DNA from: Desulfobacterales bacterium
Lineage (GTDB): Bacteria > Desulfobacterota > Desulfobacteria > Desulfobacterales > JAFDDL01
Length of the DNA stretch: 64,000 nucleotides
Direction of reading: 5' to 3'
Assembly: GCA_034003325.1 (NCBI GenBank)
Contig: JAVEYW010000010.1
Span: 62,001-126,000 of the forward strand
Shown here: in pieces, positions 1 to 64,000 of the stretch
Layout of the letters: each line of letters starts with the position of its first letter
How positions within the stretch are numbered: the stretch's first letter is position 1
Translations under genes and position numbers: made by a program
Notes under the pieces: model-generated
What the model saw: only the letters and a program-made list of their open reading frames with translations
Told to the model about the DNA's origin: nothing
Databases searched by the model: none

Positions 1-249
1 CCCCAATTGCAGGATGGCAAAATGGGCCACAACGGCCGATAGCGATTTTTCAATCAACAGAATGACACGGTCGCCCTTTTGAACACTCAAAGATGTCAGG
101 AAAAGGGCAAATTGACGAATCTCATGATATAATTGCGCGTACGTCAATTGTGTTTCTATTTTCCCGGCGCGTAAAAAGCTGATCGCCAGTCTATGCCCCC
201 ATTTCCCTGCGGCCGCCTCAAGCCAGCTGTTTATCGTATCCATTCCCAT
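1..249 (-). CDS. AMP-binding acyl-CoA synthetase, N-terminal fragment (runs off left edge)
   Basis: The reverse strand is open from about position 276 to the window edge. The translation contains the stretch TYAQLYHEIRQFALFLTSLS followed by KGDRVILLIEKS, the usual start of adenylate-forming acyl-CoA ligases, where a 'T(Y/F)xEL...A..L...GV.KGDRV' pattern precedes the AMP-binding core. Two starts are possible: ATG at 276, or ATG at 249 (MGMDTINSW). The latter is preferred because GAAGGG lies about 7 bases upstream. The catalytic motifs (P-loop, adenylation site) lie outside the window, so the substrate cannot be predicted; long-chain fatty acid or another carboxylate are both possible. The gene is divergent from kdsD. 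Confidence 0.7.
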   Translation of the reverse strand, partial: MGMDTINSWLEAAAGKWGHRLAISFLRAGKIETQLTYAQLYHEIRQFALFLTSLSVQKGDRVILLIEKSLSAVVAHFAILQLG

Positions 250-453
250 TGGTAACCCTTCACGTTCGCCATTCATTTTCAAAAAACTAGCCAAAGATAG
301 TTGAACTTTTGTATCTGCTCTGCCTTTATCAAGTGCTGATGCTGTTTTCAATGCCTTGGCCCTTGCATTTTGAACTGAAAATTGGCAATGTAGCGCCCAA
401 GCACCAGCAGATGAATTTTCTGAAATATACCCATTTTAGCGAAAAGGGGCGCT

Positions 454-1452
454 TTGGAAAGCATGGAACAAGATTCCCGGATCATTCAGGAAGCAAAGGA
501 AGTTCTTCGAATCGAAGCGGAAGGCATCCTTGAGCTGATTGATCGCATTGACGGGCATTTCGCGGACATGGTGGAATTGGTCTACCGATGCGCCGGCCGG
601 GTGATTGTGGCGGGCATAGGCAAATCCGGCATTGTCGGCAGAAAAATCGTGGCCACCCTCAACAGTACGGGCACGCGTGCCCTGTTTTTGCACCCCGTGG
701 AGGCCATGCATGGAGACCTGGGCATGGTGTCCAAACACGATGTATTTTTAGCGCTGTCCAACAGCGGCGAGACCGATGAATTAAACCTGTTGATTCCAAG
801 TATTAAAAGCCTGGGGTGCAAGGTTGTGGCGATGACGGCAAACCCCGCTTCCTCCCTCGCAAACCACAGTGATATTGTGGTGAATGTGGGCGTCAAAAAA
901 GAAGCTTGTCCCCTGGGGCTTGCGCCGACGGCCAGCACAACCGCGCTGCTGGCAATGGGAGATGCGCTGGCTGTTGTCCTGATTAACAAAAATGCATTTA
1001 AATCAAGTGATTTTAAGAAATTTCACCCTGGCGGATTGTTGGGGCAACGGCTGGCCCGCTGCATCAAGGATTTAATGCTGACAGGTTCATCAATCCCCGC
1101 CATACCGGTGCATGCGACCATGGCGAACGCGCTTGAAGAAATCAACCGCCTGGAAATGGGGGTCACCATCGTCCTCTCGGAAGCTAATACGCTTGCCGGC
1201 ATCATCACAGACGGGGATATTCGGCGGCTGCTTATCCGCCGGCCCGATGTTCTCTCCTTGCCAGTCAAGGATGTCATGACCCGGAACCCGCTGTCACTCG
1301 GGCCGGATACACCGGCGTTTGATGCACTTAACCTTATGGAAAAGCACCAAATCACCGTCCTTCCGATTATCAATGACACCGGAGAAGTGCAAGGCATACT
1401 GCATCTGCATGACATTCTCGGCAAGGGGCAATTCAAGTTCAACGGCTGTTGA
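454..1452 (+). CDS. kdsD: D-arabinose 5-phosphate isomerase (KdsD type)
   Basis: Converts ribulose 5-phosphate to arabinose 5-phosphate, the first committed step of KDO synthesis for lipopolysaccharide. The 332-residue length matches E. coli KdsD (about 328). A SIS domain spans roughly residues 40-175, with the sugar-phosphate motifs GIGKSGIVGRKI and SNSGETDEL and the family segment PTASTTALLAMGDALA. Two CBS domains follow (about 205-330; ITDGDIRR and the final LHDILGKG are typical). The start is ambiguous: TTG at 454 has AAGGGG four bases upstream, while ATG at 463 is in the same frame. waaA, which transfers KDO to lipid A, lies 1.4 kb downstream on the other strand, consistent with an LPS role. 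Confidence 0.93.
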   Translation: MESMEQDSRIIQEAKEVLRIEAEGILELIDRIDGHFADMVELVYRCAGRVIVAGIGKSGIVGRKIVATLNSTGTRALFLHPVEAMHGDLGMVSKHDVFLALSNSGETDELNLLIPSIKSLGCKVVAMTANPASSLANHSDIVVNVGVKKEACPLGLAPTASTTALLAMGDALAVVLINKNAFKSSDFKKFHPGGLLGQRLARCIKDLMLTGSSIPAIPVHATMANALEEINRLEMGVTIVLSEANTLAGIITDGDIRRLLIRRPDVLSLPVKDVMTRNPLSLGPDTPAFDALNLMEKHQITVLPIINDTGEVQGILHLHDILGKGQFKFNGC

Positions 1453-1561
1453 TTCACCATCAGCGATGAGTGATGTTACAATAACACAGGTAGATATAAC
1501 GGCCTTTATTCATAGTAATTCGACTTAACCGGGCAACCCTTGATATGGAGTAAAACGCAAA

Positions 1562-2887
1562 ATGGATATCACCGATATTGACATTAACATTCCCACGCTC
1601 GGGGAATCAAAAATCCCCACCTCGATTCAACGGGGGCGATACGGGTTACGGTCCCGCCGTTTTGTGTCCGAAAAAGAAAGAGTGCTCATTAATGCGGATA
1701 TCACCCATTTACACGAAACCATTGCACGGGGGATAACACCGTTGTCCTTTGAACTGGCTGGTCCCCGAGAAACCATTTATTTTGACCCCAGCAAACTCCG
1801 CTGCGCCATGGTGACTTGCGGCGGATTATGCCCGGGCATCAACGATATCATTCGTTCCCTTGTTCTGGAGCTTTTCTATGGATACGGCGTTCGTAATATC
1901 TACGGCATTCGCTATGGCCTGCAGGGGTTTATTCCGTCCTACGGGCACGATGTGATCGAACTGCGCCCGGAACGCGTCGTAAACATATTGGAAATGGGCG
2001 GAACCATTCTCGGCTCCTCCCGGGGTCCGCAACCGATTGAAGACATCGTCGACAGCCTGGAGCGAATGAATATCGGCATTTTGTTCATGATCGGCGGGGA
2101 CGGCACGCTCAAGGCCGCTACGCTGATCGCGGAAGAAATTACAAAAAGGGGATTAAAAATCAGCGTCGTGGGTATTCCCAAAACCATCGACAACGATATT
2201 TACCTGGTTTCCCGCTCCTTCGGGTTTCATACAGCCGTGGATGTAGCCACGAAAGCCATTAAGGCGGCGCATGCCGAATCGGAAGGCTATCCGAACGGTA
2301 TCGGATTGATCAAACTCATGGGGCGGCACTCGGGATTTATTGCCGCCACTGCCACGCTCGCGCAACAGGATGTCAATTTCACCCTTATTCCTGAAGCAGA
2401 TTTTGATTTGGAAGGCGAAAAGGGCTTATTAAACGCGCTTGAAAAACGGCTCAGCCTTCGCGGGCATGCCGTTATCGTCGTGGCGGAAGGGGCCGGTCAA
2501 AAATTTTTCAAGGACGATGAAAGCCAATTGGATGAATCCGGCAACATCAAGTTGAAAGATATCGGCATCTTTTTAAAAAATACCATCTCCAACTATTTTC
2601 AAAAAAAGGACATCAAAATTAACATCAAATATATAGACCCGAGCTACATGATTCGCAGCCTGCCAGCCAACGCCAATGACCATGTATTTTGCAGTTTCTT
2701 GGGCAGGAATGCGGTGCATGCGGGCATGGCCGGAAAAACAAAACTGCTGATCGGGCGATGGAATGAGCAATTCGTGCATGTTCCCATGACCGCGGCAAGC
2801 GGCAAACGCAAACAGGTCAATCCCACCGGCAGGTTATGGGACAGCGTGCTGGACGCGACCGGCCAGGGGTTGTTGGTTAATGAGTGA
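1562..2887 (+). CDS. pfkA: ATP-dependent 6-phosphofructokinase family protein
   Basis: Phosphorylates fructose 6-phosphate in glycolysis. The 441-residue protein has the phosphofructokinase signatures GGLCPGIND (N-terminal nucleotide-binding glycine loop), GGDGTLKAA, the catalytic segment GIPKTIDNDI with its TIDND motif, and LIKLMGRHSGFIA near the substrate site. An N-terminal extension of about 75 residues before the glycine loop places it with the long 'TP0108/group X' PFKs of spirochaetes, plants and many Desulfobacterota rather than with the 320-residue E. coli type. Residues after GGDGT predict ATP rather than pyrophosphate as donor, but this is inferred from the family. GGAG lies about 11 bases before the ATG. 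The gene converges on waaA with only 3 bases between stops. Confidence 0.9.
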   Translation: MDITDIDINIPTLGESKIPTSIQRGRYGLRSRRFVSEKERVLINADITHLHETIARGITPLSFELAGPRETIYFDPSKLRCAMVTCGGLCPGINDIIRSLVLELFYGYGVRNIYGIRYGLQGFIPSYGHDVIELRPERVVNILEMGGTILGSSRGPQPIEDIVDSLERMNIGILFMIGGDGTLKAATLIAEEITKRGLKISVVGIPKTIDNDIYLVSRSFGFHTAVDVATKAIKAAHAESEGYPNGIGLIKLMGRHSGFIAATATLAQQDVNFTLIPEADFDLEGEKGLLNALEKRLSLRGHAVIVVAEGAGQKFFKDDESQLDESGNIKLKDIGIFLKNTISNYFQKKDIKINIKYIDPSYMIRSLPANANDHVFCSFLGRNAVHAGMAGKTKLLIGRWNEQFVHVPMTAASGKRKQVNPTGRLWDSVLDATGQGLLVNE

Positions 2888-2890
2888 TGG

Positions 2891-4192
2891 CTATGAGTTG
2901 GAAAGCAGTCGATAAATCACGGCCGCATGCCGGTCGGCGGCACCACTTTGGGACAAAACCGCTTGCTTTGCTCGAAAACCGATTCCTGCCGCCATATCCG
3001 GTCGCGAAAAATAATCAGCCACTTTCTCAGCCAGCTCGACTTCATTTGCCACCTGAATGCCCCCGCCGGTACTTTCAAGCAATTCCCGCGCATCGCGAAA
3101 ATCGTCCATGGACGGACCGTAGATAACCGGTTTTCCCCAAACAGCCGCCTCCAGAATATTCTGCCCGCCCAACGGCACCAGACTCCCCCCGCAAAAAACA
3201 ACCGAGGCAATACCATAGATGGCCTGCAACTCTCCGATGGTATCGATGATCACCACCGACGCCGTTCTCGGTGCGTTCGTTTCATTAAGTCGGGTTCGCA
3301 GCTGGCAGGAAAAGCCGAGATGACGCGCGCGCTCACTGATTTCCGGAACGCGTTTCAAATGTCTGGGCGCAATGATGAGCAACGCCTGTGGAAACTGCGC
3401 AATGATTTTTTGAAACACCGCCAAAACAAGATCACCTTCAGCGCCCCGGGTGCTACCCGCCACCAAAACCGGCTGGTCCGGCGTGACCCGATACAGTTTT
3501 TTCATGGCATCGGCGGTCGCCGTTTCTGTAGCGGCACGCAAGAGATCATATTTGGCATTGCCACCCACCGATATGTTTTGCAACGGCGCACCGAGCTGTT
3601 GAATGCGCTTGGCATCTTCTGCGTGAATCATGCTAAACGCGTCCAGCGTGGTGAATATCTCTTTCATCAGCGGACGAATTTTCCGGTATCGCTTAATGGA
3701 GCGAACGGACAATCTGCCGTTTATCAGGGCCGTTTTAATCCCCATTCGATGCGCGGCCATTAACCAATTGGGCCAAATCTCCGTTTCAAGGCAGACGAGA
3801 ATATCGGGTTTAAGCACGCTAAGGGCGTTTTGAACGGAGAGAATAAAATCAATGGGCGCGTAGAGGCACACGGCCTGCGCCGCAAGCTTCTCCACGGCCA
3901 CGGCCTGCCCGTGCGCCGTCGTCGTGGAAAGAATAATAACGCAATGGGGCATCCTCTTTTTCAATGCCTGAATGATGGCGCCCGCGACCGTGACCTCGCC
4001 AACCGACACCGCGTGTATCCAGATACGGGGAGTGCCGCTTATCGCTCGGGCGTGTGCGCCATAAATCCCCAACCGCTGGGACATTTGCCGCCGCGGTTGA
4101 CGCGACCATTTTGCATAGAGGCAATATAATGGGAATGCCGACACAAAAAGGCCGGAACTCAGAACGGCATAAGCACCATAGGCAAGATTCAA
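2891..4192 (-). CDS. waaA: 3-deoxy-D-manno-octulosonic acid (KDO) transferase
   Basis: Inner-membrane-associated GT-B glycosyltransferase that adds KDO to lipid IVA. The 433-residue length is typical. An N-terminal hydrophobic anchor (about residues 8-27) is followed by the family motif IWIHAVSVGEV, a central SRGAEGDLV region, and the C-terminal donor site with FCGGSLVPLGGQNILEAA and GKPVIYGP. The only in-frame start is TTG at 4192, 17 bases after the stop of the upstream lipoprotein gene; a purine-rich GGAAGGGGG lies about 7 bases before it. It probably forms an operon with that lipoprotein gene. Confidence 0.95.
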   Translation of the reverse strand: MNLAYGAYAVLSSGLFVSAFPLYCLYAKWSRQPRRQMSQRLGIYGAHARAISGTPRIWIHAVSVGEVTVAGAIIQALKKRMPHCVIILSTTTAHGQAVAVEKLAAQAVCLYAPIDFILSVQNALSVLKPDILVCLETEIWPNWLMAAHRMGIKTALINGRLSVRSIKRYRKIRPLMKEIFTTLDAFSMIHAEDAKRIQQLGAPLQNISVGGNAKYDLLRAATETATADAMKKLYRVTPDQPVLVAGSTRGAEGDLVLAVFQKIIAQFPQALLIIAPRHLKRVPEISERARHLGFSCQLRTRLNETNAPRTASVVIIDTIGELQAIYGIASVVFCGGSLVPLGGQNILEAAVWGKPVIYGPSMDDFRDARELLESTGGGIQVANEVELAEKVADYFSRPDMAAGIGFRAKQAVLSQSGAADRHAAVIYRLLSNS

Positions 4193-4209
4193 CCTGTGAC
4201 CCCCTTCCC

Positions 4210-6177
4210 TTAATTCATAGGTTGAACCGACCAGAAGCGATCGCCTTTGATTCTTAAAAGGAATACGTCTTTTTCCACATCGCCGTTTCCCGTAAAAGAG
4301 GTTCGCCCGGTAACTCCGGGGTAATCTCGAACCGCGCCGATAGCCTCCCGAAATGCACGGCGAGACTTGATATTTTTCGGCTGTGAAACAAGATCTGATA
4401 TCAGCTTGGCGGTATCAAAGGCAACGGCTTCGATAAATCCGGGCGACTCTCCGTAAACGCTCTTGAACGCTTCTACAAATGACTCGACTTGCGGCAGTTC
4501 GCTTTCAAGAAAGAATCCGTCCGGGACAATGGCGTTTTGCACATATCCCTTGGCGGCTTTGATGAGTTCATCGGAATGCCATAAATTCGTTCCCAGAAGC
4601 ACCACCTTGTTCACATCATAAAAGGCAAGCTGAGAAACGATCATTCCCACTTTTTCGGGGGCATCCGGAATAAATATCGCATCAAAACCGGCAACCGCTT
4701 GAGGCGCAGTTTTTTCGTCTTCCATTATGCCCGGTTGCGCAGCTGAATCGGCCTTTAAATCCTTCGGCATCTTGTAGTACAGATCAGCAAGCTTTTTGAT
4801 GGGTTGCTCAAAATCAACTGCGTCAGACCGATACGCCTCGGCTCCCGTTACAATGGCGCCCTGATCCATCACAGCATCCCAAAACAGGCTCATCAGGATG
4901 GTGCCGTATTTTTCTTCGGGATATAACATGGCAAATCGTTTAAGCCCCAACACCTTGACGGCGTAAGACACCAGAGAAACCATCTGTAGGCGGGGCGTCA
5001 GAAAGTTTCTAAAAACATGGTCTCCCAAATCCGTAATACCGTCCTTTCCGGTCAAGGCAATGAGGGGAACACCGCATGCTTGCGCTGCTTCCGCGGCCGG
5101 AAAAGCGGTCAGCATCGGCCCGATGATGGCCGTCACCCCGGCATCACACAGTTGACGGACCGCCTCCACCGCGCGTGTCGGATCAGAGGCCGTATCCTCG
5201 ACTATCACTTGAAACGTCAATCTTCCATTTGTTTCATCTCGTTGACTGATGGCGAGTTCGATCCCCTTCAACGCCCGCTGACCATAGGCTTTGTAAGAAC
5301 CGGATAAGGGCAGGAGACACCCAATGGTGACTTTTCCAGGCCCGATCTTTTCGTTCAGCATTTCCAATAAACGCCGGGCATTCGGGATAAGCGCATGATT
5401 CGGAAATTGCGTGACCATCGCGGAAAGAACACCAACACCCTCTGCGTCTCTGTTTATTTCAGAAAACCCCAGGCCAAGATGATACAAAAAAAACCCGCCG
5501 AAAGTTCCCTTCGGCGGCGAAGCCAGGAACCGTTCGATATCTGCGGCATTCAATGAGCCGACGGCATTTCGAAAACGCTGCCAAATTGCGGGTTGGCCGG
5601 ACACATCGGCCAGTATATAGGCGTTGGCATAGGCCATTGTGGCTTGCGAAACCGCGCCGGTTGCGACATGAATATCCCCTATCAGGGTCAGGATTCTAAT
5701 TTTTTGATTTTTCGGCAGGAGCGCATCACGCAAAAACGATTGCGATTGATCTACAGCAGCGGCATAATCGCCCTCCTTATAGAGTGCGATAAGATAGGCC
5801 ACCTTGGCATCAGGGGCGAACGAACTGCGCGGATAATCGGTGAAGAGCCGTTGAAACGCCAGACCTTCTTCACGGAAATCGCCCTTGACGGAATGGATTC
5901 GGCCTATTTTCATCAGTGCTGCGTCCGCCATGGGCTTGCCCGGAAACTGAACCAAATAGGACTGATAAGCGGCGAGCGCCTCATCATATGATTTTGCGTC
6001 AAACAGCCGTTCGGCGGTTGCGTACAAAGCGGCATCGGGTGTATCCCAACCCACCGGTTTGATTTCCTTTTTGGTACAAGCGCCGCATAAAATAAGCGCG
6101 ATGAAGAGAAAAATTCGCCACGTCACCGCGAAAACCGTATCAACGCACCGGACCACCCGGCAAGCGCGTTTGCCCAT
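4210..6177 (-). CDS. LpoA-like lipoprotein with TPR and type I periplasmic-binding domain
   Basis: The protein begins with a basic segment and a hydrophobic stretch ending in the lipobox LCGAC, so it should be a lipid-anchored envelope protein. Residues about 40-250 look like tetratricopeptide helices (AAYQSYLVQFPGKPMADAAL, then repeats). From about 270 to the end it resembles an ABC leucine-binding type fold (VTIGCLLPLSGSYKAYGQRA, then GVTAIIGPM). The 655-residue TPR-plus-PBP organisation matches the penicillin-binding-protein activator LpoA family, which stimulates peptidoglycan synthases from the outer membrane. Its ligand is unknown; LpoA proteins may not bind a small molecule at all. The ATG at 6177 is preferred over TTG at 6180. 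It lies immediately upstream of waaA. Confidence 0.75.
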   Translation of the reverse strand: MGKRACRVVRCVDTVFAVTWRIFLFIALILCGACTKKEIKPVGWDTPDAALYATAERLFDAKSYDEALAAYQSYLVQFPGKPMADAALMKIGRIHSVKGDFREEGLAFQRLFTDYPRSSFAPDAKVAYLIALYKEGDYAAAVDQSQSFLRDALLPKNQKIRILTLIGDIHVATGAVSQATMAYANAYILADVSGQPAIWQRFRNAVGSLNAADIERFLASPPKGTFGGFFLYHLGLGFSEINRDAEGVGVLSAMVTQFPNHALIPNARRLLEMLNEKIGPGKVTIGCLLPLSGSYKAYGQRALKGIELAISQRDETNGRLTFQVIVEDTASDPTRAVEAVRQLCDAGVTAIIGPMLTAFPAAEAAQACGVPLIALTGKDGITDLGDHVFRNFLTPRLQMVSLVSYAVKVLGLKRFAMLYPEEKYGTILMSLFWDAVMDQGAIVTGAEAYRSDAVDFEQPIKKLADLYYKMPKDLKADSAAQPGIMEDEKTAPQAVAGFDAIFIPDAPEKVGMIVSQLAFYDVNKVVLLGTNLWHSDELIKAAKGYVQNAIVPDGFFLESELPQVESFVEAFKSVYGESPGFIEAVAFDTAKLISDLVSQPKNIKSRRAFREAIGAVRDYPGVTGRTSFTGNGDVEKDVFLLRIKGDRFWSVQPMN

Positions 6178-6389
6178 CAAACCTATCCCCGTCGTTGCTT
6201 TTATTCTTGTTTTTTATAGGGTGAACATCGCAAGAGACATAACCCTATGCCGCTTCCTGGTATAATGCTTCATGGAGAATGGAAGTGCCCATGAGCGGGC
6301 AGTCGGCCATAATTGGAACAAACCCCGAAGGCCGGCGCTAAAGAAGCAGGGCCAAAGCGGTTTTGCCGTATTTATCAGGTGCGGTGTGC

Positions 6390-7103
6390 CTATTCAAGTT
6401 CCTCGGACAACAAAATCGCCTCCGCCACCTGACGAATGGGTTTTCGGGTGTCCATGCTTCGTTTCCTAAGCCATTGAAACGCCTGTTCGGCTGTTTTATT
6501 GCGCTTGCTCATCAGAACTTCCTTGGCGCGTTCAACCAGTTTTCTCGTTTCCAGCTCTTCTTGAATGACGGTAGTCTTGACCATCAACTCCGTGTTTAAA
6601 ATAGCCACCGCCGCCTGATTGGCTACCGTTTGAACGAGGTTGACCTCGGTTTCGGAAAAGGTATGCGGTTGTGCCGTAAAACAGTTCAGTGCGCCGATGA
6701 CCCGGCCGCCCTTGACTTCCAGCGGCACGCCAACCATGGAAACGAGCCCCAGACGCCTGGCCATCTCCTTTTCCTTGAATTTCGGCTCTTCCAGAACATC
6801 CGGCACAATGAGCGGCCGTTTGTTCGACACCACATAACCGACCACCCCCTCGCTCATCTTCAACACCCGCTCGACCAGGTACTCTGGATCGATGGCTTGA
6901 GTGGCTTTCAGCCGAATCACATTGGGCGTCACACTCTCGTCGATCAGCCACAGCGAGCAGATATCCACCCCCGTCACCTTTGCCGTCACCATGACAATCA
7001 GCTTCAGAATATCTTCCAAATACATCTCGGAAGTAATCGCCCGGCTGATATTCATGAGCGCCTTGATAAATTGGTCATACGATTCGGGTGCGTCTTTTAA
7101 CAT
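6390..7103 (-). CDS. GAF-ANTAR domain RNA-binding regulator
   Basis: A 237-residue cytoplasmic regulator. Residues about 15-165 form a GAF domain (IVMVTAKVTGVDICSLWLID, then VVGYVVSNKRPLIVPDV and VGVPLEVKGGRVIGALN). Residues about 176-232 form an ANTAR helical bundle (KLVERAKEVLMSKR, AEQAFQWLRKRSMDTRKPIR and QVAEAIL match the consensus). ANTAR proteins bind paired RNA hairpins and suppress transcription termination when activated. GGGA lies five bases before the ATG. No cognate kinase is adjacent, so the signal probably binds the GAF domain directly. The upstream interval carries a terminator-type hairpin (see 7254-7297), which could be its own leader target. Confidence 0.88.
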   Translation of the reverse strand: MLKDAPESYDQFIKALMNISRAITSEMYLEDILKLIVMVTAKVTGVDICSLWLIDESVTPNVIRLKATQAIDPEYLVERVLKMSEGVVGYVVSNKRPLIVPDVLEEPKFKEKEMARRLGLVSMVGVPLEVKGGRVIGALNCFTAQPHTFSETEVNLVQTVANQAAVAILNTELMVKTTVIQEELETRKLVERAKEVLMSKRNKTAEQAFQWLRKRSMDTRKPIRQVAEAILLSEELE

Positions 7104-7253
7104 ATTTTCCCACTAGTTAATAAAGCAATGGTGATTGTGCCGGCAGTCGGCCGGGCTCGGTTTGGCATATGGCATATTGAAGATGACCTATCATGGTGAC
7201 ACCTTTTTTTCAATCCCTCAGTGACACCCATTTTCCGGTCAAACCCGTGCCCC

Positions 7254-7297
7254 AATAAAAAGCTACGCGCCGAAGGCCTATGGGCCTGCGACGCGTA
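7254..7297 (-). terminator. Hairpin plus T-run between tetR and the GAF-ANTAR gene
   Basis: Read on the minus strand, arms TACGCG and CGCGTA enclose an inner AGGCC/GGCCT stem and are followed by GC and TTTTTATT. It lies 120 bases past the tetR stop and 150 bases before the GAF-ANTAR start. It may simply end tetR transcription, or act as an attenuator in the leader of the antiterminator gene. Confidence 0.55.
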
Positions 7298-7417
7298 ACC
7301 ACCAACGAGAGGGTCGAAAATCACTATATTTACGGTAACGCCGAGAAACGCCGTACCGGTATTTTAAACGCTGAGCATCTACAATTCATTCCTCAGGACT
7401 CACCCACCAAAGGGCGC

Positions 7418-8245
7418 TTATACATAACAACCGGCGTGCGCCGTCGTAGAGGTATCAGCAGGCTTTATCAACCCAATAGCCGCATTGGCGCTCGAAATGG
7501 CAACCAGTTCCGCGCAATTGGGATAGGGGGTTTTAAAAAGCTCTCGCAAGCCGCTGCAATCCTGCTTCAGGGCGCACTGACAACAAACCTTGTCCCGCAC
7601 TTCCTTTTGAAGATAGGTCCGCCTCAAACCGCGCTCAATAATATCAAAAGCGAAGTTAAACGCGTCCCTGAATCCGCCATCCTCGCTCTGAAGCACCTTG
7701 CGATTTCTTTCCATGAGCAGTACACCCGCCAGGGTGGACCATAAAATATTGACCATGGCCATGGGGTGCTTATTCACAAACACACCCGTATCGATTCCCT
7801 CCTGAAAGAGCGTCTTAAGCAACAGGTTGGACCGTTTGAACAATCCCCTGAAGGTTTGAAGGAACTCATCCGATAAATTACTGAAGATCTCACCGGACTG
7901 CACCTGAAGCATGCTGCCCATTCCCCAGGGATCGAATGCGTAGATTTCGTAAAGCGCAACGCGCAGGCTTGCCAACCTATCTTCGGATCCCATGCCGGGA
8001 TCATTAACAATTGTCTTTAGCTTGGCGGAAAGGCATTGCAGCAAGGTCAGGGAAAAAGAGGCGAACAACTCCTCTTTATTTTTAAAGTAGATGTACAGGG
8101 TGGCTGGCGCCAATTCCGCTTCATTGGCGATATCTTCCATTCTGGCTCTGGTGAAGCCTTTTTCGGAAAAAACACGTTTGGCCGCAACAATAATCTGTTG
8201 TCTGCGGCGCTCCCGTTCTCTTTCTTTTCTTTCCCGTACGCCCAT
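7418..8245 (-). CDS. TetR/AcrR-family repressor with Cys-rich C-terminal tail
   Basis: The N-terminus holds the TetR helix-turn-helix (IIVAAKRVFSEKGFTRARME, then ATLYIYFKNKEELF; residues about 17-62). The ligand domain extends to about 210. The protein is 275 residues, longer than the usual ~200. The extra tail carries Cys 221, 222, 224, 230 and 244 in a CCxC-x5-C arrangement, which could bind a metal or sense redox state; this is inference. GAGGCGAAGG precedes the ATG. A short palindrome at 8269-8279 lies 24 bases upstream of the start, a plausible autoregulatory operator. No efflux or fatty-acid gene is adjacent to indicate a target. Confidence 0.88.
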   Translation of the reverse strand: MGVRERKERERERRRQQIIVAAKRVFSEKGFTRARMEDIANEAELAPATLYIYFKNKEELFASFSLTLLQCLSAKLKTIVNDPGMGSEDRLASLRVALYEIYAFDPWGMGSMLQVQSGEIFSNLSDEFLQTFRGLFKRSNLLLKTLFQEGIDTGVFVNKHPMAMVNILWSTLAGVLLMERNRKVLQSEDGGFRDAFNFAFDIIERGLRRTYLQKEVRDKVCCQCALKQDCSGLRELFKTPYPNCAELVAISSANAAIGLIKPADTSTTAHAGCYV

Positions 8246-8268
8246 AACCTTCGCCTCAATTCCTGCCT

Positions 8269-8279
8269 TTAGTTACTAA
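8269..8279. promoter_or_regulatory. Possible TetR operator
   Basis: TTAGTTACTAA is a perfect inverted repeat with 5-base arms around one central base, just upstream of the tetR start. Its position suits autorepression, but arms this short can arise by chance. Confidence 0.3.
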
Positions 8280-8556
8280 GAAGCGGCCGCACCGCAGGTA
8301 TTTTTATCTAATTCATCGGCATTCGGCTTACAGCGGTCCCCGTTGTGTGTTTGGAACAACTGAATTTATTGATTCTTTCACAAAGCATAGAGGGTAAAAC
8401 TCGTTAACAAACGACCATAACCTTCAAGGGGGGGGGAGCTAAGCTTGAGATCTTTTTTCAGCAAGATAGCAAATTCCAAAGCACACGCCTGTTACATGTA
8501 AGCCGATGCCGCACGTTCCCGATACGCCTAACGCAATCAGGGACGTATTCCCCGTA
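8280..8556. other. Intergenic region between the tetR start and the stop of the small minus-strand gene
   Basis: This A/T-rich stretch should carry the tetR promoter. It includes a G run at about 8430. No coding frame or clear terminator is seen. Confidence 0.4.
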
Positions 8557-8838
8557 TTAAGCACTCTTTTCAACCCAGAATGAGTAGTCAACCGGTCCGA
8601 ACCGCTTGAGTTCCTGGATCAATCCATGCGATAGTTCACTGCCGAGAATCGGCGGGTGCGGAGCCTCCCATTTTAGTATAATCATGCGATCGCCCGGCAC
8701 GTTACCATGTATAAAATATTTAATATCCATAAGGCCCGGCGATGAGGGCAACCCGCCTATCGTTTCGGGCAAGCTTTCATCGGCCTCAAGTTCTTTGTTG
8801 CCAGCCACCCTGACTCTAATCATTTCAACCCAGGCCAT
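8557..8838 (-). CDS. Small conserved-looking protein, possible ABM/dimeric alpha-beta-barrel fold
   Basis: Encodes 93 residues with alternating beta and helix character (VEMIRVRVAG, then GLMDIKYFIHG, RMIILKWEAP and GPVDYSFWVEK). The pattern resembles small antibiotic-biosynthesis-monooxygenase-like ferredoxin-fold proteins, but I see no diagnostic motif, so the function is unknown. There is no signal peptide. The likely ribosome-binding sequence GGGGGAG is unusual because it sits in the 3' arm of a 13-base-pair perfect hairpin at 8853-8885, 12 bases before the ATG, suggesting translational control. The gene is transcribed toward tetR. Confidence 0.6.
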   Translation of the reverse strand: MAWVEMIRVRVAGNKELEADESLPETIGGLPSSPGLMDIKYFIHGNVPGDRMIILKWEAPHPPILGSELSHGLIQELKRFGPVDYSFWVEKSA

Positions 8839-8852
8839 ATATGGTACTCACT

Positions 8853-8885
8853 CCCCCTCTGAATGCAAATACCATTCAGAGGGGG
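8853..8885 (-). promoter_or_regulatory. Perfect 13-bp hairpin covering the ribosome-binding site of the 93-aa gene
   Basis: Arms CCCCCTCTGAATG (8853-8865) and CATTCAGAGGGGG (8873-8885) flank a 7-base loop. In the minus-strand mRNA the G-rich arm is the Shine-Dalgarno candidate for the gene starting at 8838. No T-run follows on either strand, so it is not a simple terminator. Confidence 0.6.
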
Positions 8886-9247
8886 TTACATAGGAAGTAA
8901 GAAAAACTAAGAACTGAAAATAATGAGTGGTAATAAAGGCGTATAACCTGACATAAAGCCTTTTTTATATTTACGGCCGTGCATTTCAGTAGAAGCCGTT
9001 ATCGTTGCTGCTTTATTGCAGACATACTAAAGCAAAAGAGATGCCAAAATTGCTTATCAACAAGAATACCTTGTATTAACAGAAATCTAATGAATAGGGG
9101 GGATGCCACCCCCCCCCGACAACCCTCCTGACTACCAAATAAGATAGATATTGACTATCATATTTGCAGGCTGTACGTTGAACCAGCGTATATGATAGTT
9201 GTCATCTGCTCGACCGGAGCATTCACGGTCAATACTGGAGAAAACGC
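8886..9247. promoter_or_regulatory. Upstream region of the sigma-54 activator with a 10-bp inverted repeat (9154-9163 / 9190-9199)
   Basis: ACTATCATAT (9154-9163) and ATATGATAGT (9190-9199) are perfect inverted copies 26 bases apart, about 50 bases upstream of the GTG start at 9248. A weak -35-like TTGACT overlaps the left arm, so the pair could be an operator controlling the activator gene. The rest is A/T-rich with a run of nine C residues near 9109. No coding frame is seen. Confidence 0.45.
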
Positions 9248-10786
9248 GTGGACGTGGACGAAAAAACCTTTTTTAAAGAGGCAACACTGAGAATCTGTGG
9301 CAGCCTGGAGATTGAAAAGGCGTTGTGGAACTGTCTTCAGTATGTGAAAGATATCATACCGGCGTGCAGAATGAGCTTGAACCTGCTGGACATCAACCTC
9401 GGCCTAATTGAAACCATCGCCATCGCAACTCATGACATTAGCGAGGCGGTGTCCATCAAAACCCCCGTATCTCCGGAAACACACAAACGGATGGTTAAAC
9501 ATTGGCCGCTAGCCCATGTCCGAATATTCAGCCCCATGGGCAATTACCAGTCGGCGCTTGAAAACACGATGCCATCTGAAATGATTCACCATCATTGCGT
9601 GGTGCTTGACCTCTGGCTGGAAGGCAAGTTCATCGGCATGCTCACCGTGATTTTTAATCCGGAAAACACCCCCCTGCAACACCACATCGATCTGCTGAGC
9701 CTGCTCAACGAGCCCTTTGCCATTGCACTGTCCAACTGCGTCCGATACCGCAAGCTTCAAGACTATAAAGATATTTTATCAGAAGAAAAACAATATCTTA
9801 GAGAAGAGCTGCGCCGGTTGTCCGGTGAGGATATCATCGGCGCAGATTTCGGATTGAAGCAGGTTATGTACATGGTCCGGCAAGTGGCGAGTCTGGACAG
9901 CCCGGTTCTGCTTCTCGGGGAAACCGGCTCCGGCAAGGAAGTAATCGCCAGCGCCATTCACAGCATGTCCTCTCGCAGTGAAGGGGCTTTTATTCGTGTC
10001 AATTGCGGCGCGATCCCTGAAACCCTGATCGACAGCGAACTTTTCGGGCATGAAAAGGGCGCCTTTACCGGCGCGCTGTCCCAACGCCGTGGGCATTTCG
10101 AACGGGCGCATAAAGGCACCATTTTTCTTGATGAAATCGGTGAGCTGCCCCTTGAAGCCCAGGTCCGCATTTTGCGTGTGCTTCAGGAAAAGGAGATCGA
10201 ACGCGTCGGCGGCTCGGAAACCATTCATGTGGACATTCGGGTAATCGCGGCCACGCACCGGGATCTGGAACGAATGATCAAGCAGGGAAGGTTCAGGGAA
10301 GATCTTTTTTTCAGGCTGAAGGTCTTTCCCATTATCATTCCGCCACTTCGAGACCGGATAACGGATATTCCGGCGTTGGTTCAGCATTTTATTCATAAAA
10401 AGGCGGCCGAGATGAAAATCGGGGAGGTGCCCTCCCTGGCGCCCGGTGAAATTCACAAGCTGATCGCCTACGATTGGCCGGGCAATGTCAGGGAGCTTGA
10501 AAACGCGGTGGAGCGCTCCCTGATCCTAAACCGGTCCGAGCCGCTGACCTTTCCAGATATCGGAACAAAAAATGAGCCGCCGCCCGCCGCAACCATCGAT
10601 CCGGCTGAACCGGCGTTCCTCAACCTGGATCAAGTTATGGCCCAACACATAAAAAAAGCCCTCGCCATCGCCGAGGGCAAGGTCGAGGGCAAAAACGGCG
10701 CAGCGGAACTTCTAGCCATCAATCCGAGAACGCTCCGACACCGCATGCGAAAACTCGGTGTCCCCTTCGGCAGAAAAAGCGACTAA
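9248..10786 (+). CDS. GAF-containing sigma-54-dependent transcriptional activator
   Basis: A 512-residue bacterial enhancer-binding protein. Residues about 1-170 form a GAF-like sensor (LEIEKALWNCLQYVKDIIPA). The AAA+ domain follows with Walker A GETGSGKE (224-231), GAFTGA (271-276, the sigma-54 contact loop), Walker B TIFLDEIGELP and the arginine-finger segment. A Fis-type helix-turn-helix ends the protein (GAAELLAINPRTLRHRMRKL). There is no receiver domain, so the ligand or partner acts through GAF. The GTG start has GGAG 9 bases upstream. The strongest sigma-54 promoter in the window lies 1.5 kb downstream at 12294 before the molybdenum-enzyme operon, which is the likely target (inference). 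Confidence 0.92.
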   Translation: MDVDEKTFFKEATLRICGSLEIEKALWNCLQYVKDIIPACRMSLNLLDINLGLIETIAIATHDISEAVSIKTPVSPETHKRMVKHWPLAHVRIFSPMGNYQSALENTMPSEMIHHHCVVLDLWLEGKFIGMLTVIFNPENTPLQHHIDLLSLLNEPFAIALSNCVRYRKLQDYKDILSEEKQYLREELRRLSGEDIIGADFGLKQVMYMVRQVASLDSPVLLLGETGSGKEVIASAIHSMSSRSEGAFIRVNCGAIPETLIDSELFGHEKGAFTGALSQRRGHFERAHKGTIFLDEIGELPLEAQVRILRVLQEKEIERVGGSETIHVDIRVIAATHRDLERMIKQGRFREDLFFRLKVFPIIIPPLRDRITDIPALVQHFIHKKAAEMKIGEVPSLAPGEIHKLIAYDWPGNVRELENAVERSLILNRSEPLTFPDIGTKNEPPPAATIDPAEPAFLNLDQVMAQHIKKALAIAEGKVEGKNGAAELLAINPRTLRHRMRKLGVPFGRKSD

Positions 10787-10795
10787 GAAAGGACC

Positions 10796-11785
10796 TCAAT
10801 CCATCGCCCATGTGAGCAGCATGCTGCCCCAGATAAATCCGGTGCCGAAAGCGGCCAGCAATACCCGGTTCCCCTTTTTCAACCGCCCGGCGCCATGGGC
10901 CTCGCTCATGGCCATGGGAATGGTGGCGGCTGTCGTATTGCCGTATTTTTCGATATTGACCATAATCTTTTCAAGGGGCATCTTCAGGCGGCCGGCCAGC
11001 GCCTCAATAATTCTGAGGTTGGCCTGATGGGGGATCAGCAGATCCAAGTCCTCAGCGGTCAGGTTGCTGCGCGCTAAAATATCAACCGCCACCTCCACCA
11101 TGCCGTTGACCGCGGCCTTAAATACGGGTTTGCCGTCCTGAACCAAAAAGTGCATTTTGTCTTGGACCGTTTCCATCGTTGCGGGGTGAAGGCTGCCGCC
11201 TGCCGGCATATAGAGGTATTTACCCCCTTCGCCATCCATTCGCATCAAAAAATCTTCAATCCCCGGGGCATCCGACGGGCCGGGTTCCAGCAACACGGCG
11301 CCTGCGCCATCCCCGAACAGCACGCATGAATTTCGATCCTCGTAATTCAGGATGGCACTCATTTTGTCGGCGCCGATCACCAGCACCTTTTTATATTTTC
11401 CGGTTTCAATAAATTGAGCGCCCGTAGACAGCGCGCAGAGAAAGCCGGAACACCCCGCGCCCACATCAAAGCCCCAGCACCTGGTAGCCTTGAGTTTTTT
11501 TTGAACCAGCGCGGCAGTGGCGGGAAACATCATATCCGCGGTAACCGTGGCGACAAGAATCATATCAATTTCGTCGGCATCGACGCCTCGCTGAGAAAGC
11601 ACGGCCCGGGCCGCCTTAACCGCCATGAAAGACGTCCCCTTTCCCGCCGCCAGTATTCGCCTTTCCTTGATACCGGACCGGGTGGTAATCCACTCATCGC
11701 TGGTCTCCACCATTTCTTCCAACTCCTGATTCGTCAATCTCTTTTCCGGTGCGTAATGGCCTACCGCACTAATGATCGCCCGCAT
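10796..11785 (-). CDS. fabH: 3-oxoacyl-ACP synthase III (FabH / KAS III)
   Basis: Catalyses the first condensation of fatty-acid synthesis, acyl-CoA plus malonyl-ACP. From ATG 11785 the protein is 329 residues, the normal FabH length, with catalytic Cys112 in GAGCSGFLCAL, His253 in IPHQANLRIIEA and Asn283 in YGNTTAATIP. A longer frame continues upstream to 11881, but GGAGG 7 bases before 11785 and the typical N-terminus MRAIISAVGHYAPEK fix the shorter start. The gene stands alone, convergent with the sigma-54 activator (9 bases between stops). No fab genes are adjacent, so a specialised starter unit or secondary role cannot be excluded. Confidence 0.95.
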   Translation of the reverse strand: MRAIISAVGHYAPEKRLTNQELEEMVETSDEWITTRSGIKERRILAAGKGTSFMAVKAARAVLSQRGVDADEIDMILVATVTADMMFPATAALVQKKLKATRCWGFDVGAGCSGFLCALSTGAQFIETGKYKKVLVIGADKMSAILNYEDRNSCVLFGDGAGAVLLEPGPSDAPGIEDFLMRMDGEGGKYLYMPAGGSLHPATMETVQDKMHFLVQDGKPVFKAAVNGMVEVAVDILARSNLTAEDLDLLIPHQANLRIIEALAGRLKMPLEKIMVNIEKYGNTTAATIPMAMSEAHGAGRLKKGNRVLLAAFGTGFIWGSMLLTWAMD

Positions 11786-12177
11786 ACCGTGCCTCCGATA
11801 TCTTAAATCCGCTACCGCCTGGTCCTCAATGCCAATAAATTTACCCTGATTCGTTGCATCGCGTTTTGTTGCGGCTTGCAATTTTTATCCAATGCAGTGC
11901 TTCGCTGGCATGGGATGTCTTTGAAACTCGCTTCGTCTCTTACTCTTAATCTTGTCATTTCACAAGCGGTGAATCGAAATTACCATCAGAACCCAAAAGG
12001 CACCCGAAAGCGCTCCTTTACGCCACTGAAGCGAAAGGTCCTGAAGTTCGAACCGCCTGAATCTTCATTCAACTATATTCATCCGGCTGCTTTCAGTTGT
12101 TTTTATTCTGAATTCTGGATTCTGTCTCCTGGCTACTGAGCAGTTACGATGGTTTTATAAAAAAACGAGGGTAAACC

Positions 12178-12198
12178 TGTTAAGTTAACATGTGTTAA
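12178..12198. promoter_or_regulatory. Candidate activator binding site upstream of the sigma-54 promoter
   Basis: Three alternating half-sites TGTTAA-G-TTAACA-TG-TGTTAA form overlapping inverted repeats about 96 bases upstream of the -24 element at 12294. This is the usual distance for an upstream activating sequence of a sigma-54 activator. It could serve the regulator encoded at 9248-10786. Confidence 0.5.
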
Positions 12199-12293
12199 TT
12201 TATAGGCACCATCGGCTCCCACTTAAAACCGCCACGCGATTTTTACCTTATATTTACAAATCGTTATAAGGAAACTTCAGCGGCACCACCTTC

Positions 12294-12309
12294 TGGCACG
12301 CAGATTGCT
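12294..12309 (+). promoter_or_regulatory. Sigma-54 (-24/-12) promoter of the molybdenum reductase operon
   Basis: TGGCAC, five bases, then TTGCT matches the sigma-54 consensus exactly, with GG and GC in the required spacing. Transcription should start near 12320, leaving a leader of about 150 bases before the porin ATG at 12470. The rest of the 11786-12469 interval shows no gene. Confidence 0.85.
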
Positions 12310-12469
12310 CTATCTTAATTAGAAAACGGGGTGTCGGCTTCGTCGTTCCCGGTTGCGTGATGGAGAGAAAACGGATTGAAACCCGGTTAAAAGGCATCCC
12401 GTTTATATACAACAAGCCCTGTTAAATTAAATTATTACTAACAAAGTTAGGGAAAAAAAGGAGGTACGG

Positions 12470-14185
12470 ATGCCACTGCAAAAGCGGTTGAAACAAGGGG
12501 CCATGCCGGCACTAATCGGCCTGTTTTTTCTGGTTACAGGCTTAACACCCGGCATTTCACTCGCACAAAGTGAGGTGGAGGCGCTGAAGGAACAGATGAA
12601 AGCGCTTACCGAAATGATGCAAACGGTGCAACAAAAGCTGGCGGCGATTGAATCGAAAACCGAATCCAAAGAATCGGAAATCAAGGAAATCGATGAGCGC
12701 CTAAACAAAGCGGAAATGCATACGGAAACCGACAAGCTCGCTTTCGGGGTTGAGCTTCGCTCCCGGGCTGATTCGATTCACTACCAGGATATGCTGACCG
12801 CGCCGCCCGAACTATTTAACAGTTTTTTCACGCCTGCGCCCGCGGGCTTTAACGGCGCGACGGCGGCTCAGATTCAACAGGCGATCGCGGGCATGGCCGC
12901 CATGGGCATGGTTCCGCCGGCTCAGAAAGCGGATATCGATAACGACATCATTTACACCAATAAATTCCGGCTCAACATGATGGCCAAGGTCAACGACCAG
13001 CTCAACTTTGAGGGACGATTGGCGGCCTACAAGGTCTGGGGCGACAGCACAGAAGTAAAATTCAATTCCGGCAGCCTGGGGGATATGACGTTTGACGGCA
13101 ACACCACGAGCCTTCCCCACGGGGACACCTTGCGCCTGGAGCGGGCCTATTTTAATTACAAAGACCAGCTCGGCATGGTTCCCATCAACTTTTCCCTGGG
13201 CCGCCGGCCGTCCACCGATGGGCCGCCGCTGGAATACGGTAATTACAGTCTTGAGGGCGGCTCCCCGATGGCCCATCTGATCAACTGGCAGTTTGACGGC
13301 GCATCGTTGAGCTTCGGCCTGGAAGAGATGACCGGCATTCCCGGGTTTGCGTTCAAGCTTTGTTACGGTGTGGGTTTTGAAAGCGACTGGGGAAACAGCG
13401 GATCTCTTACCAGCCAGTCAGATCTGGAAGACGTCCACCTGATGGGCTTTATCGCCACCCTTTTTGACAACGATATCTGGAGCGCGGAATTGAACTACGC
13501 GCACGCTTCCGATATTACGGACGGGTTTACGGGGTTGACCGTCATGCCCTTTATCATCTCCGTAGACAGTGCGACGGGCGCTTATCATTTTACCCCCAAC
13601 AGCAGCAGCGCCTTTATCAGCCGCATGGAGCCTTCCACCAATATCGGCAACTGGGATGCGGCCGTGCTGCTGCTTAGAAGCAACCTCTTGGAATGGGTTG
13701 ACTGGGATATCGATTTATTCCTGTCGATGGGATGGTCGCACACGGACCCCACCGAAGTCTCCCAGAATCCCTTTTGGAATCTGCTGGGATACAGTCTGCT
13801 AAGCTCCAACGGTCAACTGGAAGAACAGGACGGCTACAGCATTTATGCCGGGGCGCTCTTCCCCATGCCGTTTAATGCGCGCCTGGGCATCGAATACAAC
13901 TACGGCTCTAAATACTGGTTTAACTTTACCGGTGCGGAAGACTCCCTGATCGGCAGCAAACTGGCCACTCGCGGACAGGTCTGGGAGAGCTATTACATTC
14001 AGCCGATCTTTCGGGATAATTTCTTCCTGAAGCTCGGCGGCCAATACTATGATTATGAGTACACCGGGTCCGGCAACCCGCTGGGAAAACCGGTGAGCAT
14101 CTCGGACGCCACTGCCCTGGACACCCTGTTCCCAGTCATTGATGAGGTCTGGAACTTATATATGTCTGCAACCATTAGATATTAA
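12470..14185 (+). CDS. Outer-membrane beta-barrel protein with N-terminal coiled coil (DUF3373-like porin)
   Basis: A signal peptide (about residues 1-32, ending SLAQS) is followed by a heptad-like coiled coil (EVEALKEQMKALTEMMQTVQ through the KESEIKEIDERL segment). The remainder is a long region of alternating aromatic/hydrophobic strands ending in SATIRY, with a terminal aromatic residue as in outer-membrane barrels. The 571-residue size and layout resemble the DUF3373 family of anaerobic proteobacteria. GGAGG stands 5 bases before the ATG. As the first gene of the operon it probably admits the substrate of the periplasmic reductase encoded next; the substrate itself cannot be read from sequence. 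Confidence 0.75.
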   Translation: MPLQKRLKQGAMPALIGLFFLVTGLTPGISLAQSEVEALKEQMKALTEMMQTVQQKLAAIESKTESKESEIKEIDERLNKAEMHTETDKLAFGVELRSRADSIHYQDMLTAPPELFNSFFTPAPAGFNGATAAQIQQAIAGMAAMGMVPPAQKADIDNDIIYTNKFRLNMMAKVNDQLNFEGRLAAYKVWGDSTEVKFNSGSLGDMTFDGNTTSLPHGDTLRLERAYFNYKDQLGMVPINFSLGRRPSTDGPPLEYGNYSLEGGSPMAHLINWQFDGASLSFGLEEMTGIPGFAFKLCYGVGFESDWGNSGSLTSQSDLEDVHLMGFIATLFDNDIWSAELNYAHASDITDGFTGLTVMPFIISVDSATGAYHFTPNSSSAFISRMEPSTNIGNWDAAVLLLRSNLLEWVDWDIDLFLSMGWSHTDPTEVSQNPFWNLLGYSLLSSNGQLEEQDGYSIYAGALFPMPFNARLGIEYNYGSKYWFNFTGAEDSLIGSKLATRGQVWESYYIQPIFRDNFFLKLGGQYYDYEYTGSGNPLGKPVSISDATALDTLFPVIDEVWNLYMSATIRY

Positions 14186-14196
14186 AAACCAACGGA

Positions 14197-14257
14197 GGTG
14201 GGTCCGTTTCACGCCGCTGATCGTTTAGACGGAGAATAACGGGCCCATCGACCCACC
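14197..14257 (+). other. Intercistronic inverted repeat between the porin and cytochrome genes
   Basis: GGTGGGTC (14197-14204) pairs with GACCCACC (14250-14257) around a 45-base loop. There is no T-run directly after it. It could stabilise the porin mRNA 3' end or reduce read-through into the redox genes. Confidence 0.4.
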
Positions 14258-14280
14258 ACTTCTTTTGAAAGGATGGTATC

Positions 14281-14616
14281 ATGTTTAAAAAAACCGTATT
14301 GATGACTGTTTCTCTCTGTTTGGTCTTTGGTTTTTCGTCTTTAAGTTTCTCGGCGGACAAGGGCAATGCGCGAAAGGGAAAACATCTTTTCCGCAATACC
14401 TGCCGAACGTGTCATCAGGACGGAGCGAGCGCCAAGGCGCTAGGTCCGGACAGCAAAACGCAGGCCCAATGGACGCGGGTGTTCGCCCCCGAAAAATACA
14501 AGCAATTGGCTTGCAAGGCGGAATGGGAAAAGCATAGCGCGGAAGACCTGAATGATATCTATACCTATCTATACGAGCATGCATTTGACTCCCCATCCCC
14601 CGCGAAGTGTAAATAA
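14281..14616 (+). CDS. Small periplasmic monohaem cytochrome c
   Basis: A 111-residue protein with a cleavable signal peptide (hydrophobic 4-22, ending SFSA) and one haem-binding motif CRTCH at about residues 40-44. A second pair of Cys residues (LACKAEW and the terminal AKCK) could form a disulfide. The helix after the haem (SAEDLNDIYTYLYEHAF) is typical of class I cytochromes. Its position between the porin and the molybdenum enzyme suggests electron delivery to, or removal from, the reductase in the periplasm. A met-type axial ligand is not obvious. Confidence 0.85.
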   Translation: MFKKTVLMTVSLCLVFGFSSLSFSADKGNARKGKHLFRNTCRTCHQDGASAKALGPDSKTQAQWTRVFAPEKYKQLACKAEWEKHSAEDLNDIYTYLYEHAFDSPSPAKCK

Positions 14617-14631
14617 TCGAGGAGAGATAAA

Positions 14632-16851
14632 ATGACGTTTGAATCGGGCACAGCCATTTCGCGACGAAGTTTTCTCAAGTGGACCGGGGCGGCCACCGCG
14701 GCGGCAGCCGTGGGGAGCCGCCCGCCGGTGGTACACGCGCTGGTGCCGGCGGGCAAAGCAAAAGCGGCGAGCAAAATTTCACATCATTATTCAGCGTGCG
14801 ATATGTGCCTTAACCGGTGCGGCCTGGTGGCGCGGGTGGAGGACGGGGTGGTCACGAAGCTGGATCCCAATCCCAAATTCCTCAAATCCAGGGGCATGCT
14901 GTGTGCGCGCGGCAACGCGGGCATTCAGCAGCTCTATGATCCGGATCGCCTGAAATATCCGCTTCTTCGCACGGGAAAGCGGGGTGAGGGAAAATGGCGC
15001 CGGCTCGGTTGGGATGAAGCCTTGAATCTGGCGGCTGACAAGCTCAAAACGATCGCGGAAAAATACACCCGGTGTGGTGTGCTCTTCACACCGGGCTCGG
15101 ATATGCAATCCTTATTTGTCAATCACTTTGCGGAAGTCTTCGGTTCTTATAATGTGACTTCCCACGAATCCAGTTGCCTGCTAAGTCGCAATCGGGCCTA
15201 TCTGGACACTTTCGGCGAAGTGCCGTTTGCGGATGTTCTAAATTCCCGCTATATCCTCATGGCGGGCGCCAACTGCTATGAGGCGCTCATTACGCCGGAC
15301 AGCATCGATCTGATGACCGCCCGGAAAAACGGAAGCAAACTGGTGGTGCTCGATCCCCGGTATACCAAGACGGCCGGTCTTGCCGATGAATGGTATCCGG
15401 TGCGGCCGGGTACGGACATGGCGTTTTTTCTCGCCCTGGCCCATGTGATTCTCACTGAAAGTCTCTATGATGCCGCCTATGCGGCCGAAAAGCTCTATGG
15501 CCTGGAAGAACTTAAAAGCCATGTTCAGTCATACTCCCCGGAGTGGGCGGAAAAAGAGTGCGAGATTCCAGCGAGTGATATTCGCCGCATCGCCCGGGAA
15601 ATGGCCGCGGCCGCACCGGCCGCCATGGTGTATCCGGGAAGACGCACGTCCGATTATGTCAATTCCACCCAGATTCGACGCGCCATGGCCATCGTCAACG
15701 CCCTTTTGGGCAATTGGGACAAGCCCGGCGGACTTCTGGCGGCAAGACAGGTCGGCCTCAGTTCGCCGAATCTGCCCGAATCGCCGTTTTATGAGGATAA
15801 CCCCGAGGACCGCATCGATCACGGGCGAGCACACATGATGTTCGAAGAGGAAGGCGCATTCAAGCATGTGCGCGATGCCATCATCGAAGAGGAGCCCTAT
15901 GCGATCAAAGGCTGGTTCGTGTACAAGTATAATCCCCTGCAAACGCTGGCCAATCGCCAAAAGACGCTTAAGATGCTCGAGAAGATGGATTTCATGATCA
16001 CCGTGGACATCACCATGAGCGATACGGCCTGGGTTTCCGACCTGGTGTTGCCCGCCCCCAGTTATCTGGAACGCCGGGACCCGGCCGTCGGGCTTCAGGG
16101 CTCGTCCGCCTGTGCCTGCGTGGTGATGCGGGAGCCGGTGGTGGCACCCCTGTTTGAATCCAAGCCGGTATTCTGGATTTTAAAGGAACTTGCCGCACGC
16201 CTGAATCTTGCGGAGTATTTCGACTTCACCATGGAAGAATATCAGAAACAGCAACTGAAAAACCTGCCGCACGCCGAACGCGCGCTGAAAGAAGACGGGG
16301 TGTACTACAACCCCAGTCAACTCTACGGGGTTTACGAGGGGCGTATCTTTAAGACCAAGTCAACCAAAATAGAGCTGTACAACGAACGTTACGCCGAAAT
16401 GGGCGTCAACCCCATGCCGGTCTACACCCCCCCTAAAAAGACGCCCGAAGGTCGCTTTCGCCTGGTGCTGGGCAGAAGCGCCTATTTTACACATGCCACC
16501 ACGCAGAACAATACGCTGCTGCACGAATTGATGCCGGAAAACGAGCTGTGGATGCACCCCGGGGCTGGCAAAGCGCTGGGCATTCGCGAAGGAGAGGTGG
16601 TGCGGGTTGCCAGTGACGCCGGCAGCGCGGAAATCAAGGCCACCTTTAAAAACGGCATTCGCCGGGACACGGTGTATATGGCCAGCGGATTCGGCGTTCT
16701 GTCCAAAGGACTGACCCATATTCAGGGCAAAGGCGCCTGTATCGTCGAGCTGATCGATGATTTCGCGGATGACCTGTCCGGCAACATGGCCATGCACGAA
16801 ACCTTTGTTCAAGTATCCGGTGTTCGGGGTTCCAGGAAAGGAGCGGCATGA
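14632..16851 (+). CDS. Molybdopterin oxidoreductase catalytic subunit (PhsA/PsrA-like)
   Basis: The N-terminus has a Tat signal (SRRSFLKWTG, then Ala-rich), so the folded enzyme is exported. A 4Fe-4S site follows (CDMCLNRC, then the Cys of GMLCARGN). The bis-MGD domain contains ESSCLLSRNRAY, where Cys is the likely molybdenum ligand, plus CYEALITPDS and the C-terminal dinucleotide-binding domain (NNTLLHELMPENELWMHP). At 739 residues it matches the thiosulfate/polysulfide/tetrathionate reductase branch of the DMSO reductase family. The FeS and cytochrome b genes follow, giving an NrfD-free, cytochrome-b-anchored complex. The sulfur-compound substrate is suggested by the rhodanese gene at the end of the operon but is inference. 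Confidence 0.88.
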   Translation: MTFESGTAISRRSFLKWTGAATAAAAVGSRPPVVHALVPAGKAKAASKISHHYSACDMCLNRCGLVARVEDGVVTKLDPNPKFLKSRGMLCARGNAGIQQLYDPDRLKYPLLRTGKRGEGKWRRLGWDEALNLAADKLKTIAEKYTRCGVLFTPGSDMQSLFVNHFAEVFGSYNVTSHESSCLLSRNRAYLDTFGEVPFADVLNSRYILMAGANCYEALITPDSIDLMTARKNGSKLVVLDPRYTKTAGLADEWYPVRPGTDMAFFLALAHVILTESLYDAAYAAEKLYGLEELKSHVQSYSPEWAEKECEIPASDIRRIAREMAAAAPAAMVYPGRRTSDYVNSTQIRRAMAIVNALLGNWDKPGGLLAARQVGLSSPNLPESPFYEDNPEDRIDHGRAHMMFEEEGAFKHVRDAIIEEEPYAIKGWFVYKYNPLQTLANRQKTLKMLEKMDFMITVDITMSDTAWVSDLVLPAPSYLERRDPAVGLQGSSACACVVMREPVVAPLFESKPVFWILKELAARLNLAEYFDFTMEEYQKQQLKNLPHAERALKEDGVYYNPSQLYGVYEGRIFKTKSTKIELYNERYAEMGVNPMPVYTPPKKTPEGRFRLVLGRSAYFTHATTQNNTLLHELMPENELWMHPGAGKALGIREGEVVRVASDAGSAEIKATFKNGIRRDTVYMASGFGVLSKGLTHIQGKGACIVELIDDFADDLSGNMAMHETFVQVSGVRGSRKGAA

Positions 16852-17612
16852 AAACACAACTTGCCATGGTGATCGATTCGTCGGTCTGCATTGATTGCAA
16901 AGGCTGCACCGTTGCCTGCAAGGTGGAAAACCGGGTTCCCGAGGGGCACTGGCGCAACTGGGTCAAGCAAGACGTGCCGAACGTGGAAGAGATGTTTAAC
17001 CACCCGAAAAAAGCTCGCCTTCATTTTCAACCGGGCGGGTGCATGCATTGCGAAAATGCGACCTGCGTGCAGGCCTGCCCGACCGGAGCCACTTATAAGA
17101 ACCACGAGGACGGCACGGTTCAGGTCAACAAAAAGCTTTGTATCGGCTGCGGATCATGTATTCCAGCGTGCCCGTATGGCGCACGCTACCGCCATCCGGT
17201 GGAAAAGGTAGTGGATAAGTGCGATTTTTGCGCCGCCCGCAGGGCGCGCGGCGAACTGCCCGCCTGCGTGACCACCTGCCCCACCAAGGCCAGGACCTTC
17301 GGGGATATCAATGACCCGAAAAGCGATACGGCCATTCTGCTGAAAAAGCATGCAAGTATTCGGGTGATCAATGCCGCGACCGATACAAAACCCAATATGT
17401 ATTATCTGTCGCAGACCGCACCCATGAACTGGCCCCAACCAGCAAAAGAGCCCACCCCCATCGGGTGGTTAAAATCCTTGTACCCGGTGGTGTGGGCACT
17501 GGTTGGATTTAACGCCCTGGGCGTGCTGGCCATGCTCGGAAAGCAGCTCATCTCAAAAGATGAAGCGAGTCCACCTGCGCATGAGCCGGCAAAAGGGGGG
17601 AAAAATGATTAA
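16848..17612 (+). CDS. 4Fe-4S ferredoxin-type electron-transfer subunit
   Basis: A 254-residue protein with four cysteine groups in the order of DmsB/PhsB/NrfC subunits: CIDCKGCTVACK, CMHCENATCVQACP, CIGCGSCIPACP, and CDFC with the later CVTTCP. It should hold four 4Fe-4S clusters and move electrons between the cytochrome b anchor and the molybdenum subunit. A C-terminal hydrophobic helix (SLYPVVWALVGFNALGVLAM) may tether it to the membrane. It has no own Tat signal and is probably co-exported with the catalytic subunit. Its ATG overlaps the upstream stop. Confidence 0.92.
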   Translation: MKTQLAMVIDSSVCIDCKGCTVACKVENRVPEGHWRNWVKQDVPNVEEMFNHPKKARLHFQPGGCMHCENATCVQACPTGATYKNHEDGTVQVNKKLCIGCGSCIPACPYGARYRHPVEKVVDKCDFCAARRARGELPACVTTCPTKARTFGDINDPKSDTAILLKKHASIRVINAATDTKPNMYYLSQTAPMNWPQPAKEPTPIGWLKSLYPVVWALVGFNALGVLAMLGKQLISKDEASPPAHEPAKGGKND

Positions 17613-18312
17613 ACGACATACGATTGCCGCCATCTTCATGCACTGGTTCAATGCGGCCTGCTGGCTTTTTCTGCTGGCCACCGGCATGGGGCTGATTGAA
17701 AACGAGGCATTGCGTCTTTTCGGCGGCGCCTGGAGCCGCTGGATGCGCACCCTGTTCGGCTCCGGTGAAACCCTGTTGACGGTTCATATCGTCGTGGGAT
17801 CCGTTTGGGCGGGCGTATTTTTTATATACGGCCTGATCGGTCTTCGGTCGGCCGTGTGGCCTTTCGTCAAGGAGATTCTCACGCTTTCGCCGGCCCGGGA
17901 TATGGTGTGGCTGGTGAAAAAAGGCGTGCAAATGACGTTGGGCAAGGGCGTACTGCAAAAAATGGGTATGGACCCGGAGTTGCCGGACCAGGGATTTTAT
18001 AATGTCGGACAAAAGCTTTTTGCCGTGCCTTCGCTATTTGGCGGCATATTGATCGGCATCAGCGGCATAGTTCTCGCGCTCTCCAGTGTCTGGTTTACGA
18101 ACACCGTGTGGGTGCAATGGGCCATTCTGATTCATTTTATCTGCGTGGGCCTGGTTTTTGCTGGGTTGTTGATTCATGTATACATGGCTTCCATCGCGCC
18201 GGGAGAGCGCCCGGCGTTTAAATCCATGTTTACGGGCAAGGTGCCCGAAGACTACGCCGAACATCATCATAGGCTCTGGTATCTGGATCTTAAAAAAAGA
18301 GACCAAGGATAA
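17605..18312 (+). CDS. Membrane cytochrome b anchor subunit
   Basis: From ATG 17605 (overlapping the FeS gene by 8 bases, with AAGGGGGG upstream) the product is 235 residues with four to five membrane helices (MHWFNAACWLFLLATGMGLI, then a VHIVVGSVWAGVFFIYGLIG helix, LIGISGIVLALSSVWF and IHFICVGLVFAGLLIHVYMA). His residues in the first helix and in the VHIVVG and LIHVYMA segments are the expected haem b ligands, as in the formate dehydrogenase gamma/PhsC type. It would link the quinone pool to the periplasmic enzyme. Confidence 0.88.
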   Translation: MIKRHTIAAIFMHWFNAACWLFLLATGMGLIENEALRLFGGAWSRWMRTLFGSGETLLTVHIVVGSVWAGVFFIYGLIGLRSAVWPFVKEILTLSPARDMVWLVKKGVQMTLGKGVLQKMGMDPELPDQGFYNVGQKLFAVPSLFGGILIGISGIVLALSSVWFTNTVWVQWAILIHFICVGLVFAGLLIHVYMASIAPGERPAFKSMFTGKVPEDYAEHHHRLWYLDLKKRDQG

Positions 18313-18315
18313 GGA

Positions 18316-18801
18316 ATGCGAATACGACGCGTCTTTCAGATGTTTATGGTGGCGGGGTTTCTCGCGAATGCGGCTGCGGCCGCAAACGAAGCCGCACCCT
18401 TCTGGTGGCAAAACGCGGTCAACGAAGCCAGGGAAAACGGGTATGCCGTGTTGACACCGGATGAATTTAAGGCCTGCCTAACAAGCGACCGGAATTGCCT
18501 TCTGGTGGACGTGCGGCCGGATTATGAATTTGAATCCGGCCATATTCCAGGTGCTGTCAACCTGATGTTCGATCCCGGTGACCGCATGGCGCTCAGCCCG
18601 GAAAAACAACAACAGTTCGAAGCGTTGCTCGGGCCGGACAAAAACCGGTGTATGATTATCCATTGCCGGGATTTCAGGTGACTTAGAAGCGGCATCGCCG
18701 CCCGCTGGGCCGTGCGCCTGGGCTACACGCAAGTTTATCGCTTTGTCCACGGCTACTTCGGATGGAAGGAGCATCAAGCGGCACTCAGCCCTGAGCGATG
18801 A
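18316..18801 (+). CDS. Periplasmic rhodanese-domain protein with in-frame UGA (candidate selenoprotein)
   Basis: The frame opens with a signal peptide (MVAGFLANAAAAA) and a rhodanese domain (LLVDVRPDYEFESGHIPGAV). A UGA at 18679-18681 interrupts it. Reading continues in the same frame through LRSGIAARWAVRLGY and VYRFVHGYFGWKEH, the expected end of a rhodanese, to a stop at 18799-18801 (161 codons). The active-site Cys is in IIHCRDFR, and the UGA falls five residues after it, so the loop reads C-x4-U. Related rhodaneses with a CNGPxC-type loop carry Cys there, which supports selenocysteine. A GCGGC-ATC-GCCGC hairpin begins 7 bases after the UGA and could be part of a SECIS. A nonsense mutation is the alternative. 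Last gene of the molybdenum reductase operon; its 3' end overlaps the convergent torD gene by 17 bases. Confidence 0.75.
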
Positions 18802-19429
18802 TACGGATTAGTGCTGCCGTAAACCCGGCAGCCGGTGCATAGACGGCCGGGTCCGGTGACTGACCAAGCCGTTGTGTGAACGCGTCGATCCAGGCGCCCA
18901 ACGTTTCCGCGGCAAAGTGCTGTGCGGTGTCGAGATAGGCCTTGTTATCGCCGGCCCACCCTTTTTCTAAAAGAAAATATAGATATTCCAGTTCGATCGC
19001 CAGATGATCGGGTGGTTCTCCTGCGGCATGGCCGGCCATATTCAGCTCGACCGCTTTAAGTCTGCGCTGCATATCGACTGCGGAAGGCCCCATGAGGGAA
19101 GCGCCTTCAAGGGCATAACAAGATTGGTAGAGCGGCACCGCGATGCCGCCCCTACTGCTGACAAAGAGGCGGACATACGTTGTTTCCAACGCCCGGTATA
19201 ATCCCTCCGGGTCGAAGAACCGTCGGGTATAGGCTTGAATCTCCTGCAGCGCCGGAGAAAAACTTGACGCAACGGGATTCGTTGCCGCGCAAAAGGATTC
19301 AAAAAACCGGCCTTCAAGGATCTCCCGGCTTTGCCCGATATCCGGGCCCCAAAAGAGCCGGCAAAGCTGCCGAAGGCTGGTTAACACCTGTTGCCGCTGA
19401 TCCATTGAAAAGGCGCTGTAGGGGGTCAT
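18785..19429 (-). CDS. TorD/DmsD-family molybdoenzyme chaperone
   Basis: A cytoplasmic all-helical protein of 214 residues with the TorD core (TYVRLFVSSRGGIAVPLYQS and the DHLAIELEYLYFLLEKG motif with its typical 'E.e.m..L' helix). Such chaperones bind the Tat signal of molybdenum enzymes and aid cofactor insertion, so the client is most likely the 14632 catalytic subunit. The start is placed at ATG 19429 (GAGGAA upstream) rather than the in-frame TTG at 19441. It is transcribed toward the reductase operon. Confidence 0.85.
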   Translation of the reverse strand: MTPYSAFSMDQRQQVLTSLRQLCRLFWGPDIGQSREILEGRFFESFCAATNPVASSFSPALQEIQAYTRRFFDPEGLYRALETTYVRLFVSSRGGIAVPLYQSCYALEGASLMGPSAVDMQRRLKAVELNMAGHAAGEPPDHLAIELEYLYFLLEKGWAGDNKAYLDTAQHFAAETLGAWIDAFTQRLGQSPDPAVYAPAAGFTAALIRIIAQG

Positions 19430-19558
19430 TAGATTCCTCAATGATGGCGGTGATTGGTTATTTATACCCGATGTGCGCCGATTTGCAACCCGTTCTTAAA
19501 CCATGAAAGCACCGGCTATAAGATATCGATCATTTGAAACCAAACAACCTGGCATTGC

Positions 19559-20284
19559 ATGGTGATCCATATAATATCCGCGCAGCCGCACGGCAAAGGA
19601 GTTCCGGTCTTGGATTTTAAAATTTGCGACAAGGGCGGCAAAGAGTTTCTGATGGCCATTGAGAAATTTCATGGATGGCAAGCGCCCGGCATGGTGATGG
19701 GCGGGTTGATGGTGGATCTGGCGCTTGAGTTGCTCGATACCTTTTCAGACCCGGCCGCTGTGGTGGAAACACATTGTTTTCTTCCGGACGCGGTTCAGTT
19801 GTTCACCCCCTGCACGGTCGGAAACGGGCGGCTGGCCATTCTCAACTGGGGGAAAATGGCATTGACCCTTTATGATAACACAACATCGGCCGGCTATCGT
19901 ATCTGGCTGGATCTGATCAAGGCGCGGTCGATTCCAAGCATCTATAACTGGCAGATGCACTTGGCGCCAATGCAAGAACAGCGCGCCGAACGCCTCATCA
20001 TGGATATGCTCACCGCCGGACACTCGATTCTATCCTGGCGCGCCGTACCGATCACAAAATCCTTCGGCACCCGTATCGATGCCACCATGGCGGTCTGCCC
20101 GCGATGCGATGAGGCCTACCCGGCCATTCAGGGAAACCGTTGTCTCTCCTGCCAGGGGAAAACCTATTTCGAACTGCCTGAAGAAACGGTTGCTATTCAC
20201 CCACCTCGGTCCGGTCAAGCTTCCAAATCCCTTCTTCCAGGACCAGATACTCTATATTGTGCTCTGTCACCCCCTCCGGATTAA
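19559..20284 (+). CDS. FmdE-family protein with C-terminal zinc ribbon
   Basis: The 241-residue protein carries the FmdE (formylmethanofuran dehydrogenase subunit E-like) signature FHGWQAPGMVMGGLMVDLAL and CTVGNGRLAILNWGKMALTL, then a zinc-ribbon-like CPRC-x12-CLSC near 185-205. Proteins of this family are associated with molybdenum/tungsten enzymes, but their biochemical role is not settled. Its neighbours, a TorD chaperone and the molybdenum reductase, fit that association. There is no strong ribosome-binding site at 19559. The last 92 bases overlap the convergent gene at 20193, which is unusually long. Confidence 0.78.
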   Translation: MVIHIISAQPHGKGVPVLDFKICDKGGKEFLMAIEKFHGWQAPGMVMGGLMVDLALELLDTFSDPAAVVETHCFLPDAVQLFTPCTVGNGRLAILNWGKMALTLYDNTTSAGYRIWLDLIKARSIPSIYNWQMHLAPMQEQRAERLIMDMLTAGHSILSWRAVPITKSFGTRIDATMAVCPRCDEAYPAIQGNRCLSCQGKTYFELPEETVAIHPPRSGQASKSLLPGPDTLYCALSPPPD

Positions 20285-20612
20285 AAGCGTCCTTGGAGGT
20301 GATAACGGAACTCACTTGAGCCTCTTTGTCCGAAATCGGCCCCGGCGTAGCGGAAACCTTCATAATCACGACGTCCCCCCCCTCGATGAAAACTTTCATT
20401 GAGCTGAGCCACTCTTCATCGCTTTTATCCTGGCGCATTCCCTTGGAAACACACTGCAGGGCGGTTGCAAAGTCTTTCTTCTGCAGGGCATGGTAATATT
20501 TAAGAACCACCTCGCTGGGAGTTAACTCGCTGCAGAAGGCCGCATTCAATGAAACAAAAATCAAAGAGAATGCCACCACCAACGTCATGCGCCATCTAAT
20601 TCCTTTTATCAT
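20193..20612 (-). CDS. Small exported protein, DUF4878-like
   Basis: From ATG 20612 (GGGAGG five bases upstream) the 139-residue product has a signal peptide (MTLVVAFSLIFVSLNAAFCS) and a short NTF2-like/lumazine-binding type domain (LTPSEVVLKYYHALQKKDFATALQCVSKGM, read as consecutive segments, followed by an EYLVLEEGIWKLDRTE strand). Domains of this kind bind small hydrophobic ligands in the envelope, but nothing specific can be assigned. Its 3' end overlaps fmdE convergently over 92 bases, so either the fmdE tail or this 3' end may be non-conserved. Confidence 0.65.
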   Translation of the reverse strand: MIKGIRWRMTLVVAFSLIFVSLNAAFCSELTPSEVVLKYYHALQKKDFATALQCVSKGMRQDKSDEEWLSSMKVFIEGGDVVIMKVSATPGPISDKEAQVSSVITSKDAFNPEGVTEHNIEYLVLEEGIWKLDRTEVGE

Positions 20613-20683
20613 GTCGCCTCCCTTAAAAATGATATGGTCAAACCCCCTCATCGGCTGTTGTCTTCACAGCTCCCCGTCAGCAA

Positions 20684-20873
20684 CGCTTTAAACCACAAAA
20701 AGCGGTGGGACGCAAACATTAAAGAGAGGGCTCGCACCTCTCTGACTTCGTGCGCCTGCAAGTACACCAGGGGCGAAACATTTTTCGCCACTTGCCGTGG
20801 TCAGCGCGGCAAAGCATTCCGTTAGGCCCTTTCGACCCTTTTTCAGAAACATACACGTTGTTGCGTGTATGTT
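20684..20873. other. Palindrome-rich intergenic segment, possible structured RNA
   Basis: Several stems lie in tandem and partly nested: CGCTTT/AAAGCG (20684-20704), AGAGAGG/CCTCTCT (20723-20743), GCAAGT/ACTTGC (20758-20795) enclosing GGCGAAA/TTTCGCC (20772-20789), TTGCCG/CGGCAA (20792-20812), and AACATACACG/CGTGTATGTT (20848-20873). There is no open frame with a plausible start. The strand is unknown: on the minus strand it would lie in the leader of the gene at 20612. It may be an uncharacterised structured RNA or a set of repeats. Confidence 0.4.
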
Positions 20874-20923
20874 CACTGAAGGTGGAAGATGTCATTTATG
20901 CATCCCGGCTTCATAGCATCCCG

Positions 20924-20944
20924 GCATCCGGCTTTGCCGGATTA
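20924..20944. repeat. Short hairpin repeat, copy 1
   Basis: The 21-base element begins GCATCCGGC, has a TTT loop, and ends GCCGGATTA. The identical element occurs at 27686-27706. It forms a 7-base-pair ATCCGGC/GCCGGAT stem and resembles dispersed REP-type hairpins. Confidence 0.55.
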
Positions 20945-21204
20945 AGCTCTCAGTTGGGCAATTCCATCTTTCTTGCGATTCTTGACAACGTACCCCATTC
21001 GGAAGACATCGATAAAAAGTCAAATGGAGGTAAACCATGGGCAAAATATCATAGAGAAGCTGAAAATAATTATCCGCTCCATAGCAGCGGTAAAAGTACT
21101 CGATGCTATTCATCGGTGCCACACGCTACTTGGTAGCTCGGTAGCTGGAAAGGGAGCATTACCGGTTTGTTAATAAAAACGATATCTACGGCGTTGCGGT
21201 CAAT

Positions 21205-21290
21205 GTAGGGGCGGACCTGTGTGTCCGCCCTGGTTTGGCGGGGAGCGTGCACCATGTTTCACAGGGGCAGACACGCAGGTCTGCCCCTAC
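21205..21290. repeat. Long imperfect inverted repeat (GTAGGGGC-type palindromic element)
   Basis: Arms of 27 bases at 21205-21231 and 21264-21290 match as inverted copies at 23 of 27 positions, each itself nearly palindromic (GGGGCGGACCTG...). The ends are GTAGGGGC and GCCCCTAC. Such elements are often dispersed in bacterial genomes. It sits just upstream of the riboswitch promoter region. Confidence 0.65.
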
Positions 21291-21316
21291 AACGGCAACA
21301 GCGGTATATTTTTCTC

Positions 21317-21345
21317 TTGACCTGGGCAAAGATTTTTCTTAGTTG
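21317..21345 (+). promoter_or_regulatory. Possible sigma-70-type promoter of the riboswitch leader
   Basis: TTGACC (21317-21322), a 17-base spacer and TAGTTG (21340-21345) stand directly upstream of the riboswitch. The -35 is good and the -10 weak. Confidence 0.4.
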
Positions 21346-21356
21346 TGATGCGTTAC

Positions 21357-21534
21357 ACACAGGTGCTCGATTGAGCTTAATAGGGAACCCCGTGAAAATC
21401 GGGGACAGGCCCGCTGCTGTGACCCCGGCCGGTGCAAAAATATGCGCCGGAACCTCAGACGCCTCGTAGGCCACTGTCCGAATCGGATGGGAAGGCTGCG
21501 GCTGGGGCGGGGAAGTCAGAAGACCTACCTGGCG
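21357..21534 (+). promoter_or_regulatory. Cobalamin (AdoCbl-type) riboswitch
   Basis: Conserved elements appear in order: ACAGGTGCTC (P1/P2 start), AATAGGGAA, CCGTGAAAATCGGGGACAGG with GCCCGCTGCTGTGA, the B12-box segment GGCCACTG, GGGAAGGC, and AGTCAGAAGACCTACC (receptor). It precedes a TonB receptor and the corrinoid genes, which it should switch off when cobalamin is plentiful. The downstream hairpin at 21598 suggests control by transcription termination. Confidence 0.95.
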
Positions 21535-21597
21535 TGTTGGGCGTTTGCTTCGTGGAGGGAAGCGCGCTCGCTCGAATCTTCAGGATAAATAGGGACA

Positions 21598-21635
21598 TCC
21601 CGAATCGATTTTGTTATCGATTCGGGATTTTTTTT
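21598..21635 (+). terminator. Rho-independent terminator in the riboswitch leader
   Basis: A perfect 12-base-pair stem (TCCCGAATCGAT / ATCGATTCGGGA), 6-base loop and eight T residues lie 64 bases past the riboswitch and 107 bases before the receptor gene. It is probably the expression platform's terminator. Confidence 0.88.
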
Positions 21636-21741
21636 GGGGAAAACCGCCCGGACGGGCGGTTGAGCGCGCCAAGTATCCGGCCCGGCAAACGCTGTCAAAT
21701 GACAATGAACCGCATGAACAGCCGAAAGGAGAATACACAAA

Positions 21742-23643
21742 ATGCATAGCAACTACTTGACGCGCCATCTCATCCTGTCCGCAATCGCAACCGGAATCGT
21801 CCTATCCCCTGCCCCCTTGCTTGCCGAAGCATCCGTCACTACCCTGAATCCCATAACCGTTACCGCGGAGCGCTTTCCGGTCAGGGAAAAGGAGAGCGGC
21901 CGTTTTGTGACGGTGATCTCATCTTCGGAATTAAAGGAAACGGGCGCCAATAATCTTTTGGACGCCATGAAACGGGTGGGCGGCTTTGCCTACAAAGCCA
22001 TGGCCCCCTTGGGGATTTCCCACGGCGGCATGAACAGCACGTTGACCATTCGCGGGATCAAAGACGGTGAGCTTATTCTGATCAATGGCGCCCCCATTCA
22101 GGGGGCGGCCGGGCATGCCTATGATCTTGACACCATTCCCCTTGACCAGATTGAGCGGGTGGAAATTCTCAAAGGGGCCGCTTCCACCCTTTACGGCGCA
22201 GACGCCATGAGCGGTGTCATCAATATCATCACCAAAACCCCCCGAAACGAAACCGCGGTTACCAGTGCAGTGGAATTCGGCAATAAAGACTATCACCATC
22301 ATCGTCTTTCAGCCGCCTTGCCCGGTGTGAACCTCGGTTTCAATTACCGGCACCTGGGAAGTCAGACGGAAATTTCCCGCAGTTTTTCCGGAAAATACCG
22401 CTATGACCTGGATAGCACCGATCAATACGCCTGGAATGTCAATGCCCGACTGGCTGACCATCTCTATCTGGACACCATCGGATCCTATTCGCAAACCGGT
22501 TTTCAAAAGCATTACGACGCCAATAAAAAGCCCTATGAGGGAACGAATCAGGATTATTACAAAAACTTCGCCAATCTTCGGTTCGAAACCCCCGCCTTCA
22601 AAGCCAAGGTCTTTGGCACCTTTGATGAAATGCAACGGGAAGAATACACCGATTTGAATGAGCCTGCGGATAAAAACAAAAACTATAATGGCGGTCTGGA
22701 AGGAGATTATCAATTTCAACGGTCGGGCTGGGAGTTCAATCTGGGCACGGACTGGATTTACCGGGGGGCCGATTACAACAATCAATACGGAAAGCATTAT
22801 CGAAATGATTATGCTTTGTTTGCTCAGGTAAAACGGGTCGTTCGGGATCGGCTGACCGCCACCATCGGGGTAAGGGAGCAGCTTATTGACGGCGCTTCCG
22901 GTGCCAGTGATTATGATCAATTCCTGCCCAGCCTCAGCCTGAGCTATGCAGCAACCGATTCGCTCAATTTCTTTGCCAATACCGGAAAGGCCTTTCGCAC
23001 CCCCACCTTCAACAACCTGTATTATGACAGCTCCTTTTTGACGGGGAATCCCGACCTGGGGCCCGAAGAAGGCTGGACTTATGAAGGCGGCGTAAAATAT
23101 GACATCGACAGGCTTCGGGTCCGGTTTTCGCTGTTTTATATGGCCTACGAGGATAAAATCGAGCTCGACCGCTCCAAAGGGTACCCGCTCACTTATTTCA
23201 ATGCCGGGGATTATGAAAGCAAGGGGGTGGAATGGGAAATCAACGTGATTCCCTATATTCAGCAAAGTGGCCGGACGCGGCGGCTTTCCCTTTACACCTC
23301 GGGATACTGGGCTGATCCAACGGCCGAAGACACCAGCGGGGAAGATTACCAGACAAGTCCCAAATTTCAGTCGACCGTGGGCCTGGGCTATCTTGCCGAC
23401 CCGCTGACCCTGGAAGTCAATTGTCAGTTTCTGACCGCCAAAGAACGCAATCTGGACAGCGACGCCATTCTTAATTTTTATTCCAAATACAACCTCTGGA
23501 AAGGCCACCTGACCGTTGCCGTGGACAATGTCTTTGATGACGCCGTTCATGTGTCCGGCGATCTATCCGAGGAGGCCAGCAACCGGTATGTGTACTACGA
23601 AGTTGGTCGACTGATGAAGGTGGGCTATGAAATCAACTTTTAA
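21742..23643 (+). CDS. btuB: TonB-dependent outer-membrane receptor (BtuB-like)
   Basis: A 633-residue receptor with a signal peptide (ends LLAEA), a short TonB-box-like ITVTAERF, a plug domain (TLTIRGIKDGELILINGAPI, then IERVEILKGAASTLYGADA and SGVINIITK) and a C-terminal barrel with the usual GKAFRTPTF motif, ending in aromatic EINF. Control by a cobalamin riboswitch and position before corrinoid genes make cobalamin or another corrinoid the likely cargo. Its similarity in gene order to haem receptors (HmuR) leaves another tetrapyrrole possible. AAAGGAGA lies upstream of the ATG. The next gene starts inside its last 17 bases. Confidence 0.88.
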   Translation: MHSNYLTRHLILSAIATGIVLSPAPLLAEASVTTLNPITVTAERFPVREKESGRFVTVISSSELKETGANNLLDAMKRVGGFAYKAMAPLGISHGGMNSTLTIRGIKDGELILINGAPIQGAAGHAYDLDTIPLDQIERVEILKGAASTLYGADAMSGVINIITKTPRNETAVTSAVEFGNKDYHHHRLSAALPGVNLGFNYRHLGSQTEISRSFSGKYRYDLDSTDQYAWNVNARLADHLYLDTIGSYSQTGFQKHYDANKKPYEGTNQDYYKNFANLRFETPAFKAKVFGTFDEMQREEYTDLNEPADKNKNYNGGLEGDYQFQRSGWEFNLGTDWIYRGADYNNQYGKHYRNDYALFAQVKRVVRDRLTATIGVREQLIDGASGASDYDQFLPSLSLSYAATDSLNFFANTGKAFRTPTFNNLYYDSSFLTGNPDLGPEEGWTYEGGVKYDIDRLRVRFSLFYMAYEDKIELDRSKGYPLTYFNAGDYESKGVEWEINVIPYIQQSGRTRRLSLYTSGYWADPTAEDTSGEDYQTSPKFQSTVGLGYLADPLTLEVNCQFLTAKERNLDSDAILNFYSKYNLWKGHLTVAVDNVFDDAVHVSGDLSEEASNRYVYYEVGRLMKVGYEINF

Positions 23644-26600
23644 AGGCGCAGAATTGCTTTTAAGACGCCTACTCATAATCGGCGCGGGTTGCTGCGTCCT
23701 GCTCCTTTTTGCCGAATCGGCGCTTTCGGCCGACACAAAGCGCATGGGCCTGTTTGTGGGAGATTCCGATGCCTACACCTGCGCCCGTGCGCTGAAATCG
23801 CCGGGCCTGCCGAATGTCGAGGTTCGCATCTTTACGGACAAGGATATCGGTCTCCCGGATGTTGAAGCCTTTATTCGACAAATGGATGTGGCGGTGGTGG
23901 ACATCATGCAACGTCAACCCGCCGGCTGGCTGATGGAAAACCGGAATAAGATGAAAGCGGACGCCCGGATTTACGCGGTGCGGCACTCCGGTCATACGCA
24001 GGATTTTCTGACCGCCGGGTTTAAAATGGATTCAACGGTTCGTGCCTATTATCACTACACCACTGTTGACAACATCGCCAATTTGGTTCGTTTTCTGGCG
24101 AATCGGGATCTGAGCCTTTCCACTTCCTATGAGCCTCCGGTCAGCCCGCCGGAAAACGCGCTGTATCACCCGGATGCGCCAACATTCTTTTCAACCCTTG
24201 CCGAATACGTCCAATGGTACCGTGCTTCCGGTCATTTTCAGGCGGGCAGACGCTGGAATCTTACGGTTATTTTTCCGACCTTCACAATAGACGGGAAAAA
24301 AGAACCTGTGGACGCCCTGATTCGGGCCTATGAAACGCAAGGCATCAACACCGTGACCTGGATGCGGGCGATAAAGAACTGGGAAAACACGCTGGACCAT
24401 CTGATTTCCGGCCCGCCGCTCTCGGACCAACTGGGGTCCATCACCGGGTTTGCCTTCAGATTCAGCTCCATTTTATCGGGGGATTCGTTGCGCGTTCTGG
24501 AAAAAGCGAATGTGCCGGTATTGAACAGCCAGCAACTCTTTTTCAGTTCAAAAGAAGAGTGGTTGAGCCATCCGCAGGGTATTTCTTCGGTGGGACTGGC
24601 CTTTCAGTTTTCAAACCCGGAAATCAGCGGGTTGGTGGAGCCGACGCTCATCGGCCTAAAGACCAAAGATTCAGCCTTGGCCCTGGAAGGCCATGCCTTT
24701 CGCTATGAGCCGTACGCCCCCCAGGTAGAAAAGTTGGCCCGCCGGGCGGCCCGGTGGCATGCGCTAAAAGAGATGCCCAACAAGGACAAGAAGATCTTTC
24801 TGATGACTTACAACCACGGCGCCGGCAAACAGAACATCGGGGCGAGTTATCTCAATGTCTTTCGAAGTATTAGCCGAATCATTGCCCGCCTGAAGGCCGG
24901 AGGGTACACCATTGAAGGGGACTTCACCGAGGAAAGCGTTAGCGAATTGCTCCTCAAATCCGGTCGCAATATCGGATCATGGGCACCGGATGAACTGGAT
25001 GCGCTGCTTCGGGAGGGACGGGCCGTTTTGATCGATATGGCGGATTATGGCAAATGGCTGGCCAAGACGCCCGAAGCTTTCCGCGAAAACGTCATCAAAG
25101 ACTGGGGCTCCCCGGAAGACAGCAAGATCATGACAAAGAACGGGAAATTCGTCATCCCCTGCATTCGGCTCGGCAACCTGATCCTCGCCCCTCAGCCGGT
25201 GCGCGGCTTTAGCGATGATTCGGACAAATTATATCACAGCACCACACTGTATCCGCATCACCAATATAACGCCTTTTATTTCTGGCTTCAGGAACAACTT
25301 CACCCCGACGCCATGATCAGTCTCGGCACGCACGGCACGCACGAGTGGCTGCCGGGAAAGCAGGCCGGACTGACCCGCGAATGCGCGCCGGAAGTTTTGA
25401 TCGGCGATATCCCCAACCTGTATCCCTATATCGTGGATGATGTGGGCGAAGGCATTCAGGCCAAGCGCCGGGGCCGCGGGGTCATCATCGATCATGCGAC
25501 ACCCCCCTTTAAGCAGGGCGGGACTTACCGGGAATACGCCACACTGACCGCCCTGATCAGCGAGTACAACACCGCTTCATTCGAACAAATTCAGGCCGCC
25601 CGCCTGAAACGAATTCGGGAAATAACCCTTCGCCTGGGGCTGGACAAGGATTTGGCGCTGGCCGCCGTCAATGCAATTGCGCTTGAAAAAATCGAGCATT
25701 ACCTGCTGAAACTGAAAACCGAAATGATTCCTTACGGCCTGCATACCTTCGGGGTTTCCCCTGCCGATGAGGCCCTCGCCGAAACGGCTCGGGCCATGGC
25801 GGAAAAAGGCGGGAAACCCGAAAATTTTTACGCGCAACAGATTCGCGCCTGCGGGCCTTCGGAATTGGACAGCCTGGTGCGGGGGCTTTCCGGTGGCTTC
25901 ATCGCACCGGCATCGGGCAATGATCCCATCAGAAATCCGGAAAGTCTGCCCACCGGGAAAAATTTTTATGCCTTTGATCCCGAAAAAGTGCCGTCCAAGG
26001 AGGCATGGGAAGCCGGTAAACAAGCGGGCCGGGACCTCATCGACGCGTACCGGAAACAGCATGACAACGCCTATCCCGAACAGGTGGGGGTGGTGCTCTG
26101 GTCTGTTGAAACCATTCGGGATGAAGGCATCAATGTGGCGACCGCCCTGTATCTGATGGGCATAACCCCGATCTGGGATTCCCGGGACAAGATCAAGACC
26201 GTTTCTCCCCTTCCCGCCGCCGGCTTGAACCGGCCCCGCATCGATGTACTGCTTCAAATGTCCGGCCTTTTCCGGGATACCTTTCCGCAGGTGGCCCTGA
26301 TGCTGGATGCGGCCGTCAAAAAAGCGGCGGCGTTGACCGATCTGGAGAACTTTATCCGCAAACATTCCAAAGCCGTTGAAAAATCCCTCCTCGCCAGCGG
26401 GCACACGCCCGAGGAAGCGAAAAGACGCTCCCTGGTCCGTCTCTACAGCGCGCCTCCCGGCGCTTACGGCACCAAGGTGGATGATATGGCCGGCAACAGC
26501 GGGCTATGGGAAAAAGATGACACCGTATCCGAACAGGGATTTGTGCCGATGCAGTCTTACGGCTATTCATCCGACCAGTGGGGAACCGCCATGGAAAGCG

Positions 26601-27583
26601 CCTACCGGGAACACCTTAAATCCGTGGACGCCACGGTCCATACGATCTCTTCCAACCTCTACGGCGCCATGGACAATGATGACATGTTCCAGTATCTGGG
26701 CGGCCTGAGCATGGCCGTGCGCAAGGCGTCCGGAAAAGATCCGGCGGTGTTTGTCTCCATGCAGCGCACAACGGAAAAAGGCCGGGTGGAACCCCTTTCC
26801 ACCACGCTTGGCCGGGAGCTGCGCAGCCGTTATCTGAATCCCAAATGGATTGAAGGCATGAAAGCGGAAAAGTATGCCGGCGGCCGGGAGATGGCCGAGT
26901 TCATGGAAAATATGTGGGGCTGGCAGGTCACCACGCCCGAAGCCGTGGACAAAAGCCTCTGGGAGCAAAGCTATGAAGTGTATGTGGAAGATAAATACGG
27001 TCAGGATATTAAAGCATTTTTCAATAAGGAAAACCCCTGGGCCTATCAGTCCATGACGGCGCGCATGCTGGAGGCGGTGCGAAAAGGATACTGGCAGGCG
27101 GGAAAAGCCGTCACTGAAAAATTGGCGGCCGAATACGCCCTGAACGTCGTGGAAAAAGGCGTGGCCTGTTGCGACCACACCTGTAACAACCCCCTGCTGA
27201 ACCAAATGGTGGTAGGCATTATCTCCCTGCCGGGGGTTTTATCGCAGGAAACGGCTAAAGCATTTAAACTGGCCGTGGAAAAAGCGGCGGCCAACCCCCT
27301 GAATGAGCAGGTTGGCGCGCGAAAGGCGCTATTGGCCAAACTGAATTCCGGGGTCGAGAAAACAACTCGCAAGGCGCGACCGGAATCACGAAAAACACCC
27401 GAGCGGCCGGACGGGGCAAACGGCCCAAAAGACGCCAAGCGCGTTGAAGGCTATAAAATGGAAGACATTAAAACCCAAGATGAAACAACGGCCTTATGTT
27501 CTTCCGGCGTTCAATGGGCCGCCTCGCTTTTTGTGCTGTTTCTCATCGGGTTATTTTTTTGGGGATCACGCAGCAGGCGGTAG
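23627..27583 (+). CDS. Exported, membrane-anchored CobN-like metal chelatase (HmuS-type)
   Basis: The 1318-residue protein belongs to the CobN / magnesium-chelatase H family: GTHGTHEWLPGKQAGLTREC, the DDVGEGIQAKRRGRG segment, SLYSAPPGAYG-like RLYSAPPGAYGTKVDDM and DNDDMFQYLGGLS are family landmarks. Unlike cytoplasmic CobN, it has a signal peptide (hydrophobic 11-30, cleavage near SALSA, residue 35) and a C-terminal transmembrane helix (AASLFVLFLIGLFFWG) followed by arginines, so the chelatase body should sit in the periplasm, anchored to the inner membrane. No CobS/CobT partners are seen and the downstream operon is the anaerobic Cbi pathway, so canonical cobalt insertion into hydrogenobyrinate is unlikely. 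It resembles HmuS, a haem-processing CobN homologue of Bacteroidetes. The substrate is inferred to be a corrinoid or other tetrapyrrole. Confidence 0.85.
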   Translation: MKSTFKGAELLLRRLLIIGAGCCVLLLFAESALSADTKRMGLFVGDSDAYTCARALKSPGLPNVEVRIFTDKDIGLPDVEAFIRQMDVAVVDIMQRQPAGWLMENRNKMKADARIYAVRHSGHTQDFLTAGFKMDSTVRAYYHYTTVDNIANLVRFLANRDLSLSTSYEPPVSPPENALYHPDAPTFFSTLAEYVQWYRASGHFQAGRRWNLTVIFPTFTIDGKKEPVDALIRAYETQGINTVTWMRAIKNWENTLDHLISGPPLSDQLGSITGFAFRFSSILSGDSLRVLEKANVPVLNSQQLFFSSKEEWLSHPQGISSVGLAFQFSNPEISGLVEPTLIGLKTKDSALALEGHAFRYEPYAPQVEKLARRAARWHALKEMPNKDKKIFLMTYNHGAGKQNIGASYLNVFRSISRIIARLKAGGYTIEGDFTEESVSELLLKSGRNIGSWAPDELDALLREGRAVLIDMADYGKWLAKTPEAFRENVIKDWGSPEDSKIMTKNGKFVIPCIRLGNLILAPQPVRGFSDDSDKLYHSTTLYPHHQYNAFYFWLQEQLHPDAMISLGTHGTHEWLPGKQAGLTRECAPEVLIGDIPNLYPYIVDDVGEGIQAKRRGRGVIIDHATPPFKQGGTYREYATLTALISEYNTASFEQIQAARLKRIREITLRLGLDKDLALAAVNAIALEKIEHYLLKLKTEMIPYGLHTFGVSPADEALAETARAMAEKGGKPENFYAQQIRACGPSELDSLVRGLSGGFIAPASGNDPIRNPESLPTGKNFYAFDPEKVPSKEAWEAGKQAGRDLIDAYRKQHDNAYPEQVGVVLWSVETIRDEGINVATALYLMGITPIWDSRDKIKTVSPLPAAGLNRPRIDVLLQMSGLFRDTFPQVALMLDAAVKKAAALTDLENFIRKHSKAVEKSLLASGHTPEEAKRRSLVRLYSAPPGAYGTKVDDMAGNSGLWEKDDTVSEQGFVPMQSYGYSSDQWGTAMESAYREHLKSVDATVHTISSNLYGAMDNDDMFQYLGGLSMAVRKASGKDPAVFVSMQRTTEKGRVEPLSTTLGRELRSRYLNPKWIEGMKAEKYAGGREMAEFMENMWGWQVTTPEAVDKSLWEQSYEVYVEDKYGQDIKAFFNKENPWAYQSMTARMLEAVRKGYWQAGKAVTEKLAAEYALNVVEKGVACCDHTCNNPLLNQMVVGIISLPGVLSQETAKAFKLAVEKAAANPLNEQVGARKALLAKLNSGVEKTTRKARPESRKTPERPDGANGPKDAKRVEGYKMEDIKTQDETTALCSSGVQWAASLFVLFLIGLFFWGSRSRR

Positions 27584-27659
27584 CGGTCCGTAACAAATGG
27601 CGGGTTGACCCTTTAAGAGAACCGGACACGAAAAAACGCGCATCACCGAAGAAGGCCGT

Positions 27660-27706
27660 TGGCTGCCTGGCAGCCCAGCTGCCCAGCATCCGGCTTTGCC
27701 GGATTA
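27660..27706 (+). repeat. Two tandem hairpins before the DUF2162 gene, including repeat copy 2
   Basis: GGCTGC/GCAGCC (27661-27675) is followed by the 21-base hairpin element identical to 20924-20944. The end of the second hairpin abuts the ribosome-binding sequence TTAGGAGAAG of the next gene, so it may limit its translation or protect the upstream mRNA. Confidence 0.5.
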
Positions 27707-27716
27707 GGAGAAGAAA

Positions 27717-28463
27717 ATGGCATACCAAAGCCTCATATTGGGCGTATTATTCAGTATTGGTATTTTTGCAGTCAAAAGCGGAGCGGGAATTTCCTATGTG
27801 CTTGCCGTGCAGAAGAAAAAAAGAGCCGGCGTCGCTGCTTTTTTCCTTTTCGCGCTGGTCTATGGAGTGGTTTTTGCCGGCGCCGCGGTCCTTTTGAAAC
27901 GGATCGATCCGGTCCGTCATCTGGCCGCCATTCAGACCTTTATTCAATCCGGAATGATCATCCATCTGGTCATGGCCGGTCTTCTGGTGATCTGGGGCCT
28001 GCGGCTGTTAACGCAGCCCCCGGCTTCCCGAACCCGAAGCCGGGCGTGGGTAATGCTGGCAGTCCCCTGCCCGGTGTGTATCACGGTTATCTTTTTTTCG
28101 GCCGGATTTCTGATCACCTGTTTTCCGGACATCCCCGCATTGGCGGTGCTGGCGCTCTACTGCGCCTTTATGCTGGTCAATCTGGTCACCCTGGAAGTGA
28201 TGTTTCTGTATCGACACCAGCGGCCCATGGCGCCTGAATCTTTCCTGGGCGGCGCCATGCTGCTGATGGCCGCCTATTTCATTCTTTCGGTGACAATCAT
28301 GCCGCAATTTGCCGAAATGGAAAATATTTACCGCTTGGCCATGCATCACGACCAAACACATTCCCAAAAAGTGATTCACCTTGTTCCGTTTTCGATTCTG
28401 ACTGCCGCGGCCTTTATCGGCGGGGTTGCGGTTAAGTCAATTACCATAAGGAGCACCCCATGA
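27717..28463 (+). CDS. DUF2162-family multi-pass membrane protein
   Basis: A 248-residue protein with about seven hydrophobic helices and a conserved-looking PCPVCITVIFFSAG segment, in which two Cys lie at a helix start. The layout resembles DUF2162 putative transporters that accompany CobN-like genes in archaea and Desulfobacterota, and is distantly like LysE/DsbD-type carriers. A His-rich loop (MHHDQTHS) lies before the last helix. It could export or import a metal ion, reductant or tetrapyrrole for the CobN-like protein; the function is inferred from context only. Confidence 0.7.
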   Translation: MAYQSLILGVLFSIGIFAVKSGAGISYVLAVQKKKRAGVAAFFLFALVYGVVFAGAAVLLKRIDPVRHLAAIQTFIQSGMIIHLVMAGLLVIWGLRLLTQPPASRTRSRAWVMLAVPCPVCITVIFFSAGFLITCFPDIPALAVLALYCAFMLVNLVTLEVMFLYRHQRPMAPESFLGGAMLLMAAYFILSVTIMPQFAEMENIYRLAMHHDQTHSQKVIHLVPFSILTAAAFIGGVAVKSITIRSTP

Positions 28464-29101
28464 TGGACATCGGCGCCTTACTGAAATCCTTTATTTATTT
28501 AATTTCCGCCTCACTGCTCTATCCGGTTCTCTTCTTGCTGGTCATACTGACTTTTTTCATCATTGTGTGCGCGGGATCTTTTTTTGCCGAGTGGGTGGAA
28601 CGGCTTAAACTGAAGCAATGCCCGCCGCTGGCGCTTCCGAGGATTCTGAAAACCGGGACCGCCGCCGCGATGGTTTCCCACCGGGTCAACCACTATATCA
28701 AGGCGCTGACGCAAACCCTGCGAGGCGATGAGCCGCACCGTGAGCTTGCCGTTGAAAACCTGCTTCAGGAAACGACCCTGGGCCTTTGGAAATCCATGGA
28801 TCGGCTCAGAATTCTGGTTCGGGTGGCGCCGTCGCTGGGGTTGATCGGCACCTTGATTCCCATGGGTACGGGTCTGGCCGCGTTGGGTCAGGGGGACATG
28901 ACGCAACTTTCCACGGATTTGGTGATCGCCTTTACCACCACGGTTACGGGCCTGGCCATCGGCACAACGGCCTTTTTTTTCTATACGGTCAAGCGGCGCT
29001 GGGTTGAGGAGGACATCAAGAATATGGAGCTGGCAACCGAAATGCTTTTGTCGAACAGGGAGCAGGTGAATGATGAAACACTTTCAAACGCGGCGAATTA
29101 A
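28460..29101 (+). CDS. MotA/TolQ/ExbB-family proton channel protein
   Basis: The 213-residue protein has three membrane segments in the ExbB order: one near the N-terminus (LLYPVLFLLVILTFFIIVCA), then a long cytoplasmic loop, then a pair (APSLGLIGTLIPMGTGLAAL and ITTTVTGLAIG-like AFTTTVTGLAIGTTAFFFY). The Pro- and Thr-containing motifs are those of the proton-conducting interface. It overlaps the upstream stop (ATGATGG) and overlaps the start of DUF2149. Together they probably form a dedicated motor. Confidence 0.88.
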   Translation: MMDIGALLKSFIYLISASLLYPVLFLLVILTFFIIVCAGSFFAEWVERLKLKQCPPLALPRILKTGTAAAMVSHRVNHYIKALTQTLRGDEPHRELAVENLLQETTLGLWKSMDRLRILVRVAPSLGLIGTLIPMGTGLAALGQGDMTQLSTDLVIAFTTTVTGLAIGTTAFFFYTVKRRWVEEDIKNMELATEMLLSNREQVNDETLSNAAN

Positions 29102-29429
29102 AAAAGCCGGCAAGGGGTTCGGCGAGCAGGCCTTTCGGGACGATGATCCCATGACCGGCGTGGCCAACCTTTTCGACATCGGTCTGGTATTTATCGTCGG
29201 GTTGCTCTTGACCCTTTTCAGCGCCTATCGGCTTGACGATCTTTTTGATTCAACATCTCAGATGACGATCATGAAGCAACACGCCTCAGGGGAAATGGAA
29301 ATCATCACCAAGAAAGGTACCCGGGTCAAAGCCATGAAGGTCTCCAAGTCCAAAACCAGCGGTCAGGGAGAGAGATTGGGCGTTGCATACCGCCTGAAGG
29401 ACGGCACCATGGTGTATGTGCCGGAGTAA
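29070..29429 (+). CDS. DUF2149 protein, probable ExbD-like partner
   Basis: A 119-residue protein with a short cytoplasmic N-terminus, one membrane helix containing an acidic residue (ANLFDIGLVFIVGLLLTLF) and a periplasmic C-terminal domain. This topology and the in-helix Asp match ExbD/TolR/MotB, where the Asp carries protons. Combined with the adjacent ExbB-like protein, it is inferred to complete an ion-driven motor. The family itself is annotated only as DUF2149. The start lies 31 bases inside the upstream gene. Confidence 0.75.
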   Translation: MMKHFQTRRIKKAGKGFGEQAFRDDDPMTGVANLFDIGLVFIVGLLLTLFSAYRLDDLFDSTSQMTIMKQHASGEMEIITKKGTRVKAMKVSKSKTSGQGERLGVAYRLKDGTMVYVPE

Positions 29430-29458
29430 TGGCCGTTGAAAGGACGGGGGATTCAGAC

Positions 29459-30523
29459 ATGAAATTCGAACACGGTGGGCATATTCGAAGCTTGGCGCGT
29501 CTTGCCGGTTGCGCGGTTGAAGAGCTCCTTGACTTCAGCGCAAACATCAACCCCCTGGGACCTCCAGACTGTCTTCAGCCGGTGATTCTGCGTCACCTTC
29601 GCGGTGTGGTCCACTATCCGGACCCCGCCTGCTGGGCACTGCGTGAAGCCATCGCCGCTTCGTTTTCCCTGTTGCCGGAGGAAATTGTCTGCGGAAACGG
29701 CTCCACCGAACTGCTCTATGCGCTTCCCCGCGCCCTGGGCGTTTCGCATGCGGTGATTCCGGTGCCGGCCTACATCGATTATGCCGCCGCCGCGTCACGG
29801 GCGGGGCTGAAGATCACTTCGATTCCGCTACGTGCGGAAGCCGGGTTTTCCGTTGATTGGCGCCAAGTTGAGCCAAAACTGACCGGCGCCGATATGGTAA
29901 TCGTCGGGCAACCGGGCAACCCGTCGGGTGCCATGGTGGACCCGGCAACGCTGCTGGCGATGGCGGACCGCCATTTATCCACCTTCTTCGTGGTGGACGA
30001 AGCCTTCGCGGATTTTGTGGCCGATTACCAAACCCTGGCGGTGCATGGCCGGCCCAACATCATCGTACTGCGGTCCATGACCAAGTTTTATGCGATTCCG
30101 GGGCTGCGCCTGGGGTATGCACTGGCCTCAGCCGCGATGGTCGATCGCATTCTTGCCCATCTTCCTCCCTGGTCCGTGGGCAGTCTGGTTCAAGCCGTCG
30201 GAGCCGCCGCCCTTTGCGAGCATGAATATGCCGAAAAAACGCGCAGGGCGGTGACGCAACTTCGGGAAAACCTTCATTGCGATCTATCGCATTCAGGCGC
30301 TTTTAGCGTATTTCCATCCGCAGCGAACTATCTATTGGCCCGCGTGGAAAAGCCTTCTTTCGATGCCGTTCAGTTGGCCTGCAAGCTGCTCGCCCATCGC
30401 ATCGCGATTCGCGTCTGCGACAACTACGAGGGGTTGGACCGGCGTTATTTCCGCGTGGCCGTTCGTACGGCAACGGAAAACAAACAGCTCTTGAATGCCA
30501 TGCGCCTGGAAGGATGTGAATGA
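29459..30523 (+). CDS. cobD: L-threonine-O-3-phosphate decarboxylase
   Basis: A PLP enzyme of the aminotransferase class I fold producing (R)-1-amino-2-propanol phosphate, the nucleotide-loop linker of cobalamin. The N-terminus KFEHGGHIRSLARLAG and DFSANINPLGPP are characteristic. The Schiff-base lysine is in SMTKFYAIPGLRLGYA, and GQPGNPSGAM and VDEAFADF complete the cofactor site. ATG 29459 with GGGGG 8 bases upstream is preferred over ATG 29429, which would overlap the DUF2149 stop and has poor spacing. 354 residues. Confidence 0.92.
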   Translation: MKFEHGGHIRSLARLAGCAVEELLDFSANINPLGPPDCLQPVILRHLRGVVHYPDPACWALREAIAASFSLLPEEIVCGNGSTELLYALPRALGVSHAVIPVPAYIDYAAAASRAGLKITSIPLRAEAGFSVDWRQVEPKLTGADMVIVGQPGNPSGAMVDPATLLAMADRHLSTFFVVDEAFADFVADYQTLAVHGRPNIIVLRSMTKFYAIPGLRLGYALASAAMVDRILAHLPPWSVGSLVQAVGAAALCEHEYAEKTRRAVTQLRENLHCDLSHSGAFSVFPSAANYLLARVEKPSFDAVQLACKLLAHRIAIRVCDNYEGLDRRYFRVAVRTATENKQLLNAMRLEGCE

Positions 30524-30524
30524 A

Positions 30525-31484
30525 ATGATTCCGCTCACGCTTCAGATCTGGTTGGCCCTGTGCTTTGACTTTCTCATGGGGGATCCCGGGTGGCTGCCCC
30601 ACCCGGTGCGCCTTATCGGGCGCGTGGCCCAACTGCTGGAAAAGCCGGCCCGGCGATTGTTTTTAAATGAGCGGCTTGCCGGCGCCGTCACAGCCGCAAT
30701 CGTTATCGGCGGAACCGCTTGGGTGACATGGGGCTTGCTAAGGACGGCACACCGCCTCTCTCCCCTCATGGGCGACCTAGCGGCCATCGGCATCCTTTAC
30801 ACCACCTTTGCCGCCAAGGATCTTTCGGCTCACAGCCGCGCTGTTTGGCGCGCTCTTGAAGCCGGGAATCTTGCACAGGCCCGCCGGGCCGCGGCTCGCA
30901 TGGTGGGTCGTGACACGGCTGGCCTTGAGGCGCCAGGCGTCATTCGCGCGGCAGTGGAAAGTGTTGCGGAAAACACGGTGGACGGGGTCCTGGCTCCTCT
31001 TTTTTTCGCGTTTTTATTCGGTCCCGTGGGCGCCATGACGTATAAGGCGATCAATACCCTGGATTCCACCTTCGGTTACCGGAACGACCGCTACCGCCAC
31101 TTCGGCTGGGCCTCGGCACGAATAGACGATGCCGCCAACTATATTCCAGCGCGACTCAGCCTGGTGTTTATCGCTATCGGCGCACTTTTTACGGGCGGAA
31201 GATGCGGCCGGACTTTTGGCATCGGGCTGCGAGACGCGCGAAAACACGCAAGCCCGAACTCGGGGTATGCAGAATCAGCCTTTGCCGGCGCGCTCGGGGT
31301 CCAACTGGGCGGGCCGCTCCTTCGAAACGGGCACCCCGAGGCAACACCGCTGTTGGGCGATGCGATCATCCCCTTGGGCCAAAACCATATTCTCAGCGCC
31401 AACTTGCTGATGTCCGCCGCCCTTATTTCGGCGACAGTGCTGATGTCGGGCGCACGACTGCTGGTGGAGGCGATTCTGAAATGA
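30525..31484 (+). CDS. cbiB: Adenosylcobinamide-phosphate synthase
   Basis: The 319-residue inner-membrane enzyme attaches the aminopropanol (phosphate) made via CobD to the corrinoid side chain. Family marks are FLMGDPGWLPHPVRLIG at the N-terminus, the VGRDTAGLEA and SVAENTVDGVLAPLFFA segments, and the NTLDSTFGYRNDRYRHFGWA motif with KHASPNSGYAESAFAGALGV. Several hydrophobic helices are visible. ATG 30525 (GGAAGGATG upstream) follows the cobD stop by one base; an upstream in-frame start at 30495 is not preferred. Confidence 0.95.
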   Translation: MIPLTLQIWLALCFDFLMGDPGWLPHPVRLIGRVAQLLEKPARRLFLNERLAGAVTAAIVIGGTAWVTWGLLRTAHRLSPLMGDLAAIGILYTTFAAKDLSAHSRAVWRALEAGNLAQARRAAARMVGRDTAGLEAPGVIRAAVESVAENTVDGVLAPLFFAFLFGPVGAMTYKAINTLDSTFGYRNDRYRHFGWASARIDDAANYIPARLSLVFIAIGALFTGGRCGRTFGIGLRDARKHASPNSGYAESAFAGALGVQLGGPLLRNGHPEATPLLGDAIIPLGQNHILSANLLMSAALISATVLMSGARLLVEAILK

Positions 31485-32899
31485 CCCGGAAAATCCCCCG
31501 AATCCTCATCGCCGCCGCCCAGAGCGGCAGCGGCAAAACAACTCTGACCCTGGGGGTGGTGTCCGCCCTGCGACGACGCGGCTTGAAGGTTCAACCCTTC
31601 AAGGTGGGGCCCGATTTCCTCGATCCCACATGGCTTACCGCCGCTTCGGGAAGGCCCTGCTACAACCTCGACGGCTGGATGAGCGGGCCGGACTATGTGG
31701 CGCGCTTATTCGACCGGGCAACGGCGGATGCGGACATCGCGGTGATTGAGGGCGTGATGGGATTGTACGACGGCGCGAATGCGTCCGATTCGGCCGGCAG
31801 TTCGGCCGAGATCGCCCGGTGGCTTCAAGCGCCCGTTGTGCTGGTGGTCAACGTGCACGGCATGAGCCGCAGCGTGGCGCCGGTGGTGGCCGGGTTTGCC
31901 GGTTTTGAAGAAGGCGTATGCATTCGCGGGGTGATCGCCAACCATTGCGGCTCCGAAAAACACCGGAATATTCTGAAAGAAGCGCTTCAAGCGGCCGGGC
32001 AACCCGTGCTCGTGGGGGCTGTTCCAAGAGGGGGGGTTCCGGAATTGCCGAGCCGCCATTTGGGCCTCGTAACCGCCGATTCCGATCGGAACTGCTCACC
32101 GGCCGTCCTGAAAGCATTCGCCCTGGCTGCCGAAACACACCTGAATCTGGACGAAATACTTACTATCGCAGGCTCGGCCCCTCGCTTCCAACCGCCATCG
32201 TTCGGACCGGCAAAAAAAGGGGCCTCGCCGGCTCATTCACTTTGCCTTGCCGTGGCCCGAGACGAGTGCTTTCATTTTTATTATCAAGATCTTTTCGATG
32301 AATTGGAACATCGGGGGTGCCAAATCGACTATTTTTCGCCCTTACGGGATGCGTCTCTTCCGAAAAAGGCGGATGCCGTGTACCTGGGCGGCGGCTATCC
32401 CGAGGCGTTCGCGGAAACCCTGGCCGCCAATGCAGGCATGACCCGCAGCCTTCGCCAATTTGCTCAGTCCGGCCGGCCCGTTTATGCGGAGTGCGGCGGA
32501 CTCATCTATCTCTCCGAAGCCCTCACGACCCGGGAGGGAAACCGCCGGCCGCTTCTCGGTATTCTTCCGGGCGAAACACGCATGCTGAATCACCGCAAAC
32601 ACCTCGGCTACGTCGAGGTTCGCCAGAAAGCGGACGCATTGTGGGGAAAGGCGGGCACTCATCTGCGAGGCCATGAATTTCACTACTCGGAGGTAGTCTC
32701 GAATGACGCCATAGAGGAAAAATGGACTACCGCCTATGACCTAATTCCCCACCGTGGCGCTTGCAAGTCTTCAGAGGGATATTATCAACCGCAGGGTCGA
32801 ATTCTTGCCAGCTATGTTCACCTGCATCTTGCAAGCCGGCCCGATGCGCTGGATTATTTTCTGAATCTCTGCGCTCTGACCCGATGCGAGTGCCCATGA
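31481..32899 (+). CDS. cbiA: Cobyrinic acid a,c-diamide synthase (CbiA/CobB)
   Basis: Amidates the a and c side chains of cobyrinate with glutamine and ATP. The 472-residue protein begins at ATG 31481, overlapping the cbiB stop. It has an N-terminal ATP site (AAAQSGSGKTTLTLGVVSAL), a KVGPDFLDP motif and EGVMGLYDG, then a class I-like glutamine amidotransferase domain with the Cys of PVYAECGGLIYLSE and the conserved FHYSE/GRILASYVHLH segment at the end. A much longer frame that begins at 31202 lies inside cbiB and is not used. Confidence 0.95.
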   Translation: MTRKIPRILIAAAQSGSGKTTLTLGVVSALRRRGLKVQPFKVGPDFLDPTWLTAASGRPCYNLDGWMSGPDYVARLFDRATADADIAVIEGVMGLYDGANASDSAGSSAEIARWLQAPVVLVVNVHGMSRSVAPVVAGFAGFEEGVCIRGVIANHCGSEKHRNILKEALQAAGQPVLVGAVPRGGVPELPSRHLGLVTADSDRNCSPAVLKAFALAAETHLNLDEILTIAGSAPRFQPPSFGPAKKGASPAHSLCLAVARDECFHFYYQDLFDELEHRGCQIDYFSPLRDASLPKKADAVYLGGGYPEAFAETLAANAGMTRSLRQFAQSGRPVYAECGGLIYLSEALTTREGNRRPLLGILPGETRMLNHRKHLGYVEVRQKADALWGKAGTHLRGHEFHYSEVVSNDAIEEKWTTAYDLIPHRGACKSSEGYYQPQGRILASYVHLHLASRPDALDYFLNLCALTRCECP

Positions 32900-32942
32900 A
32901 AATGACATTCAACCCCGAAACGGCACTATAGGAGACCCCATA

Positions 32943-34154
32943 ATGACCCGACGCGCACGAATTCATCAGTTACTGGCCCATCCACTGAACGGTCAGGATA
33001 TCGAGACCTTGTCTTTTGCCGCCATTGACCGGGACGCCCCACCCCATTCCTTTTCCCCGGACCAGTGGAAGATCGTTCGCCGAATGATTCACACCACGGG
33101 AGATTTTTCGATCATGAAGGCGGTGCAGTTTTCGGCGGACGCTATCCGTGCGGGAGTTGCGGCGCTTCGGGCCGGCCGGCCCCTGTATGTCGATACCAAC
33201 ATGATCCGCGCAGGGCTTTCTCTTGATCGCCTTTGCAAGGTTTGCGAGCCGTATGACCCGAGCCGTATTCATTGCCATGTGGCAGATACCGATATAATTC
33301 AAGATGCGATGCGAATGAATTTACCGCGCTCTGTCGTGGCCATTCGAAAAGCCAGGCACTTATTCATCAATGGCGCCATCGCCGTTTTCGGCAACGCCCC
33401 CACGGCGCTTTTCGAGTTAAACCGAATGATCATCGAAGAGGGCGCAAAGCCGGCGTTGGTCATTGCCGCACCCGTGGGATTTATTCATGTGGAAGAAAGC
33501 AAGGAGGAGTTGGCCGCCCTGAATGTGCCGCACATCATTCTCTCGGGGACGCGCGGCGGCAGCCCCATTGCCGTCAGTATCGTTCATGCGCTCTGTTCCC
33601 TGGCGGCCTCGGCGCAGCCGAAAACGACATCTGAAGCGAGGGCGATGCATGCCTTCGATGCCGTGATGCTGCTCGGCCACGGCAGCCGAGTGCCGGGAGC
33701 GGATGAGTCCATGCTGCGAGTGGCCGACACCCTTAAAAAAACGGGTCGGTACCACCAGGTGGAAACCTGCAATATGTCGCGTCTCGGCCCTCACTTTGAG
33801 GAAGTCTTTGAAAAATGCGTTCATCATGGCGCCCGCAGCGTCTTGTTGCTGCCCTATTTTCTGAATCAGGGGCTTCACATGAAGCTGGATATTCCCGAGA
33901 AAATGCAAACAGCGGTTCAGCAGTATCCCCACGTGAAGTTGGTCTTCGGGAAAAATCTCGGATATGACCCCCTTCTGGTAAGGCTGGTGGAAAAACGGAT
34001 CGCGGAATCGGTCAACTTGGGGGACGTGAGGGAAATTCAGCTTCCGGATGAAAACACCTACCCGGTTCCCCGGGGGCAATGCGAATTCGTTCCGATGCTT
34101 CCCGAAGAGGCAACGCAGTGGAAGAGGGTTCGGGGCACGATTGAAAACCAGTGA
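32943..34154 (+). CDS. cbiC-cbiX: Fused cobalt-precorrin-8 methylmutase (CbiC) and sirohydrochlorin cobaltochelatase (CbiX)
   Basis: Residues about 1-225 are CbiC/CobH (RMIHTTGDFSI, VDTNMIRAGLS, GNAPTALFEL, PVGFIHVEESKEEL, and the ISGTRGGSP-like LSGTRGGSPIA). Residues about 235-360 form a CbiX-type chelatase half-domain (AVMLLGHGSRVPGADESML, LLPYFLNQGLHMKLDIPE), with His in GHGSR as metal ligand. The linked activities are the first cobalt insertion and a late methyl migration, which are not consecutive steps. The ~40-residue tail (QLPDENTYPVP onward) is unassigned. AGGAG precedes the ATG. Confidence 0.93.
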   Translation: MTRRARIHQLLAHPLNGQDIETLSFAAIDRDAPPHSFSPDQWKIVRRMIHTTGDFSIMKAVQFSADAIRAGVAALRAGRPLYVDTNMIRAGLSLDRLCKVCEPYDPSRIHCHVADTDIIQDAMRMNLPRSVVAIRKARHLFINGAIAVFGNAPTALFELNRMIIEEGAKPALVIAAPVGFIHVEESKEELAALNVPHIILSGTRGGSPIAVSIVHALCSLAASAQPKTTSEARAMHAFDAVMLLGHGSRVPGADESMLRVADTLKKTGRYHQVETCNMSRLGPHFEEVFEKCVHHGARSVLLLPYFLNQGLHMKLDIPEKMQTAVQQYPHVKLVFGKNLGYDPLLVRLVEKRIAESVNLGDVREIQLPDENTYPVPRGQCEFVPMLPEEATQWKRVRGTIENQ

Positions 34155-34164
34155 GGTGTCGATC

Positions 34165-35226
34165 ATGAAGAAGGAATTAAGATGGGGATTCACCACGGGA
34201 GCCTGCGCCGCAGCCGCGGGCAAGGCCGCGTTGTGCGGCCTGATGGGGCACCCGGACCCCGCGGAAGAAATAGACATTCCCTTTCCCAACGGCGAACGCC
34301 ACTCCCTGCCCATTTCCTTTGTGCGGCCAAAGGACGGCGGCGGGGAAGCGGGTGTGCTCAAAGACGCGGGAGATGATCCGGATATCACGCATGGCGCGCT
34401 GGTGATCGCCCATGTCGACTGGGACAAAAGCGGCGACATCACGTTTATCGCGGGTGAGGGCATCGGCACCGTCACCAAAAAGGGGCTAAGCATTCCGCCC
34501 GGAGAGCCCGCCATCACCCCCGGTCCCAAGGCCATGATTCGGGCCGCCCTTCGGGAAGTTACCGACCGGCCGGTTCGAATCACCCTTTCCATTCCGGGGG
34601 GCCGTGAAATGGCCCTGAAGACCTACAATCCGCGGCTCGGCATTGTCAATGGGCTCTCGGTTCTCGGCACCACGGGCAGGGTCAGGCCGTTTAGCTGCAA
34701 GGCATTGACCTGCTCGATCGATTGCGAGCTGAATGTCGCAGGGGCAGCCGGGGTAAACGCCCCCGTGCTGGTGCCGGGGCATATCGGAGAGCGCTCGGCG
34801 CGCAACCATCTTGCCCTTGCCGCCGAGCAACTGATCGAAGTGGGCAATGAATGGGGGTTCGTGCTGGCGCGCCTTGCCCGCCATCCCTTTACCCACGCCC
34901 TTCTCTGGGGGCACCCGGGAAAGCTCGCCAAGCTGGCGGACGGTCAATGGGACACCCATTCCTCTCGCTCAGGGCCTCCCCTTGACCTTGTCCGGCGAAT
35001 CGGCAAGTTGCTGAATATGCCGAATCTCGAAGGGCACAAAACCACTGAAGGGCTCTTTGCCGCACGGAAAGCCACCGAACAACACCGGCTAGCCGAGGCC
35101 GTGAGCACTGCCATCGCCCATGCCGCCTCAGCAAAGGCTGCGGGCGAAATTCAATTCTCCGTGGCGCTGGTGAATATGGCGGGCGATATACTCGGAACCT
35201 ATGGAGACATGAAACCATGGCGGTAA
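34165..35226 (+). CDS. cbiD: Cobalt-precorrin-5B C1-methyltransferase
   Basis: The 353-residue protein starts at ATG 34165 (MKKELRWGFTTGACAAAAGKA), preceded by GAGGTG. RWGFTTGACAAAA, KDAGDDPDITHGA, the PGEPAITPGPKAM segment and NVAGAAGVNAPVLV are characteristic. CbiD is the oxygen-independent enzyme adding the C1 methyl group; it has no SAM methyltransferase Rossmann motif like the other Cbi methylases. Its presence, with CbiG, marks the anaerobic route. The frame extends upstream to 34048 but the overlap with cbiCX is not needed. Confidence 0.95.
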   Translation: MKKELRWGFTTGACAAAAGKAALCGLMGHPDPAEEIDIPFPNGERHSLPISFVRPKDGGGEAGVLKDAGDDPDITHGALVIAHVDWDKSGDITFIAGEGIGTVTKKGLSIPPGEPAITPGPKAMIRAALREVTDRPVRITLSIPGGREMALKTYNPRLGIVNGLSVLGTTGRVRPFSCKALTCSIDCELNVAGAAGVNAPVLVPGHIGERSARNHLALAAEQLIEVGNEWGFVLARLARHPFTHALLWGHPGKLAKLADGQWDTHSSRSGPPLDLVRRIGKLLNMPNLEGHKTTEGLFAARKATEQHRLAEAVSTAIAHAASAKAAGEIQFSVALVNMAGDILGTYGDMKPWR

Positions 35227-35852
35227 AGCTAACGATTGTGGGATGCGGCCCCGGCGCTCCGGAATATTTGACCGTGGCAGGCAGGCAAGCTATCGCGGGG
35301 GCCGAGGTTCTAGTGGGAGCGCCCCGGTTGCTGACTCTCTTTGCCACGCCGGCCCATGAAAAAATTACCTTTGAGGCCGACATTGACGGCTTGATAGCGG
35401 TCATTGCTGCTCGGCGTCCCCATGCGGCCATCGCGGTCCTGGTAAGCGGTGATCCCGGACTCTGCAGCCTGGCGGGATCACTGCTTCGCCGGTTGGGACG
35501 AGACACCTGTGACGTGATTCCCGGCGTCAGTTCGGTTCAACTGGCCTTTGCGCGTCTGGGACTTGATTGGCGCGACGCCCGGATTCTCTCCGCTCACACC
35601 AGCATTCCCGATGCGACGGCGGCGGACCTGGCCGCCTTCAACGCAATTGTGATTCTCGCGGGACACCGGCACGCGAAGGATTGGATTGCCGACTTGGCGG
35701 AGGCCTTTGGGAACACGCGCACCCTGGTCGTGTGCGAGGACTTGACCCTTCAAAGTGAAAAGATTTACCGGGTTCCGGCCGCGGCGTTCCGCCGGCTCGA
35801 GATCTCCACCCGAACCATCGTGCTGCTTCTGAAAAAGGATATGGACATATGA
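35217..35852 (+). CDS. cbiE: Cobalt-precorrin-7 C5-methyltransferase
   Basis: A 211-residue SAM-dependent tetrapyrrole methylase: glycine-rich start TIVGCGPGAPEYLTVAG, SGDPGLCSLAGSLLRRLG, and VIPGVSSVQLAFARLGLDW followed by ARILSAHT are the CbiE landmarks. CbiE is often fused or adjacent to CbiT, the C15-methyltransferase/decarboxylase. Here CbiE is alone and no CbiT is present in the window. The start overlaps cbiD by 10 bases. Confidence 0.92.
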   Translation: MAVKLTIVGCGPGAPEYLTVAGRQAIAGAEVLVGAPRLLTLFATPAHEKITFEADIDGLIAVIAARRPHAAIAVLVSGDPGLCSLAGSLLRRLGRDTCDVIPGVSSVQLAFARLGLDWRDARILSAHTSIPDATAADLAAFNAIVILAGHRHAKDWIADLAEAFGNTRTLVVCEDLTLQSEKIYRVPAAAFRRLEISTRTIVLLLKKDMDI

Positions 35853-36577
35853 CAACAGGAACACTTTACGGCATTGGCATCGGCCCGGGAGATCCGGACC
35901 TGATTACGGTTAAGGGGGCAGCGCTGCTTTCCCGATGCCGCCATGTCGTGGTACCCAAGGCATCACAATCCGCCGACAGTGTGGCGCTTCGCATTATTCA
36001 AAAGCATCTTCACCCAGCTGCTATAATTCATGAAAGGGTCTTTCCCATGGTGACGCACCAGGAGACGCTTCAAGCCCGGTGGGGAGAGTCCGCCGCCTGT
36101 GTCGCATCGTTACTGGCCCAGGGAGAAGATGTCTGTTTCCCGACGCTGGGCGACACCTTCCTTTATTCCACCTACATCTATCTTGTCCGATCGTTGCGAA
36201 CTATCGCGCCCGAAGCGCGCATCGTGACCATTCCCGGTGTTGCCGCGTTCAGCGCCGCAGCCGCCGCCACCGAATTTGCGGTGGGCGAAGGCAAGCAGCC
36301 CGTCACCATCATTCCGGCCGCAGACGATTTGACGGACCTTAAACATGCGCTGAACCGAAGCGGCACAGTGGTCATCATGAAGGTCGGCCGTCGGCTCGAT
36401 GCGGTGCTCGATCTGCTCGAAGCGCATAACGCGTTAGAAACAGGTGTGTTTGCCGCCCATGTCGGCATGCCGGAAGAACATGTGGAAACGGACCTTCGAA
36501 AGCTGCGGGGACGCAACGCGCAAACCGGTTACCTTTCCATCATTCTGACCAAACCGGGAATGGAGGATTCTGAATGA
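35849..36577 (+). CDS. cbiL: Cobalt-precorrin-2 C20-methyltransferase
   Basis: The 242-residue methylase opens with LYGIGIGPGDPDLITVKGA, then VCFPTLGDTFLYSTYIYL and a TIPGVAAFSAAAAAT segment, diagnostic of CbiL/CobI rather than the other methylases, together with NRSGTVVIMKVGR near the C-terminus. It overlaps cbiE and cbiF by 4 bases each (ATGA junctions), pointing to translational coupling. Confidence 0.93.
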   Translation: MTTGTLYGIGIGPGDPDLITVKGAALLSRCRHVVVPKASQSADSVALRIIQKHLHPAAIIHERVFPMVTHQETLQARWGESAACVASLLAQGEDVCFPTLGDTFLYSTYIYLVRSLRTIAPEARIVTIPGVAAFSAAAAATEFAVGEGKQPVTIIPAADDLTDLKHALNRSGTVVIMKVGRRLDAVLDLLEAHNALETGVFAAHVGMPEEHVETDLRKLRGRNAQTGYLSIILTKPGMEDSE

Positions 36578-37323
36578 AAGTTTATTTTGTCGGCGCCGGA
36601 CCGGGAGACCCCGACCTGTTGACCCGGAAAGCCGAACGGCTCTTGCGAACGTCCCGAATTTGCATCTACGCGGGCTCCCTGGTCAGTCCGGCGATTATCG
36701 GCCTTTTGCCGCCGTCGGCCGAAATGCATGATTCCGCGGGACTCACCCACGCGCAGGTGATCGACTTGATGCGAGAAGCCCAGCAAAGAGAGATGGATGT
36801 CGTGCGGCTTCACACGGGTGACCCCACCCTCTATAGCGCCATCGGCGAGCAGATAAGCGACTTGCAACGTCACGGCATCGCCTGCGAGGTGGTTCCGGGG
36901 ATAAGCGCCTTTCAGGCGGCCGCAGCCGCCCTTTGCTGGGAGCTGACCATTCCGGAAATGACACAAAGCATCGTGCTCACCCGAACGCCAGGGCGGACGC
37001 CCGTGCCGGCCTCGGAAACCCTCGAGCGATTCGCCGAAACCGGCGCCACACTATGCCTCTTTCTGTCCATCCATGATATTGAGCGGTTTGCGAAAATGCT
37101 CACCGGGTATTACGGTAAAAATTGCCCGGCCGCGGTGGTCTATCACGCCTCGTGGCCGGATGAGCAAATTGTCCGGGGCACGCTTGCCGACATCGCGGAG
37201 AAAGTGACCGCAGCCGGCATCACCAAAACAGCGCTCTTTATGGTTCGGCGGGAGCCGCAGGGAGCCAGGTCGCGTCTCTACGCGCCCGATTTTGCTCACG
37301 GCTATCGCGGGGATGGAAAGTAA
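36574..37323 (+). CDS. cbiF: Cobalt-precorrin-4 C11-methyltransferase
   Basis: A 249-residue SAM methylase with the CbiF/CobM landmarks VYFVGAGPGDPDLLTRKAER, YAGSLVSPAII, RLHTGDPTLYSAIGEQ, VPGISAFQAAAAAL and the ELTIPEMTQSIVLTR segment. It acts just before CbiG opens the lactone ring in the anaerobic route. Start at ATG 36574, overlapping the cbiL stop. Confidence 0.94.
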   Translation: MKVYFVGAGPGDPDLLTRKAERLLRTSRICIYAGSLVSPAIIGLLPPSAEMHDSAGLTHAQVIDLMREAQQREMDVVRLHTGDPTLYSAIGEQISDLQRHGIACEVVPGISAFQAAAAALCWELTIPEMTQSIVLTRTPGRTPVPASETLERFAETGATLCLFLSIHDIERFAKMLTGYYGKNCPAAVVYHASWPDEQIVRGTLADIAEKVTAAGITKTALFMVRREPQGARSRLYAPDFAHGYRGDGK

Positions 37324-37324
37324 C

Positions 37325-38095
37325 ATGCCGGATATCATCACCCTTTCACCCATCGGCGCCGAGGTGGCGCGCACCCTCGCGGCAAGTATGCCGGCGAGCA
37401 GACTGCATTTTCATGAAACGGTTGCGGAGGTGCGACCTGCCGCATCCTTTACGCGCGTTGCGGAACTTGTCTGCGCACTTTTTTCAACGACCGACGGAAT
37501 GGTTTTTATCGGGCCCTGCGGCGTGATGGTAAGGGCCGTGGGGCCGCATCTTCAGAGCAAGTTTTCGGATCCGCCGGTGGTCGTGGTGGATGTGCTCGCA
37601 AGATACGCCGTCAGTCTTCTAAGCGGTCATGAAGGCGGCGCCAACGACCTTTGCGTGAGAATAGCCAATATTCTCGGCGCCGAACCGGTGATCACCACGA
37701 CCTCTGAAGCGGCCCGAACCATCATTGTCGGCATCGGGTGCCGCAGGCATTGCGCCGCCCGAGCCATTACCGAAGCGGTTCGTTGGGCGCTCCATGAAGC
37801 AGGGGCAACGGAAAAAGAGGTGCGCTTTCTCGCCACCGCCGATATCAAGGCTCAGGAGCCCGGATTGATTCAGGCGGCCCTGGATCTCGGCATTCCGCTT
37901 CGGCTGATTCCATCAGCGCAGATTCGAGCCTGCCGGCTGGAATTTACACCCACGCCCCTTGCGAAAAAAAAAGTCAATTTACCTGCAGTGGCCGAACCCT
38001 CGGCACTGCTGGCAGGAAGGAGGACGGCATTAATACTACCCAAAATGATACGAAACGGGGTGACCGTGGCCCTTGCCCGGGAAAACTCTTTGTAG
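37325..38095 (+). CDS. cbiG: Cobalt-precorrin-5A hydrolase
   Basis: Opens the delta-lactone ring and releases acetaldehyde. The 256-residue protein shows MVFIGPCGVMVRAVGPHLQS, VVVVDVLARYAVSLLSGHEG and ITTTSEA in the N-terminal half and VGIGCRRHC in the C-terminal half, matching CbiG. ATG 37325 (GGAAAG upstream) starts MPDIITLSPIG and is preferred to in-frame starts at 37292 or 37313. The 3' end overlaps the probable cbiH start by 67 bases in another frame. Confidence 0.93.
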   Translation: MPDIITLSPIGAEVARTLAASMPASRLHFHETVAEVRPAASFTRVAELVCALFSTTDGMVFIGPCGVMVRAVGPHLQSKFSDPPVVVVDVLARYAVSLLSGHEGGANDLCVRIANILGAEPVITTTSEAARTIIVGIGCRRHCAARAITEAVRWALHEAGATEKEVRFLATADIKAQEPGLIQAALDLGIPLRLIPSAQIRACRLEFTPTPLAKKKVNLPAVAEPSALLAGRRTALILPKMIRNGVTVALARENSL

Positions 38096-38808
38096 TCGGC
38101 ATCGGTCCAGGAGACGCGGCCGATCGCACGCACCGCGCCGAAACCGCGATCGCCCAAAGCCGCGTGGTGGTGGGGTATTCCCCTTACCTTTCCAACATCG
38201 CAGACCTGATTGACGGCAAGGAACGGATCGCTACCGGCATGACCCGGGAAGAAGCGCGGTGCCGGGCCGCCATTGAGCGCGCTTATGATGGGGAAATCGT
38301 GGCCCTGATTTCTTCGGGTGATTCGGGTGTATACGGCATGGCAGGGCTATCCATCGAAATGGCGCATCGCATCGCACCCGGGCTGACGATCGAAATTATT
38401 CCCGGTGTTTCTGCTGCCAACGCCGCAGCCGCCGCCATGGGCGCACCACTCATGCTCGATTATGCGGTGATCAGCCTCAGCGATTTATTGGTGCCCTGGG
38501 ACATGATTCGGCATCGTTTGGAAGCCGTCGCCGCCGCCGATCTGGTGACGGCGCTTTATAACCCGCGTTCCAATAAACGAATCCACCAGATAGAAGAAGC
38601 CGTGGCGATTTTTCTTCGCAATCGACCGGCCACGACACCCGCTGGCGTTGGAACGGCCGTTGGCCTGCCGGAAGCACGTATCGAAATCACCACCCTGGAA
38701 AACCTCTTGTCGCTCGAAATCACCATGCGAAGTATGGTGATTATCGGCAACACCCATTCACAACACATTGACGGCTGGTTTGTGACACCCCGGGGGTACA
38801 CGCTGTGA
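38029..38808 (+). CDS. cbiH: Cobalt-precorrin-3B C17-methyltransferase with probable ATT start
   Basis: The catalytic body is CbiH/CobJ: LFVVGIGPGDAADRTHRAE (SAM glycine loop), SSGDSGVYGMAG, IPGVSAANAAAAAMGAPL, and YNPRSNKR. The first ATG/GTG/TTG in frame (GTG 38164) would delete the essential glycine loop, which is encoded further upstream. The only plausible start I see in the open frame is ATT at 38029, with a perfect AAGGAGG (38017-38023) five bases before it, giving 259 residues and overlapping cbiG by 67 bases. An ATT start is rare and would mean weak translation. A frameshift-fused CbiG-CbiH protein is the alternative. Confidence 0.88.
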   Translation: MNTTQNDTKRGDRGPCPGKLFVVGIGPGDAADRTHRAETAIAQSRVVVGYSPYLSNIADLIDGKERIATGMTREEARCRAAIERAYDGEIVALISSGDSGVYGMAGLSIEMAHRIAPGLTIEIIPGVSAANAAAAAMGAPLMLDYAVISLSDLLVPWDMIRHRLEAVAAADLVTALYNPRSNKRIHQIEEAVAIFLRNRPATTPAGVGTAVGLPEARIEITTLENLLSLEITMRSMVIIGNTHSQHIDGWFVTPRGYTL

Positions 38809-39572
38809 TATTGCTGATAGGAGGAACCACCGAGGCCGTTCCCATCGCTCGCGCGCTTTTGAAAGTGGGCTTTAACGTGCTGCTCTCGACGGCGACTGAA
38901 ATGCCTCCCCGCGGCAGGCTGCCGGCCCGCTTGTTGCGGCGAACCGGGATGCTGAATGCGGAAGGACTTGCGGAATTGATTTGCACGCGGGGAATTTGCG
39001 CCGTGGTCGATGCGACACATCCCTATGCCGCCGCGACAAGCGTCAATGCCTGGCATGCCTGCCGACAAACGGGAATTCCCTATGTGGCCTTTGATCGCCC
39101 AAGCACCATCGGGGCGTCATTCGACGGCATTTTCCGGGCGGAAAATCACGCGGAAGCGGCGGCTCTGGCCTGCTCGTTCAGGCACCCCGTGCTGTTGACC
39201 ATCGGGGTTCGCAACCTTTCCCCCTACGTTTCAGCCGCCCGGCAACAGGGAATACCGCTTGTGGCCCGCGTGTTGAATCATCCGTCCTCCCTGGCCGAAT
39301 GCCGCCGCGCAGGCCTGACCACGGAAGAGATCGTCTGCGCCAACGGCCCTTTTTCCGTAACGGAGAATGCCTCACTGATCATGAGGCATCATATCGGCGT
39401 TTTGGTAACCAAGGATAGCGGCGACGCCGGCGGGGTTCGGACCAAAATCATCGCCGCTCAAACATCCAAGTGCCGGGTGGTGGTGATTCGACGCCCGGCT
39501 CGCCCCCAGGCAGGCTACCCCTCCATCGCCGCTCTCCTGAAAGCCATTCAAACCATCTTTCCGGGCTGCTAA
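38805..39572 (+). CDS. cbiJ: Cobalt-precorrin-6A reductase
   Basis: The 255-residue reductase starts with GTG at 38805, overlapping the cbiH stop. LLIGGTTEAVPIARAL, VDATHPYAAATSVNAW and LVTKDSGDAGGVRTKI match the CbiJ/CobK family. It uses NAD(P)H to reduce the macrocycle. It is the last gene of the corrinoid operon and converges on the FMN-binding gene with a 4-base overlap. Confidence 0.93.
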   Translation: MILLIGGTTEAVPIARALLKVGFNVLLSTATEMPPRGRLPARLLRRTGMLNAEGLAELICTRGICAVVDATHPYAAATSVNAWHACRQTGIPYVAFDRPSTIGASFDGIFRAENHAEAAALACSFRHPVLLTIGVRNLSPYVSAARQQGIPLVARVLNHPSSLAECRRAGLTTEEIVCANGPFSVTENASLIMRHHIGVLVTKDSGDAGGVRTKIIAAQTSKCRVVVIRRPARPQAGYPSIAALLKAIQTIFPGC

Positions 39573-39979
39573 GCCAATTTTTTCCCGGCCCCAGGTCCGG
39601 GCGCAACACCGTAGATTTCAGAGATATTTAATATCACCGCACCCTTTGATGTTAAGGGAAACCCGGCCCGGTTGCCCAGGTCTGCAATCCATGCGGCGGT
39701 TTCCTCAAATCGTTTTCCCGATGTCTCGATGGTGACGGTGCCCTTGATCTGGTAGCCTTCATGCCCCTCCCAGTAAGTCAGGGCCACGTTGGGATTGGCT
39801 TTCATGTTGGCGAGGGTTTTGCCGAAAAACTGATCGGAAATCAGAATGGTTTCATCATTCAGAATTTTTTTCGCGCCCACGGGCACGGCATTGGGGGTGC
39901 CGTCCGCGGCGGCGGTGGCAAGAACCGCCGTGGGAACTTTGTTAAACACTTCCATCATGCGTTCGGTCATTTTTGCCAT
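39569..39979 (-). CDS. Pyridoxamine 5'-phosphate oxidase-family (FMN-binding split barrel) protein
   Basis: A 136-residue single-domain flavin-type protein: VPTAVLATAAADGTPNAVPVG, then ETILISDQFFGKTLANMKAN and VALTYWEGHEGYQIKGTVTI follow the split-barrel order of small PNPOx-like proteins. It lacks the extended C-terminus of true pyridoxamine oxidase. The substrate is unknown; such proteins are common in sulfate reducers. GAGG lies upstream of the ATG. Confidence 0.82.
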   Translation of the reverse strand: MAKMTERMMEVFNKVPTAVLATAAADGTPNAVPVGAKKILNDETILISDQFFGKTLANMKANPNVALTYWEGHEGYQIKGTVTIETSGKRFEETAAWIADLGNRAGFPLTSKGAVILNISEIYGVAPGPGAGKKLA

Positions 39980-39999
39980 AATCGTTTCCTCCTCATAGG

Positions 40000-40608
40000 T
40001 TAAGAAAAGTTAAGTAGTGAACAACAATCCGATAACATTGGTTTTCTCGCATCGACGATCAGAGACACATTGTTGATGCTGCCGCCCGAATTCCGATGAT
40101 CCATCAACAAGGACCGGTAAATCGGCCCGTCCTTGATCGACCATTGGTTGTAATGAAAACGGCCCTGCTCATCGCAGTACTCCAGCAGGTCCACGTCAAA
40201 CCCGGCCTGCGCAAAGACATCGGAAAACAGAACATAGTCATACAGTAGTTGATGATCCGCCGCCGGATGCTCCTTTGGGCCGGGGCCGCCCGGTCTTGCT
40301 ATTTGCCGGTACGCCGGATCGGGAAAGTTGCCGTCCGGCACCGCGCATCGCAGGTAGCCGCCGGGGGCCAACCATCGAAAGCAGGTTTTTGCGGCCAATC
40401 GGCCTTGCGCTTCCGTCAGGTGTTCCCATACATGTTCACACAGGAACGCATTTGCCCGGCGAAGATAAAAACTCTTTACCCAGTCCGACGGGTTCAGCAA
40501 ATCCAGTTCCTCCCGGTGAGTGGCCACCCAGCCGGGCCAGCGCTGATCTCCCGCCCCGATGATAATCCGGACCGGCTGATCCGGTGCTATGCCGCTGATA
40601 TCGATCAT
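40000..40608 (-). CDS. Predicted class I SAM-dependent methyltransferase
   Basis: The 202-residue protein includes FLCEHVWEHLTEAQGRLAAK and CFRWLAPGGYLRCAVPDGNF, the motif order of a SAM methyltransferase fold (an acidic/His 'EHVWEHL' segment followed by the LxPGGxLR strand). A glycine-poor N-terminus (RIIIGAGDQRWPGW) replaces the classic GxGxG, as in a small group of predicted methyltransferases often found beside sugar genes. The substrate is not predicted. It precedes the FMN gene on the same strand by 20 bases. Confidence 0.75.
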   Translation of the reverse strand: MIDISGIAPDQPVRIIIGAGDQRWPGWVATHREELDLLNPSDWVKSFYLRRANAFLCEHVWEHLTEAQGRLAAKTCFRWLAPGGYLRCAVPDGNFPDPAYRQIARPGGPGPKEHPAADHQLLYDYVLFSDVFAQAGFDVDLLEYCDEQGRFHYNQWSIKDGPIYRSLLMDHRNSGGSINNVSLIVDARKPMLSDCCSLLNFS

Positions 40609-40972
40609 GATGAATGGGCATCCTGCGTCGTTATATTCCGAGAGCCGTGCAGCGACTCACCATTTTTGTGCATGAATTGTTACCACCCGGAAATGTTAAA
40701 TTCAATCATAGAATCAAATGAGGCCGCCATGGGATTCAAATGGACTGCCGGGAGCGAAAGCCTTGAGGGGGATCGGATGGAAGCTGCGGCACTGTCTGAA
40801 CGCGTTCCGCGTGAGTTTGCCGCAGCTGGAATCCGATTTTTCTCAAGGCTGAAGCGGGCTATGGGTTACATGCAATTGCCCTGTCCGAGAATACCTTGCC
40901 GGTTGCTATTCTTCAAAAAAACCTTTAAGGGTCGAAAAAAATAACCGTAAACATCATCCGAAAGGTTTGAAC
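40609..40972. other. Intergenic region before the RlmI-type gene
   Basis: No convincing gene, terminator or repeat is seen. It should hold divergent promoters for the methyltransferase genes at 40608 and 40973. Confidence 0.4.
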
Positions 40973-42160
40973 ATGGCTGAGATCATCCTCGCGGCCAAGC
41001 GGGAAAAATCGCTGCTGCGACGGCATCCGTGGGTATTTTCGGGCGCGATCGCACATATCCGAGGCAACCCCCCGTCCGCGGGTGAAACAGTGGATATTCG
41101 GGCTGCCGACGGCGCTTTTCTCGGAAAAGGCGCCTTTTCTCCCACTTCGAAAATACGGGTCCGGGTCTGGACCTTTGAGGCCGATGAAGAAATTACTCCC
41201 CTGTTTTTCAGCCGTCGCCTGGAAAGGGCGCTTCGGGCCCGTGCCACCCTGGTGCGAGAAGGGCATACCGGCTATCGCCTCGTCAATGCGGAGTCGGACG
41301 GGCTGCCGGGCGTGATGATCGACCGGTGCGGCGACTATCTCGTCGGGCAGTTTTTAACGACCGGCGCGGAATATTGGAAAACCACGATAGTTTCCGCTTT
41401 AAATAGGTTAGTGCCCAACCGCGGCATTTTTGAGCGATCCGATACGGATGTGCGATTAAAAGAGGGGCTGCCCAAGCAAATCGGACTGCTTTCAGGTCAA
41501 AAACCGCCGGACTTGGTTGAAATCAGGGAGGGGGCATATCGATTTCTCGTGGATATTCGGCAAGGTCACAAAACCGGGTTTTATCTTGACCAGCGGGACA
41601 ACCGGGCCGCTGTCGCGCCCTACGCCAAAGGAGCCGAGGTTCTGAACTGTTTTTCGTATACCGGTGGATTTGCCGTGGCGGCCCTTAACGCCGGGGCAAT
41701 CCGTGTCGTCAATGTGGATTCATCAAGCGACGCGCTGGCTTTGGCCCGTAAAAACATCAACCTCAATTCGCCCGATGCAACCGGCGTAACCTATCTCGAA
41801 GGCGATGTCTTTACCGTGCTGCGCGCCTTTCGGGAAGAAAACCGATTGTTTGATCTCATCATTCTGGATCCGCCCAAATTCGCAGACTCCCGGCAACACC
41901 TGGAAAAGGCCGCCCGAGGGTATAAGGACATTAATCTCCTGGCCTTTAAACTGCTTCGGCCCGAAGGCTTTCTAATAACCTTTTCCTGCTCCGGGCTCAT
42001 GACTCCTGATCTGTTTATAAAAACAATCGCCTGGGCCGCCCTGGATGCGGGCCGCGAAGCGCAAATTCTTCGATATCTGAATCAGGCAAGCGATCACCCG
42101 ACCGCGCTCAACTTTCCGGAAGCAAGCTATTTAAAAGGTCTCATATGCCGCGTGACGTGA
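40973..42160 (+). CDS. rlmI: PUA-class I rRNA (cytosine-C5) methyltransferase, RlmI-like
   Basis: The 395-residue protein has an N-terminal PUA-like domain (RRHPWVFSGAIAHIRGNPPS, then GAFLGKGAFSP) and a C-terminal SAM domain: GHKTGFYLDQRDNRAAVA, VLNCFSYTGGFAVAALNAGA and FDLIILDPPKFADS, then KDINLLAFKLLRPEGFLITFSCSG segments. The DPPKF and SCSG motifs match RlmI, which methylates 23S rRNA (C1962 in E. coli). ATG 40973 with AAAGG upstream is chosen over TTG 40967. Confidence 0.92.
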   Translation: MAEIILAAKREKSLLRRHPWVFSGAIAHIRGNPPSAGETVDIRAADGAFLGKGAFSPTSKIRVRVWTFEADEEITPLFFSRRLERALRARATLVREGHTGYRLVNAESDGLPGVMIDRCGDYLVGQFLTTGAEYWKTTIVSALNRLVPNRGIFERSDTDVRLKEGLPKQIGLLSGQKPPDLVEIREGAYRFLVDIRQGHKTGFYLDQRDNRAAVAPYAKGAEVLNCFSYTGGFAVAALNAGAIRVVNVDSSSDALALARKNINLNSPDATGVTYLEGDVFTVLRAFREENRLFDLIILDPPKFADSRQHLEKAARGYKDINLLAFKLLRPEGFLITFSCSGLMTPDLFIKTIAWAALDAGREAQILRYLNQASDHPTALNFPEASYLKGLICRVT

Positions 42161-42233
42161 ATCGAACTTTTGACATTTCAAGGTGTCTTCGTTATAGACT
42201 GTGAGCATCATCAACCACCATAAGGATCAAAAC

Positions 42234-42854
42234 ATGGCGACACCATTACTACTTGAAATATTTTCCGATTACACCTGAGCGTGGTGCTATTTCGCTACCG
42301 TGAGTACCGAAAAGCTTCACAAAGAATACGATATCACCTTGCAATGGCGGGCCTTTCCACTTCATCCGGAAACGCCCGAAGAGGGAAGCTTGATTACCGA
42401 GCTTTTTGCCGGTCGCCCGGTCAACATTCCCAACATGATGCAAAAATTGCACAAAACGGCCGAGGAACTCGGCCTGCCCTTTGGCGATTTGGTCAAAACC
42501 TTTAACAGCCGCCTGGCTCAGGAGCTGGGGCTTTGGGCAGGAACCCAAAACAAAGGGGAGGAATTCCACTCGGCCGCCTTCAGGGCCTATTTCGTCGATG
42601 GAAAAAATATTGGAAACATACCGGTGCTGCTGGACTTGGCTGCTTCCGTGAATCTTCCTGTCGAAGCCGCCACGCAAGTTCTTGAGGACAGAACATTCAA
42701 GGCGGCTGTGGACCGGGACTGGGCTCTTGCGCGGGAAAAAGAGATTCAGGTGGTGCCGACCTTTGTGGCAAACGGGGAAAAACTGGTGGGGGCGAAACCT
42801 TACGAGGTTTTGGCGAAATTTATAGAAACCAACGGGGCCGGCAAAAGGTTATAA
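42234..42854 (+). CDS. FrnE-like DsbA oxidoreductase with in-frame UGA at the active site (candidate selenoprotein)
   Basis: The gene opens at ATG 42234 (TAAGGA upstream). It reads MATPLLLEIFSDYT, then UGA (codon 15, 42276-42278), then AWCYF and on without a stop to 42854, 206 codons in all, the usual FrnE length. FrnE/DsbA proteins have SDxxCPWCY here, so the UGA replaces the first, nucleophilic Cys of the CxxC, giving U-A-W-C. The downstream sequence keeps the family pattern (WRAFPLHPETPEEG, then the cis-Pro strand VVPTFVANGE). A weak stem (GGTGC 42283-42287 with GTACC 42304-42308) follows the UGA at SECIS distance. Without read-through only a 14-residue peptide or an N-terminally truncated, inactive protein would form. 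It acts as a predicted cytoplasmic thiol/selenol oxidoreductase, as no signal peptide is present. Confidence 0.85.
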
Positions 42855-43023
42855 GAGCCGATAAGGTTTCGAAGCCGTTCGAACCGGCCCTTGTTAAGCG
42901 CCAACGTTTCAGATGCCGCCGTTTTGTGCTGGTTTCATGAAATTTGCACAAAGGCATGCCCGCAGGTGAAAAAAACACGATGAATCGTTGTTGAATACGT
43001 TGAAGCTGGCTAGGGTGCAAACC

Positions 43024-43419
43024 CTAATCCGTCAAATAGATCGTCAGGGGAATAACATGCAGTTCGCGGGAAAGCTCCCGGGTGGCGCCAAGCTGCCATT
43101 TTTCGATTTGACACCGGCCTTCGACGAGTTTTCCGATATCGTCCACAAGACCTTTAATGTCAATCACCGGATGGCGGGAAAAAACCTGGGGCAGTCCATA
43201 GGTCAAATGGCATCCGAGGCACTTTCCGGGCCGTTGAATGAGTTGCAATTCAAAATGCAAGCTGTTGCAATTATGCTCAATAAAAGAAAGGCGAATATCA
43301 TAGGCGCCCTCGGACGCATCGCCGAAAAGCGCATCAAAAAACCGGTCTGATTTTTCATCGGGAAAAAGGGATGCCAATGTTTCGGGAGTGAAAAGCGCGT
43401 TGTGGTCGTTTTTGCTCAT
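43024..43419 (-). CDS. Conserved small protein of unknown function with CxxC
   Basis: Encodes 131 residues, cytoplasmic by composition. FPDEKSDRFFDALFGDASEG, the RPGKCLGCHLTYGLPQVF segment and the C-terminal SRELHVIPLTIY look like a compact conserved domain I associate with hypothetical proteins of Desulfobacterota, but the function is unknown. The KCLGC motif could bind a metal or be redox-active. It is flanked by the DsbA-like selenoprotein candidate and a hydrolase on the opposite strand, with no operon partner. Confidence 0.65.
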   Translation of the reverse strand: MSKNDHNALFTPETLASLFPDEKSDRFFDALFGDASEGAYDIRLSFIEHNCNSLHFELQLIQRPGKCLGCHLTYGLPQVFSRHPVIDIKGLVDDIGKLVEGRCQIEKWQLGATRELSRELHVIPLTIYLTD

Positions 43420-43631
43420 TGCCGATTCAATCCTTGTTGCCTTCGTTTAAAGCATTCACCACGATATGCTGTCTTTATGGCTTGAATTTATTTAAGGGCA
43501 GTCCCAATTAAAAATCAATACAAAACTCCGACAAATGGGATTTATTAACTGAGGCTTTTCATATATTCGAACTCTTGATACAACGAAACGCATGAAAGCA
43601 CGATAAGCCCGTATTCCAGGAGGAGACCCGA

Positions 43632-44450
43632 ATGCCGACGATTGTTCGCGTGGTTATCTGGGCCGTTGTTATTTACGTCCTTTATTGCGGGTTACTCTTT
43701 CTTTTTCAGCGCCGCGTGATGTACCCCAGGGGGCTGGTACAACCCATCGCAATCAATTCCGAACTCGAATCGAAGATCGAAAAAATACAAATCGCCACCC
43801 GGCACGGGTCGATGGAAGCCTGGTATATTCCCCCGGATGCCGGAACCGTGAGTTCTACGGCGCCCGCGATCGTTATGGCGCACGGAAATGCGGAGCTTAT
43901 CGACGGGTTGCTCTATGAGTTCGGTTGGCTCAGCGGTAAAGGTATCGGCCTTCTGCTCGTAGAATATCCGGGTTACGGCCGCTCGGAAGGCGCCCCCTCA
44001 CAGCAAAGCATTACGGACACCTTTCTTGCCGCTTATGATAAGCTGGTTCAACGGCCGGATATCAACCCGGAAAAAATTGTGCTGTTCGGCCGAAGCCTGG
44101 GAAGCGGGCCGGTGTGTGATCTTTCGGGTAAACGTCCTTCCGCAGCGATGGTTATCCTTTCGGGCTTTACAAGTGCGCGGGCGTTTGCCGCAAACTATCT
44201 GGTTCCCGCCTTTCTGATTCGCGATGCCTTTGACAATCTGGCCGCGATTTCGAGATACAACCGGCCGGTATTGATTGTCCATGGCGATCAGGACGAAATG
44301 ATTCCCTATGCTCACGCAACCCGGCTTGCCGGCGCGGCAAAGCAAGGCACCCTGATTACCTATCGTTGCAACCACAACAACTGCCCGCCGGACGAAATGC
44401 AATTCCGCCGCGACCTTCTCGGCTTTCTGGCAAAAGCAGGAATTCCTTAA
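43632..44450 (+). CDS. Alpha/beta hydrolase with N-terminal membrane anchor
   Basis: The 272-residue protein has a hydrophobic N-terminal helix (VVIWAVVIYVLYCGLLFLF) and then an alpha/beta hydrolase domain: MAHGNAEL (oxyanion loop), nucleophile Ser in GRSLGSGPV, acid in HGDQDEMIP, and His in CNHNNCP. The arrangement resembles the BEM46/ABHD13-like family of membrane-anchored hydrolases. The substrate is unknown. GGAGGAG lies 6 bases before the ATG. Confidence 0.82.
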   Translation: MPTIVRVVIWAVVIYVLYCGLLFLFQRRVMYPRGLVQPIAINSELESKIEKIQIATRHGSMEAWYIPPDAGTVSSTAPAIVMAHGNAELIDGLLYEFGWLSGKGIGLLLVEYPGYGRSEGAPSQQSITDTFLAAYDKLVQRPDINPEKIVLFGRSLGSGPVCDLSGKRPSAAMVILSGFTSARAFAANYLVPAFLIRDAFDNLAAISRYNRPVLIVHGDQDEMIPYAHATRLAGAAKQGTLITYRCNHNNCPPDEMQFRRDLLGFLAKAGIP

Positions 44451-44531
44451 AAAGTGTACGGGAATGCGGTCTTCGAGCATTTCTGTTAAAAAAAACCAAA
44501 CGACCATGCGTAATAACCGGAGGTATCCCTC

Positions 44532-45440
44532 ATGAAAGAACTTATGTCCACCCGTGAAGCGGCACAGTTTCTGGATGTAAATGAGAAAATGATTTACACT
44601 TTGATTTCCGATAAAAAGCTGCCCGCAACCAAAATCACGGGAAAATGGCTTTTCCCCAAACATCTGGTTGAACAATGGATCGAAGCCAATACCATCAATT
44701 ACCCGGAGCCGACCCCACAACTGCCGCCTTATCATGGGCTCTTGATCATCGCCGGCAGCAATGACCCGCTGCTTGAAGCCTTTATTTCCCATTTCAACAG
44801 CCGAAACCCGGAACACCTCGCTGTATTCGGCAATATCGGCAGCATGGGCGGATTAATGGCGCTTAAGCAGAACCGCTGCCACATCGCCACAAGCCATCTC
44901 ATGCAGGACAACGAAAAAGAGTATAATTTTGATTTTGCCGGCAAAACCTTTGAACAGATGCCGGCCGTGGTCAATTTTTGTCTTCGTGAGCAAGGGATTC
45001 TCGTTCAAAAGGGGAATCCAAAAAAAATAGAGGGGGTCGCGGATCTGGCACGGCCCGATGTGACCATGATCAATCGTCCCCTTGGCACCGGCACGCGATT
45101 GCTCATCGACAACGAATTTAAGAAAATCGGTATCGACACGGATACCGTCAAAGGATATCAGAACATCAGCCACCGTCACATGGATGTGGGTCTTGAAATT
45201 CTTTCCGGGCGCATCGACGCCGGCCCCGCTATTCGTCCGGTCGCATCCATTTTAAATCTGGATTTTATTCCGCTGCGATGGGAACGCTATGATTTACTGA
45301 TCGCCAAGGACAGGTTCTTTGATCAGGGAGTGCAGCTTTTTATCGGGTTGCTCCATGAAAAGGATTTGGCGAACCTTTCCCTGAAATATAATGGCTACGA
45401 CACCAAACTCAGCGGCAAGATGGTGTATCCGCAAGCATAG
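44532..45440 (+). CDS. Helix-turn-helix regulator fused to a periplasmic-binding-type ligand domain
   Basis: Residues about 5-55 form an excisionase/MerR-like winged helix (MSTREAAQFLDVNEKMIYTL, then KWLFPKHLVEQWI). Residues about 70-300 resemble a solute-binding domain of the molybdate/tungstate type (LLIIAGSNDPLLEAFISHFN, NFCLREQGILVQKGNPKK, INRPLGTGTRLLID and GRIDAGPAIRPVAS). Such proteins sense an oxyanion or small ligand in the cytoplasm and act as one-component regulators. The ligand is not fixed by sequence. GGAGG precedes the ATG. The nearest downstream gene is a class III aminotransferase. Confidence 0.8.
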   Translation: MKELMSTREAAQFLDVNEKMIYTLISDKKLPATKITGKWLFPKHLVEQWIEANTINYPEPTPQLPPYHGLLIIAGSNDPLLEAFISHFNSRNPEHLAVFGNIGSMGGLMALKQNRCHIATSHLMQDNEKEYNFDFAGKTFEQMPAVVNFCLREQGILVQKGNPKKIEGVADLARPDVTMINRPLGTGTRLLIDNEFKKIGIDTDTVKGYQNISHRHMDVGLEILSGRIDAGPAIRPVASILNLDFIPLRWERYDLLIAKDRFFDQGVQLFIGLLHEKDLANLSLKYNGYDTKLSGKMVYPQA

Positions 45441-45544
45441 GCGCAAGAGTCCTTTTAAATCCCGTTGACCTTGCCGCTCATTCGCGTTTAGTAAACAAAA
45501 AGAGCCCGCAGGAAAACCGCCATCCTCCACTCGCAGGAGAAAAT

Positions 45545-46870
45545 ATGAAAAAGCCGGCCATTCATACTCGCTTACCCGGCCCGAACGCTGAAAAATGGAT
45601 CCGATTAGACCGCACGGTGGTCTCCCCCTCTTACACCCGCATGTACCCGCTGGTCGCCAAACAGGCCAAAGGCCTCTGGATTACCGATGTGGACGGCAAC
45701 GAGTTCCTGGATTTTACCGCCGGTATCGCCGTCTGCGCCACCGGGCATTGCCACCCCGAGGTTGTCAGTGCCATTAAGGCCCAGGCCGATAACCTGTTGC
45801 ACATGTCCGGGACGGATTTTTATTATACGCCCCAGATTCAGTTGGCCGAACGATTGTCCAAGCTCGTCCCGGGAAAAGGCCCTAAAAAGGTTTATTTCGG
45901 CAACTCCGGAGCCGAGGCCGTGGAGGCGGCCTTCAAGCTTGCCAGATGGCATACCCGGCGCAATCTGAATATCGCCTTTTACGGCGCCTTTCACGGCCGA
46001 ACCATGGGGGCGCTGTCATTGACCGCCAGCAAAACCATTCAGAAAAAAAATTACAACCCCCTGGTGCCCGGTATCACGCATATTCCGTATGCGTATTGCT
46101 ACCGTTGCCCTTACCGGCTGAGCTATCCGGGCTGCGGAATTTACTGCGTTCAATGGATCGAAGACACCCTTTTCAGAACCACCATTCCGCCGGAAGAGGT
46201 CGCGGCCATCTTTCTTGAACCGATTCAGGGCGAGGGCGGTTACATCGTTCCGCCGCCCGAATTTCACCAGGAATTGAAAAAAATTGCGGATAAATATGAC
46301 ATTCTTTATGTCGCCGATGAGGTGCAAAGCGGCATGGGACGAACCGGAAAAATGTTCGCCATGGCACATTTCGGCGTCGTGCCGGATATTATCGCACTGG
46401 CCAAGGGGATCGCTTCCGGCATGCCGCTGGGCGCCATGGTGGCCCACGCGGACATCATGAACTGGGAGACGGGCTCCCATGCCTCCACCTTCGGCGGTAA
46501 TCCGGTTTCCTGCGCGGCGGCCATGGTAACCATTGATTTGCTGAAAAGAGAACTCATTCAGAACGCGGCAACCCGTGGCAAACAACTGATAAACGGACTG
46601 CGGACGCTTCAGAATCAATATGAATGTATCGGCGATGTTCGGGGGAAGGGCCTGATGGCGGCCATTGAACTCGTCAAGGACCGGCAAGCCAAAACCCCGG
46701 CAAATCAATTGCGCGCGGACATCATTCAGGCCGCATTTCAAAAAGGCCTGCTGCTGCTCGGTTGCGGCGCCAACAGCATTCGCTTCAGCCCGCCGCTGAC
46801 CGCCTCAAGCGAGGAAATTGACACATGCCTGAGCATCGTGGAGGAGGTCATTCGTGAAATGGCCAACTAA
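45545..46870 (+). CDS. Class III PLP-dependent aminotransferase (4-aminobutyrate/acetylornithine type)
   Basis: The 441-residue enzyme shows the family core FTAGIAVCATGHCHPEVVSA, GNSGAEAVEAAFKLAR, AFHGRTMGALSLT, the cofactor-binding VADEVQSGMGRTGKMFA segment, and the Schiff-base Lys in IIALAKGIASGMPLGAM. YCYRCPYRLSYPGCGIYC contains four Cys, which is unusual for plain GABA transaminases and could be a metal or redox site in a subfamily. The substrate (GABA, ornithine, other omega-amino acid) is not certain from sequence. GCAGGAG lies before the ATG. Confidence 0.85.
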   Translation: MKKPAIHTRLPGPNAEKWIRLDRTVVSPSYTRMYPLVAKQAKGLWITDVDGNEFLDFTAGIAVCATGHCHPEVVSAIKAQADNLLHMSGTDFYYTPQIQLAERLSKLVPGKGPKKVYFGNSGAEAVEAAFKLARWHTRRNLNIAFYGAFHGRTMGALSLTASKTIQKKNYNPLVPGITHIPYAYCYRCPYRLSYPGCGIYCVQWIEDTLFRTTIPPEEVAAIFLEPIQGEGGYIVPPPEFHQELKKIADKYDILYVADEVQSGMGRTGKMFAMAHFGVVPDIIALAKGIASGMPLGAMVAHADIMNWETGSHASTFGGNPVSCAAAMVTIDLLKRELIQNAATRGKQLINGLRTLQNQYECIGDVRGKGLMAAIELVKDRQAKTPANQLRADIIQAAFQKGLLLLGCGANSIRFSPPLTASSEEIDTCLSIVEEVIREMAN

Positions 46871-46933
46871 GCGACCTGCTTGGCCTCCCGACATCTTCTC
46901 TGATTATACGAAACTCTCAACCACACGGCTTTT

Positions 46934-49900
46934 CTAACCGCCGGGTGTCAGAGTGAGTGGCATGCCCAACCGCTTCATTCGGTAATAGAGGGTGGTTCTG
47001 TTCATTTCAAGAATGTCGGCCGCACCGCCCGGGCCGCCGATTCGGCCATCGGTGGTTTTCAAAATATAGCGGATATAACGTCGCTGTAATTCATCCATTG
47101 AGGGCTTGCCGCCGACCGAAAAGGATTGCCGGTCCGCAGGCAATGATGATAATTGCAATTCAAGCTGATTGCCCGTTGAAAGCAGCGTGCCCCTTTCGAT
47201 TACATTTTTCAGCTCCCGAACGTTCCCGGGCCAGGAATAGGCGCGCAAGGCCACCACCTTTTCAGGTGCGATATTCAGCGGGGGCCGTTTCAACTGTTTG
47301 CAATACATCTTCAGAAAATGCCGTGCCAACAGAATAATATCTTCTCCTCTTTCCCGAAGCGGCGGAATTTGGATGGGAAGGACGTTCAAGCGGTAAAAAA
47401 GATCTTCCCGAAATCGACCGGCGTGTACCTCCTTTTCAAGATCTCGGTTGGTGGCGGCGATCAACCGGAAATCGCACCGGTGAACGCGGCTTCCGCCGAC
47501 GCGGACAAAGGTCTTTTCCTCCAACACCCGAAGCAGTTTTGCCTGCATTGAAAGCGGCAATTCTCCCACCTCATCCAAAAACAACGTGCCGCCGTGGGCA
47601 AGTTCAACCCGCCCGGCTTTTTGATGCACGGCGCCGGTGAAGGCTCCTTTTTCGTGTCCGAAAAGCTCGCTTTCCAGCAGGTTTTCAGAGATAGTGGTCG
47701 CATCAATAATGACATAGGGGCCACCCTGTCGCGGGCTGTGCATATGAGCCCAGCGTGCCAGAATTTCCTTTCCCGCACCGGTTTCCCCCTGAATCAGGAT
47801 GGGGGAATCCGTATCGGCAATCCGCTTGGCCTTTTCCAGCAAGTCCCGAATCTCCGGGCTTTCCCCAATGATTCGTTCTTTCAGGGTATATTCCGTTTCG
47901 ATTTCTTTTTCCGATGCCTGATGGATTTTTTTTTGGGCCGAGCTGTAAAAGTCCCAGAGTTGACGGGATAGGGTTTGAAGGTGGGTTTTAAGGAGCGCCA
48001 GTGTGTGGGAATCCAGATAATCAAAACTGTCCTTTAAAAAAGAGTTGTCGTGGTATAAAACACCTTTAAGGTCATTTCCCAGGTCAATCGGCAGGCAGAG
48101 AACGGCCGTGTTCACAGCGGAGCTTTTCTTTTTGGAGGGGAAGGACACCAAGTCGGTAATAAGGGGCTCACCGCTGCGAATGGCACTGGTTAGTTTTTTG
48201 ATATTCGGATTAAAATTACTGGATCTGACTTCCAATTCCGTCAAGTTAACCGCAGCCGCAAGCTCCAGATTCACCATTTTCCCATTTTTGTGCCAGAGGA
48301 AAAAAGCGCCCCGTTCAGCGCTGAAAAAACGGTTGGTGGTTGAAACGAGTCGATGGAGAATCACCTTCAGATCCAAGGCGGGTATCAATTTTTCGATCGC
48401 GCCGGAAAAGCGATTTGAGATAATTTCAGGTGATAGAAAACTTTTTAAAAACGGACCCTTGGAGATATTTTCAATCAGGTGTTGAAGATCATCGGGAAAC
48501 AACCGCTTGGTGTTGATGGGCAGGGTGTCCCATGCCTGCCGGGCATACATCGACGCAGTTTCCCGATTCCCGTAGGTCAGTTCAAAACGGGCCAGCGCCA
48601 GTTGCGTCCTTGCCAATTGCACGACAGGGCCGGAACGGACCAGGAAATGCAGACTTTTTTCCAGATAACCTTTAATTTGTTCAGTTGATTCCCCATTTGC
48701 GGCCGCGCGTTTTGCCAACAGCCGCATCAGAACCCCTTTAAGACAAATATTGAGGTCCTGCTTCACCCGTTGAACGGAACCATCAAAACCATATTCAGCC
48801 GGAATTTCGATATGGTGTTTATCGAATTCAAAGAGCATTTCAAGAACCCAGGGGAATACGGCGTAAGGACTGATAATCCTGGCAACCGCCGCCCCCCTTA
48901 ACGCGCTCAGGAGTAAATCCCTGGCTTCCGGCAGATCCCCCTTTAAATAATGATAGTAGGACTTGAAAAGCCGGACCGCAAAAAGCCCGAGTTCGTTATG
49001 TTGCTGCGTACCTTCGGTCTCCGCAATGGTGAGATGGTGCAACGCTTCCTCGTTCTTATGAAAGGTCAGCAGCATATATCCCAGAACGGCTCTCAGCGTG
49101 GTTGCCACACTCGGTAGATTTTTTTGCACGGCGATGCGATGAAAAATGTCCATCAGATTGAACGCACGAGCAAATTGACCCAGCGCCATGGTGGTCAGGC
49201 AGAAGAATACAGGCGCAAATGGGTTGATGATTTTGTTTTCCGTATATCGGGACCATTCCGAAGCTCTTTCGTAGTGGATCATGGCTTGTTTGAAGTCGCC
49301 CTGCACAAAATAATAAAGACCTACAAATTCTGCCGATTGGAACAAAATATCTTCATCGCCCAACTCATCGACGATCTGCTTTCCGGCTGAAAACGCTTTT
49401 AAGAACTCCGTATTCATAAAGGATAAATAATAAAGTCTTCCCAGGTGAAGCAGGATCATTGCGTGAGACCGCCGGTCTCCAGAGGATTCGGAAACCAGAA
49501 GCAGTTTTCTTAAAAGCGGCTGTACCGCTGTAAACCCTTTCCCCATGGCGGCACTAAGGTTGGAAGCGGTGAGCGCATGGTCGATCAGTCGCTTTTCAAT
49601 TTCTGAATGGCCGGGGTGCTTAAGATGGAATTTGATGACCTGGGACAGGTTGGCGATGGCGTCTTCCATATTCAGATGGTCTATCGCGGTTTTTGTCAAA
49701 TTCAGTCGAATAGTGACAACCTCTTCGAATCGATTTGCCTTCATCAGCAGGGGGATTATCGCTGGCTGGCTCAACCGGGAGAGCCAGCCGGTGTCTTTGA
49801 GATGGACGAATATCTCAGAAACCCGGTCCGGTGAATTGAAAGATTGCAGCTTCGACAGCACATCGGAGGGAATGTCCGGGGCAAGCCCGAAATAATCATT

Positions 49901-50080
49901 CGCCGTTTTTTGAAGAAGGCCGTTGTGTTCCGCACGGCGAATAAGATCCAGCAGCTCGCTGGGCATCAAAGGGGCCATTTCCACCACGGCATCGATTGGC
50001 GCTATCCCCCCCAATGCTTCCACGGTAGCCAAGAATTTCCATTGCGCCTGAGAGAACCCGGGAAGTACGGAATTCATCAT
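46934..50080 (-). CDS. Very large sigma-54-dependent activator with TPR/MalT-like N-terminal module
   Basis: From ATG 50080 (GAAGG upstream) the protein is 1048 residues. The first ~550 are helical repeats of a MalT/TPR kind (HAMILLHLGRLYYLSF, RASEWSRYTENKI and others). A GAF-like segment follows (LDLKVILHRLVSTTNRFFSA). The AAA+ domain has GETGAGKEILARW, the sigma-54 loop GAFTGA near residue 815, and LFLDEVGELP, and a Fis-type helix-turn-helix ends it (GGAADILEMNRTTLYYRMKR). A frame extension to 50197 is not used. Its divergent neighbour at 50496 has a sigma-54 promoter and is the probable target. The repeat module may sense a protein or metabolite; unknown. Confidence 0.9.
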   Translation of the reverse strand: MMNSVLPGFSQAQWKFLATVEALGGIAPIDAVVEMAPLMPSELLDLIRRAEHNGLLQKTANDYFGLAPDIPSDVLSKLQSFNSPDRVSEIFVHLKDTGWLSRLSQPAIIPLLMKANRFEEVVTIRLNLTKTAIDHLNMEDAIANLSQVIKFHLKHPGHSEIEKRLIDHALTASNLSAAMGKGFTAVQPLLRKLLLVSESSGDRRSHAMILLHLGRLYYLSFMNTEFLKAFSAGKQIVDELGDEDILFQSAEFVGLYYFVQGDFKQAMIHYERASEWSRYTENKIINPFAPVFFCLTTMALGQFARAFNLMDIFHRIAVQKNLPSVATTLRAVLGYMLLTFHKNEEALHHLTIAETEGTQQHNELGLFAVRLFKSYYHYLKGDLPEARDLLLSALRGAAVARIISPYAVFPWVLEMLFEFDKHHIEIPAEYGFDGSVQRVKQDLNICLKGVLMRLLAKRAAANGESTEQIKGYLEKSLHFLVRSGPVVQLARTQLALARFELTYGNRETASMYARQAWDTLPINTKRLFPDDLQHLIENISKGPFLKSFLSPEIISNRFSGAIEKLIPALDLKVILHRLVSTTNRFFSAERGAFFLWHKNGKMVNLELAAAVNLTELEVRSSNFNPNIKKLTSAIRSGEPLITDLVSFPSKKKSSAVNTAVLCLPIDLGNDLKGVLYHDNSFLKDSFDYLDSHTLALLKTHLQTLSRQLWDFYSSAQKKIHQASEKEIETEYTLKERIIGESPEIRDLLEKAKRIADTDSPILIQGETGAGKEILARWAHMHSPRQGGPYVIIDATTISENLLESELFGHEKGAFTGAVHQKAGRVELAHGGTLFLDEVGELPLSMQAKLLRVLEEKTFVRVGGSRVHRCDFRLIAATNRDLEKEVHAGRFREDLFYRLNVLPIQIPPLRERGEDIILLARHFLKMYCKQLKRPPLNIAPEKVVALRAYSWPGNVRELKNVIERGTLLSTGNQLELQLSSLPADRQSFSVGGKPSMDELQRRYIRYILKTTDGRIGGPGGAADILEMNRTTLYYRMKRLGMPLTLTPGG

Positions 50081-50255
50081 AACACCTTCGCTTTTTCGAA
50101 AAAGAAGACAATGTCTGTTGGTATGCCGACATTTAATGCATATAAACAAAGCGGTACGGCCCCTGTAAACCCTTAAGCCCCCCGCATACCGATTCAAGCC
50201 TACCCGAGAATTGTTCGTAATACAAATCGAATTTTAGAAATCATTGCGTTGGGTA

Positions 50256-50267
50256 ATGAACATTCAT
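50256..50267. promoter_or_regulatory. Candidate activator-binding inverted repeat
   Basis: ATGAA-CA-TTCAT lies about 107 bases upstream of the -24 element at 50374, in the divergent interval with the large activator gene. The position suits an upstream activating sequence, but the arms are short. Confidence 0.35.
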
Positions 50268-50373
50268 ATGGCGGATAACGGTCACATGCGGCTTTCTTCA
50301 ACGGGGGCCTGCTAACCCGCACAACATATAAATTTACTGCATTTCTATCAGGTTAAGCATTTATAAGCGATGT

Positions 50374-50388
50374 TGGCACGTCTTTTGT
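50374..50388 (+). promoter_or_regulatory. Sigma-54 promoter upstream of the 198-aa gene
   Basis: TGGCAC, five bases, then TTGT is a good -24/-12 element; the usual final C is T. It is 108 bases before the ATG at 50496. The remainder of the 50081-50495 interval holds no gene. Confidence 0.7.
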
Positions 50389-50495
50389 ATATTAAACCAT
50401 AACCAAGTGATCGAATCAAACAAATGAAATCCGAACCACAAAACAACCTGTTGGGTCAGGGCAATCAAATTCATTAACATTGAAAGGAGTAAGAA

Positions 50496-51092
50496 ATGAA
50501 GGAAAGATTAACACTTGAGAACTACACCGCTGAAAAAGACCACATCGTGCGAATGAGTCAGCATGAGCAATTCCCGGATATCAATATGACGGAGCAAGCC
50601 ATTTTCGGCATGGCCGCCGGTATTTTGATGGATGCCATCTGGCAGCGGGTGTTGAAGGAAGAGTTCGGAAAACAGAAAATGGATGAGCTCGCATTGAAAT
50701 TTTGGGAAATTATCGGGGAATATTCCTATCCCCTGGTACAGATGTTGCTCAAATTACCGCCTGAAAAAGATACGTGGGTACAAGTAAAGAAAGTGATCAA
50801 GGGCATTTATCGGGCTTATCTGGTGCCGCTCGACATCATTCAGGATGATGCGGACGCATTGGAGTTTCATATTTTGGCGTGTCCGTATGAATCGTATAAG
50901 GGGTTATTTGATGTCATCGAAAACGATTATGTCTGCCAAAACTGGAGAGATGTACATACGGCTTGGCTTTATGGACTTTGCAAAAGAGCCGGGCTGGCTG
51001 CGGAGATTCCGCTTTCCAATATGATAATGGACGGCGCGATTTGTTGCGGACAACAAACCTGTCATGTTATCGTGAAAAGAAAACGGCAATAA
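50496..51092 (+). CDS. Putative L-2-amino-thiazoline-4-carboxylic acid hydrolase-like or uncharacterised protein
   Basis: The 198-residue protein has no signal peptide or membrane segment. It shows a helical middle (LALKFWEIIGEYSYPLVQML, FHILACPYESY) and a C-terminal Cys-rich strand (DGAICCGQQTCHVIVKRK), a layout I associate with the ATC-hydrolase/4-vinyl-reductase-like group, but I cannot confirm it. Its sigma-54 promoter and divergent sigma-54 activator mean expression on a specific signal. AAAGGAG precedes the ATG. The function is unknown. Confidence 0.6.
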   Translation: MKERLTLENYTAEKDHIVRMSQHEQFPDINMTEQAIFGMAAGILMDAIWQRVLKEEFGKQKMDELALKFWEIIGEYSYPLVQMLLKLPPEKDTWVQVKKVIKGIYRAYLVPLDIIQDDADALEFHILACPYESYKGLFDVIENDYVCQNWRDVHTAWLYGLCKRAGLAAEIPLSNMIMDGAICCGQQTCHVIVKRKRQ

Positions 51093-51120
51093 AACACACC
51101 CGGGCCGAAAGTCAAATCAC

Positions 51121-51195
51121 CTCCGGCAAAGCCGGAGTCTTGAATTTGCTCCCGTAAATGTCAAACGCTGGTGAGTCCCCCGGCACGGCCGGGGG
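51121..51195. terminator. Two hairpins between the 198-aa gene and lysA
   Basis: CTCCGGC-AAA-GCCGGAG (51121-51137) and CCCCCGGC-ACG-GCCGGGGG (51177-51195, followed by TTTATA) lie between convergent genes. They probably terminate transcription from both sides, although T-runs are short. Confidence 0.55.
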
Positions 51196-51257
51196 TTTAT
51201 ACCTAATGGCAAATTATTTGTGCATAACAGCGATAGCGCCATTCGGCGGATCGTTGG

Positions 51258-52526
51258 TTAACTTTCAACCGGATTAAACACATTCGGCTCGAAATTAAGC
51301 GTTGCGAAATGATCCGCAACCGTTTCGGCCCGGCGGATGAGCTCAACAGATCCGTCTTTTCTGAGCAATAACTCCTTGGGCCGCAGCCGGCCGTTGTAAT
51401 TAAATCCCATCGCGTGCCCATGGGCGCCGGTGTCATGAAGGATCAGAATGTCTCCGTCATCAATCGCGGGAAGCTCTCTTTGCACGGCGAATTTGTCATT
51501 ATTCTCGCAAAGAGAGCCCACCACATCGGCCGTGAGTGTTTTGGGCATCTGTTCTTTGCCAAGCACGCTGATGTGGTGATACGCATCATAAAGGGCGGGT
51601 CTCATCAGGGCGGACATGCAGGCATCCACGCCGATATAGGTGCGATAAATTTCCTTCCGGTTAATGGCTGTTACCACCAGCGCGCCATGAGGGCCGGTCA
51701 TGTACCGCCCGCTTTCCATATAGAGCGCGGGCGCATACCCGTTGCGACGTTTAAAATCCTGAAAACAAGCCGTGATTTCCGCTCCCATGGCCGTTAAATT
51801 CAATGGCGTTTGCTCCGGCCGATAGGGAATGCCGAGTCCGCCACCGATATTGATGAACTCGAACCGAATACCAAGGGCAGCGGATATGCGTTCCACTTCT
51901 TCGAGCAGCATTTGCGCGGTCTGAACCATATAGGTGTGGTTCAGTTCGTTTGAGGCCAGCATGGTGTGAAGACCGAACCGTTCGCCCCCTCTTTCCCGGG
52001 CCGCTCGATAGGCATCCACCAATTGCGCATGGCTGACCCCGTATTTGGCCTCCGTGGGATTTCCGATAATGGAATTGCCGGTCCGGCGGTCCCCGGGATT
52101 GTACCGAAAACAAATCAGCTTCGGCATGTTCGGCACTTTGGGCACCAGGCTGATATCATCTAAGTTCAAGATACTGCCGCCGTCGGCCGCCGCCGCCTCG
52201 AACTCATTCAGGGCGGTATTATTGGAAGTAAACATGATATCTTCGCCGACCGCGCCGGTATTTCGACTGAGCAGCAATTCAGCAATCGAACTGCAATCAA
52301 ACCCGAATCCGATTTGCTTCATCAAGTCAAGAATTTTCGGATTCGGCAGCGCTTTGACGGCATAATACTCCCGGAAACCGGCAACACCTGAAAACGCTTT
52401 TCGAAGCCTTTCACCGGTCTCCAGAATACCGGCTTCATCATAGATATGAAACGGTGTCTTAAAATGCGAGACAATCCGCGGCAGCAAGGGGAACAAACGG
52501 TCCTGAAACGAGTTGGACATGGGCAT
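51258..52526 (-). CDS. lysA: Diaminopimelate decarboxylase
   Basis: The last lysine step: PLP-dependent decarboxylation of meso-diaminopimelate. The 422-residue protein has the fold III PLP lysine in YYAVKALPNPKIL, the HHGVGFDCSS-like GFGFDCSSIAELLLS, the cofactor phosphate loop NIGGGLGIPY, and the C-terminal catalytic Cys region DVVGSLCENNDKF. It begins 6 bases after the dapL stop, with GGAG in the junction, so the pair is an operon. ATG 52526 or 52520. Confidence 0.95.
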   Translation of the reverse strand: MPMSNSFQDRLFPLLPRIVSHFKTPFHIYDEAGILETGERLRKAFSGVAGFREYYAVKALPNPKILDLMKQIGFGFDCSSIAELLLSRNTGAVGEDIMFTSNNTALNEFEAAAADGGSILNLDDISLVPKVPNMPKLICFRYNPGDRRTGNSIIGNPTEAKYGVSHAQLVDAYRAARERGGERFGLHTMLASNELNHTYMVQTAQMLLEEVERISAALGIRFEFINIGGGLGIPYRPEQTPLNLTAMGAEITACFQDFKRRNGYAPALYMESGRYMTGPHGALVVTAINRKEIYRTYIGVDACMSALMRPALYDAYHHISVLGKEQMPKTLTADVVGSLCENNDKFAVQRELPAIDDGDILILHDTGAHGHAMGFNYNGRLRPKELLLRKDGSVELIRRAETVADHFATLNFEPNVFNPVES

Positions 52527-52531
52527 GAAAA

Positions 52532-53761
52532 TTATTCTCCTTTCAGCGCGCTTTTGATCCGGGCCATGGCCTGCTGAACATTTTCAAAGCTGTTAAACGC
52601 GCTGATGCGGATATACCCCTGTCCACATTTGCCGAAGCCGACGCCGGGCGTGCAAACGACACCCGCCGTGTTTAACAGAAGATCAAAAAATTCCCAGGAA
52701 TCCCTTTTGCCGTCAATCCAGATATAGGGGGAATTTTCGCCACCGGCGCAATCATAGCCCAGCGCGCCGATCTCTTCGCGAATCAGGGCCGCATTTTTCA
52801 TATAATACTGAATCAACGCCTTTACTTGCGTCTTTCCCTCCTCGCTGTAAACCGCTTCGGCCGCGCGCTGCACCGGGTAGGAGACACCGTTGAACTTGGT
52901 GCTGTGCCTGCGGTTCCACATGGCATGAAGCGCGTGTTTTCCGCCGGTTGCATCATAGGCCATGCATGCTTTGGGAACCACGGTGTAGGCGCACCGGGTG
53001 CCCGTAAAGCCGGCGGTTTTGGAGAAGCTTCGAAACTCCACGGCCACCTCCCCCGCCCCTTCAATTTCATAAATGGAGCGCGGCAGGGTATCATCTTTGA
53101 TGAACGCCTCATACGCCGCATCAAAAAGGATGAGCGCCTCGTGTTGCCGCGCATAATCCACCCATTCCGTTAATGCCGCCCGGCTGATCGTGGCGCCCGT
53201 GGGGTTGTTGGGAAAACATAGGTAGATCAGATCCACGGGGGTATCGGGCAGCTTCGGCACAAACCCGTTTTCCGCCGTGCTTTCCAGGTAAATGAGATTC
53301 TGAAAGCGGCCGTCTTCAAATTGGCCGGTTCTGCCGGCCATGACATTGGTATCCAGATAGACCGGGTAAACCGGATCCGGCAACGCGATTCTGATATCCG
53401 CCGCAAAGAGTTCCTGAAAGTTGCCGGTGTCGCATTTGGCGCCGTCGCTCACGAACACCTCATCCGCTTCAATGTGCGCGCCATAGGCCTGAAAATCGTT
53501 TTTCGCGATCTTCTCTCGCAGAAAATCGTACCCCTGCTCCGGGCCGTACCCGCGAAACCGCGTGTCATCCGCCATTTCATCCACGGCCCGGTGAAACGCC
53601 TCGATACAGGCGGGCGGCAAGGCCCGGGTCACATCCCCGATGCCGAGTTTAATAATCGATTTTTCGGGGTTTGCGGCCTGAAACGCCGAAACCCGTTTGG
53701 CAATCTGAGAAAAAAGGTAGGATGCCTGCAACTTCAGATAATTTTCATTGATTTTGATCAT
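52532..53761 (-). CDS. dapL: LL-diaminopimelate aminotransferase
   Basis: The one-step transamination of tetrahydrodipicolinate to LL-diaminopimelate. The 409-residue protein has [31 protein letters not shown], the [15 protein letters not shown] segment, and the PLP lysine in [20 protein letters not shown]. This DapL shortcut is typical of Desulfobacterota, plants and some bacteria, so the organism probably lacks the succinylase branch. It is upstream of lysA and downstream of an Lrp-type regulator. Confidence 0.95.
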
Positions 53762-53849
53762 CGTCTCATTCCCTTATGCTACATTTAAAAAAGACGGAAA
53801 ACCACGGGCGCAAGTTTCAACCGCACGCCTGTCCATCCGCCGATTATCT

Positions 53850-54323
53850 TCACGTCTGCGCGGGCTGCAACGCGTCCAATGGAATGCGGCTGGTCTCTTT
53901 GAAGGTTTCAAGGACCATATGCGTTTGCGTCTTCTCAACTCCCGCCATGGCACCGATACGGTTTTGAATCAGAGCGGCCAGCGTCCGGTGATCCGCAACC
54001 CGAACCTTTAGCAAAAAGCCATCACGGCCCGCAATATAATGAACCTCCTGAACTTCCGGAATTTCCGAAAATCGCTCACTATAAGAAATCGCAGCCGGCC
54101 CGGGCGCGACCCGAACGAAGACAAATGCCACAAGGCTTCTGCCCAGAAGATCAGGATTGAGCCGAACCTCATACCCGTCAATGAATCCTTGTTTCTCAAG
54201 CTTTCGAATACGCTCGAGAACCGCCGATGGCGCCATACCGACCAGCCGGGCCACCTCCACGTTCGGAATGCGGGCCTTTTCCTGAAGTATCTTTAGAATC
54301 TGAAAGCTGATTTCGTCAATCAT
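53850..54323 (-). CDS. Lrp/AsnC-family transcriptional regulator
   Basis: A 157-residue protein with an N-terminal HTH (ILKILQEKARIPNVEVARLV, then SAVLERIRKLEKQGFIDGYE) and a RAM ligand domain (VAFVFVRV, then VQEVHYIAGRDGFLLKVRV with the conserved GxxD). It sits upstream of dapL-lysA on the same strand with 88 bases between, so it may regulate lysine genes or sense an amino acid; this is inferred. Confidence 0.88.
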   Translation of the reverse strand: MIDEISFQILKILQEKARIPNVEVARLVGMAPSAVLERIRKLEKQGFIDGYEVRLNPDLLGRSLVAFVFVRVAPGPAAISYSERFSEIPEVQEVHYIAGRDGFLLKVRVADHRTLAALIQNRIGAMAGVEKTQTHMVLETFKETSRIPLDALQPAQT

Positions 54324-54620
54324 TCTTTATTACCCTTATTTTTTAGTCTTATCGACAACTATTTATCTTATGTCAAGAATTTAATTCTGCTAATAAGGAT
54401 ATTATCAGAAATACTGACAGATTCGCCCCAAAAGCTGCCTGCATATATATTACCCGGTCGCTTCTCAATAAGCGAAAAAATCGGATACTTTCTAACCATT
54501 CACTTTCCGGCCTTTTTTCCGTCATTCGAGCCCCCTTGACCAATCGGCCTCGGTGCTTATGTTTCTTTACAACATGATTTCAGGCTGTTGATATTACGAA
54601 GGCCACACCAAGACAGTCCA

Positions 54621-54636
54621 TGGCACGGCAATTGCT
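54621..54636 (+). promoter_or_regulatory. Sigma-54 promoter for the ZraP-like gene
   Basis: TGGCAC, GGCAA, TTGCT matches the -24/-12 consensus fully, about 140 bases before the ATG at 54779. E. coli zraP is also sigma-54 dependent. The 54324-54620 interval holds no other clear feature. Confidence 0.82.
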
Positions 54637-54778
54637 GTCTCAAGAAATATATCAGCAGTTGCGGATTGGGAGAAAACAGGTAAAATGAAGAGGCATCCCT
54701 TCACCCATAAAACTGAAACATCATGAGAATCCGCACTATCAGCATTCGTTAATATACATACAACTAAGGAGAAATCAC

Positions 54779-55324
54779 ATGTTGCACTTAACCGGAAGAA
54801 AAATCGTAATGGTTGCGTCACTCGTATTGACGGTGGCGTTCAGTACCTGGGCATTTGCAGCGGAGGAGTCCGTAACGGACGCGCCAAAGGCCGGCGCCAT
54901 GGGGTATCACCATGGCGGCTCTCCTCACGGTAAGGGCGGGCCTGCCGATAAAGCATCCGGCATGCCATGCGGACAAAATCTCAGTAAGGAAGAAATGGAA
55001 AAAATTCAAGCCGTGTGTGAACGTTTTTTTAAGGACACGGAAAGTTTGCGCATGGACATAAAATCAAAACATCTTGCCGTAAAGAGTGAATTGGCCAAGG
55101 CCGCACCGAACGGAGACAACGCTCTTGCGCTGCAAAAGGAATTATCCACCCTTGAAGCGCAACTGGATCAAAAACGCATTGTGCATTTTCTTGAAATCAA
55201 GAAAATATCCCCGACTGCCGCAATGGGTTGCATGGACGGGAGGATGAAGCGCCATATGGATAAGGGGCCGAAACAAATGAGCGGCGACTGTCCTATGATG
55301 GGCGGTCAAAGGATGGGCAGATAA
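54779..55324 (+). CDS. ZraP/Spy/CpxP-like periplasmic protein
   Basis: The 181-residue protein has a signal peptide (VASLVLTVAFSTWAFAAE) and a helical Spy/ZraP-like region (LSKEEMEKIQAVCERFFKDT, SLRMDIKSKHLAVKSELAKA, the LxTLEAQLDQKR pair). His/Gly/Met-rich tails (MGYHHGGSPHGKGG; CPMMGGQRMG) suggest metal binding. It would be a periplasmic zinc-stress or folding-stress chaperone. It precedes the DegP gene by 56 bases on the same strand, suggesting a joint envelope-stress response. Confidence 0.82.
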   Translation: MLHLTGRKIVMVASLVLTVAFSTWAFAAEESVTDAPKAGAMGYHHGGSPHGKGGPADKASGMPCGQNLSKEEMEKIQAVCERFFKDTESLRMDIKSKHLAVKSELAKAAPNGDNALALQKELSTLEAQLDQKRIVHFLEIKKISPTAAMGCMDGRMKRHMDKGPKQMSGDCPMMGGQRMGR

Positions 55325-55380
55325 GTTACCGCCCGGTGAAATAGAGTTAAGACTTTCTACCAAGGTGAAAGGGGTGTCTC

Positions 55381-56844
55381 ATGACAAGAACAAAAGCTGT
55401 GAGCCGGCAAGTAATTTTACACCGAGCAACGATGCTGCCGATTCTGACCGTTACTCTGATGGCGTTTTTTATTCTTACATTTTATGGACCGGCCCGGGCC
55501 GCCTGGAACGACGGGGCGAACACACCGCTAAGCTTTAAGGACCTGGCGGAAAAGGCGTCCCCCGCCGTGGTTAACATTCGAACCGTCAAAACCATGAAAG
55601 GCGGCGGCCGGGTGTTTCGCCACTTTTCCCCGGGGCCATGGGGAGATAACGACCCTCGCAAAGAATTTTTTGAGCGCTTCTTCGGCCCGCAGCAACAGCA
55701 GGAATACAAGCAAAGAAGTCTCGGCTCCGGATTCATCGTCAGCTCCGACGGGTATATCGTCACCAACAATCATGTGGTAGAGGATGCCGACGAAATCCGT
55801 GTCATATTGAAGGATGGAAAAGAATATGATGCCACTATCGAGGGAAGGGATTCCAATACGGATCTGGCGCTCATCAAAATAAAATCCGGTGATTCTCTCC
55901 CCAACCTTCCGCTGGGGAATTCCGACCACCTGAACGTCGGAGAGTGGGTCGTCGCCATCGGCAGCCCCTTCGGGCTGGAACAAACGGTTACAGCGGGCAT
56001 CATCAGCGCCAAGGGCCGGGTCATCGGCTCCGGACCGTATGACGATTTTCTTCAGACGGATGCATCCATCAACCCGGGGAACAGCGGTGGGCCATTACTG
56101 AACATGAACGGAGAGGTGGTCGGTATCAACACCGCCATTATCGCCAGTGGGCAAGGTATCGGTTTTGCCATCCCGGTCAACATGGCGAAAGGTATTATTG
56201 ACCAGTTAAAACAACATGGCGAAGTGGTTCGGGGCTGGCTTGGGGTTCAAATACAGGATCTTACGGAAGAGCTTCGGGAATATTACAACGTCAAGGATAA
56301 AAAGGGGGCGCTGGTGCTCGAAGTCATCAAAGGAGATCCGGCCGATAAAGCGGGTATCAAGGCCAAGGACGTTATCAGCGAAGTTAACGGAAAACCCATT
56401 GAATCCGTCCGCGATCTGACCCGAACCATCGCGGAAATTCCCGTAGGTGAAACCGCTGCGGTCAAGGTGATCAGGGGCGGGAAGGAAAAAATGATTAAGG
56501 TGCATATCGCCAAAAGAGAAGATCAAAAGGCCAGTGCCCAGTCATCCATGGATAAAACGGATGATGATTTAGGCCTCCGCGTAACGGAAATCACACCGGA
56601 AATGGTGAGTCGCTATCAATTGCCCGAAAATGAAGGCGTTATTATTACGCAGATTTCGCCGGACAGCAAGGCGATGCAAGCCGGTTTGCAGGTAGGTGAT
56701 GTGATCAAGGAAATCAACCACCGTGAAATAAAAACCCAGAAAGACTACGAAGATGCCCTGACCGCTGCCGAGTCGAGCAAGGAAATCAGCATGTTTGTCC
56801 GCAGGCAAAATGCCGGCTTTATTGTCATTAAAATCCGCCGGTAG
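55381..56844 (+). CDS. degP: DegP/HtrA-family periplasmic serine protease
   Basis: The 487-residue protein has an N-terminal hydrophobic signal (MAFFILTFYGPARAA), a trypsin-like domain with catalytic His131 (TNNHVVED), Asp161 (SNTDLALI) and Ser235 (NPGNSGGPL), and two PDZ domains (VRGWLGVQIQDL onward, then RVTEITPEMVSRYQ onward). Length and layout are standard. It degrades or holds misfolded envelope proteins. With the sigma-54-controlled gene upstream it forms a probable stress operon. Confidence 0.95.
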   Translation: MTRTKAVSRQVILHRATMLPILTVTLMAFFILTFYGPARAAWNDGANTPLSFKDLAEKASPAVVNIRTVKTMKGGGRVFRHFSPGPWGDNDPRKEFFERFFGPQQQQEYKQRSLGSGFIVSSDGYIVTNNHVVEDADEIRVILKDGKEYDATIEGRDSNTDLALIKIKSGDSLPNLPLGNSDHLNVGEWVVAIGSPFGLEQTVTAGIISAKGRVIGSGPYDDFLQTDASINPGNSGGPLLNMNGEVVGINTAIIASGQGIGFAIPVNMAKGIIDQLKQHGEVVRGWLGVQIQDLTEELREYYNVKDKKGALVLEVIKGDPADKAGIKAKDVISEVNGKPIESVRDLTRTIAEIPVGETAAVKVIRGGKEKMIKVHIAKREDQKASAQSSMDKTDDDLGLRVTEITPEMVSRYQLPENEGVIITQISPDSKAMQAGLQVGDVIKEINHREIKTQKDYEDALTAAESSKEISMFVRRQNAGFIVIKIRR

Positions 56845-56865
56845 CTAAAAAGTGCCATCGGTTTA

Positions 56866-56897
56866 ACCGGTTCAGTCGCAACCGCGGCTGAACCGGT
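56866..56897. terminator. Inverted repeat between convergent degP and small-protein genes
   Basis: ACCGGTTCAG (56866-56875) and CTGAACCGGT (56888-56897) form a 10-base-pair stem with a 12-base loop. There is no clear T-run, so a bidirectional or Rho-assisted terminator is likely. Confidence 0.5.
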
Positions 56898-56903
56898 CTG
56901 ATG

Positions 56904-57212
56904 TTAACCTTCCGGTCCCTGCCCCTTTCGGCGCGCGGCAACAAAAGCAGCCACTCCGAACAGGCCGAAAATATAACCGAGGCCCGCAAAAACGTCTTTG
57001 ATTCCCGGTTTATTAAGGTCTGATCGCAACGCCGCGATTTCCCGCTGAATACGCCGCAATTCGCCGGACAACTTGCTGTTTTGCGCCTTTATTAGCGTCA
57101 TGACCGCTTGCGAGTCCTCATCCGGCGGACTTTGCGCCAAAAGGAAACTCGGGGGAACCACTAGAAAGAGGCACAACCCGCCGATGATAATACCTCTTTG
57201 AATCGTTGTCAT
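56904..57212 (-). CDS. Small two-helix membrane protein, NikN/CbiN-like accessory
   Basis: The 102-residue protein has an N-terminal hydrophobic segment/signal (IIIGGLCLFLVVPPSFLLA), a charged loop (KLSGELRRIQREIAALRSDL) and a C-terminal helix (VFAGLGYIFGLFGVAAFVAA). This two-helix-plus-loop topology resembles CbiN/NikN small subunits of ECF metal transporters. The start overlaps the nikL-like stop (ATGA). No NikM, NikQ or NikO core follows in the window, as degP is convergent, so it may be an orphan accessory or belong to another transporter elsewhere. Confidence 0.55.
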   Translation of the reverse strand: MTTIQRGIIIGGLCLFLVVPPSFLLAQSPPDEDSQAVMTLIKAQNSKLSGELRRIQREIAALRSDLNKPGIKDVFAGLGYIFGLFGVAAFVAARRKGQGPEG

Positions 57213-57541
57213 TTCCCGGCCTCCACTTCGGCTTTTTTCAGTTTAAAGCTGTTTTTGTGTCCCATACCCGCTTCAATCACTATATTCAAATCATCGACTT
57301 TCGGAATGGCAAACCCGAACAGCCCCTCTTTATCGGTCGCACCTTCCAGGAGCAGATTGTCCCGGCTGTCATAAACCAGCACTTTGCCGCTTTCCACCGG
57401 TTTTCCATCCGGAAAGTAGCTCTCGGTGTAAACCTTCCCACCTTCAGCGTAGGCAAAAAGGTTCACCTTGTGCGCCAGCGCGATGCCATCGGCCACCAGC
57501 AGCATAACCGCCGAAACAAGAAGATAAGTTAAACGCTTCAT
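57209..57541 (-). CDS. nikL: NikL-like periplasmic protein
   Basis: From ATG 57541 (AAGGAGGG just upstream) the 110-residue product has a signal peptide (LLVSAVMLLVADGIALA) and a small beta domain (NLFAYAEGGKVYTESYFPDG, then GKVLVYDSRDNLLLEGATD) of the carboxypeptidase-regulatory type. KEGG-style nickel transport modules use NikL with NikK in this order. The His after the signal (AHKVNLFA) could ligate metal. It is inferred to help nickel or cobalt uptake. Confidence 0.65.
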   Translation of the reverse strand: MKRLTYLLVSAVMLLVADGIALAHKVNLFAYAEGGKVYTESYFPDGKPVESGKVLVYDSRDNLLLEGATDKEGLFGFAIPKVDDLNIVIEAGMGHKNSFKLKKAEVEAGK

Positions 57542-57643
57542 CACACCCTCCTTAAACCTTAAATCCATTGGCGGCTCAGAACATGAGCACCCCACACATC
57601 AAGTGCAGGGCGCCAAATAAAGGGATTTAAAAACCGGCCGTCG

Positions 57644-58453
57644 CTATTTCATATCCCGGGTATGCACCCAATAGACGGCACCGATCTCAACGCCCTTTTC
57701 CTGTCCATCGTGCTTCAGCTTCCAATCGGCTTCGGATAGGGCCGCAAACCCCCACCAGCCGGCCCTTGGCATGGCATAGCTGAAAACGCCATTGACATCG
57801 GCCTTGACCACTTGCGTCACATAAGGATCCGCCGGCGGAACAACAGCGCTGACATTTTCAGGGGATGCGTTCAGATACTCGATCTCGACCTCGGCAAAGG
57901 GAACCGGCTTGCCCTTAAGCAGTACCTGTCCGGTGAACAGATTCCCGGTCCATAACCCGTATGGCCGGGTAAACGGAATGATCTCCGTTTCCAACCCCAC
58001 CGGCATATCCCATCCTTCCTCCAGCCCCAGCGCATTCACACAGACCTTGGTATAATGAATGATAAAGACGTCCTCGGCAGGTTCCCAATAAGGCGTGGGT
58101 TTCACATAGAAGGTATAGTCTCCGGGCCTGCGAATCTGGAAATCAGTCGTCCAAAAGGTAAATTTTTCTTTCTGGTCTGGGCCGTTCCCTTTGGCAGTCT
58201 GAAGCGTGCCCAGCAAATCGGCCTTTTTGCCGTCATGAACCACGCCGAACTGTTCGGGCCTGACCATCTCCATGTAATGGCCCTCCAGGGGATGAATGAA
58301 CTTGACCTGAAGGGTCAAGGTTTTGGTGTCCTCCTGGGTCACGATGTCATCAGCGGGTGTGATCGTGCCAAAATGAGCCGACGCCTGATTGGCAGCCAAC
58401 CATATAACCGTTATGATCACGACGAATAAAATGGGATTTTTTGAGTGCTTCAT
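57644..58453 (-). CDS. nikK: DUF4198 / NikK-CbiK-like periplasmic protein
   Basis: The 269-residue exported protein starts at ATG 58453 (GGAGG six bases upstream) with a signal peptide ([20 protein letters not shown]). The mature part has the DUF4198 layout: [24 protein letters not shown], then [19 protein letters not shown] and a terminal aromatic domain. The N-terminal His and H-rich sites suit metal binding in nickel uptake. The gene is followed by nikL and the small membrane protein, and preceded by a porin. Confidence 0.72.
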
Positions 58454-58516
58454 ACCTGCCTCCTCTATCATTAATCGGGGTTGTGGTTCAATTTATTTGG
58501 AAATGATCGTTCGTTG

Positions 58517-59647
58517 CTAAAACTCAATTGCAAGCTGCGCGATAAAAGAATCCGTCTCCTGAGCATCCTCTTCGAATTCTCCTCGCAAATATTCAAGGGC
58601 AAGATGGGTGTTTTTAAAGAACCCCCAATTCGCGACCGCACCATACTGGGTTTCCGGCAAAAATTCCGCGCCGCCGTCTTTCGATCCGCCATAACGGGCC
58701 GCCACTTCAATGTTTTCGACAATCGAAAAACCCAATTCCACATGCCAGGCAGAGGGCTTTCGCGCCGTCGTATCAGCCGCGTCATATAATTCTCCGGCAT
58801 CGAAATCATCGAGAGCGGCAACGTACTCCCCGATGATCTTAAAACGCGCCAGCAACTCAAATACAACAAATGCGCTCCAGCCGCCGACAAGGTCATTGAC
58901 AGCATCGACCGCAACCGATTCGGATAAATTATCCGACGAGGCCAGATTCGAAATGTAGGAGGCGCCAACCGTTAGAGATTCGATAGGCCGGGCGGAAATG
59001 GCGGCGACAAAGCTATCGATCCTGTCGTCATCGCCGCTTTCATCAATTTCACCGTTGAATGCACCCACGCAGATATCGATCATTTCACCGCCGATGCGGT
59101 ACCCGGCCACCACGGCCCCCTCGTTGGTCTCACCCAGAATCAATGGGTTCGGATCGGTCACAAAATGCGTTTCGAAGTTACCGAAAGGAATGTATTGCCG
59201 GCCGGCGATCAGATAGGCGGGAAACGCCTCTGTGCCATTCAGGGTAATGAAACCTTCATCCACGAAGACATCTTCCTCCTCATATTTGAACAACACATGC
59301 CCCTCGATATGATCTGAGATTTTGGCGTCCACCGCGAGTTCCACCGTAGCCAGGTCTACGTCGCCGGTGCCCTCATCCTCAGCGGCCGAATCCGTAAAAT
59401 CAATTTTTTCATACCCCGCTTCCACTTCAACAAGACCACTGATTTGAACGCGGTCGAACCAGTTATCCCCCGTAACCGCGGGGCTGATCGCTTTTTCTAA
59501 ATTTGAAACACGGTCTTCAAGGCTTTTAACGCCGCCGGCTTGGGTGATTTGTTCCGCTGAGTCTTCCGGTATCGTGTTCTGCGCCATTACGGGCATTGCA
59601 TGCGTACAGACCAGAAGCAAACATGACAACCATAGAATCTCCTTCAT
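58517..59647 (-). CDS. LbtU-like outer-membrane porin
   Basis: From ATG 59647 (AAGGAGGG upstream) the protein has a signal peptide (LSCLLLVCTHAMPVMAQ), a coiled-coil segment (VKSLEDRVSNLEKAIS) and a barrel with regular strands (VQISGLVEVEAGYEKIDF, HIEGHVLFKYEEEDVF, RQYIPFGNFETHFVTDP) ending in AQLAIEF with terminal Phe. RQYIPFGNFETH matches the LbtU siderophore-porin family. It heads the minus-strand set with NikK/NikL-like genes, so it may pass metal complexes. Confidence 0.75.
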   Translation of the reverse strand: MKEILWLSCLLLVCTHAMPVMAQNTIPEDSAEQITQAGGVKSLEDRVSNLEKAISPAVTGDNWFDRVQISGLVEVEAGYEKIDFTDSAAEDEGTGDVDLATVELAVDAKISDHIEGHVLFKYEEEDVFVDEGFITLNGTEAFPAYLIAGRQYIPFGNFETHFVTDPNPLILGETNEGAVVAGYRIGGEMIDICVGAFNGEIDESGDDDRIDSFVAAISARPIESLTVGASYISNLASSDNLSESVAVDAVNDLVGGWSAFVVFELLARFKIIGEYVAALDDFDAGELYDAADTTARKPSAWHVELGFSIVENIEVAARYGGSKDGGAEFLPETQYGAVANWGFFKNTHLALEYLRGEFEEDAQETDSFIAQLAIEF

Positions 59648-59731
59648 TCGAACCAACCCTCCTTTATTAAACGAAACCATTGCCTGCTGGATCAACGGAC
59701 GTTTCTTTATGGTGCGTTCCCCCTAACAAAC

Positions 59732-59790
59732 AAAAAAAGCCACAAAGGGTCATCCCCTTTCGGGTGTATGAACCTTCGTGGCCTTTTTTT
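59732..59790. terminator. Bidirectional terminator-type hairpin
   Basis: A7, then a long imperfect stem from GCCACAAAGG to CCTTCGTGGC (59739-59782) with inner CCC/GGG pairs, then T7. It has A- and T-runs on both sides so it can work in both directions. On the minus strand its inner loop is CCCGAAAGGG, a GNRA tetraloop. Confidence 0.7.
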
Positions 59791-60043
59791 GCTATTTATG
59801 ATCCACTCCCTGTCAACCATCAACAGGGAATAGGGTATCCGTGGACTTTGCTCTCGTACGATCGGCTTCAGCCGAAATTAAGAGATCTCACTACAACAAG
59901 CTGTGCTATGAAGTCAAATAGTTTTTGTCCGGCGGCTTTCCTGCTTTCCCGATTTATAAGGCAATGTCAAGAACCCCGGACAGGCAAACGATCTGATAAG
60001 GGGGCCAAAAACCCGGTCACCACTCAGAACCGCGGTTGATTGC

Positions 60044-60262
60044 TTAAAAAAACAACACTGCTTGGCGCAGTGCTGCATTTTCACGAATCAGGGCCGCCTT
60101 ATCCTCCTCAGCCCACCGTTGGCTGATGAAAAATCCCGCAGCAAAGCCCAAACAAAAGATGGCGAAAATAATAACGGTAAACCACCGACCGTACTGCCAC
60201 CATTTGAACCGTATGTATCTTTTGCGATGGAATTGTTTCATGGTCATAGTATCGTCCCGCAT
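60044..60262 (-). CDS. Putative small single-pass membrane protein
   Basis: Encodes 72 residues: a basic N-terminus (KQFHRKRYIRFKWW), one hydrophobic helix (FTVIIFAIFCLGFAAGFFIS) and a short charged coiled tail (EEDKAALIRENAALRQ). The layout looks real, with an AGGA-type site before the ATG, but I recognise no family. It is transcribed toward the bidirectional terminator. Confidence 0.45.
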   Translation of the reverse strand: MRDDTMTMKQFHRKRYIRFKWWQYGRWFTVIIFAIFCLGFAAGFFISQRWAEEDKAALIRENAALRQAVLFF

Positions 60263-60817
60263 GCGATAGTCCTAATCGGGGGAAACAGGGGGTATCAACC
60301 CCGAAGAGAACCCTTGCCGTTCATCATTGATCAAAACCTTTTTCCGCTTTGGTTCCCGTATAGCGTCACGCCCCTCATCATTATCAACAACAAAGAGACG
60401 AGGGGGTTCGAGGTAACGATATAATCCAAAACCAAAAAAATTATATCACCTTTTTGCTTCAAAAAACCACTGAAACCGCTTATTTGAAGTTGTCAGATGC
60501 CGGCGCATAACCGTCGAAGGCGCTTCGTATGGAACTTTCAGGATCCGTAACAGGCCAAACGATCCTTGAGAACGGCTCCTCATCTGTGTTAGACTATGCC
60601 GATCAAAGCATAAACGCACCTAACAACTTGAATATAAAATATAAAAAACAGTGCTTGCCGGATTTGTCGGCCCGTTTTTATCACACTGTGTATCGGAGCG
60701 AAAATATTTGAATTGGGGGTTGTTGTACCATGCCGTTTAGACCATGATGGGTTGACCGGTGACCGCAAGTGGGCCAACAACTGAGACTTACGTAACAGGA
60801 AAGTAAGACGGGGAAAA
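60263..60817. promoter_or_regulatory. Intergenic region with a possible promoter at 60566-60595
   Basis: TTGAGA (60566), 18 bases, TAGACT (60590) is a fair sigma-70-type promoter about 220 bases before the response-regulator gene. The rest is A/T-rich. No gene is seen. Confidence 0.35.
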
Positions 60818-61960
60818 ATGGATAAAATCAAGGAATCCATCCTCTTGGTTGACGATCAGCCGGCCAACCTTCAGGTGCTTATTCATACACTGGAGAGGCT
60901 CGGATGCAAGCTTTTGGTTGCCAAAAACGGCAAGGCGGCCTTGGCGATTGCGCAAAAAGCGCGCCCGGATCTCATTTTGCTGGATATCATGATGCCGGGA
61001 ATCAACGGATTTGAGGTGTGCCGACAGTTGAAAGAGAATCCGGACACGCAGAAAATACCTGTGATTTTCCTTTCCGCGCTTGATGAAACAGGCGATAAGG
61101 TGCATGGGCTGCAACTTGGTGCAGTGGACTATGTGGCCAAGCCCTTCCAGCCTGAGGAAATAATCGCCCGTGTGAACACCCATCTGACTATCCAACGCCT
61201 GAGCCGCGAAGTGCAACGGCAAAAAGATGAACTGGAGCATGAATTGCAGATCGTATCGCAACTCCAACGAAACCTTTTGCCTGAGCACCTGCCGCAAGTC
61301 GATGGGTTAAAACTTGCAGTGCACTATGAACCCTGCCGCTATACAGGCGGTGATTACTACGACGTTCTGAAACTGCCGAACGGCCTGCTGGCCATTCTGA
61401 TGGCTGATGTGGAAGGCCATAGCGCGCCGGCGACAGTCATGATGGCCATAACCTGTGCCCTGTTTCGTTCATGCCCGACCTGCCATACCAACCCGGATCA
61501 GTTGCTCTCCTGCATCAACGAAAACCTTTGTAAAGTGAACATGGAAAGCTTTGTCTCAGCAATCTACGCTGTTTACGACCCGCGTTGCAGAAAACTGAAA
61601 ATCGCTCGCGCCGGTCATCCACTTCCTATTCTCTACAGACCTTCCGAGAAAAAAACGACTGAAATACCCTGTGACGGCGTATTTCTGCTGGGATTTAAAT
61701 CTTATTCCGATAATGTTCCGGTTACCGAGGTCGCGCTTCAACCCGGCGACCGTCTGCTATTTTATACGGATGGTATCACCGATCGCGTCAGCGAGACACA
61801 GGAGCTCTACGGAACAAACCGCCTGTTACACCAATTCGGGGCTGCCGTCTCCGAGGACCCGGCAGCCGTCCTCAAAGGGATTGTCGATGACCTGTCACAA
61901 TTCGCGGGGGGTCGCCCGGCAGACGACGACCAAGCGATGTTGATGATCGTCGCCGAATGA
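60818..61960 (+). CDS. Response regulator with PP2C/SpoIIE-type phosphatase output
   Basis: The 380-residue protein has a receiver domain (phospho-acceptor Asp56 in LILLDIMMPG, K in YVAKPFQPEE), a coiled linker (LSREVQRQKDELEHELQIVS) and a SpoIIE-type Ser/Thr phosphatase domain (YTGGDYYDVLKL, FYTDGITDRVSE, the metal Asp in ADDDQAML). Phosphorylation probably controls dephosphorylation of an anti-sigma-factor antagonist or similar protein. The next gene, 103 bases on, is a hybrid-type histidine kinase, a likely partner. Confidence 0.92.
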   Translation: MDKIKESILLVDDQPANLQVLIHTLERLGCKLLVAKNGKAALAIAQKARPDLILLDIMMPGINGFEVCRQLKENPDTQKIPVIFLSALDETGDKVHGLQLGAVDYVAKPFQPEEIIARVNTHLTIQRLSREVQRQKDELEHELQIVSQLQRNLLPEHLPQVDGLKLAVHYEPCRYTGGDYYDVLKLPNGLLAILMADVEGHSAPATVMMAITCALFRSCPTCHTNPDQLLSCINENLCKVNMESFVSAIYAVYDPRCRKLKIARAGHPLPILYRPSEKKTTEIPCDGVFLLGFKSYSDNVPVTEVALQPGDRLLFYTDGITDRVSETQELYGTNRLLHQFGAAVSEDPAAVLKGIVDDLSQFAGGRPADDDQAMLMIVAE

Positions 61961-62062
61961 GCACCAATACTCTTGAAGTATCCTTCAAGAAGCGTGATTC
62001 ACGGGAAACCCTTTGCATGAAAATGCCGGGATCAGTTCGGCGGAAAGGAATAGGATGCGGCC

Positions 62063-64000
62063 TTGAAACCAACCAAGAAAACGAAAACAAGCAAGACGGC
62101 TGCAAGGAAGCAGGAGGCCAAAGATGGCTCGGTTCCTGTCAAAATCAACGATGTTTCCTTAACAGAGCTGCTCGATATTGAACAACTGAACCCGATCCTG
62201 AATGACTTTTGCAACGCGGTCGGGATTGCCGCAGCAATAATAGATCTTGAGGGGAATATCCTTGTTTGCGCTCACTGGCAGCGCATTTGTACCGCTTTCC
62301 ACCGGGTTGACAAGCGAACGCGCGCGCGCTGTATCGAAAGTGATACCAAGCTCTCTGCAACGCTGAAAGAAGGCAAGCAATTTTCGATTTACCACTGCAA
62401 GAACGGCTTAACCGACGCCGCTTCGCCGATCATCATCAAAGGGGAGCATGTGGCCAATGTTTTTGTGGGACAGTTTCTCCTGGCCAAACCTGACAACACC
62501 TATTTTAAAAAGCAGGCTCTGGAATTCGGCTTCGATACGGCGGATTACTTGAAGGCGCTCGATGAAGTGCCGATCGTCCCTCAAGAAAAACTGCCCGCTA
62601 TTCTCGGGTTTCTGACAGGTTTCACCCGCCTCGTAGCATCTCTAAGCCTTGAGCGGATCAAAGCCACAACAGCTGAAACTACCTGCAAACTCAGTCAGGA
62701 AAACTCGAAACAGGCCAAAACGGAATTGATGCGTTATAAGGCGCATCTGGAAAAACTGGTGGCGGATAGAACTGAGGCACTCGAGCATTCCGAGCAATAC
62801 AGCCGACTTATCCTGCAATCGGTGGCAGAAGGGATTATCGGAACAGATGTGAAAGGCCACTGCACCTATGCCAATGAAGCCGCGCTAAAAATGCTCGGGT
62901 ATTCCTTCGACGAAATATTCGGCCACTCCATGCACGACTTATTCCACCATTCGAATGCTGACGGCTCACCGCACCTGCAGAAGGAATGCCCGATTTATTT
63001 TGCCTATACGCAGGGAATAACCAGCTTTCGCAGGGACGAGGTGTTTTGGCGCAAGGACGGTTCGTTTTTTGATATTTCCTACACCAGCGTGCCTCAGCGT
63101 AAAGGCAATACAATTATCGGCGCCATCGTGGTGTTCCGAGACATCACCAACCGAAAAAGAGCCGAGGATGCCTTACAGGAGAGTGAATATCATCTTAAAA
63201 CCATTCTGGCGACGACGAATGAAGGGTTTTGGTGGGTTAATAATGACGGGCGTACCGTGGACCTCAATAACGCTTTGTGCAAATTTTTAGGCAGATCACG
63301 TGAAGATATTCTGGGCCGGACGCCCTTTGAATTTCTGGACCAGGAAAATACCGCGATCTTGAAGGAGCAGTTTAAACGCAGGGCTCTCGGTGAAACCAGC
63401 ATCTATGAGCTCGCCCTCAGCCGGCCGGATGGTTCAAAGGTGTCATGCCTGTTTCACGCAACCCCGCTTTATAATAAAAATGGAATAAAAACAGGCTCTT
63501 TTGCCATGATTGCGGATATCACCCATCTCAAAAATATGGAAAAGGAACTCATCATCGCCCGGAACAAGGCAGAGAATGCTACCCGGGCAAAAAGTGATTT
63601 TCTGGCGAACATGAGCCACGAGATCCGCACCCCCATGAACGCTGTCCTGGGGATGATACATCTGGCACTCAAGACGGACTTAACACCGAAACAAAGAGAC
63701 TACCTCAACAAGATTCAAATTTCTTCCAACGCTCTTATGGGCGTCATCAACGACATTTTGGATTTCTCCAAGATCGAGGCCGGAAAACTGAGCATGGAGT
63801 CTATCAGCTTCAATCTGGATGAAGTCCTGGACAACCTGGCCACTCAGATTACGATCAAGGCTCAGGAAAAAGAAGGGATCGAGGTTTTATTCCGCTCCGA
63901 AGCCAATGTACCCCGCTATCTGGTGGGAGATCCCCTACGGTTAAATCAAATTTTAGTCAACCTGGCCAACAACGCCATTAAATTTACCGAGCGTGGCGAA
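62063..64000 (+). CDS. PocR-PAS sensor histidine kinase (runs off right edge)
   Basis: The open frame begins at TTG 62063 (AGGAATAGG upstream; an in-frame TAG at 62051 excludes earlier starts). Residues about 35-200 match a PocR ligand-binding domain (LNPILNDFCNAVGIAAAIID, CIESDTKLSATLKEGK, PIIIKGEHVANVFVGQF), with Cys residues that may bind a metal centre or ligand. Two PAS domains follow (YSRLILQSVAEGIIGTDVKG; YHLKTILATTNEGFWWVNNDG segment), then a HisKA domain with phospho-accepting His near 519 (LANMSHEIRTPMNAVLG), and the ATPase start (NQILVNLANNAIKFTE). The rest of the kinase and any receiver domain lie beyond the window. Confidence 0.88.
   Translation, partial: MKPTKKTKTSKTAARKQEAKDGSVPVKINDVSLTELLDIEQLNPILNDFCNAVGIAAAIIDLEGNILVCAHWQRICTAFHRVDKRTRARCIESDTKLSATLKEGKQFSIYHCKNGLTDAASPIIIKGEHVANVFVGQFLLAKPDNTYFKKQALEFGFDTADYLKALDEVPIVPQEKLPAILGFLTGFTRLVASLSLERIKATTAETTCKLSQENSKQAKTELMRYKAHLEKLVADRTEALEHSEQYSRLILQSVAEGIIGTDVKGHCTYANEAALKMLGYSFDEIFGHSMHDLFHHSNADGSPHLQKECPIYFAYTQGITSFRRDEVFWRKDGSFFDISYTSVPQRKGNTIIGAIVVFRDITNRKRAEDALQESEYHLKTILATTNEGFWWVNNDGRTVDLNNALCKFLGRSREDILGRTPFEFLDQENTAILKEQFKRRALGETSIYELALSRPDGSKVSCLFHATPLYNKNGIKTGSFAMIADITHLKNMEKELIIARNKAENATRAKSDFLANMSHEIRTPMNAVLGMIHLALKTDLTPKQRDYLNKIQISSNALMGVINDILDFSKIEAGKLSMESISFNLDEVLDNLATQITIKAQEKEGIEVLFRSEANVPRYLVGDPLRLNQILVNLANNAIKFTERGE

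Follow-up and report, generated by a model that had tools for sequence, protein, structure and literature searches.

In the window, by which we mean the whole 64,000-nucleotide stretch of Desulfobacterales DNA analysed here, a rhodanese gene with an in-frame UGA codon closes an operon that runs from a DUF3373 porin-like protein through a cytochrome c, PsrA/PhsA-like and PsrB-like subunits and a cytochrome b to the rhodanese, with a TorD-type gene converging on it from the other strand. The genes, and the features within the rhodanese gene, are as follows.

12470..14185 (+), first gene of the operon, for a DUF3373 porin-like outer-membrane protein (Pfam DUF3373, 421 bits)
14281..14616 (+), small c-type cytochrome (Pfam Cytochrome_CBB3), kept in ortholog operons
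14632..16851 (+), PsrA/PhsA-like molybdopterin catalytic subunit with a Tat signal (PhsA model, 576.9 bits; PDB match 2vpw)
16848..17612 (+), PsrB-like 4Fe-4S subunit (Fer4_11 and related Fe-S models), kept in ortholog operons
17605..18312 (+), cytochrome b membrane subunit (Pfam Ni_hydr_CYTB, 53.4 bits)
18316..18801 (+), gene of the predicted C-x4-U rhodanese selenoprotein, 161 residues, with an internal UGA and a UGA stop
18316..18384 (+), likely signal peptide (MRIRRVFQMFMVAGFLANAAAAA), judged by eye from the sequence
18664..18666 (+), catalytic Cys117 (UGC), the expected persulfide site, invariant in all 19 members of the operon-linked family
18679..18681 (+), UGA read as Sec122, at the sixth position of the active-site loop; of the 19 members, this gene included, 12 have UGA and 7 have Cys
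18691..18718 (+), candidate SECIS hairpin with loop GCU, 22 nt after the UGA, 10 bp, -13.8 kcal/mol
18785..19441 (-), TorD-type molybdoenzyme chaperone, convergent and overlapping the end of the rhodanese gene (Pfam Nitrate_red_del, 73 bits)

The rhodanese gene starts 3 bases after the end of the cytochrome b gene. The product of the converging gene scores 52 bits with the TorD model itself, which is below the cutoff. Just past this gene lies an FmdE-type protein with a treble-clef zinc finger (19559-20284, +), and an FmdE-like protein is also found past the TorD gene in locus L035 (11102-11683). Further along the same strand, 21742-27583 (+) holds the genes for a TonB-dependent receptor and, after it, a CobN/Mg-chelatase-like protein (1318 aa) that has a signal-like N-terminus and a C-terminal membrane segment, which together look like a metal or tetrapyrrole uptake pair.

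As the sequence-only reading had described, the UGA at 18679-18681 lies five residues after the catalytic cysteine (C117/U122), at the site where rhodaneses with a C-x4-C loop carry their second cysteine, and 39 in-frame codons come after it. The frame closes with a UGA stop at 18799-18801. When the UGA is read through, the active-site loop becomes H-C117-R-D-F-R-U122-L-R-S, a C-x4-U arrangement, and the protein belongs to the Pfam Rhodanese family (PF00581), with a domain score of 65.7 bits against a gathering score of 22.2 and the active-site cysteine at the start of the loop. The match spans residues 47-152 and positions 1-101 of the 102 in the profile, nearly end to end. On visual inspection the putative signal peptide has a basic N-terminus, a hydrophobic core and then small residues, and the rhodanese is likely to be a periplasmic protein.

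The search took in overlapping genome sets, namely 194 relatives together with 389 genomes from the order, 340 from the class, 395 from the phylum and a single additional family, and it yielded 18 orthologs outside the host, all within the phylum. These are set apart from all other rhodaneses by their scores (at least 150 bits, against at most 118 bits), and in the tree the operon-linked family forms a single clade with support of 95/97. A single scan of genome contigs recovered nothing but a distant TrhO-type protein. Of the 18 orthologs, 11 have UGA in the place of U122 and the remaining seven have TGC or TGT, with no other residue at this site, and the tree requires at least three changes between the cysteine and UGA states. 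Both states occur within the genus g195, where three genomes (G440, G578 and G770) carry the UGA form and four (G660, G697, G768 and G769) the cysteine form in loops that are otherwise nearly identical, CRSFRULRSGIAARWAV in the former and CRSFRCLRSGIAARWAV in the latter. The same restriction holds more widely, since in all 83 distinct homologs with a comparable loop, a comparison that sets aside the distant TrhO-type protein L001, the position of U122 is occupied by cysteine or UGA without exception.

The sequence downstream of the UGA had been read as the conserved end of a rhodanese, and the 18 orthologs bear this out at the protein level. Conserved columns of their alignment reach as far as W150, and in the less diverged of the ortholog pairs compared the differences lie mostly at third codon positions on either side of the UGA. 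An in-frame UGA that interchanges with cysteine in homologs, together with coding conservation that continues past it, is the usual evidence for a selenoprotein, and it excludes a local nonsense mutation. A strain-specific nonsense mutation or a sequencing error is ruled out by the presence of UGA at the same codon in 11 other orthologs. A nonsense mutation of this kind was one of two outcomes that would have undone the initial proposal, and the other, a residue that is neither Cys nor UGA at this site, was seen in no ortholog. On this comparative evidence UGA122 almost certainly encodes selenocysteine.

The host genome encodes a tRNA-Sec (74.4 bits, over the cutoff; anticodon tca by ARAGORN) and SelA (616.5 bits), the genes for SelA and tRNA-Sec sitting on contigs C5 and C13, and it also holds a second UGA-containing protein, of the TsoB type, with two UGA codons in a UxxxxU loop (G000:C28; L041 ~1027-1392). 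SelB was not found in the assembly, which is 97.6% complete in 46 contigs, with either of two profiles, the matches being EF-Tu copies, a probable IF-2, a probable LepA and other GTPases. A search for the missing selB through its neighbors found no shared neighbors. An assembly gap is the likely, if unproven, reason for this absence, which is the main weak point of the case for this organism. All 18 ortholog genomes encode SelB, those with the selenocysteine form and those with the cysteine form, so its presence does not separate the two kinds of genome.

The published bacterial SECIS model places the loop 16-37 nt after the UGA (PMC13188914), and the hairpin originally put forward as a SECIS element, GCGGC-AUC-GCCGC at 18689-18701, departs from it, having no G in its loop and starting 12 nt after the UGA. 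The hairpin with the GCU loop is within the published limits; its fold is equalled or bettered by 85% of synonymous shuffles. The shuffling test covered ten sequences, this gene included, and in none of them did the region downstream of the UGA give a hairpin better than its synonymous shuffles. Cysteine orthologs form equally stable hairpins there from the same protein sequence, and for both reasons we make no SECIS claim from folding energy. An Rfam scan of the operon gave no match. A SECIS hairpin in 18691-18718 is therefore possible but unproven.

The undetected SelB and the lack of a SECIS hairpin better than chance would both fit a UGA that is a true stop, leaving either a broken gene or a 121-residue product that ends just past the catalytic cysteine. 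This reading is nevertheless hardly credible, given that UGA stands at the same codon in 12 genomes from several families and is replaced elsewhere only by cysteine, that the protein is conserved beyond it and that the genome encodes both tRNA-Sec and SelA.

With the UGA taken as a selenocysteine codon, the neighboring genes bear on what the protein may do. The proposal had been that the rhodanese ends a sulfur-compound reductase operon of Phs type. Linkage to a Psr/Phs-type operon stands: at least one Psr gene lies upstream in every ortholog genome in which the upstream DNA can be read, a count that leaves aside G773, whose contig begins inside the rhodanese gene. The assignment to Phs needs qualifying, as the 576.9 bits of the catalytic subunit fall short of the PhsA cutoff of 694. 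Its best PDB match, at 436 bits, is the Thermus enzyme 2vpw, deposited as a thiosulfate reductase. From its sequences the operon is best described as Psr/Phs-like, with polysulfide, thiosulfate or another compound as candidate substrates. The comparative evidence supports the initial view that this sulfur-compound reductase operon closes with a rhodanese whose C-x4-U loop contains selenocysteine. A TorD gene lies beside the rhodanese in 13 genomes, the host's own included, and within the order DUF3373 is found upstream in five genomes, namely the host's own, G120, G155, G131 and G207. In G025 a 1086-residue protein (L035 1993-5253), in which an NrfD-like membrane part is apparently joined to a multihaem cytochrome, lies upstream of the PsrA gene, with no cytochrome b gene detected alongside.

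The combination of a porin-like protein and a cytochrome c with a rhodanese also recalls Geobacter, in which the rhodanese ExtH is clustered with the porin ExtI and the selenocysteine cytochrome ExtKL, and in which the reduction of selenite and tellurite suffers when ExtI is lost (PMC5877670, PMC6148476). By analogy the protein might contain selenocysteine and handle compounds of selenium or tellurium, such as selenite or perselenide, in place of sulfur. We consider this improbable, since the molybdoenzyme is closest to Psr/Phs and not to selenate reductases, the rhodanese has no ExtH match in NCBIfam, and the porin-like protein here is a DUF3373 protein, unlike ExtI, which Pfam places among the phosphate-selective porins (PMC5877670). 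On the last two grounds an ExtHIJKL-type selenite cluster, which the porin and rhodanese had brought to mind, was rejected as an identification of the operon.

The loop is not confined to single-domain proteins. Tandem rhodaneses adjoin the same operon in G025, G120, G131, G594 and family f88, and in tandem rhodaneses, near the operon or elsewhere, the loops are of the C-x4-C kind with the second cysteine sometimes replaced by UGA (CEGMKU, CGGPTU, CQGPTU, CGGYTU, CGGLAU, CGGYGU and CEGPRU). The repeated alternation of cysteine and selenocysteine at this sixth position speaks for a residue that acts as redox partner to the catalytic cysteine. Tandem genes with UGA at this position include L035 8631-9767 in G025 and L033 10777-11685 in G120, and the clusters of these two genomes each hold two selenorhodanese genes, the C-x4-U ortholog and the tandem one. 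In G050 a tandem rhodanese (L043 5293-6414, -) has two C-x4-U loops, in its first and its second domain, and its gene adjoins a cytochrome c related to that of the operon (14281..14616). Elsewhere in the phylum, L142, L143, L145, L149, L150, L154 and L155 are tandem rhodaneses with a single sixth-position UGA, in one domain.

In families f45 and f88 the orthologs carry a fused C-terminal AhpC-TSA/ResA-like domain with a CxxC motif, and this domain, like the DsbD part of TsoB, could be a supplier of electrons. Such a fusion, and a selenocysteine with a cysteine nearby, would equally suit general thiol redox work, and seleno-oxidoreductases of the CxxC type are common (PMC13188914), so that the protein might mainly be a peroxidase-like or disulfide-reducing protector of the periplasm or of the molybdoenzyme and not a sulfur carrier. 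This role seems unlikely to us in view of the rhodanese domain with its intact catalytic cysteine, the strict linkage to Psr/Phs-type operons and the tandem rhodaneses that share the operon in several genomes.

Operon-linked tandem rhodaneses tied to sulfur-compound reductases are familiar from PhsE of Desulfitobacterium and SbdP of Aquifex. Proteins of this type are tandem whereas the protein described here is single-domain, and the tandem rhodaneses beside the Psr/Phs-type operon have C-x4-C or C-x4-U loops. A single-domain comparison is offered by Sud of Wolinella succinogenes (1qxn), a periplasmic sulfurtransferase that binds sulfur chains. Sud has a single active cysteine, and it is not known to have a second redox residue or to be a selenoprotein. 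A structure model predicted from the single sequence (pLDDT 64.7, a modest model) matches rhodaneses in Foldseek, among them this Wolinella polysulfide-sulfur transferase as the third match (E 4.5e-4, TM-score only 0.45-0.51), and the two may share a periplasmic single-domain rhodanese fold. Sud serves polysulfide respiration (Klimmek 1998, as cited in PMC3397948).

Five forms of rhodanese selenoprotein have been described, with the motifs UxxS, UxxG, CxU, UxxG and UxxxxU (PMC13188914). The fifth of these, TsoB (NF045694), is a rhodanese/DsbD fusion selenoprotein of the same rhodanese subgroup, which our protein matches with 109 bits over the N-terminal part and with which it shares selenocysteine at the sixth loop position within a conserved [UC]x4U-[VLA]-RS motif. 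TsoB differs in having selenocysteine at the first loop position as well (UxxxxU) and a DsbD-like membrane part, whereas our protein is single-domain, C-x4-U and operon-linked, and with 109 bits against a cutoff of 805, a single domain and cysteine at the first position it is not a member of TsoB. Likewise NF041203 (rhodanese_LYCAU, CxU) is a rhodanese with a Cys/Sec loop, but its selenocysteine lies two residues past the cysteine rather than five, and membership was rejected at 20 bits against a cutoff of 115. The C-x4-U loop may already be represented by form 1 (WP_010941598.1, motif UxxS; PMC13188914), to which U-L-R-S fits in a comparison by motif only. No NCBIfam model scored above its cutoff for the operon-linked C-x4-U family, and in the literature searched we found no account of this family or of its exchange of selenocysteine and cysteine within a genus.

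Taken together, we consider it reasonably probable that the protein is a periplasmic selenocysteine rhodanese that uses C117-x4-U122 as a sulfur carrier or persulfide reductase for the adjacent reductase. In the mechanism that we propose, Cys117 would take up sulfane sulfur as a persulfide from polysulfide, thiosulfate or a partner rhodanese, and Sec122 would attack this persulfide, so that sulfide leaves and a Cys117-S-Se-Sec122 bond forms. Alternatively, Sec122 might hand the sulfur to the neighboring Psr/Phs-type molybdoenzyme. The S-Se bond would be reduced by a thioredoxin-like partner, which in some relatives would be the domain fused to the rhodanese, and the protein would thus act as a Sud-like periplasmic sulfur carrier turned reductive. 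For the mechanism in full we would put the chances at slightly short of even. Comparison between genomes supports the UGA/Cys interchange, the operon linkage, the fusions and the repeated use of the loop; that selenocysteine is inserted and the protein exported we infer, as we do the sulfur chemistry and the partner. More tentatively still, selenocysteine may have entered the sixth rhodanese loop position repeatedly in the phylum, in operon-linked single-domain proteins, in tandem rhodaneses and in TsoB, giving a reductive rhodanese that would form one Cys-S-Se-Sec bond per cycle and release sulfide. Such an enzyme would be a persulfide reductase that depends on selenium and supplies a quinone-linked sulfur-compound reductase.

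A typical rhodanese has one cysteine and carries sulfur without a change of redox state. The pairing of cysteine with selenocysteine in the loop, or with a second cysteine in close relatives, and the linkage to a respiratory sulfur reductase suggest a rhodanese that is itself redox-active. Genes with an in-frame selenocysteine UGA are normally called as truncated proteins, and so annotation can readily overlook this family. With selenocysteine and cysteine forms both occurring naturally in a single genus, the benefit of selenium could be tested directly, and the sequence comparisons suggest in this family an unlisted use of selenium in sulfur respiration through a redox-active rhodanese.

What the first reader, a model, noticed from the sequence alone, without database searches (positions are those of the whole stretch)
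42234..42854. FrnE-like DsbA protein with UGA in place of the first active-site cysteine
The codon 15 UGA lies exactly where FrnE/DsbA proteins have the first Cys of CPWC, giving U-A-W-C. The frame is otherwise uninterrupted for 206 codons, carries a good ribosome-binding site and keeps the cis-Pro loop and family length. Selenocysteine at a thioredoxin-fold redox site is a known theme in Desulfobacterota, but gene callers would truncate this protein. I cannot say whether this subfamily is already recorded as selenocysteine-containing.
Basis: partly seen in the sequence, partly recalled or inferred. Interest (0 to 1): 0.85.

Follow-up and report, generated by a model that had tools for sequence, protein, structure and literature searches.

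The report
Selenocysteine form of FrnE-type DsbA
This bacterial gene carries a 'stop' codon that is almost certainly read as selenocysteine at the active site of a thiol-handling enzyme of the FrnE/DsbA kind; the kind has been on record since 2005, so this is a sound new member, not a new discovery.

Summary
TGA at codon 15 (42276-42278) interrupts a 206-codon FrnE/DsbA frame exactly at the first active-site position (U-A-W-C). In 105 homologues with a readable site, 101 have TGA and 4 a Cys codon. A class-wide search gave 125 strong matches, 118 with an in-frame TGA. A short hairpin follows, its loop 20 nt after the TGA. It fits the published bacterial SECIS model and shows compensatory changes (33 double-changed cells against 8.2±2.3 in shuffles); Cys homologues have largely lost it. 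The genome encodes tRNA-Sec(UCA), SelA, a SelD with its own TGA, and two formate dehydrogenases with TGA. SelB was not found in the 46-contig draft, although 51 of 58 genomes searched in the order have it. The predicted fold matches Deinococcus FrnE best (TM 0.89). Specific to this copy: Ala where nearly all relatives have Pro, and a rewritten but still paired SECIS stem.

The parts
42222..42227 (+). ribosome-binding site AAGGAT, 6 nt before the ATG
   Evidence: sequence
42234..42854 (+). gene for a FrnE-type DsbA selenoprotein, 206 aa with TGA read as Sec, stop TAA
42276..42278 (+). [quoted passage not shown]
42285..42287 (+). Cys18 (TGC), the resolving cysteine of UxxC; the only other Cys/Sec residue of the protein
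42290..42312 (+). bacterial SECIS-like hairpin: stem UUUCG-C-UAC / GUA-C-CGAAA with one C.C mismatch, loop CGUGA at 42299-42303, 20 nt after the UGA
42756..42758 (+). Pro175 of the Val-Pro-Thr loop (cis-Pro position of thioredoxin-fold oxidoreductases), invariant in the alignment
   Evidence: cis geometry inferred from the family

Best explanation
The gene encodes a cytoplasmic FrnE-type DsbA oxidoreductase whose catalytic residue is selenocysteine. The hairpin at 42290-42312 recruits SelB with Sec-tRNA(Sec), so that UGA 15 is decoded as Sec rather than terminating (shown: codon, hairpin, its covariation, tRNA-Sec, SelA, SelD; inferred: decoding itself and SelB). The Sec15 selenolate at the start of helix 1 attacks a disulfide, or another oxidised thiol substrate, and Cys18 resolves the mixed selenosulfide. 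Because the protein has no second cysteine pair and no evident N-terminal signal sequence, it is most likely a cytoplasmic disulfide reductase/isomerase recycled by an outside reductant such as thioredoxin (inferred from DrFrnE; substrate and reductant unknown).
For: TGA at the same codon in 101 of 105 homologues, Cys codons in the other 4. Class-wide: 118 of 125 matches of at least 200 bits carry an in-frame TGA. Hairpin: all 6 core pairs in 106 of 110 TGA rows, against 1-5 pairs in 15 Cys rows. 33 cells with changes on both sides against 8.2±2.3 in shuffles, 0/500 reach it. The hairpin meets the bSECIS criteria in PMC13188914 (5-nt loop, G at loop position 2, 20-nt spacing, MFE -11.8 to -13.0 kcal/mol). 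In the window the A-U pair of relatives has become G-C although both amino acids changed. Own genome: tRNA-Sec 74.4 bits with anticodon TCA, SelA 616 bits, SelD 377 bits with in-frame TGA, two FdhA over cut-off with in-frame TGA. AlphaFold2 pLDDT 97; top PDB match D. radiodurans FrnE, TM 0.89.
Against: SelB was not found in the window's draft genome by family model or by a relative's protein, nor beside hemW where some relatives have it. The MFE z-score of the window hairpin alone is only -1.4. One relative has TGG (Trp) at the site and one distant homologue has TAA. No protein-level evidence is available.
Confidence: 0.95

Rival explanations
1. The TGA is a sequencing or assembly error or a recent nonsense mutation in a Cys-containing FrnE gene (TGC/TGT to TGA).
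For: The window's copy sits on a longish branch (0.45) and is a draft assembly; single-base exceptions do occur in related MAGs (TGG in L163, TAA in L180).
Against: The same TGA is in over 100 homologues and in all nearest neighbours except one; the hairpin is conserved and covaries; the frame is intact for 191 codons after the TGA.
Confidence: 0.01
2. This copy can no longer be decoded: the lineage lost SelB, so the UGA now terminates translation or only a GTG-started 184-aa product is made.
For: SelB was not found in the 46-contig, 97.6%-complete assembly.
Against: selA, selC, a Sec-type selD and two Sec-type fdhA are intact, which is not expected after loss of SelB; 51 of 58 genomes searched in the order have SelB over the cut-off; compensatory change in this copy's own hairpin shows continued selection. 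A gap of about 2 kb is the simpler reading.
Confidence: 0.03
3. The organism reads TGA generally as Trp (code 4) and the residue is Trp.
For: One relative has TGG at this position (L163).
Against: All other sense codons at the site are Cys; Trp would remove the catalytic residue; tRNA-Sec with anticodon UCA and Sec-type SelD and FdhA are present.
Confidence: 0.005

Closest known systems
DsbA-like selenoprotein family (COG2761 / pfam01323, UxxC; 'DsbA-like protein form 1'): PMC1088965, PMC1794560, PMC2398784, PMC5029168, PMC13188914
   Same: Same COG/Pfam, Sec at the first position of UxxC, bacterial SECIS right after the UGA, in deltaproteobacteria among others.
   Different: This copy has UAWC, where nearly all relatives found here have UPWC. 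The published sequences could not be aligned here, so identity at the subfamily level rests on the COG/Pfam assignment.
FrnE of Deinococcus radiodurans (DR_0659; PDB 5co3, 5coh, 5xwh)
   Same: Fold (TM 0.89, 29% identity), active-site position, cytoplasmic type.
   Different: DrFrnE has Cys (CPWC) and a C-terminal CXXXXC pair that regenerates it (PMC8945050); this protein has Sec and no other cysteines.
Sec-containing FrnE of Mamiellophyceae and M. viride (PMC6627142)
   Same: FrnE with Sec.
   Different: Eukaryotic decoding; sequence not compared here.
GST kappa / HCCA isomerase
   Same: Related DsbA-type fold (TM about 0.75).
   Different: More distant in fold; this family keeps a U/C-x-x-C pair, whereas by general knowledge the kappa/HCCA group uses a Ser site with glutathione.

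Membership tests
Bacterial selenoprotein (UGA-decoded Sec) | in-frame UGA aligned with UGA or Cys in homologues | tested here: met
   101 TGA and 4 Cys of 105; class-wide 118 of 125 strong matches with TGA
Bacterial selenoprotein (UGA-decoded Sec) | bSECIS hairpin: 3-9 nt loop, G in first two loop positions, 16-37 nt spacing, MFE at most -7.5 | tested here: met
   5-nt loop CGUGA, G second, 20 nt, -11.8 to -13.0 kcal/mol; covariation; criteria from PMC13188914
Bacterial selenoprotein (UGA-decoded Sec) | selA, selC, selD in the genome | tested here: met
Bacterial selenoprotein (UGA-decoded Sec) | selB in the genome | tested here: inconclusive
   not found in the 46-contig draft; 51 of 58 genomes searched in the order have it over the cut-off
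Bacterial selenoprotein (UGA-decoded Sec) | Sec shown in the protein | not testable with these tools
   needs 75Se labelling or mass spectrometry
FrnE subfamily of DsbA (COG2761) | DSBA domain over full length | tested here: met
   PF01323 116.9 bits against cut-off 25.6
FrnE subfamily of DsbA (COG2761) | closest solved relative is FrnE by sequence and fold | tested here: met
   5cp1/5cnw E 3.4e-17; 5co3 TM 0.89
FrnE subfamily of DsbA (COG2761) | C-x-x-C (or U-x-x-C) active site with downstream invariant cis-Pro loop | tested here: met
   U15/C18 and invariant P175; cis geometry itself not measured
FrnE subfamily of DsbA (COG2761) | C-terminal CXXXXC pair (many but not all members, so not strictly defining; PMC8945050) | tested here: not met
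   no Cys beyond residue 18; S. roseofulvus FrnE itself lacks it
Rcas_1661 family (seleno)lipoprotein, NF041057 | score over the curated cut-off | tested here: not met
   37.4 bits against 190

The most novel reading that the evidence does not exclude
In this FrnE clade Sec is the old and dominant state and the Cys forms are repeated later conversions, so it is one of few thiol-oxidoreductase families in which Sec is the rule. Within it the window's UAWC variant, unique among 125 rows read, marks a shift in redox properties.
Probability: 0.4. Interest if true: 0.4.

Novelty: new member of a known kind. Interest (0 to 1): 0.3.

Why it matters
It corrects a gene that ordinary ORF calling starts downstream of its active site, and NCBIfam release 20 gave no model over its cut-off for this protein. 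The aligned set of over 100 Sec forms and about 15 Cys forms is good material for a Sec-aware gene model and for asking why a disulfide enzyme of mostly anaerobic lineages keeps Sec. It does not open a new category.

Tried and rejected
Rfam search of 42150-42500: only chance matches. The alternative hairpin at alignment columns 5-11/21-27 often wins by energy but shows no covariation (3 double-changed cells against 5.1 in shuffles), so it was rejected as the SECIS. Conserved gene neighbourhood: none; the commonest neighbour cluster (response-regulator-like) occurs in 8 loci at scattered positions. SelB beside hemW, as in some relatives: not there. An alternative Sec codon in G230 (TAA at the Sec site): its tRNA-Sec has anticodon TCA, so no support. 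The best plasmid homologues are distant (about 30-34% identity) and mostly annotated as ordinary DsbA family.

Full report
What is there. The frame from ATG 42234 to TAA 42854 holds one TGA, codon 15, at 42276-42278. With TGA read as a residue the protein has 206 aa, and Pfam DSBA covers residues 7-197 at 116.9 bits. By sequence the only solved relatives are FrnE of Deinococcus radiodurans (E 3.4e-17) and SCO1869. An AlphaFold2 model from 57 aligned sequences (mean pLDDT 97.2) matches FrnE best (5co3, TM 0.89, 1.9 A), ahead of SCO1869, YjbH, GST kappa and HCCA isomerase. A standard ORF list begins this gene at GTG 42300, after the active site.

Is the TGA more than chance? Among 105 homologues with a readable site from two searches, 101 have TGA at the aligned codon and 4 have TGC/TGT (one search was a first pass that misread minus-strand loci). 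The peptide patterns spell Cys at the site, so they do not favour TGA. In 241 genomes of the class, 125 matches reach 200 bits; 118 carry an in-frame TGA and 7 none (counted by hand from its table). The codon of all 7 was read: 6 are Cys (TGC/TGT) and one is TGG (L163). The TGG copy is nested among TGA copies, keeps the hairpin, and comes from a 530-contig assembly. A distant full-length homologue (L180) has TAA at the site; that genome's tRNA-Sec has anticodon TCA, so it is probably a dead copy or an error.

The SECIS. The 87 aligned TGA homologues show no gap in the 48 nt from the TGA. A hairpin with a 5-nt apical loop 20 nt after the UGA (CGGGC, CGUGC, AGGUC; CGUGA in the window) recurs. 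Counted on 87 sequences, the stem has 33 double-changed cells (shuffles 8.2±2.3, 0/500) and a covariation score of 0.164 against 0.096±0.005. A competing stem overlapping it shows none. Of six core pairs, 106 of 110 TGA rows keep all six and the other 4 keep five, while 15 Cys rows keep 1 to 5. Against kin such as L022 the window's copy has Ile to Ala and Ile to Thr changes that turn an A-U pair into G-C and U.U into C.C. [quoted passage not shown] PMC13188914) is met (-11.8 to -13.0 kcal/mol). The shuffles do not remove shared ancestry, so the covariation figures are strong but not probabilities; the z-score of the window hairpin alone is modest (-1.4).

The machinery. The window's genome (4.62 Mb, 46 contigs, 97.6% complete) has tRNA-Sec (74.4 bits, anticodon TCA), SelA (616 bits), SelD (377 bits, itself with one in-frame TGA) and two formate dehydrogenases over cut-off with one in-frame TGA each. 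SelB was not found by family model or with a relative's SelB; the hits look like EF-Tu, IF2, LepA and EF-G by frame length, LepA being recognisable in its translation. SelB lies near hemW in some relatives, but not here. 51 of 58 genomes searched in the order have SelB over the cut-off. I read this as an assembly gap; it is the one unmet test.

How it works (mostly inferred). Sec15 is the nucleophile and Cys18 resolves. There is no other Cys, hence no C-terminal CXXXXC shuttle as in DrFrnE (PMC8945050). No N-terminal signal is apparent by eye and FrnE proteins are predicted cytoplasmic (PMC8945050), so a cytoplasmic disulfide reductase or isomerase recycled by an outside reductant is most likely. 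There is no conserved gene neighbour, so the substrate is open. Upstream lies an RlmI-like rRNA methyltransferase.

Evolution. On a 120-row tree the main clade holds 102 Sec rows, 8 Cys rows and the TGG row, and needs at least 5 changes between Sec and Cys. Cys rows are scattered inside Sec rows, which suggests repeated Sec to Cys conversion; direction was not formally tested. The window groups with Sec rows of its own order, with modest support, and has no close kin (best 64% identity). It is the only UAWC among 125 rows read (101 UPWC, 1 UQWC).

What is known. DsbA-like selenoproteins under COG2761 were reported in the Sargasso Sea study of 2005 (PMC1088965). They were listed for Anaeromyxobacter, Desulfovibrio and Desulfotomaculum in 2006 (PMC1794560), as three pfam01323 groups in the ocean sampling study of 2008 (PMC2398784), and as 45 proteins in 41 organisms, tenth in the 2016 ranking (PMC5029168). 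The 2026 review lists 'DsbA-like protein form 1, UxxC' (PMC13188914). Sec-FrnE is also recorded in green algae (PMC6627142). So this is a new member of a known kind.

Noticed in passing
L163:1501-2121 (G215:C333): A close homologue has TGG (Trp) at the Sec codon while keeping the SECIS hairpin; sister copies L021 and L167 have TGA. Single-base error or a dead enzyme.
   Followed up: partly
L180:33-635 (G230:C95): A full-length distant homologue has TAA at the Sec position (SDYL*PFCWL) followed by a strong hairpin; the genome's tRNA-Sec has anticodon TCA.
   Followed up: partly
window's genome G000: selB was not found in the draft although selA, selC, a Sec-type selD and two Sec-type fdhA are present.
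   Followed up: partly
window 35849-39572 +: Run of cobalamin-type genes: by eye CbiL-, CbiF-, CbiG- and CbiH-like frames, ending in CbiJ, which Pfam confirms.
   Followed up: no
window 43024-43419 -: 131-aa frame after the selenoprotein gene with no Pfam or NCBIfam match.
   Followed up: no
L172, L173, L174: A small Cys clade with CTWC in place of U/CPWC and no SECIS hairpin left.
   Followed up: no
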